A stretch of DNA of 21,804 nt from IMG/VR virus record IMGVR_UViG_3300003332_000010, positions 1-21,804 of that record. One strand, written 5' to 3'. Every line of letters begins with the position of its first letter. Positions within the stretch are counted from its first letter, which is position 1. The position numbers and the translations under genes were made by a program. Under the pieces are notes generated by a model. The model saw nothing but the letters and a program-made list of their open reading frames with translations, had not been told where the DNA came from and did not search any database. This DNA is from a virus. This document shows positions 1 to 21,804 of the stretch, piece after piece.

Positions 1-30
1 ACCTATTTCAAGCCATGTCGCTATATCCAC
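1..30 (-). CDS. Possible 5' end of a further gene, cut by the window edge
   Basis: Reading leftwards, a GTG at 30 is preceded by a purine-rich SD (AAAGGGGG, five bases upstream) and opens a frame reading V/M-D-I-A-T-W-L-E-I-G up to the edge. A competing short frame starts with ATG at 67, itself behind a GAGGGAC SD, but stops after 19 codons at 8. The GTG frame is the better candidate because it stays open and has the stronger SD. With only ten codons visible no function can be assigned. Lysis genes often follow the tail genes, but nothing here proves that. Confidence 0.3.
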   Translation of the reverse strand, partial: MDIATWLEIG

Positions 31-76
31 AACGGCCCCCTTTGAAAAATGCTAGTGTCTCTGCCATGTTGTCCCT

Positions 77-1843
77 CTATTGTGTTGTTAAACTTCCTGT
101 ACCTGTTTGGAATTGTCCTGTTCCTTGTTGGGTGCTTCCTGTACGGACGGTACAAATACCTTCCGCTACAATAGCATCCCAGTTTGCTTCCACTTGCGTA
201 GTTGGGTAACCGATTGAAACGGGATCTCCATCTAGCTCTGTAAACCTACCAACTTTCGTGTATGGGGGAGTAGCTACTTTAATACAATCTGAATCCTCAT
301 CTGTTGGGTCAACTGGCCCCCATGTTACTCCGTAGTAAACACAGTCGGAGTTAGTGTATGGCGTACATACGTCGAGGTCTTCTCTGGTATCTGGAGTCAC
401 ACAAGGATCGTCAGCGGTATGTAGACCATACCCCTCTAACTCAAGGACATAAGTATTTAAGCGAGAGTAATTGACTGTCTCACAAACTTCTGGAATCATA
501 TACATTACAGCAAGGAATGCTCGTTGTGGCCCTAGTGAAGTTGCCATGTACTCAACCCCCGGCCTTGCTTGAGGGCCATCTATGTAGCCGTGTGGATCTT
601 TTTGTACCTTACTACCTTGTGCTGTAACACAAGTTCCTATAGCACCGTCATAACATCGACCATTTATCAAGGCACCCCAATAGGCACCATTGTACGAAGT
701 ACCTGATAACGTACCCCTATCGCCCCACACAGGACGAATATTTCCTTCATTAACCTGCCCCAATTCATGTGGCCCTATGTCTGTTCCTGTACTGCCAACT
801 CCCACACCAACACCTTTCAACACAGTCGAGTACGTGGTGTCAGTGAGCAATGAGGCCATCAATACCGCTGGCATATATTTGCCTGCTGATTGTGTAGCCC
901 CTTGGCCCCAGTACCTTGTGGTGTCTACTGGTTGATTTTGCACATCATGATAAAGATCCAATCCATACGTCAGCATGGCCGCTAAAGCAGCCTGTTTTTC
1001 CACTAACGGATCATCATCGGAGAATAGTTTCATTAAGTCATTAGTGAAGTCAACAGATACTGACGCACCATAATCATCAACGATTGTAGCAGCTCTAAAC
1101 GCTCTACCACCCTCGGAGTACCCTGATGAAACATCATAATGCACTCCGAATATTTCAGTATTATGTGACCACTTCTGCCTAATTTCTTCGTAATCCGCTA
1201 CAGTAGTTCCTGTTAGATATGATTTCTCAGGCAATCGTGTAAAGTCAAAGTCTGAAAGATTGAGCATCACCTTCGATTCCCCTGTCATGTTTGGGCGTAA
1301 CACTGTTGAACCAGCATTGTCAGGAACAGAGGCAAGGATCGTAACTACATTATACGCATCGGCACATTCACCAAGGATAGCAGATGTTCCGCATGGGCTT
1401 GTCGCACCTTCATCCCTCTGAATCGCAGCGAGTATTGATGTCACGGAGGTGTAAGTGATAGGAAGATTTGGAACAACGTTCTCAGAGGCATTGTAATTAC
1501 CGTAATTATTTACTCCACTTAGCAAACCCATAGACTCCATAACAGGATCAGCATCAGCGGTTATGGAGTCGCTACCTGTAATGGCAGTAATGGTTACATC
1601 AGTTTCTCCGTCTGCTGGAGCTATCCAGTAATCGCCATTCGCGAACTGCCCACACCTCGCATCTCCACTATTGCTATTGAAAGCCCAGCCGAAAACAGAG
1701 TCAACTGAATCTGCTGTTGTTGCTGTGACCGTCACGTTAATAGCTTGCCCTTCGCAGGGATTGGCTTGGCCTGTTGAGCCACAATCGCAAGCTCCGTAAG
1801 CTAGAGATGGAATGAGTAGAATGATAGGTATATATCTTATCAC
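77..1843 (-). CDS. Large exported protein of unknown function
   Basis: 588 aa, not recognised. The GTG start overlaps the TAG stop of the preceding gene by one base (TAGTG), with GGGG as SD. Residues 1-17 form a short hydrophobic signal peptide ending in AYG, followed by a Cys-rich start (ACDCGS). The C at 19 does not sit in a convincing lipobox, because -3 is Tyr, so ordinary signal peptidase cleavage is more likely. Further Cys residues are spread along the chain, as expected for disulphides in an exported protein. The middle third (about 280-420) looks helical with aromatic- and Gly-rich turns, loosely like alpha/alpha-barrel polysaccharide-active proteins; this is only an impression. The last 20 residues are a Gly/Gln/Thr-rich tail. 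It is the last complete gene of a run of signal-peptide genes after the tail fibre genes. It could be a virion surface protein, a glycan-degrading enzyme or a host surface protein. Confidence 0.75.
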   Translation of the reverse strand: MIRYIPIILLIPSLAYGACDCGSTGQANPCEGQAINVTVTATTADSVDSVFGWAFNSNSGDARCGQFANGDYWIAPADGETDVTITAITGSDSITADADPVMESMGLLSGVNNYGNYNASENVVPNLPITYTSVTSILAAIQRDEGATSPCGTSAILGECADAYNVVTILASVPDNAGSTVLRPNMTGESKVMLNLSDFDFTRLPEKSYLTGTTVADYEEIRQKWSHNTEIFGVHYDVSSGYSEGGRAFRAATIVDDYGASVSVDFTNDLMKLFSDDDPLVEKQAALAAMLTYGLDLYHDVQNQPVDTTRYWGQGATQSAGKYMPAVLMASLLTDTTYSTVLKGVGVGVGSTGTDIGPHELGQVNEGNIRPVWGDRGTLSGTSYNGAYWGALINGRCYDGAIGTCVTAQGSKVQKDPHGYIDGPQARPGVEYMATSLGPQRAFLAVMYMIPEVCETVNYSRLNTYVLELEGYGLHTADDPCVTPDTREDLDVCTPYTNSDCVYYGVTWGPVDPTDEDSDCIKVATPPYTKVGRFTELDGDPVSIGYPTTQVEANWDAIVAEGICTVRTGSTQQGTGQFQTGTGSLTTQ

Positions 1844-2445
1844 TATTCTACCCCATACATTGCTGCCCTTGCTGCTCCGGGTGTGGACTCAAAACGGACT
1901 ACGTTAAGACTCACATCCCACGCCAGTGCCTCATACCCTGGCTTTACGGTGGTCGAGGTTGCAGTCCATCGCAAGTAGTTGGTGTTCCCTGATTCGTTGT
2001 TCAGCGTTACAACTACCGCTTGGTTGTTTTCCACGGTCATAACAGAGTCAAGTGTTACTGGTACATCCAGAAAAGATGATGTGATTACTGAGCCAGCAAT
2101 AGTACCGTAAGAACCCACTTTTGTTGTCAAAGTTCTATTAAGATCAACCCCAGTGGTGTTCCACAGTTCTATGTATATAGTTTCTCCTGATATATCGCCA
2201 ACCTCTGCGAGGTTAAGTGTCATAGAACACACATCAAATGAGCTACCAGTGGTGTTTGTTATCCCCGCATAATACTCAGCAGAGGCTGTCTCCCCGATAT
2301 CAAATGCGGTTGAATGCTCTGCATGTTCGTAAAACGGTGTTGTATCGCAAACCACTGGTTCCCCACCAACCTCCTGATAATGAACCACACCCCACCCATA
2401 CGCCTGTACAGGTACTAAGAGGAGTGCTAAGAATAACCAGCGCAT
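1843..2445 (-). CDS. Exported beta-rich protein of unknown function
   Basis: 200 aa from the ATG at 2445, whose A overlaps the TGA stop of the preceding gene (TGATG). An in-frame TTG one codon earlier would add a single Met and is less likely. Residues 1-17 are a signal peptide (positive R2, Leu-rich core, AYG cleavage site). The mature part is rich in Thr, Ser, Val and Asn with alternating hydrophobic residues, typical of a beta-sandwich. A stretch around 80-140 (phrases such as IYIELWNTTG) resembles carbohydrate-binding or choice-of-anchor type domains, but I do not recognise a specific family. It shares its operon and signal-peptide style with the two preceding genes and the following one. 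Confidence 0.75.
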   Translation of the reverse strand: MRWLFLALLLVPVQAYGWGVVHYQEVGGEPVVCDTTPFYEHAEHSTAFDIGETASAEYYAGITNTTGSSFDVCSMTLNLAEVGDISGETIYIELWNTTGVDLNRTLTTKVGSYGTIAGSVITSSFLDVPVTLDSVMTVENNQAVVVTLNNESGNTNYLRWTATSTTVKPGYEALAWDVSLNVVRFESTPGAARAAMYGVE

Positions 2446-3116
2446 CAATTATTTTCCAATTGAATAGCAAGGGTACAAGCTGTAGCTGTAGTGCCAGCGG
2501 TACTAATATCCACATGAATCCAACTACCCGCAGCTGCAGCAGTCCAGCCAGAGATATCTACAGTATCAGTTGCAGCAGCAGCATTGTGAGCAATGGTTCC
2601 AGCGCTACTAAACGTACCACCAAGGGTAGCAGAGTATTGCACATCGTAAACGAGAACAGCCTCAGCACCATCACACCATGAGTAAGCGTTAGTCCATACT
2701 GATCCTGTTGGTATTCTAATGTTCTTCCCTGTTTCAGTTGCACTTACGTCTGAGTAAACAAGCTCTATCGTATTAACATCACCGTCAGCAGAGGCAACCG
2801 TTAATCCAATATCAGCATCCTTCAGGATTGTAGCATCCTTTGGTTCAAAGATTCCATCAAGGTGAACCTTGTAACTATCCGAACCATCCCACATGAGGTT
2901 TGTTTCTGCCGAATTAAGAATAAATTTAATCCCACTAAGAGTTTGTGTCCGCACCCATATTTTTGCTGTATCATCCCAAGATAGCAAGTCACCTTCTGTG
3001 GTACCGTCAGGAACAGGGTTTTCGGTCTGTGCTGTTCCATTCAGATAAAGTCCAGCCCATGCGACAACCGGGAGAGCAAGAAGTACGACAAGGAAAAGTG
3101 TTTTAATGATTCTCAT
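2445..3116 (-). CDS. Exported protein with tail-fibre-like composition
   Basis: 223 aa. The ATG at 3116 is chosen over an in-frame GTG at 3212 because a perfect GGAGGTG SD lies five bases before it and a signal peptide follows directly (MRIIKTLFLVVLLALP, cleavage after AWA at 21). The upstream stretch is explained by the preceding gene, which it overlaps by 14 bases. After the signal comes a segment of the kind found in phage tail fibres (PVPDGTTEGDLLSWDD, about 33-48), then an Asp-, Thr- and Ala-rich beta-like body with a C-terminal part resembling a small jelly-roll. Function unknown. A tail-fibre-like protein carrying a Sec signal is unusual, because virion proteins normally assemble in the cytoplasm. 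Confidence 0.75.
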   Translation of the reverse strand: MRIIKTLFLVVLLALPVVAWAGLYLNGTAQTENPVPDGTTEGDLLSWDDTAKIWVRTQTLSGIKFILNSAETNLMWDGSDSYKVHLDGIFEPKDATILKDADIGLTVASADGDVNTIELVYSDVSATETGKNIRIPTGSVWTNAYSWCDGAEAVLVYDVQYSATLGGTFSSAGTIAHNAAAATDTVDISGWTAAAAGSWIHVDISTAGTTATACTLAIQLENN

Positions 3117-3459
3117 AGTACACCTCCAAGGTGTAGGTTCTTGCGTTTGTATTCGCCCAGGTAATCCCCATGGAGTCACCAGATTTAACGGCCCTTGAGG
3201 TGTCCAATACAAAGTCTTTGACTGTGTTCATATCCTGAGTGTTGTAAATTACACCCGTTGTTCCCTGTCGAATAACCAAATCCTCAGCAGTTGCAGAGGC
3301 TGTATTCATTGTCAGTTCAACTGAAATTACTTTCACGTTACTCACGCCCCAATCAATCTCTTCACTTATTGCGCCTGATCCCGTAAAAACTCTCTTCTCA
3401 AATCCGTAAGCGGTTGAGGCCAGCAAGACCAAACAAAGTGCAGCAATTATTCTTTTCAT
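3103..3459 (-). CDS. Small exported protein, unknown
   Basis: 118 aa, ATG at 3459 behind an AGAGGT SD. Residues 1-19 form a signal peptide (MKR then an Ala/Leu core, cleavage after AYG). The mature protein of about 99 residues alternates hydrophobic and polar residues (VKVISVELTMN, LVIRQGTTGVIYN) and ends in TLEVYYENH, the pattern of a single beta-sandwich domain. No family is recognised. Its end overlaps the next gene by 14 bases, so the two are probably translationally coupled. Similar in style to small virion or surface beta-domains. Confidence 0.72.
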   Translation of the reverse strand: MKRIIAALCLVLLASTAYGFEKRVFTGSGAISEEIDWGVSNVKVISVELTMNTASATAEDLVIRQGTTGVIYNTQDMNTVKDFVLDTSRAVKSGDSMGITWANTNARTYTLEVYYENH

Positions 3460-3472
3460 TTTTTACCTCTTA

Positions 3473-3856
3473 TTATTTTATTTGTTTTATCTTCTTAAAA
3501 ATCTTCCAGCCTACAGTTGAAACAGCCGCAACATATACAGCACCTTTTACAAGCCTCCAGATTGTTGTCCAAAAGCCTTTCCCTGTCGATAAGTACACAG
3601 ACAGATTATATCCAAACATCATATTGCTTTTGATAAAAGCAACCCTTGTAGGCTCGCACAGGCTCCAGCATTCGTCGTGAGCATGGCAAATATGAGAACA
3701 CCGCATACCGCCAATAACTTCAGGAACTATCTTGTCCCCAATGCCATCACCAGCACCGCAAAAACTCGGATATTCGTTAATTTCTTTATCAAGAAACTCG
3801 AATCCTTCAGGGACTTGATATTGTATTCCGTGGAATTTCAGCATTGTTGTTTCCAT
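3473..3856 (-). CDS. Phospholipase A2-like protein with C-terminal hydrophobic segment
   Basis: 127 aa. Seen in the sequence: FCGAGDG at 32-38 matches the Cys-Gly-x-Gly calcium loop of secreted phospholipases A2, and CHAHDECW at 57-64 matches the C-x2-HD-x-C active-site helix, with H60 and D61 as the catalytic His and calcium-binding Asp. Extra Cys residues (53, 63, 67) could form the usual disulphides. The position where PLA2s often have a second Asp may be Asn (KSNMMFGYN), so full activity is uncertain. Residues 98-121 are hydrophobic and the end is Lys-rich, suggesting membrane association. No Sec signal is visible. The start may instead be the ATG at 3844, which has a GGA upstream. The gene follows the lipoprotein gene by one base. 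Possible roles are envelope attack during lysis or entry. Confidence 0.65.
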   Translation of the reverse strand: METTMLKFHGIQYQVPEGFEFLDKEINEYPSFCGAGDGIGDKIVPEVIGGMRCSHICHAHDECWSLCEPTRVAFIKSNMMFGYNLSVYLSTGKGFWTTIWRLVKGAVYVAAVSTVGWKIFKKIKQIK

Positions 3857-3857
3857 G

Positions 3858-4490
3858 TCAGAACTCTATGCTTGCCTTCTCACTGAGGCATGAACTTGGG
3901 GCAACGATTGCCATTCCTCGGCCTTCAACGTCTGATTGCTTGGCGATATAGCCGCCTTCTTCCCATCTGGTGCCGTTGTTGGTTACTTTTAAGTCTTCCT
4001 GGCACCCATCAACATTCAGGATAAATACAGCAGGATACTCTCTCATATTTTTCAGGGCGTACCATGTCGCACGATCCCCATTATGTCTGCCGTGATAATC
4101 AAGGTTTTCTTTTGTATTGCCAACAGGCGGCACTATTTCAGGATTTTGCACAGGAGGGACGATAGGATTTTTAAGCCCTGCGCCGATCATGCTTGTAATT
4201 CCTTCAAGCACCATCTCGGCTCCAGATTCAGCAAGTGACGCTGTAGAACCGTTTAAGCCCAAAGCAGTTGACGGGGAAACTTCCGTTGCCGGGTCATTGT
4301 CTGTGGTTTGTTCTGTGGTGCTTGTGGTCACTGCGTCAATGTCAGTAGGTGCAATAACAATCAGATTTCCACTACCTGAATTGGTAAATTGAATATTGTA
4401 ATCTTTCTCTGTAATGTTTCCGGTTGTGTCTGCTGTTGAGCAAGCACCGAGCATAAATAGCACTGCAAGCAGTGTGATTAAATTTTTCAC
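3858..4490 (-). CDS. Phage-encoded lipoprotein
   Basis: 210 aa from a GTG at 4490. This start is chosen because AAAGGAG lies seven bases upstream and a lipoprotein signal follows at once: VKNL, a hydrophobic core, and the lipobox LGAC with the lipidated Cys at 17. An in-frame ATG at 4526 would lie inside the preceding gene and put a charged extension before the signal. Residues 18-120 are low-complexity, Thr/Ser/Asp- and Pro-rich, with PPV repeats near 114-126, and look like an extended spacer. Residues 130-210 appear to be a folded C-terminal domain with two Cys (about 159 and 200). Known biology: such proteins are lipidated and held in the inner or outer membrane. Candidate roles are superinfection exclusion, receptor masking or lysis; none is shown. 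Confidence 0.78.
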   Translation of the reverse strand: MKNLITLLAVLFMLGACSTADTTGNITEKDYNIQFTNSGSGNLIVIAPTDIDAVTTSTTEQTTDNDPATEVSPSTALGLNGSTASLAESGAEMVLEGITSMIGAGLKNPIVPPVQNPEIVPPVGNTKENLDYHGRHNGDRATWYALKNMREYPAVFILNVDGCQEDLKVTNNGTRWEEGGYIAKQSDVEGRGMAIVAPSSCLSEKASIEF

Positions 4491-4504
4491 AGTATTGCTC
4501 CTTT

Positions 4505-5224
4505 TTAAATTCTTGGATCTGTCCAAGCCAACAGTTCTTCAAGGGTCATTGCAATAAGTTGAACTTTTAATATCCACCCCTCTTGCAACTTGGCTTTAAT
4601 ATGTGATTTTCCAGCACGAATAAACGTCTTGTATGCTGCAAGGTCTGACATTGGTAACATGATTGGAGAACCGTCAACCCTTGTCCATACCTTCAATTCA
4701 ACAGGGAAAAATGCTGAAACATCTACACCATCGTAGTCAAGTTCCGCATACAGGTTTTTTTCACCTTCGTAATTGCTTTGATCTTCCTTGTTAAGTCTTA
4801 TCTTTTGCCCGTTTTCGTCAGGATAAATCCAGCTAGTTTCAATCACTTCATTGGTTGTTGTGTCCACCCTATCAAGGGCGTCGAACAACACCTTGGATCT
4901 GTCTGTAACCCAAGTGCCACCTTCCCATTTTGGGTACACAATTTCTGACGGGTTAAGTACAGTTACGTTCTCCGGCAAAGGGCCAAGCTCATTAACTATC
5001 CCTTGTTCTACCGTTTCAGTGTTCCATACCTGCCTCCCCCGATGGTCTTCAACTAACGTCCAAGCATCACCACTAAACACAGCTTTTTGAAAATTCCCTG
5101 CTGATGGTGGTGGGGTTAGTGTCGCGTAAGCTGGAATCATTGGTTGCTGGCCAATCGGGTCAAGTCGAGCTGTTGAATCGCTGAGAAATTCCCCGGTAAT
5201 GTTGCTATAGTTGTATATTTGCAT
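4505..5224 (-). CDS. Tail fibre assembly-like protein
   Basis: 239 aa, ATG at 5224 with AGGAG five bases upstream. The N-terminal half has the hallmark arrangement of phage tail fibre assembly chaperones: a short start (MQIYNYSNITGEFL), then DP, IPAYATLTPPP around 31-41, then a GDAWTLVEDHRG motif near 53-64 and VW. The C-terminal part (about 130-239) resembles the DUF4376 type of extension often attached to these proteins (DGVDVSAFFPVELKVWTR, then a helical end with LEELLAWTDPRI). Known role: chaperones that help the trimeric tail fibre fold and may remain bound to it. It lies directly after the collar-domain fibre gene, the usual order. Confidence 0.75.
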   Translation of the reverse strand: MQIYNYSNITGEFLSDSTARLDPIGQQPMIPAYATLTPPPSAGNFQKAVFSGDAWTLVEDHRGRQVWNTETVEQGIVNELGPLPENVTVLNPSEIVYPKWEGGTWVTDRSKVLFDALDRVDTTTNEVIETSWIYPDENGQKIRLNKEDQSNYEGEKNLYAELDYDGVDVSAFFPVELKVWTRVDGSPIMLPMSDLAAYKTFIRAGKSHIKAKLQEGWILKVQLIAMTLEELLAWTDPRI

Positions 5225-5233
5225 GGTGGCTCC

Positions 5234-5911
5234 TTATTGAAATTTTGTGCAGTACATAGCAGAAATATTCCTGCCTCTGGTTTCGTTTCCGCCTGCTGCC
5301 CCAGTAGGTTGGTTAGTTATCCCACCCGACCCCCCTGTACCACCATAAATACCGTCACCATCGGGATAGTGATATGTGGAGTGATTGTGGGATTTAAACT
5401 GGTCTGCCTGTTTAGTTCCAACATTATCGCCTGTGGTGCCGTCACCTCGATCAGTACGACTTGCGGCGTCAGGGTCAGCACCACGACCATGATCGTAACC
5501 ACGTTTCCCTTCACCTCTATCGTCAGGAAGATTAAAAGAACTTCCACTGCCTCCGTACATATAGCCAAACACTGCGAACAGTGCGGCATATACGGTGGTG
5601 TCGAGAGTAGAGCCATCATTCTCCAAATAATCATCTGGTACGGTATCGGTTCGCCATTCAATACTTGTTCCAATCGGCACCCCTGACTGCTTCTGAAGTA
5701 TCCACCGGCCATCACCTGTATTATCGTCAGGATTAATTATATTAGGGCTCGACTCAACCGCTGTTTCTGAAGCATCGTAGGCATATGTTCTATCGTTTCC
5801 GTCACCGACAAGACACATATCTCCATCAGTAATCGAAGCAAGCAGAATCCCGTCAAGATCAGAGGCTCCACCGCCTGTAACTCCGTATGCAAAGTGTAAA
5901 ATATTTGCCAT
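5234..5911 (-). CDS. Tail collar-domain fibre/tip protein
   Basis: 225 aa, ATG at 5911 behind a strong GGAGGT SD. Residues 78-132 match the phage tail collar domain: PIGTSIEWRTDTVPDDYLENDG, a helix, then FNLPDDRGEGKRGYD. The C-terminal region has an SHNH motif (174-177), like the His-x-His metal-binding sites in tips of T4-type fibres, then a Gly-rich stretch and the typical ending GNETRGRNISAMYC. The N-terminal 70 residues include a small beta domain (AYDASETAV, DDNTGDGRWIL) of the sort often placed before collar domains. It is probably the receptor-contacting fibre or tip, acting with the assembly-like protein encoded next. Confidence 0.82.
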   Translation of the reverse strand: MANILHFAYGVTGGGASDLDGILLASITDGDMCLVGDGNDRTYAYDASETAVESSPNIINPDDNTGDGRWILQKQSGVPIGTSIEWRTDTVPDDYLENDGSTLDTTVYAALFAVFGYMYGGSGSSFNLPDDRGEGKRGYDHGRGADPDAASRTDRGDGTTGDNVGTKQADQFKSHNHSTYHYPDGDGIYGGTGGSGGITNQPTGAAGGNETRGRNISAMYCTKFQ

Positions 5912-6685
5912 CTAAACTACCTCCTGCCAAGCCAGCTCTATACTTGAGTGGCGAATATGTGCGTGTTTACCCTGTGGGCGTTTGGTCATTCGTGCGTAAA
6001 CCACCCACCGGAAATCATTATTATGGTCAACCAGCCACCATGCGGTAGGTCTGGATTTGATAACCCTGGAAACCTGCTGCATAAATGTATAGAAGTCGTC
6101 TTCCCGTTTAACTATCAACTCTCCTGCAAACGTCCGAACCACGTCCCTGTCTTTTGTGTAAAGTTCTCCGTTACTCAGGTCTTTGTTAATTGAATAATCT
6201 TTTTCTGATTCAGGAACTCCCCATTGCGGATTCACAAAGCAAAGAGCCAAGCCGCCTACGGCCTCACCGACTCGTAACGTCTGGCCAACCTGTGCCTGTA
6301 AAGTCACTTGGACAAAGACCGCCGCGTCTATGGGGTTCCATGATATCCATACAGCCCCCGTAATTCCGTCAAGCTCTTGAACAATGATATTTGACGGATA
6401 ATTTGCGGCAGCCAAAGACCAACCGTCGGCAAGCGACCAACCAGAAGCAAGCTCAAATACAGTCGGGTCATAGATTGAAGCCTCGACTGATAAGGCATTT
6501 GTGTTAAAAAGAACAAGTCCAGAACTTCCAGCCTTAATGTCAAAAGTGAGAGTTCCTGAATGTGTGTGATCTGCTTGCCATGGTTTTCCAGGGTGTCCGG
6601 TCAACAAGTTTGCTGTCGTATACCCACCGGTAAGCGTAGAACTTGCGGTAATTGAGGAAATCTTGTTTTCAGCTATTACTTTCAC
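5912..6685 (-). CDS. Tail tip/baseplate-region protein, unknown
   Basis: 257 aa, GTG start at 6685 sharing GTGA with the stop of the preceding gene; AGGT lies upstream. I do not recognise a family with certainty. The N-terminal half (ITASSTLTGGYTTANLLTGHPGKPWQA, then a beta-rich VLFNTNALSVEASIYD part) resembles discoidin-like or carbohydrate-binding beta-sandwiches found in distal tail proteins. The C-terminal half contains aromatic- and Arg-rich stretches (FRWVVYARMTKRPQ). By position between the tape measure/323-aa gene and the fibre genes, it is likely part of the tail tip. Confidence 0.7.
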   Translation of the reverse strand: MKVIAENKISSITASSTLTGGYTTANLLTGHPGKPWQADHTHSGTLTFDIKAGSSGLVLFNTNALSVEASIYDPTVFELASGWSLADGWSLAAANYPSNIIVQELDGITGAVWISWNPIDAAVFVQVTLQAQVGQTLRVGEAVGGLALCFVNPQWGVPESEKDYSINKDLSNGELYTKDRDVVRTFAGELIVKREDDFYTFMQQVSRVIKSRPTAWWLVDHNNDFRWVVYARMTKRPQGKHAHIRHSSIELAWQEVV

Positions 6686-7653
6686 GAAATAGTACCTCGC
6701 CCCTCAATTATTAAAGTCTCTCTATCTGCGCCAATGTTCATGTTTTTCTTGTGAACGTTAAAAACCGAGGTGATATCGTTGATTAGTGATTCGTCAAAAG
6801 CGGTTACTTCTGTGTTGAATCCTACCTCTGTTTCGATTGCTGCGACTTCAAGAGTAATTGTTCCTTTTTCGATTATTGTCTTGATATCTGCCAAAGCTGC
6901 TTCAATGTTTGATTGTGTTGAATGCCAAACCGAATTGACTGAATATTCTTTCCCTGAAGAATCCGAACCTGTAACAAAATAGTCACCGCCTTTTACGAGG
7001 CTCACAGCATTCCCACCCTGATATTTTGCCGGGGTGAACTCAAATTCAGACAATGAAAGAGTGGCATCGGAGTCAAGCAGATCCACAAGAAACAAAGTCC
7101 CGTCTACGATATGGAAAGCATGAGAAAAGAAAGCTGCAGCGTCTGCCATCAAGTCAATTACAAGAGCTTCAGAATCGTTTGTTTTAGAAATCGCAGGAGA
7201 AGGGGAACGCGCCAAACTGGTATCAAGCGTTAAATTCAAGACAGCAGCTCCGCAAGCCCAGGTAAAAGCATCGACAAGAGTACCGGAAAATACTTTTGAA
7301 TCGTCAGCAATGTCAAACTGTGGCCCGGCCACATCGTAAATCACGCTTACTTGATCGTAACTTTTCAGCGTTCCAGTGCCGTTACAGATCAAGTCCTTGC
7401 TGCTGTCATCGGCTCCGGTTTCAATTGTTAAGTCGATTTTTTGCGGTGGGGGCCAATCTGTGCTAAATGGAGTAGGTAAAAATTCAACAGTACCAAAACT
7501 CGGCTTGTAATAGCCTCCATGGTCGTGAGTAAGTGCCGTATTCAGATTAGAAACCCGAACCACCTCAGCATCCCAAAACGAGGCTTCAACAAGAAACTCT
7601 GTGCTTAATGTGTGGGCAGTTGCCCCTATGGTTGCGGTTATGTATATAGGCAT
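6682..7653 (-). CDS. Tail tip/baseplate-region protein, unknown
   Basis: 323 aa, ATG at 7653 overlapping the tape measure stop (TGATG), ending in a GTGA overlap with the next gene. The protein is beta-rich through residue 230 (IYITATIGATAHTLS, FLVEASFWDAEVVRVSN, DLTIETGADD) and then has a helical end with NIEAALADIKTIIEKG. No family is recognised. In HK97- and lambda-like phages this slot after the tape measure holds distal tail and hub proteins, so a structural tail-tip role is inferred from position only. Confidence 0.72.
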   Translation of the reverse strand: MPIYITATIGATAHTLSTEFLVEASFWDAEVVRVSNLNTALTHDHGGYYKPSFGTVEFLPTPFSTDWPPPQKIDLTIETGADDSSKDLICNGTGTLKSYDQVSVIYDVAGPQFDIADDSKVFSGTLVDAFTWACGAAVLNLTLDTSLARSPSPAISKTNDSEALVIDLMADAAAFFSHAFHIVDGTLFLVDLLDSDATLSLSEFEFTPAKYQGGNAVSLVKGGDYFVTGSDSSGKEYSVNSVWHSTQSNIEAALADIKTIIEKGTITLEVAAIETEVGFNTEVTAFDESLINDITSVFNVHKKNMNIGADRETLIIEGRGTIS

Positions 7654-10600
7654 CAGTGGGCCACCCTTTGTGTCTCTGGGACGCCCGCAACGGCACGATC
7701 GACTATGTGAGTGTCCGCAACAACAACCATTTTTCGGGAAATTGTGTCGATCACTTTCCCGTCAAGGTGTATCGGTAATTCGATATAGATGTTTTGCGAG
7801 GAGTTATTACCGCCTCCACGTATCTCGACAGGGATTGAGTTACCGTTTGGCATTGGTATGACAGCTTCTTTATTATGCAGAACCATGTCGTAGCCAGAAT
7901 CAGGGCCATCAAAGACACCACCATATCGTGCCATACCTGGAGTGTCGCCCAGGTCGTCAGAGTCGGGCATGTCTGAGTAGCCATCAAGATTGCTTTGGCC
8001 TTCGTCGAGACCAGGTACATTCTCGATCATGTGCTGCTTGTCTGAAATGGTGTCGTTGAAATCTGAAAAAGCCATCCTGCCAGCGAAATGCCCAAGATTT
8101 GCTTCCACTTCATCTTTTATGGATTCCAAAGCCCGCACATCAAAGGTATCTATTAAGCCATCAATACCAACAGAGGCCGCAAGCCCCGCAACAGAACCAG
8201 CAATACCTGGTAAACCTGCTGCGGCTGCCCCAACATGCCCTAAAAGACCGCCTATGTTCTGCGCTGTAGGATCAATGCCCAATTCGTCCAGGACAGTATC
8301 TACAAGTGCGTTGGTGATATTGCTCGCGAGGTTCGCTGGACTCGTAATCCCACCGAGAACAGCCCCTACGTTTCCACCGCTTGCGACATATCCTGCGCCC
8401 AGGGTTGCATCTTTGCCAAATTCACTGGCTAAATGCCCCCCGAAGTTGCCCATGTCAATTCCTTGACTGTTGGCCGCTTCCACAAGGCCATCAAAACCAG
8501 AGGCATCTATACTTGAGTTCCCATCAAGTCCTTGTCGAATCCGTTCAGCGTCATCACGGGGAATAACCATCTCCCCCATTTGTAAAACTGCTGGCACTTC
8601 ATCTGCTGCTAATCCTCTGTTTCCGAGAAAAGTATCCCCAACGTCCCATTTTCCGTCATGGAAAATAAAAGCAGAAGCGACATCTGCAACTTTTGCAGCG
8701 GCCCAAGCAACAACCATCTCTGCAATGATGTCAGTAAGTGTTTTAAGCATGGTTTGCCAAAGGCTTTCCCATGCGTCCCCCAGGTTGTCAAAATCACCCT
8801 GCATCGCATCGAACAGATTAGAGGACAAAGCCTCCCTCGATTCGTCAGCAAAAGTTGTAAAGATTTCTTGTCCAGCTTCTGCCCAAGTGATCTGATCATC
8901 AAGTAACTGTTCATACCCAAGGCGCATACCATCAAAGAAATCGCCAGTTTTTAAAAGCCTTTCGTCGTCAAGGTCTGAAACGGCTGCGTTGTACCACTCG
9001 TCAATTTTAAGCTGATCAAGTTTTAACGCGTTGTATTCTTCTCTTTGTAGATTGAGCAAGCCTAACTGGTGATTAAAGTTCTCGGTAGCGCTGTGCTCCA
9101 TATCGCCAAACATGTCACGGTATGCACTAGCTCGGTCTGCCGCTAAATCTTGGGCTGCTTTCGCTTCGTCCTCCATTGCTTTCATGGCTTCTTCAGCACG
9201 GTTGTCTGCAGCCTGTGCGCCCATGAACACGTCAGTAGAGCCTACCTGCATTCCATCATATTTTGCTTTCGCAATAGCTTGCCAATTGTCTTTTTCTTCA
9301 ACGAGGGCTGAGGACAGCTCCTTGGTTGACCCTGTAAGCTCGTCTTTTTGGGTAATCGTTTGACTAAGGCCAAGAACTTCATCAACCATGGAATCAATGG
9401 TTGCATTGTGGATTTGCAATTCATGTTCTTTTTCGCTGACGAGTGCGGCTGACGCTTCTCGGTAATCTTCGGTTGCAGTTGAGGCGCCACGCAGATTGTC
9501 AGCATGACCTTTCATGGCAGCGGTTGCAGAATCAAAACCTATCTGCCAATCGTCACCGAAAGGATTGGTGATTGTGAAAGACATGGAATCAAGACTTTCG
9601 GCCATACCGTCAATCATTCTGGCCCAGGCTTCCAAAATCTCATCTCCTGCCACACCAAAAGCTGAGGTTAAAGTCAGCGCCGCTTCTTTGCCGCCGTATT
9701 TAACCGATACCCACCCCTCCACAAAGCCATCAATAAGGGCAATGTTCATCAACTGCACATCATCTGCCATATTGACAACTGAAGTAAGCAGATCAACAAA
9801 AAATGCCTTGCCGTCTCCGTAGCCCTCGAATAACGACGCAATATTATTTGCCTGGTCTTCTAATGCTTCATTCAACTCCTTATACGAATCTGTCAGGTCT
9901 TGGTTTTGTGTTTCGGTTTGACCGATCTTCTCAAGGACATCTCCCCAGGTGTTGCTAAGTTGTTTGAGGGACCCACCTTGTAAGTCTGCCATGGCCTTTG
10001 CCACGCCACCGAATTGAGACTCCATCTCTTCAAGGATGATGTTTTGTGCTTCATACATCTTCCCGGATTTTTGCAGTGCCTTGACTTGCTCTCGTTGCTG
10101 ATCGCTGAAAGTGACACCAACGCGAGTAAGAGCAGACAGCCCTTTGATCGGATCGTTCAGCGCCTTACCAAGCATGGTCATGGAACTATTTAAGCTGGTA
10201 CCCATAACCTCAGACATGTCGAGCGCAGACATGGTGGCACGCTCAAACCCTTCTTCTCTTACGTTCTTGAATGTTGCGAGGATGGACATACCGGAAAGAA
10301 TGACCTCATCTCCGGTTGTTGTTACAGATTGGTACTGTGAAGCGAGATTTTTTAACTCTTGAGCAGAAAAACCAGCAGCATGACCTGTGGCTTTCAATAC
10401 TGCCTCAAGCTTTCGTTCTTCTTTTTCCTGAATGTTGGCAAGGGCACGGGCCTCATTCATCACTTTGTTTAAAGCATAAATCCCTGCAGCAGCAACACCG
10501 ACCGCCGCGCCAAGAGCAACCGCCCCTGATTTGGCCTTGTCCATAGCGGAGGACATCGTTTTGCCTGCCGACTTTGCTTTAGACTTCGCAGAATCAAGCG

Positions 10601-10670
10601 ATTTGTCCAGGGGGGCAAGGTCTCCACCCACTGAAAAATACATTGATCCTATTTTTGAGCCCTTAGCCAT
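7653..10670 (-). CDS. Tail tape measure protein
   Basis: 1005 aa, the longest gene, placed directly after the tail assembly chaperone pair and overlapping its extension frame by eight bases (ATGGCTAA). Composition is typical: a helical Lys/Ala/Ser-rich N-terminus, a hydrophobic Gly/Ala stretch (about 51-68), long predicted coiled-coil or helical segments (220-290, 400-600), a hydrophobic segment near 650-675, and a Gly/Ala-rich hydrophobic region near 750-830. The C-terminus carries RYGGVFDGPDSGYD followed by an NKEAVIPMPNGN motif and a beta-rich end often seen in these proteins. Known role: scaffolds tail tube polymerisation, sets tail length and is expelled on infection. By the usual rule of about 0.15 nm per residue, the tail would be near 150 nm. 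Confidence 0.9.
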   Translation of the reverse strand: MAKGSKIGSMYFSVGGDLAPLDKSLDSAKSKAKSAGKTMSSAMDKAKSGAVALGAAVGVAAAGIYALNKVMNEARALANIQEKEERKLEAVLKATGHAAGFSAQELKNLASQYQSVTTTGDEVILSGMSILATFKNVREEGFERATMSALDMSEVMGTSLNSSMTMLGKALNDPIKGLSALTRVGVTFSDQQREQVKALQKSGKMYEAQNIILEEMESQFGGVAKAMADLQGGSLKQLSNTWGDVLEKIGQTETQNQDLTDSYKELNEALEDQANNIASLFEGYGDGKAFFVDLLTSVVNMADDVQLMNIALIDGFVEGWVSVKYGGKEAALTLTSAFGVAGDEILEAWARMIDGMAESLDSMSFTITNPFGDDWQIGFDSATAAMKGHADNLRGASTATEDYREASAALVSEKEHELQIHNATIDSMVDEVLGLSQTITQKDELTGSTKELSSALVEEKDNWQAIAKAKYDGMQVGSTDVFMGAQAADNRAEEAMKAMEDEAKAAQDLAADRASAYRDMFGDMEHSATENFNHQLGLLNLQREEYNALKLDQLKIDEWYNAAVSDLDDERLLKTGDFFDGMRLGYEQLLDDQITWAEAGQEIFTTFADESREALSSNLFDAMQGDFDNLGDAWESLWQTMLKTLTDIIAEMVVAWAAAKVADVASAFIFHDGKWDVGDTFLGNRGLAADEVPAVLQMGEMVIPRDDAERIRQGLDGNSSIDASGFDGLVEAANSQGIDMGNFGGHLASEFGKDATLGAGYVASGGNVGAVLGGITSPANLASNITNALVDTVLDELGIDPTAQNIGGLLGHVGAAAAGLPGIAGSVAGLAASVGIDGLIDTFDVRALESIKDEVEANLGHFAGRMAFSDFNDTISDKQHMIENVPGLDEGQSNLDGYSDMPDSDDLGDTPGMARYGGVFDGPDSGYDMVLHNKEAVIPMPNGNSIPVEIRGGGNNSSQNIYIELPIHLDGKVIDTISRKMVVVADTHIVDRAVAGVPETQRVAH

Positions 10671-10974
10671 TCTGCCGTTGTCCTATCATGTGGCGGCATA
10701 GATTCACCACCTTGTTAAAAAGATTCAGGTTGTACCAACCATGGATTTTCAACACCTCAAACACCACGCTCAAATCAATATCCTTTGGCCTGCCGTCCGG
10801 TAAATCTCTGGTTTGCACACTTACTAGATTGTAGGCAACTAATGCTTTTTCATTCTCCGGAAGCAGTTCCGGCAAACACTCATCGCATGGAGGCGGTTTA
10901 TTTCTTCTGTCGTAAAATTTTATGCACGTCTCGCACGATATCTTTTCCGCCTTCCGCGAGACGTACTCAATTAG
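10663..10974 (-). CDS. Tail assembly chaperone extension (T part), made by -1 frameshift
   Basis: This frame has no good start of its own. It continues in the -1 frame exactly from the slippery heptamer at the end of the preceding gene, giving 103 residues beginning LIEYVSRK. A TTG inside it would only give a 70-aa piece. The extension has two Cys pairs (SCETC and PCDEC, spacing C-x2-C-x12-C-x2-C), which look like a zinc site, followed by LPENEKALVAY and a helical end resembling the C-terminal chaperone parts of proteobacterial siphophages (DUF1799-like by eye). Known role in lambda: gpGT recruits the tail tube subunit to the tape measure protein. It overlaps the tape measure start by eight bases. 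Confidence 0.82.
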   Translation of the reverse strand, partial: LIEYVSRKAEKISCETCIKFYDRRNKPPPCDECLPELLPENEKALVAYNLVSVQTRDLPDGRPKDIDLSVVFEVLKIHGWYNLNLFNKVVNLCRHMIGQRQNG

Positions 10975-11375
10975 TTTTTTGCCGCTTTCCTCTGGTTTTT
11001 TATTTCGATATCTAGTGCCGTATTAAGACAGTGTGTAAAAAACCGTTGGTGCCATGGAGACTTGGAAATCAGAGACATCTTGTTTTCGATAGTACAGGGG
11101 ATCTCATTACCGTCTTTATCCAGAACCTTCCAGTCAGGTAGGGTATAATCAATAGTCAGTTTCCTATCCTTATCTGTGTCCACGTCCTGAACTACTTGGC
11201 GTTTACCGTTCTTAAAAACAGTCTTTTTAGTGACAGTCTCTTTAGTGATAGTGTCAAGCGTGTCGCTATCCAATGGCCGCACACAAAAGCCGCCTTTTTC
11301 AGGTTTATCCTCATCAAAATAAAACCAGACACCAGGGTTTAAATCTTCAAGATCAACTGCAAATTCATTTTTCAT
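10971..11375 (-). CDS. Tail assembly chaperone (G part)
   Basis: 134 aa, ATG at 11375. It sits between the major tail protein and the tape measure gene, the fixed place of lambda gpG-type chaperones. It begins with DLEDLNPGVWFYFDED and has a Lys/Thr-rich middle and a helical end (FFTHCLNTALDIEIKNQRKAAKN). The last codons are GCA AAA AAC TAA, so the stop directly follows a -1 slippery heptamer. Most ribosomes should end here; a minority should continue for 103 residues, giving a 237-aa fusion. The SD is weak (GAAGAG) and lies within a small 5-bp hairpin. Confidence 0.85.
   Translation of the reverse strand: MKNEFAVDLEDLNPGVWFYFDEDKPEKGGFCVRPLDSDTLDTITKETVTKKTVFKNGKRQVVQDVDTDKDRKLTIDYTLPDWKVLDKDGNEIPCTIENKMSLISKSPWHQRFFTHCLNTALDIEIKNQRKAAKN
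10974..10980 (-). promoter_or_regulatory. Programmed -1 ribosomal frameshift site A AAA AAC
   Basis: On the coding strand the heptamer A AAA AAC is in the correct phase (GCA AAA AAC) and is followed immediately by the TAA stop of the G frame. Slipping back one base joins the long open -1 frame with no stop until 10663. This matches the X XXY YYZ rule and the conserved G/GT frameshift of long-tailed phages. A stem that could stimulate the shift may form in the G+C-rich stretch some 10-50 bases downstream (CTCGCGG ... GAGACG), but I did not fold it. Confidence 0.85.
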
Positions 11376-11380
11376 ATTCT

Positions 11381-11417
11381 ACTCTTCAAGAGTTGGCCGG
11401 GAGCGACCCGACCTCCC
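11381..11417 (-). other. Small hairpins between major tail protein and chaperone genes
   Basis: The 59-base gap holds two short inverted repeats: GGGAG/CTCCC with a 9-base loop (11399-11417), and ACTCT/AGAGT with a 3-base loop (11381-11393). The second overlaps the weak SD of the chaperone gene. Neither is followed by a T run, so they are not classic terminators. They could lower chaperone expression relative to the very abundant tail tube protein. Confidence 0.35.
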
Positions 11418-11434
11418 ACGCGTTGGGGAAATGG

Positions 11435-11893
11435 TTATGGTAAGGTTTCAACTTTCTCAGCAATTGGCCCTGATCCAGTGAAAGACACACTGAGTGAGGC
11501 AACGCCTGATTTATCCTGCTTGATTGCCATGGAGGTAATTCGAGCACCTGCATTAGCATCAGCAGCAACATCCGGCGTGAAGTAAATAATCTCATCCCCC
11601 GATGTCTCAGAATATTGCACATAAAAGCGAATGTCCGGCAGTAGATCGCCCGAATCTCTGGCAGCTTTAATAATTGCCTGACCAGTTGCGTCTTTAGGAT
11701 CGAAAAACCCTGAAAAGCTGCCACTCCATTTTTTCATACCAACATCTGACTTGCCCCAGCCATCACCGAAAGCGGTGGTATCGATCTCTTCCACATTGAT
11801 GGAAAGATCCCAGTTGCTCATCTCCGTGACAATTGCCTCTGCAGTTGAGGCGTTCACGGTAACCATTGCCTCACGTCCGTTGTAAGTAGGCAT
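11435..11893 (-). CDS. Major tail (tube) protein
   Basis: 152 aa, ATG at 11893 overlapping the TAA of the preceding small gene (TAATG), with an AGAGGA SD. It has the familiar pattern of siphophage tail tube subunits: MPTYNGREAMVTVN, then a region of beta strands with NWDLSINVEEIDTTAFGD and WSGSFSGFFDPKD, a helix (TGQAIIKAARDSGD), and a C-terminal SLSVSFTGSGP strand. Known role: polymerises as hexamer rings around the tape measure to form the tube. Position before the G/GT chaperone gene is the conserved order. Confidence 0.88.
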   Translation of the reverse strand: MPTYNGREAMVTVNASTAEAIVTEMSNWDLSINVEEIDTTAFGDGWGKSDVGMKKWSGSFSGFFDPKDATGQAIIKAARDSGDLLPDIRFYVQYSETSGDEIIYFTPDVAADANAGARITSMAIKQDKSGVASLSVSFTGSGPIAEKVETLP

Positions 11894-12063
11894 TATTTAT
11901 CCTCTTTGTTTTGTGTTTCTTTTACGGTTGGGGCTTCCCCAGCATGGCAACTATTGCACCAGGTGGAGACACCTGCCCACATCTTTCGGTTTTCGGGAAA
12001 CTCAGTCAGCTTTTTACGCTTCCCACATTTCCCACAAACCTTTGTGTTCTTTTGCGTTTTCAT
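11893..12063 (-). CDS. 56-aa zinc-finger-like protein in the tail cluster
   Basis: Short gene from ATG at 12063 (SD AGGA, five bases upstream) to a TAA overlapping the major tail protein start. It begins six bases after the tail terminator gene. The product has two Cys pairs, C10-G-K-C13 and C36-N-S-C39, with H40 next to the second, spaced by 22 residues (CGKRKKLTEF ... STWCNSCHAG). This is a treble-clef or zinc-ribbon arrangement like the N-terminal zinc module of some HNH nucleases, but no nuclease core follows. Basic in the first half, acidic and Lys-rich at the end. Tight coupling on both sides supports a real gene. Function unknown. Confidence 0.75.
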   Translation of the reverse strand: MKTQKNTKVCGKCGKRKKLTEFPENRKMWAGVSTWCNSCHAGEAPTVKETQNKEDK

Positions 12064-12069
12064 TGTTTC

Positions 12070-12456
12070 CTATTCCTTCTCTATGAGCAGCCTGTACTGC
12101 GCCATATAATGTTTCAGGCTTGTATCCGGATCACTAATCAAACGGGAAAATTCCCGTTCCATCGTCACCAGTCTGTAGCCTGTTATATTGAGTTTGCAGT
12201 TATCAAAAAGCGTTTTCAGATCCTCAAACAAGTCAAGAACCTGATGCTGTTCTGCATACAAACTGAACTGAATCAGAATTTCCTCACCAGTTGTGTCAAA
12301 GGTAAAGGTTGGAACATCTGAAATAAGCTGATACACGCCATAAGGGGCCGCGGTACCGCTTGGCGCTTCGTTTAAAAAAAAGCTATCCCCTGTAAGGTCT
12401 GTTGAAAGACTGCTGCCACTCGCTTTTGCGGTTATGGCCTCAAACACTGCTTTCAT
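12070..12456 (-). CDS. Tail terminator/completion protein (DUF3168-like)
   Basis: 128 aa, ATG at 12456 sharing ATGA with the preceding gene. It has the layout of DUF3168-type proteins: a helical start (MKAVFEAITAKASG), NEAPSGTAAPYGVYQLISD near 29-47, a strand (ILIQFSLYAEQH) and a helix (VLDLFEDLKTLFDNC), then a final strand (HYMAQYRLLIE). Known members cap the tail tube after polymerisation stops and join it to the head. The order head closure, gp10-like, DUF3168, tail tube is canonical. Confidence 0.82.
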   Translation of the reverse strand: MKAVFEAITAKASGSSLSTDLTGDSFFLNEAPSGTAAPYGVYQLISDVPTFTFDTTGEEILIQFSLYAEQHQVLDLFEDLKTLFDNCKLNITGYRLVTMEREFSRLISDPDTSLKHYMAQYRLLIEKE

Positions 12457-12800
12457 TTTGCACCGTTTTTCAGAGCTGACATAATGAGCCTCTTTGCCTT
12501 TGCTCTGCTCATTTCAATTGCAGGACGAAGAAAAGGGGTTGCCGCCATTTTGGATGTTCCAAGTTCTTTAAAAGTGGCGTAATACTCGTCCCCTCCTCCG
12601 GCGATAACAACTGCACCTCCGTTCTTGAACTTTGACTTTTTGGCCTTAATGGATCTCCTAAGCGCTCCGGTTTCTGCCGGGGCAAGAGCTCTGGCATTAC
12701 TGGCAACAGATTCTGCAACCTCAAGTGACTTTGCTTCAATCACTGTACGCAGATTACTAATCACCGTATCGCCACTGAATTTCACGACGACCTTTGCCAC
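12453..12800 (-). CDS. HK97 gp10-like head-tail protein
   Basis: 115 aa, GTG at 12800 overlapping the TAG of the preceding gene, with GGAGG seven bases upstream. The sequence VASNARALAPAETGALRRSIKAKK (about 31-54) is the core signature of HK97 gp10-like proteins (helix, then APxxTGxLRxSI), followed by YYATFKELGTSKMAATPFLRPAIE, the typical conserved end with the Pro-Phe-Leu-Arg-Pro block. Known role: minor head-tail joining or tail completion component. Ends in an ATGA overlap. Confidence 0.9.
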   Translation of the reverse strand: MAKVVVKFSGDTVISNLRTVIEAKSLEVAESVASNARALAPAETGALRRSIKAKKSKFKNGGAVVIAGGGDEYYATFKELGTSKMAATPFLRPAIEMSRAKAKRLIMSALKNGAK

Positions 12801-13120
12801 TACTCAACCTCCCTGCAAAGCATATCAAGGTATTCATTGAGCTCATCCTTGTTGATTGGAGGTGCCATAATATCAAGCACTCGGCCTTTAAATAAAATCC
12901 GCATGGCAGAGGTAACCCCTGCCGTAAATCTGATGCGGATTTTATGACTGACTTCCCCCTGCAACTTGCCCATGGATAAGCGCTCGGTCGCAGATACCGG
13001 CCAAACAGCCGCCCAAGTCTCATCAAAAACAGTCCAGTTCTCAACCTCGGCCCCTGTACTGTCTTGGGTAGGATCGTTTTGCTGAATTTCTATTTTATGC
13101 TTCAGGGTTCCTGCTCTCAT
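12800..13120 (-). CDS. Head-closure/head-tail adaptor protein
   Basis: 106 aa from ATG at 13120. This start is preferred over one 42 bases earlier because the preceding gene stops one base before it, and because family members begin with a short MRAGTLKHKIEIQQ-like strand. It shows the conserved pattern of SPP1 gp16/HK97 gp9-like adaptors: an N-terminal strand, GAEVENWTVFDETWAAVWPVSATER, a strand HKIRIRFTAGV, and IMAPPINKDEL with a C-terminal REVE. Known role: forms a ring under the connector, seals DNA in the head and offers the tail docking site. Confidence 0.83.
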   Translation of the reverse strand: MRAGTLKHKIEIQQNDPTQDSTGAEVENWTVFDETWAAVWPVSATERLSMGKLQGEVSHKIRIRFTAGVTSAMRILFKGRVLDIMAPPINKDELNEYLDMLCREVE

Positions 13121-13121
13121 A

Positions 13122-13700
13122 TCAAAATCCAAACAACCTAAACGGCCATATAAGCCGATCAACAGTTAAGGGAATATTTGCTACAATTGTTCCAAGCACA
13201 ACAGGCTCCCTATTTTCGTACCAGTGTCCAACGAGCAGCTTTGTTGCGTGCTTCAGTGCTGCAGGAACCGCATCGGCACCCCCATAACCAGAAACAAACT
13301 CAACGACTATGGGGTTTACATGCAACAGTTCAACGCTTGGCCAAGATAAGCCGTACCCAATAACAACACGCCCAGGAACAGAATCAGTATCAACCACATA
13401 GTCGGAATCACTCCATGTGGTTTCAACAGCGTCACTGTCAGTGTATTTAATGGAACTTACAGCCGAGCATTCACCGAAAGGCAGGGTAATTTCTGCGTCT
13501 CCCGGCCATTCGTCAAGCAACAGTTTCCAAGTCTGGCTAACCAGCTTTCGGCCTGTTATTTGCTCGACATGCTCGGTGGCTGCATTGATCAGGGTTTCAA
13601 GGTAGGTATCTTCAACAGTCGAAGTTATTCTACAATGAGCCTTTATCTCATCCACTGACACCGCTAGTGCGGCGGGCGCTGTTTTGAGTACGGTTTTCAC
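13122..13700 (-). CDS. gp6-like head-tail connector protein
   Basis: 192 aa, GTG at 13700 three bases after the preceding stop; no strong SD. The N-terminal half has the HK97 gp6-like pattern: VSVDEIKAHCRITSTVEDTYLETLINAATEHVEQITGRKL (about 15-54), where a short strand leads into helices with the Y-L-x-x-L-I-x-A-A-T-E-x-x-E motif. It is followed by WKLLLDEWPGD and a C-terminal helix (PAALKHATKLLVGHWYENREPV), also typical. Known role: 12/13-subunit ring attached to the portal. It sits between the capsid and adaptor genes, as expected. Confidence 0.88.
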   Translation of the reverse strand: MKTVLKTAPAALAVSVDEIKAHCRITSTVEDTYLETLINAATEHVEQITGRKLVSQTWKLLLDEWPGDAEITLPFGECSAVSSIKYTDSDAVETTWSDSDYVVDTDSVPGRVVIGYGLSWPSVELLHVNPIVVEFVSGYGGADAVPAALKHATKLLVGHWYENREPVVLGTIVANIPLTVDRLIWPFRLFGF

Positions 13701-13703
13701 TGG

Positions 13704-13877
13704 TTATTTGTTTTCTGGCGCATCGCCTTTAGATTTATTGGCCTTTGGGTCGACCAGCAAACCACTGGCCTTTGCTGCTTTTAGGGCGTCGCTTGGAACT
13801 TCAACTGACTTCCCAGCTTTATAGGCTTTACCCTTAAACCTGAGACCGCCGTTTAATGTTACTTTTGCCATTTTCAT
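13704..13877 (-). CDS. Small basic protein after the capsid gene, unknown
   Basis: 57 aa from ATG at 13877 (GAGG just upstream); a second ATG at 13871 two codons later gives 55 aa and is equally possible. An open frame extending further upstream overlaps the capsid gene and a hairpin and is not credible as coding. Sequence: a strand-rich start (VTLNGGLRFKGKAYKAGKSVEVP), a short helix (DALKAAKASG) and a Lys-rich charged tail. Small proteins of this kind, built around a K-x-Y-x-x-G-x-x-V-x-V-P motif, are common between capsid and connector genes in phages. Their role is unknown; minor capsid or assembly factor is a guess. Confidence 0.68.
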   Translation of the reverse strand: MKMAKVTLNGGLRFKGKAYKAGKSVEVPSDALKAAKASGLLVDPKANKSKGDAPENK

Positions 13878-13894
13878 AATCCTCATCAAAGTGA

Positions 13895-13922
13895 ACAGTG
13901 TGCTGTCTAGGCGGCACACTGT
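13895..13922 (-). terminator. Stable hairpin directly downstream of the major capsid gene
   Basis: A perfect 9-bp inverted repeat (ACAGTGTGC/GCACACTGT) with a 10-base loop lies 13 bases past the capsid stop. In the transcript the T run (eight T) lies before the stem rather than after it, so it is not a canonical intrinsic terminator. It may act as a partial terminator, an mRNA 3' end stabiliser or a processing site that raises capsid expression above the downstream genes. Confidence 0.45.
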
Positions 13923-13935
13923 AAAAAAAACAACC

Positions 13936-15132
13936 TTACGCCTGTTGCAGAAGCTTGATAGCCTCAGAATCAACCAACATTCCGCCAACACGCTTGGTGG
14001 TGTAGAAATGAACATATGGCTTGTTGGTAAATGGGTCGCGAAGAGTTCTGGTACCCATGCGATCAACGATTGTGTAGCCGCGTTTGTAATTACCGAACAT
14101 TACAGAGACCACACCAGTGGCGATATCAGCCATGTCTTCATTCTCCGTCACACCGTAACCAAGCAATGATGCAGGCTGGCCTGCCTGTGTTGATGGTTGC
14201 CACAGATAATTACCGTTAGAGTCTTTCAGCTTTCGCAAATACGCATAAGTTTGACCATTAGCCATCCAAGTTGCCCCATTACGTTGAGCTTTGCGAAGTG
14301 TGTAAAGAAGGCCGATAAGCTCGTCCATGCTGATAGCAGTTGCACCGGCAGTTACTACATGCTGCAGTTGGCCAAAGGCCCGAACACCATCAGCGGTGGT
14401 TGCAGAGGTGTATTGCAAGATACCTTTTGGTTGCTTGGTACCAGTTCCGTTAAGGAATGCATCTGCTTCATCTTCAGCAAAATCCGATGTGACTTCATCA
14501 AGCAACCATGCTTCGGCGTTGAAATACGAGTCGTCGAGCATTGTCTGTGTAGCGGCAGGATTTGAATATAATTCCCCCATAAATGGGGTGATTCTTGCGA
14601 GAGTTGGCGTATCAGTCTCAGGGCGTGCATCATCTTCATCAACCCACCCATGACCAGCGCCATGGAGATTAACCAGCTTTTTGTAATCACTGGTCCCAAC
14701 CTGAATAACATTGCATACCTGGCGCATTGGTGACTGATCACGCATAAGAGAAAGAATATTGCGGTCAAACTCTTCCGGTACGGCGTAACCACCATCGGCG
14801 TCGGTTGTGACGTTGAGTGCTTTCTTTTCAAGGCCCTCAAGACCTTCGTCGGTTCCCTTTACAAGAAATTTGGTAAAAGCTTCTTCATGGTCAAGCACCT
14901 CCTGAGATTTTCCAGAGTCTGCACCACTATTAGGTCGGTTAGCCTTGGCCTGAATATCTTCTATCTGTTTCAGGATATTGCCAATATCTTCGTTGGCCTT
15001 GTCAACTTTCTGATCAAGAACGGGATCGGAATTACCTTTTTCCTCAACAGCTTTCAATCGAGAGTCGTTAGCTTCTTTGAATGCTTCAAATGCCTTTCCT
15101 TGTTTCTCAAGGAGTTCTTTCAGTTTGTCCAT
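13936..15132 (-). CDS. Major capsid protein, HK97 fold
   Basis: 398 aa, ATG at 15132 behind GGAGGAT. Residues 1-70 are strongly helical and charged, the delta (scaffolding) domain of HK97-type capsid proteins, followed by a Gly/Ser-rich linker. The mature part probably starts near 104-105 (KK-ALNVTTDADGGYAVPEEF), the usual beginning after protease cleavage. Later hallmarks are SPMRQVCNVIQV, WVDEDDARPETDTPTLARITPFMGELYSNPAATQTMLDDSYFN, the DEADAFLNGTGTKQPKGIL segment, and a C-terminal VMFGNYKRGYTIVDRMGTRTLRDPFTNKPYVHFYTTKRVGG. Known role: forms the icosahedral shell. It follows the protease gene by three bases, consistent with joint expression. Confidence 0.94.
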   Translation of the reverse strand: MDKLKELLEKQGKAFEAFKEANDSRLKAVEEKGNSDPVLDQKVDKANEDIGNILKQIEDIQAKANRPNSGADSGKSQEVLDHEEAFTKFLVKGTDEGLEGLEKKALNVTTDADGGYAVPEEFDRNILSLMRDQSPMRQVCNVIQVGTSDYKKLVNLHGAGHGWVDEDDARPETDTPTLARITPFMGELYSNPAATQTMLDDSYFNAEAWLLDEVTSDFAEDEADAFLNGTGTKQPKGILQYTSATTADGVRAFGQLQHVVTAGATAISMDELIGLLYTLRKAQRNGATWMANGQTYAYLRKLKDSNGNYLWQPSTQAGQPASLLGYGVTENEDMADIATGVVSVMFGNYKRGYTIVDRMGTRTLRDPFTNKPYVHFYTTKRVGGMLVDSEAIKLLQQA

Positions 15133-15135
15133 GAT

Positions 15136-15762
15136 CTATCCTCCAAGAATAGAAATATTGTTGTTTACAGTTTCCAAAAGTTCCGCATCATCGGCAGCAG
15201 ACTCTCTCCGCTCAAATCCGTTGGAGGCAATGCGGGTTGCCTCTGACTTCGCATAGCCTGAATCTCTCAGGAACTTTTCAAAGTCTCTTATATTTTTCAC
15301 CCCTGTTACCCTGGCGGCATCATTTGCCGGGAAGGTGACGAGGGAGGTTTCCCATAATTCAAGCTCTTTCAGGGTTACAATCCCTGATTCACGGTCATAT
15401 TCATCAATGATGGTTCTGTAACCGATTGACAAACCAGAAATGGCGCCTGCTTTCAGGAGCGCATGTGCTTCTTTGGCAAGCTGCACATCCTCAATGAGCA
15501 ATCGACCTTTACAAAAAAGGCCATGTTCATCTTCTTTCATCTCTTCCCACACACCCAAAGGCTTTGAACTATTGTGCTGCCATAGAAGCGCTGGCATCAT
15601 GCCTTTTGTTTTGTGGTGGGCAATGGATTTCACAAAGGCTCCAGGGACAACCACATCTTTGTATGAATCCTCAACGTGGAACACCGAACCGTAGCCTTCA
15701 AAGGTTCCATCATCGTTGACGCTCTTCACTTTCAGTGGTCTGACTAAATAATTTTTCTTCAT
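15136..15762 (-). CDS. Prohead maturation protease, HK97 family
   Basis: 208 aa from ATG at 15762, two bases after the portal stop; an in-frame alternative at 15795 lies inside the portal gene. Residues 20-47 (TFEGYGSVFHVEDSYKDVVVPGAF) and LLWQHNSSKPLGV near 59-71 are classic, with H63 as the catalytic His. GAISGLSIGY at 106-115 holds the catalytic Ser (S112), and LWETSLVTFPAN near 135-147 is the conserved strand-loop. The last 45 residues are charged. Known role: serine protease that removes the delta domain during head maturation and then itself. Sits between portal and capsid genes as usual. Confidence 0.93.
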   Translation of the reverse strand: MKKNYLVRPLKVKSVNDDGTFEGYGSVFHVEDSYKDVVVPGAFVKSIAHHKTKGMMPALLWQHNSSKPLGVWEEMKEDEHGLFCKGRLLIEDVQLAKEAHALLKAGAISGLSIGYRTIIDEYDRESGIVTLKELELWETSLVTFPANDAARVTGVKNIRDFEKFLRDSGYAKSEATRIASNGFERRESAADDAELLETVNNNISILGG

Positions 15763-15764
15763 AA

Positions 15765-17702
15765 TTAGAATCCCGGTGCAGTTGTGCAGACACAACCTCT
15801 ATGGATTGGTGCATGGAATTTTTTTCCGTGTACTTTCATTCCAGATCCGTCATCGGCGGTGATTGACTCGCCTCTTCCGATAAACGCATCAAGAATTCCG
15901 ACTGTTTTTCCATTAAGTTGCTGGCAGAACGGACAGGTTTTAGAACCTTGTGCTACCCAAACAAGTGATATGGCACCAGCAGCAGCCCAAGTAAAACGAG
16001 AGACACCTTCTGATGCTTGGACAACTTCTTGCCCCGCTATTTTATTGCCTCTGGTTTCGTCCCACTCTGACAATCTGGTATCAAGGATTTCTGCTAGTTC
16101 TGCCTGTTCGGTGTCTCTGATCAGTACAGTGAGTTGACCAAGGCTTGAATCGATATGTCTTTTCTGAAAGCCTTCGAGGTAATCAGCAATAAAAACCTCA
16201 AGCTTTTCTATGGTTTCTTCCGGGGTGTCGGTAAGGGCAGCTTTTGAAACTTTCTGAAGGTACTCCTTTGTTAGTTTTTTGAGGTTTTCACTGATCGTGA
16301 AATCTTTGTAAAAGCCCCTCAGCCAATCGGAGAGAGTTTCGACACTCTTGGAGTCGGTATGCTCTTTAACTGCTTTTTTCAACGTGGCGACTTCAGCGCT
16401 CACCATGGCAGAAGACGCCAACAGAAAACGCTTGTGATATCTTTCTCGGAGTTCGTTTCTTACAGCAACTGAAGATGTTGATTTTGTACTAATGCTCTTT
16501 TGCGGGCGCGGTTGGTCGTGAGGGGCCATGTTTAAGGGGCGAAGGTAAGTGTCGCCGCCCTTGTATGGGTTTAAGTTTTCTTTCGCTCTACATTCGTTAG
16601 GCGAATAGATTCCAGAATTTATCCCTGACCGATATACTGAGTGGCGAGTTTGGATATCAGCTCGCTCAATACCATCAAGAAGGAATTCTACATAATACCC
16701 CTGGTCACGGTCTTCCTGTGAAAGAAGATCCCTAGTTATGCATTGTTCCCAACGCCTAGCCCATGGCAACACTGTATATTTTGAAAACTCAAGAGCCTGT
16801 TGTGTGATATTCGAGAAAGCAGATTTTTCAAGGTCGCCGATCATGTGAGGAGGCACCCGAAAGATTGACGCAATTTCAGGTTTCTGGAATTTTCGTGTTT
16901 CTAAAAATTGGGCATCTTCGTTGGTCATGGAGACTGGGGAATATACAAGCCCCTCCTCCAAGACAGCAGTACCACTTTGGTTGCTGCCTCCGTGGGCTGC
17001 ATTCCACCGCTCTTTTATCCTTCCGGCCGCTACATCAGATAAAGTCTGCGGGTGACTAAGAGTGCCCGATGGTCTGGCACCATTCTTAAAAATAGTACCG
17101 CCATGTTTTTCTGTGGCCAGAGAAAGCCCAATTGATTCTTTTGCATAAGAAATTGGAGAAATACCCGTGTAACCATCAAGAGAAAGACCCATCACTCGGA
17201 AGATATTACCGGGAGGGATGGCCTCAACCTTTCCTCCGATATTGGCATTGTATTCAAGACCCCAATCTTTATTTTGCTTTACGGTTACAGAAGAAAGGGG
17301 GAGCAGTTCATAAACACGGCGTTTTTTGCCAGTGCCGACCCAATTGATAAAGCAATAGTAATTGCCACGAAGATTGAGACGTGCCATGCCAAGCTCACGA
17401 AACTCAAAAGAGGTTTGATAACTATTTGGTTTGTCGTGAAGGACTGAATATAGGGGGTGATCTATTGCCCGCTCTTTTCCTATTGCCGTTTTTCGGTAGA
17501 GAATAAGAGGGAGCTGGCCAAGAGATTCGCCAAGAATACGTACACAAGCGAAGACGGCAACACATTGCATTGCTGTTGATGGTGTAATATTTACACCTGC
17601 AGACGTACCGCCACCAGAACCAAGCAAATCTGCAAGGTCAGCCGATGTCAGTATTTTGGTTCCACCAGATTTGGTGAAAAATGATTTTATGCGCTGCAAC
17701 AT
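15765..17702 (-). CDS. Portal protein fused to a C-terminal MuF-like domain
   Basis: 645 aa, about 200 longer than typical HK97 portals. Residues 1-400 are the portal: AMQCVAVFACVRILGESLGQLPLILYRK near 43-70, NYYCFINWVGTGKKRRVYELLPL, FLETRKFQKPEIASIFRVPPHMIG, and the C-terminal YSPNECRAKENLNPYKGG motif. After a linker (400-410) comes a long helical part (411-575), then SKTCPFCQQLNGKTV (587-601) and HAPIHRGCVCTTAP (630-643). Here C590, C593, H630, H634 and C637/C639 match the conserved end of Mu gpF/SPP1 gp7 minor head proteins. Known roles: portal ring for DNA entry; MuF proteins are minor head components linked to ejection. ATG at 17702 with only weak SD-like sequence, in contrast to its neighbours. 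Confidence 0.9.
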   Translation of the reverse strand: MLQRIKSFFTKSGGTKILTSADLADLLGSGGGTSAGVNITPSTAMQCVAVFACVRILGESLGQLPLILYRKTAIGKERAIDHPLYSVLHDKPNSYQTSFEFRELGMARLNLRGNYYCFINWVGTGKKRRVYELLPLSSVTVKQNKDWGLEYNANIGGKVEAIPPGNIFRVMGLSLDGYTGISPISYAKESIGLSLATEKHGGTIFKNGARPSGTLSHPQTLSDVAAGRIKERWNAAHGGSNQSGTAVLEEGLVYSPVSMTNEDAQFLETRKFQKPEIASIFRVPPHMIGDLEKSAFSNITQQALEFSKYTVLPWARRWEQCITRDLLSQEDRDQGYYVEFLLDGIERADIQTRHSVYRSGINSGIYSPNECRAKENLNPYKGGDTYLRPLNMAPHDQPRPQKSISTKSTSSVAVRNELRERYHKRFLLASSAMVSAEVATLKKAVKEHTDSKSVETLSDWLRGFYKDFTISENLKKLTKEYLQKVSKAALTDTPEETIEKLEVFIADYLEGFQKRHIDSSLGQLTVLIRDTEQAELAEILDTRLSEWDETRGNKIAGQEVVQASEGVSRFTWAAAGAISLVWVAQGSKTCPFCQQLNGKTVGILDAFIGRGESITADDGSGMKVHGKKFHAPIHRGCVCTTAPGF

Positions 17703-17740
17703 ACATATTGTATGCCACAGGAACTATTCTTTTGTGTGGA

Positions 17741-17776
17741 AAGTGGGAAGATTGGGGAGATTGGGAAAATTGGTAA
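17741..17776. repeat. Four degenerate 9-nt direct repeats between HTH and portal genes
   Basis: Reading the plus strand, four consecutive 9-mers align: AAGTGGGAA, GATTGGGGA, GATTGGGAA, AATTGGTAA (17741-49, 17750-58, 17759-67, 17768-76). They lie just after the HTH gene stop and upstream of the portal start. Spaced direct repeats next to a small HTH gene are the usual look of an operator, but no binding evidence exists. A packaging or simple-sequence origin is also possible. Confidence 0.6.
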
Positions 17777-17781
17777 AGATT

Positions 17782-17979
17782 TTACTGGTAAAACGCCCCC
17801 TCACGCTCTTTTATCCAATTTTCAACATATAACTCATACGTGTACAAACCCTGTTTGGCCCCACCCTTGAAAAATGGTATTTGCCTTTTGTCTTTCATTC
17901 GATAAACAGTAGAGTGCCCTTTTTTTATCCGCTTCGCTACCTGTGAAACACTTAATTGTCTTCCTCGCTCATCACTCAT
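17782..17979 (-). CDS. Small helix-turn-helix (excisionase/HTH-17-like) protein
   Basis: 65 aa, ATG at 17979 sharing ATGA with the large terminase stop. Residues 9-40 form a winged-helix style HTH: LSVSQVAKRIKKGHSTVYRMKDKRQIPFFKGG, meaning a helix, a turn with GHSTVYR as recognition helix, then IPFFKGG as wing, followed by LYTYELYVENWIKER. This is the pattern of small MerR-like/excisionase DNA-binding domains. It lies between the large terminase and portal genes, where most HK97-like phages have nothing or a small head protein. Four 9-nt repeats follow it. Candidate roles are a late-operon regulator or a DNA-binding partner of packaging; both are inference. Confidence 0.8.
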   Translation of the reverse strand: MSDERGRQLSVSQVAKRIKKGHSTVYRMKDKRQIPFFKGGAKQGLYTYELYVENWIKEREGAFYQ

Positions 17980-19691
17980 AATATTATCATTTCCTCTTCT
18001 TCATATTTCGATACTTTCTTACCTTCACCAACCATGGCACGCTTCAACCCAAGGATAAGGGCGATAGCTCCGTCAATTTTTAAGTGTTCCTGGCCGATCT
18101 GTTTTTTAGGCTTCACATTTTCGTTTGTATCTTCCTGACACACGACATTCGAGAGACACCATTTTAAAATCGGGTTCCCATCATAGTGAAACTTCCCATC
18201 CCGGATAATGGCGCTTAACTCCTTGGTAGGCTCTGATAATTCTTTTACCGTCTGGTTTACTTCAACCATCTCAATATTTGCATCTTCCATGTGTGCAGCC
18301 ATTTGAGCAACATTCCAAGGATCGTGCGGCACTTCCACCACTTCAAACTGTTTTGCGTCCTTTTTCAGGTCTGTTTCAACTTGATCAATATCAAGCCTGA
18401 AACCATGGGTGAGCGTCAACCAACCCTCGCTTGCCCACCCCGCGTAATGTGCTTTATCTTCTCCTTTTGCTGCTTCCTGTGGGAGGTAAAAATCTGAAAA
18501 AGCATAATAGTGATCATCGCCGTCTATGGTCCTTTTGAAAACTTTCACTTTTGAGGCAAGATCCTCTTTTGAGGCAAGATCCAATCCAGGCCAAACATTT
18601 TCACCGGAAAAATCTTCAAGAATAAGTTCCTTATCAACACATTTTTCAAGTGCTGCCATGTCAAAATAGGCAGTGGCAACATTCATCCACTCGTTGAGAT
18701 GCTTACAACGTGTGATGTTTTGTTTTGCCGGATCTTGTAGCGCTGTCTTTAGTCTTCCCTTGAGAAAATCAGGGAAAACGGAAACTCCATAATTAGGATT
18801 TGCTTTCTTCCAGTTTTCTATATCCTGCCAATCGTCGTCTTTGTCTATTGTGTAAATGAGGCCGAATATCTCTTCATTCTCAAATATCTTTTCAAGAACC
18901 TTTACAACCTGGACCCGTTTACCATGGCAAGGGCCCGCAAGGTTCGATCCTGCAGTTGTAATAATGCAAAGAAGAGGCTGACTCCTCGCCCCCATACCTG
19001 TTGTCATCGTATCGTACTGATTTGGCGTCTTGTGCTCGTGAAATTCGTCAATAATTGCACAATGGGGGCTTGCACCGTCTCCCGGATCTCCGATTAGTGG
19101 CCGAAAACTTGAATAATCGGTGGATGTGCTTAGGTCTTTGGCGTGGATTTCAACAGAATAAAAGTCACAAAGTGCCTCATTCTGCTTTGCCATGAGCCTG
19201 GCAGGTTTGAAAACCTCCCACGCTTGCGCCTCTGTTGTTGCTCCAGAGTAGACTTCCGCGCCTCCTTCATTGTCAGCGCAGAACATATACAGGCCAATAA
19301 TAGCACCAAGCACTGATTTACCGTTTTTTCGTGGAATTTCTGAGTAACATTCACGAAAACGGCGCATTCCTGTTGACTGATGCACCCAACCGAACAGGGT
19401 AGCCAGAAAAAATATCTGCCATGGTTCGAGAAAGATATTCTTTCCTTTCCAAACACCTTTGACATGCTGCAGCTGCTCTGCAAAGGCACATATTCTTTCA
19501 GCAGGGCAATATTCTTTTCCATGAACATCAACCAGGTAAGGATTATACAAATATGGAAAATCCTCTGTGCCCTGGCGTTCAAGATCGTCAAGTTGTCGCT
19601 GTGCGGCCCGGACCGTTATTTTTGCAGCCGGAATTTTACCGGAAACGATATCCAGTGCATACTGGTGAGCTATTTGGACATAATCTCTCAC
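17976..19691 (-). CDS. terL: Large terminase subunit
   Basis: 571 aa from a GTG at 19691 that directly abuts the TAA of the small terminase; no strong SD, so coupling is likely. ATPase domain: adenine-motif region EPWQIFFLATLFGW (89-102), Walker A at 121-126 (RKNGKS) in EIPRKNGKSVLGA, Walker B CAIIDE at 211-216 with D215/E216, and coupling motif ITTAGSN at 244-250. Nuclease domain: GLDLAS with D371 as the first metal ligand, then a conserved YAFSDFYLP strand, and later acidic residues near the C-terminus (KIDGAIALILGLKRA). Known role: powers DNA translocation into the prohead and cuts concatemers. Terminase_1/HK97-type by overall pattern. Confidence 0.93.
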   Translation of the reverse strand: MRDYVQIAHQYALDIVSGKIPAAKITVRAAQRQLDDLERQGTEDFPYLYNPYLVDVHGKEYCPAERICAFAEQLQHVKGVWKGKNIFLEPWQIFFLATLFGWVHQSTGMRRFRECYSEIPRKNGKSVLGAIIGLYMFCADNEGGAEVYSGATTEAQAWEVFKPARLMAKQNEALCDFYSVEIHAKDLSTSTDYSSFRPLIGDPGDGASPHCAIIDEFHEHKTPNQYDTMTTGMGARSQPLLCIITTAGSNLAGPCHGKRVQVVKVLEKIFENEEIFGLIYTIDKDDDWQDIENWKKANPNYGVSVFPDFLKGRLKTALQDPAKQNITRCKHLNEWMNVATAYFDMAALEKCVDKELILEDFSGENVWPGLDLASKEDLASKVKVFKRTIDGDDHYYAFSDFYLPQEAAKGEDKAHYAGWASEGWLTLTHGFRLDIDQVETDLKKDAKQFEVVEVPHDPWNVAQMAAHMEDANIEMVEVNQTVKELSEPTKELSAIIRDGKFHYDGNPILKWCLSNVVCQEDTNENVKPKKQIGQEHLKIDGAIALILGLKRAMVGEGKKVSKYEEEEMIIL

Positions 19692-20141
19692 TTAAATGTC
19701 ACTAAATCCAGTTTTCTTCTCTTTTTTCTTCGGGACTTTTACTCTTGATCTACTGGCCGGTGTCATGCCAAACTCGACAAGGAATTTTTTCATATTCTCT
19801 GCCGCTTTATTTGCTATTGCCACATACGGATTTTGCATCATGTACCCCTTCTCTGTCGTTGTAACTAATCCTCCTTTTTCTAACTCCTTCTCAGCCTCAC
19901 ACCATCGCTGCCAATTCTGGCAATACACAGCCAAAGCCGTACGATCCACCTCAGTCAACAAGCCAAGGCCATGCAATTCCTTGGTGATTCGTTTCCACTC
20001 CGTCTTTGCAATCCCTTGGAGGATGCGTGGTTTTACAGGTATTTTCCCCTCTGGTTCCGGCTCCTGGTCGTTCAGGGGCCTTTTCCCTCGATTACCTGTT
20101 AAAAGCTTAATTTTGGTTGGCATTGGTGCTGGTCCTGGCAT
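19692..20141 (-). CDS. terS: Small terminase subunit, P27 family
   Basis: 149 aa, ATG at 20141 behind GGGGGAAAT. It has the P27-type signature: MPGPAPMPTKIKLLTGNRGKRPLNDQEPEPEGKIP at the start (PGPAPxPTxxxxLxGNxG), then helices PRILQGIAKTEWKRITKELHGLGLLTEVDRTALAVYCQNWQRWCEAEKELE, a short beta hairpin (GLVTTTEKGYMMQNP), and the helix NPYVAIANKAAENMKKFLVEFGMTPASRSRV. Known role: binds the packaging site on DNA and recruits the large subunit. Located between the HNH and large terminase genes. Confidence 0.9.
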   Translation of the reverse strand: MPGPAPMPTKIKLLTGNRGKRPLNDQEPEPEGKIPVKPRILQGIAKTEWKRITKELHGLGLLTEVDRTALAVYCQNWQRWCEAEKELEKGGLVTTTEKGYMMQNPYVAIANKAAENMKKFLVEFGMTPASRSRVKVPKKKEKKTGFSDI

Positions 20142-20218
20142 ATTTCCCCCTATGACCTAACTTGCGCTCGTAAGAATTTAATTGCCCACTCGGTCACCAG
20201 AAAAAAAAGCTGTAGAGA

Positions 20219-20596
20219 TCAAGATGTCCCCTCCCCTTTATGTATCTTCTCATGACACGAACGACAGACAGACAGAAGATTATCCATAACCAGCCTAAGC
20301 TCAGGGTGTTCTTCTACTGACTTAATGTGATGAGGTAATGCAGCTGCTACAGTTCTCCCCTGTGAAAGGCAAGGTTCACACAATGGGTCTTTTGATAACT
20401 TGATCCTTGCAACCTTACGCCATTGACCGTCATATCCACGGGCTGCTGTCTTCCCTCTTGCCTGATCATAGCTTCTATGCTTCTGCTTCTTCTGTTCCTT
20501 CTGGTACTCCTGATGCTCATCACAGTATCCTGACTTGTCTCTTGTGATAGCTGGACAACCTGGACGCTTGCATGGTTTCATTGGTCTTTGTGGCAT
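20219..20596 (-). CDS. HNH endonuclease
   Basis: 125 aa, ATG at 20596 one base after the preceding TGA, with AAGGGAT as SD. An N-terminal CKRPGC ... YCDEH module (C9, C14, C25, H28) is probably a zinc site. The core has DPLCEPCLSQG (C73, C76), the HHI motif (H89, H90), N106 and CRSCHEKIH (C111, C114, H115, H119), a complete His-Asn-His site with structural zinc Cys pairs. Known biology: HNH nucleases beside terminase genes of HK97-type phages stimulate the large terminase to cut DNA. The first codons resemble those of the preceding 131-aa gene. Confidence 0.9.
   Translation of the reverse strand: MPQRPMKPCKRPGCPAITRDKSGYCDEHQEYQKEQKKQKHRSYDQARGKTAARGYDGQWRKVARIKLSKDPLCEPCLSQGRTVAAALPHHIKSVEEHPELRLVMDNLLSVCRSCHEKIHKGEGTS
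20570..20596. repeat. Gene-start repeat, copy A (HNH gene)
   Basis: This 27-base stretch is closely matched by 20968-20993, with about four changes and one gap. Both copies begin a gene at a start codon followed by CCACAAAGRCCAA, encoding MPQRP and differing afterwards (MKPCKR against SKHASE). Confidence 0.65.
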
Positions 20597-20597
20597 A

Positions 20598-20993
20598 TCA
20601 ATCCCTTATCTTCCTGGCCAAGTCCTCAAGGTGTGATGCCCAATTTTCTCTTACTTCATCAGGCCAACCGTCGATACTCCCTGGTATAAAATCCAGACTA
20701 AGCCGCATAGTTATCTCGCCATTAACGTCTACAAGATTCTCAATCTCACCAATATTCCGTCCTACTACCCAGCAAGGATTTGCTACTATTATTTTCAGAG
20801 CCGTGTCTATTTCTTTATCAATAATCTCTGTAATAGTGTCTTCGTCTGGAATTGCTTTTAACTCTTCTATGATTTTCATCATGTCAGACTCAAGCCCTTT
20901 GATTCTCCACTTTCCCCATATTTCTTTTATGTTTGCATTCCAATGCTTCATGGTCTCACCCTCGCTTGCATGTTTGCTTGGCCTTTGTGGCAC
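20598..20993 (-). CDS. 131-aa protein of unknown function
   Basis: GTG start at 20993 preceded by GGAGG five bases upstream, a strong SD; a later ATG at 20951 with GAGG is a second possibility. It ends one base before the HNH start. The first residues (MPQRPSKHA) copy those of the HNH protein. The body is helical and acidic (DMMKIIEELKAIPDEDTITEIIDKEIDTALKIIVAN, about 38-73), then contains ENLVDVNGEITMRLSLDFIPG and a helical end (EVRENWASHLEDLARKIRD). No domain is recognised. Position before the HNH and terminase genes suggests an early-late junction protein. Confidence 0.72.
   Translation of the reverse strand: MPQRPSKHASEGETMKHWNANIKEIWGKWRIKGLESDMMKIIEELKAIPDEDTITEIIDKEIDTALKIIVANPCWVVGRNIGEIENLVDVNGEITMRLSLDFIPGSIDGWPDEVRENWASHLEDLARKIRD
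20968..20993. repeat. Gene-start repeat, copy B (131-aa gene)
   Basis: The partner of 20570-20596. The copy begins with GTG rather than ATG and encodes MPQRPSKHA. The similarity covers only the first ~26 bases of both genes and not their bodies, so the pair looks like a recombined gene start rather than a whole-gene duplication. Confidence 0.65.
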
Positions 20994-21047
20994 GCCTACC
21001 TCCGAAGCAGAACGTCCTTAATCGTCTTTCCTTTGCCTTTCTTAGAC

Positions 21048-21344
21048 TCAATCGTCACATTCAACAAGATTGTATCTTTTCGTAAACGTTTCACCGGTTC
21101 CCTGATCCACAGAACATTCAGCGTCAATAATCACTGGCAAGTTTTTAGCGGGTGCGTGGATGGTGAAGCTTATACAGTGTTTTGGCATATCGATTAATTT
21201 CACCAACTCTTTCCAAAGATCATTTGCTGTTATTACGTTTCTTGTCGGTGTAACAAGCTTGTCACCACAGGTGGCACAAAACCCATCCTCTGTTAAATAA
21301 GCAATACTGCCCGCCTCCCTTGGCCTACAGTTTTCACACGCCAT
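21048..21344 (-). CDS. 98-aa protein with an N-terminal Cys-pair motif
   Basis: ATG at 21344 behind GGAGGTAG. C3-E-N-C6 and C23-A-T-C26 form a zinc-ribbon-like N-terminus, followed by a strand/helix body (ITANDLWKELVKLIDMPKHCISFTIHAPAKNLPVIIDAECSVD). The SD region (CGGAGGTAGG) is the same as that of the downstream 131-aa gene. No family is recognised. Perhaps a DNA- or RNA-binding accessory protein; this is only inferred from the zinc motif. Confidence 0.72.
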   Translation of the reverse strand: MACENCRPREAGSIAYLTEDGFCATCGDKLVTPTRNVITANDLWKELVKLIDMPKHCISFTIHAPAKNLPVIIDAECSVDQGTGETFTKRYNLVECDD

Positions 21345-21346
21345 AC

Positions 21347-21490
21347 CTACCTCCGCCCCATAGCTTCCTTGTTATCCTTCCGCTCTTCCTTTTCATGCTC
21401 AACCCCGGCAAGAAAACCCAGTTTAAAATCCTTGTAGATTGGCGGGATTATCTCCGGTGTTATGTTGCCCCATCTTGCGGCCGTTATGTG
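21347..21490 (-). pseudogene. 47-codon open frame without a canonical start; gene remnant or unusual start
   Basis: The frame reads HITAARWGNITPEIIPPIY, then an Asp-Phe-Lys-Leu-Gly-Phe and Glu/Lys-rich helix, ending GRR at 21347, two bases before the 98-aa gene. The sequence looks coding, yet the only ATG is three codons from the end and no GTG or TTG precedes the body. An ATA at 21487 would be the natural N-terminus. Directly upstream in the same frame is an in-frame TGA, preceded by more protein-like codons (NGYYSESVDFEKL). Either a broken gene, an atypical start, or readthrough of TGA. Confidence 0.4.
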
Positions 21491-21551
21491 TCACAGTTTC
21501 TCAAAGTCAACCGACTCTGAATAATACCCGTTACTTTAAACGTTATGTGTC
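21482..21551. repeat. 11-bp direct repeat flanking the gap between two small genes
   Basis: CGTTATGTGTC occurs at 21482-21492 and again at 21541-21551, 59 bases apart. The second copy ends the 57-aa gene and the first sits at the TGA of the remnant frame. This suggests a small local duplication or insertion between the two. Confidence 0.55.
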
Positions 21552-21716
21552 CATAATCAATTTAAGATTATTCTTTTTTGCTGTTTCTTTATCTCCGGCA
21601 TAAAAACCACATTTACATTCAAATCGTTCACTGTCTCTCATGATTGCTCCTGGTATTCCGTGGACATGATCACAGACATGTTTCAGTGTGTCTTTCTTAC
21701 ATTTTGGACATTTCAT
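21543..21716 (-). CDS. 57-aa zinc-ribbon-like protein
   Basis: ATG at 21716, three bases after a GGGAGG SD, sharing ATGA with the preceding gene. Cys pairs C3-P-K-C6 and C34-K-C36 plus C15, H13, H17 and H19 make a zinc-ribbon-like protein (MKCPKCKKDTLKHVCDHVHG ... ERFECKCGFYAGDK). The first pair has x2 spacing; the second is C-x-C. It ends IMDT. No specific function is recognised; small phage zinc ribbons can bind nucleic acid or host RNA polymerase. Confidence 0.72.
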   Translation of the reverse strand: MKCPKCKKDTLKHVCDHVHGIPGAIMRDSERFECKCGFYAGDKETAKKNNLKLIMDT

Positions 21717-21804
21717 AACCCTCCCACCTCTTTTTTATAATATATTATCGAAAAGCCACTGACCTGTTGTTTAAACTCTTCAGCCAATGCAATAGCAAAG
21801 TCAC
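21713..21804 (-). CDS. C-terminal end of an upstream gene, cut by the window edge
   Basis: The frame is open from the window edge and reads DFAIALAEEFKQQVSGF then SIIYYKKEVGGL, ending in a TGA that overlaps the next ATG. The 29 visible residues look like a helix plus strand. They do not identify a family. The DNA coding for the end includes a perfect AT palindrome (21737-21748). Confidence 0.6.
   Translation of the reverse strand, partial: DFAIALAEEFKQQVSGFSIIYYKKEVGGL

Follow-up and report, generated by a model that had tools for sequence, protein, structure and literature searches.

Among described systems, the one closest to the locus analysed here is that of BldC, a 68-aa MerR-like protein of Streptomyces (6AMA, 6AMK). 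BldC protomers each bind one 9-bp direct repeat in a head-to-tail manner, the number of repeats being variable, and the operator consensus is AATTXXXX(C), in which Arg30 reads the C-G pair (PMC5859096). RdfS is another oligomeric winged helix-turn-helix (HTH) protein and has been compared with BldC (PMC11963761). In a shallow literature search, with thin coverage of the subscription literature, we found no description of the HTH/array arrangement reported below.

The window, by which we mean the whole stretch of DNA that was analysed, is a single virus record of 21,804 bases. Its − strand carries, in this order, genes for an HNH protein, a Terminase_4 small subunit, the terminase large subunit (TerL) and a 65-aa HTH protein, then a 79-nt gap, and then genes for the portal, the prohead protease and the major capsid protein; the ATG of the HTH gene overlaps the TerL stop codon (Table 1). 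A preliminary description had placed a 65-aa protein with an excisionase/MerR-like HTH beside a 9-nt repeat between TerL and the portal; the presence there of an HTH gene and of the repeat is confirmed. Among the best 80 of the matches listed, the nearest cellular relatives of TerL came from genomes titled Desulfarculales (54%) and Pseudodesulfovibrio (51%). TerL also contains, at 18548-18582, a perfect 18-nt tandem repeat of 1.9 copies, which by its position codes for DLASKEDLASK.

Table 1. Coordinates of the features at the TerL-portal junction of the window.
Feature	Position	Strand	Basis
Terminase_4 small-subunit gene	19692-20141		domain search
Terminase large subunit (TerL), upstream of HTH	17976..19691	−	ORF call and domain search
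65-aa winged HTH (BldC/Xis/Nu1-type fold)	17782..17979	−	ORF call, Pfam, PHROG, AF2 model, VIA-align
Array, five head-to-tail 9-mers	17736..17780	−	TRF and in-phase scan
12-pair predicted hairpin, 3 pairs G-U, portal ATG inside	17694..17720	−	predicted folding
Portal gene (Phage_portal PF04860), presumed regulatory target	15765..17702	−	ORF call and domain search

TRF reported a period of 9 with 3.3 copies at 17744-17773, and an in-phase scan of the − strand from 17780 down to 17736 resolved the units ATCTTTACC AATTTTCCC AATCTCCCC AATCTTCCC ACTTTCCAC. The five units show 36 of 45 column-majority matches, a score that was never equalled when the gap was dinucleotide-shuffled 2000 times; the scores for three and for four units were likewise reached by 0/2000 shuffles each, and the window has no better period-9 place by 3-unit score. 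Positions A1, T5 and C9 are identical across all five units. The core of the array consists of three good units (17745-17771) and the two outer units are degenerate, so that the earlier count of four degenerate head-to-tail 9-mers was a fair one. The window array is not due to chance.

The HTH protein gave a match to Pfam HTH_17 that lies below the curated cut-off (E=1.7e-4; 22.2 vs 27 bits), a match to PHROG 15534 'HTH DNA binding protein' (5.8e-6) and a weak one to PHROG 66 'excisionase and transcriptional regulator' (E 1.4e-4). Its AlphaFold2 model, built from a four-row alignment, is a winged HTH (pLDDT 81, pTM 0.61) with a MerR-like fold and neither a dimerisation nor an effector domain. 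Foldseek searches of the PDB with this model gave only weak matches, the best being a packaging-motor entry at E 0.04 and BldC the sixth at 0.06, with none at E <= 0.001. The top VIA-align match was the BldC-DNA structure 6ama_A (Z 8.4, 2.2 A, 54 aligned); other matches were Pukovnik Xis (Z 8.1), BldC-whiI 6amk_B (Z 8.0, 1.5 A, 51 aligned), the packaging-redirection entry 6hn7 (Z 7.9), a transposon excisionase (Z 7.7), the packaging-motor entries 7lw0 and 7lwr (Z 7.3) and gpNu1 (Z 5.3), and in this ranking rows less than 1 Z apart count as tied and unrelated folds can reach Z near 8. Sequence homology to BldC was at noise level, with alignment z values of 0.7 for the window protein and 1.9, 0.4 and 0.9 for its counterparts in three related loci (L002, L036 and L222), and BldC was not one of the 7 matches at E <= 1 that the HTH profile found among PDB sequences. 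Because this homology was tested and did not emerge, we do not file the HTH as a member of the BldC family.

The HTHs of the window, L002, L036 and L222 are mutual distant homologues (alignment z 5.9 to 19). No close relative of the window HTH was confirmed in the viral contigs searched, and three of the HTHs compared with 50,697 phage records gave one match at E 0.01, none and none, respectively. As for cellular genomes, the HTH profile found a match at E <= 1e-7 in 10 of 297 genomes of the phylum of genome G001 and none at E <= 1e-8 in 398 and 39 genomes of two other phyla, a null that shows little; 12 more distant cellular relatives of the HTH have no array, TerL or portal in their flanks of ~1.5 kb. 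A generic host-chromosome repeat was set aside as the identity of the array, the exact window array being present in 0 of 148 genomes of the phylum of genome G001.

We then surveyed TerL-portal intervals in 228 loci fetched by TerL or portal among the matches listed, a set that includes the window and many near-duplicates and was not dereplicated. A usable TerL-portal pair was present in 218 of them and the other 10 were dropped; array scoring covered intervals of at least 60 nt, and HTHs were searched for with a profile made from the first three, L222 being out of sample. An HTH was found in 4 of the 218 intervals. The top three period-9 scores (0.93) belonged to the window, L002 and L036, and the next was 0.89; thus, arrays occurred in three of the four HTH-bearing intervals and no score exceeded 0.89 in the other 214. 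Fisher's test for the HTH-array association gave 2e-6 over the 218 intervals, 0.0035 over the only 20 that have at least 45 nt of noncoding DNA, and 0.018 over these 20 when the window and L002 were counted once, the effective number of independent cases being two or three. The arrangement of an HTH gene and a 9-nt array at the TerL-portal junction is real in three phages.

L002, the nearest relative that the searches turned up (TerL 90%, portal 81%), carries at the position of the window HTH a different one of 59 aa and, in the same gap, a different array, AATTTTACC CATGTTACC TGTGTTACC TATGTCGTT, whose 3- and 4-unit scores were reached by 0/2000 shuffles each. DNA identity between the two phages drops from 0.85 at the TerL end to 0.35 in the HTH gene, is 0.48 across the gap and recovers to 0.71 where the portal gene starts; HTH and array thus differ jointly. 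The distant locus L036 (TerL 41% identical) has a 68-aa HTH, then a further 75-aa ORF, then the array ATCTTTGTC AATTTCCTC AATTTCGTC AATTTATTC TATTTTTCC (5-unit score reached by 2/2000 shuffles), then the portal gene. In this way, each of three different HTHs is accompanied by a different 9-nt array upstream of the portal gene. The arrays share one orientation, end 33, 34 and 42 nt from the portal ATG, and their units match best in the same register (p 0.014, 0.048 and 0.18). L222 (TerL 55%) has the HTH but no clear array; after its HTH gene (2476-2556), TAAT(C/T) occurs at 2476, 2494, 2509 and 2546, together with an inverted repeat seen by eye, and these motifs are possibly a different operator. 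Fourteen further loci related to L036 by TerL showed no HTH and no period-9 array of at least 0.90 in the DNA examined. Several loci, L010, L011, L021, L042, L045, L054 and L222 among them, have an ORF of 50-67 aa, hydrophobic by eye, between TerL and portal. The TerL-portal interval with such small hydrophobic ORFs is an accessory-gene site.

The preliminary description had proposed a regulator-operator unit, to be examined through co-occurrence of HTH and repeat in related phages, and had taken HTH-bearing relatives without the repeat, or a repeat drifting among close relatives, as arguments against it. The array in three of the four HTH-bearing intervals and the joint difference between the window and L002 support the proposal, while L222, with its HTH but no clear array, means that the first of these objections applies in part; the second also applies in part, since the unit does change between the window and L002, but so does the HTH. 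We consider that the HTH is a BldC/Xis-like regulator with the array as its own operator, controlling the head genes, and give this reading, in which the HTH would bind DNA, a probability of about 0.5.

Arrays of the same units occur in other phages, and they bear on the alternative that survives best, namely that the array represents replication-origin iterons for a phage helicase/primase and lies beside the HTH gene by chance. Tandem 9-nt arrays of GTTACCnnT recur in intergenic viral DNA: the L002 unit was found in triplicate in at least 120 viral loci, and besides L002 (119 loci among the matches listed, L071-L189) there are 77 intergenic GTTACC arrays in 74 loci, arrays inside ORFs of at least 100 aa having been excluded from this count and from a second one, of 26. 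Among the matches listed, a primase/helicase-type protein lies within 2.5 kb of the array in 44 of the 74 loci, of which 38 fall in one single-linkage cluster and the rest in groups of 4 and 2. A scan of 17 of the main cluster's 40 proteins gave 9 DUF927 and 6 VapE-like proteins, and the commonest PHROGs were primases and helicases; the other two groups were of the NrS-1 and Prim-Pol/D5 types. These GTTACCnnT arrays resemble iterons for replication, or operators, that have a unit in common. In a contig titled Nitrosospira (L312:2070-2330), a VapE-like helicase gene is immediately followed by several AAGGTTAGG-type 9-nt arrays that run in both orientations, and the region looks like an origin. 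The window array, in contrast, is a single array in one orientation within the late block, at least 4 kb from the end of the window at which replication genes could be located, and no GC-skew change occurs at its site; no helicase or primase was found among the window proteins scanned (6 by Pfam, 8 by PHROGs), in a record that may be a fragment. In the 15.2-kb record of L036, the sole other period-9 stretch (0.89) is GC-rich and inside an ORF. Origin iterons would also leave the joint difference of array and HTH unexplained, and we regard them as an unlikely account of the window array.

The window unit itself forms arrays in 32 viral loci (L190-L221), compared with 2 for the reversed control pattern. 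Several of these AATCTTCCC arrays lie beside late genes of other phages and some end a few nucleotides before an ATG; a terminase large subunit was confirmed near the arrays of L217, L199, L215 and L214, and a tape-measure protein in L203. HTH_17 (E <= 1e-4) was detected in 0 of 9 records with AATCTTCCC arrays, 4 of 11 with GTTACC arrays and 1 of 20 controls, in a sample chosen for long contigs that covered 9 of the 32 and 11 of the 119 loci and included L212, whose array is within ORFs. Arrays of the window and L002 units thus occur without this HTH, and other proteins may read them.

An alternative to which we attach a slightly lower, again small, likelihood is that the array is a neutral minisatellite, produced by replication slippage where intergenic space is rare. 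The scarcity of intervals with at least 45 nt of noncoding DNA, the degenerate outer units and L222, which lacks an array, fit this explanation. The recurrence of the window unit over its reversed control does not, nor does the preference for a single period: in the 2.04 Mb of loci, noncoding tandem arrays scoring at least 0.9 numbered five for period 9, three for period 7, one each for periods 8 and 15 and none for periods 10-14, and all those scoring at least 0.93 had period 9 except for one 15-mer. Slippage likewise sits poorly with different arrays at one place beside HTH genes.

The properties of the portal start raise the further, rather improbable, alternative that the array acts as RNA, as a pyrimidine-rich leader for ribosome S1 entry or Rho loading before a portal gene lacking a Shine-Dalgarno sequence. 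As the preliminary description had stated, this start has no good Shine-Dalgarno sequence, the value being almost nil (−0.9 kcal/mol). Among the 29 window gene starts tested, at positions given by the ORF finder, 6 of the 28 others are no better than −1.1, some of these probably being wrong ORF-finder starts. The −25..+25 region of the portal start folds at −14.4 kcal/mol, the lowest of the 29, with the ATG inside the 12-pair hairpin, so that a poor start is predicted. The portal ATGs of L002 and L036 also lie inside predicted hairpins, with different pairings. The array is C+T-rich and, as described above, arrays of the window unit in several other phages end just upstream of an ATG, in agreement with an RNA role. 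However, the array is partly paired in the minimum-energy folds of the window and L002 (in L036 it is mostly unpaired), and none of the leaders departs much from its shuffles in folding (z −1.6, a moderate value, for the 111 nt of the window, and −1.3 and −0.04 for L002 and L036). S1 or Rho need no strict 9-nt period, GTTACC arrays at other sites point either way relative to genes, and an RNA role gives no reason for the array to differ together with the HTH. An intrinsic terminator in the gap was set aside as well: there is none in the window or L002, and the two in L036 are inside its portal gene. No sigma-70 promoter-like site was called in the window gap, so a local promoter is something that we infer; an imperfect TACAAT lies just before the portal ATG, and the best promoter-like match of L036 (11/12), which lies on the other strand, has its first hexamer within the array.

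The packaging role also suggested in the preliminary description, with the array as a cos/pac or accessory terminase recognition site and the HTH resembling gpNu1 or the 6hn7 island protein, is very improbable and found no direct support, since a Terminase_4 small subunit is already encoded by the phage and TerL lies upstream of the array, even though the gene is in the packaging block and its model also matches 6hn7, 7lw0/7lwr and gpNu1.

Returning to the regulator with its own array operator, we infer DNA binding, filament formation, a promoter and the sign of regulation along the following lines. The HTH would be a stand-alone DNA-binding protein, a winged HTH structurally of the BldC/Xis kind, that binds the neighbouring 9-bp direct repeats head-to-tail, one protomer per repeat, to give a short filament. 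Once bound, it would control transcription that runs into the portal gene or begins there, along with, possibly, its own operon. On a read-through mRNA the portal would be badly translated, because it lacks a Shine-Dalgarno sequence and a hairpin encloses its start codon, and an HTH-controlled promoter in the gap could start a short-leader mRNA devoid of the 5' arm of that hairpin. From one relative to another, protein and operator may be exchanged together or may diverge together.

A broader proposal, which we consider doubtful, is that this is a phage cassette in which a BldC-like winged HTH is swapped together with its 9-bp array, the two forming a specificity pair, that each lineage thereby gates its own head operon while the start-codon hairpin silences read-through portal mRNA, and that 9-bp arrays of a few recurrent units are an undescribed class of phage cis-elements. 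If this were true, BldC-like binding of 9-bp direct repeats would be a compact, exchangeable phage switch for head-gene expression, the natural protein-array pairs would allow a direct comparison of DNA recognition by small winged HTHs, and a meaning would be suggested for the 9-bp arrays that many viral contigs carry near replication genes and late genes.

Compared with known systems, the array resembles P4-type origin iterons, which are short tandem direct repeats, and the primase-side GTTACC arrays, whose unit is common to L002. It differs from both in that it is not beside known replication genes, has a single orientation and differs jointly with the HTH. With gpNu1 (1J9I) and the packaging-redirecting protein of 6HN7, which we take to be Rpp, the window HTH has in common its predicted fold and its genomic neighbourhood; nevertheless, the separate small terminase of the window phage leaves the HTH without a gpNu1-type small-terminase role. 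The likeness to recombination directionality factors of the Xis/RdfS type (4J2N, 8DGL) is in the predicted fold (VIA-align Z 8.1 and 7.0) and in the weak excisionase match to PHROG 66, and RdfS oligomerises on DNA (PMC11963761), but the window HTH sits in a head-packaging block.

As for BldC, both proteins are small stand-alone winged HTHs. BldC controls a chromosomal regulon, whereas the window HTH is phage-encoded and its gene adjoins the presumed binding site, and the two have no detectable sequence relationship. The array resembles the BldC operator in being made of 9-bp direct repeats, which vary in number, and, in part, in its unit (AATT....C). The array period equals the 9-bp BldC footprint, and it was established before the comparison with BldC. 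Against the BldC consensus AATTXXXX(C) we set the units AATTTCCTC AATTTCGTC AATTTATTC of L036 and AATTTTCCC AATCTCCCC AATCTTCCC of the window, and among the L002 units AATTXXXXC fits the first only. Exact AATTNNNNC is present in 1/5 units of the window, 3/5 of L036 and 1/4 of L002, and 3/5 window units have AATY. In our own mapping from the aligned ranges of the four proteins, the residue facing BldC Arg30 is Arg27 in the window HTH, Arg in L036, Lys in L002 and Gln in L222. On present evidence, the window HTH appears to work like BldC.
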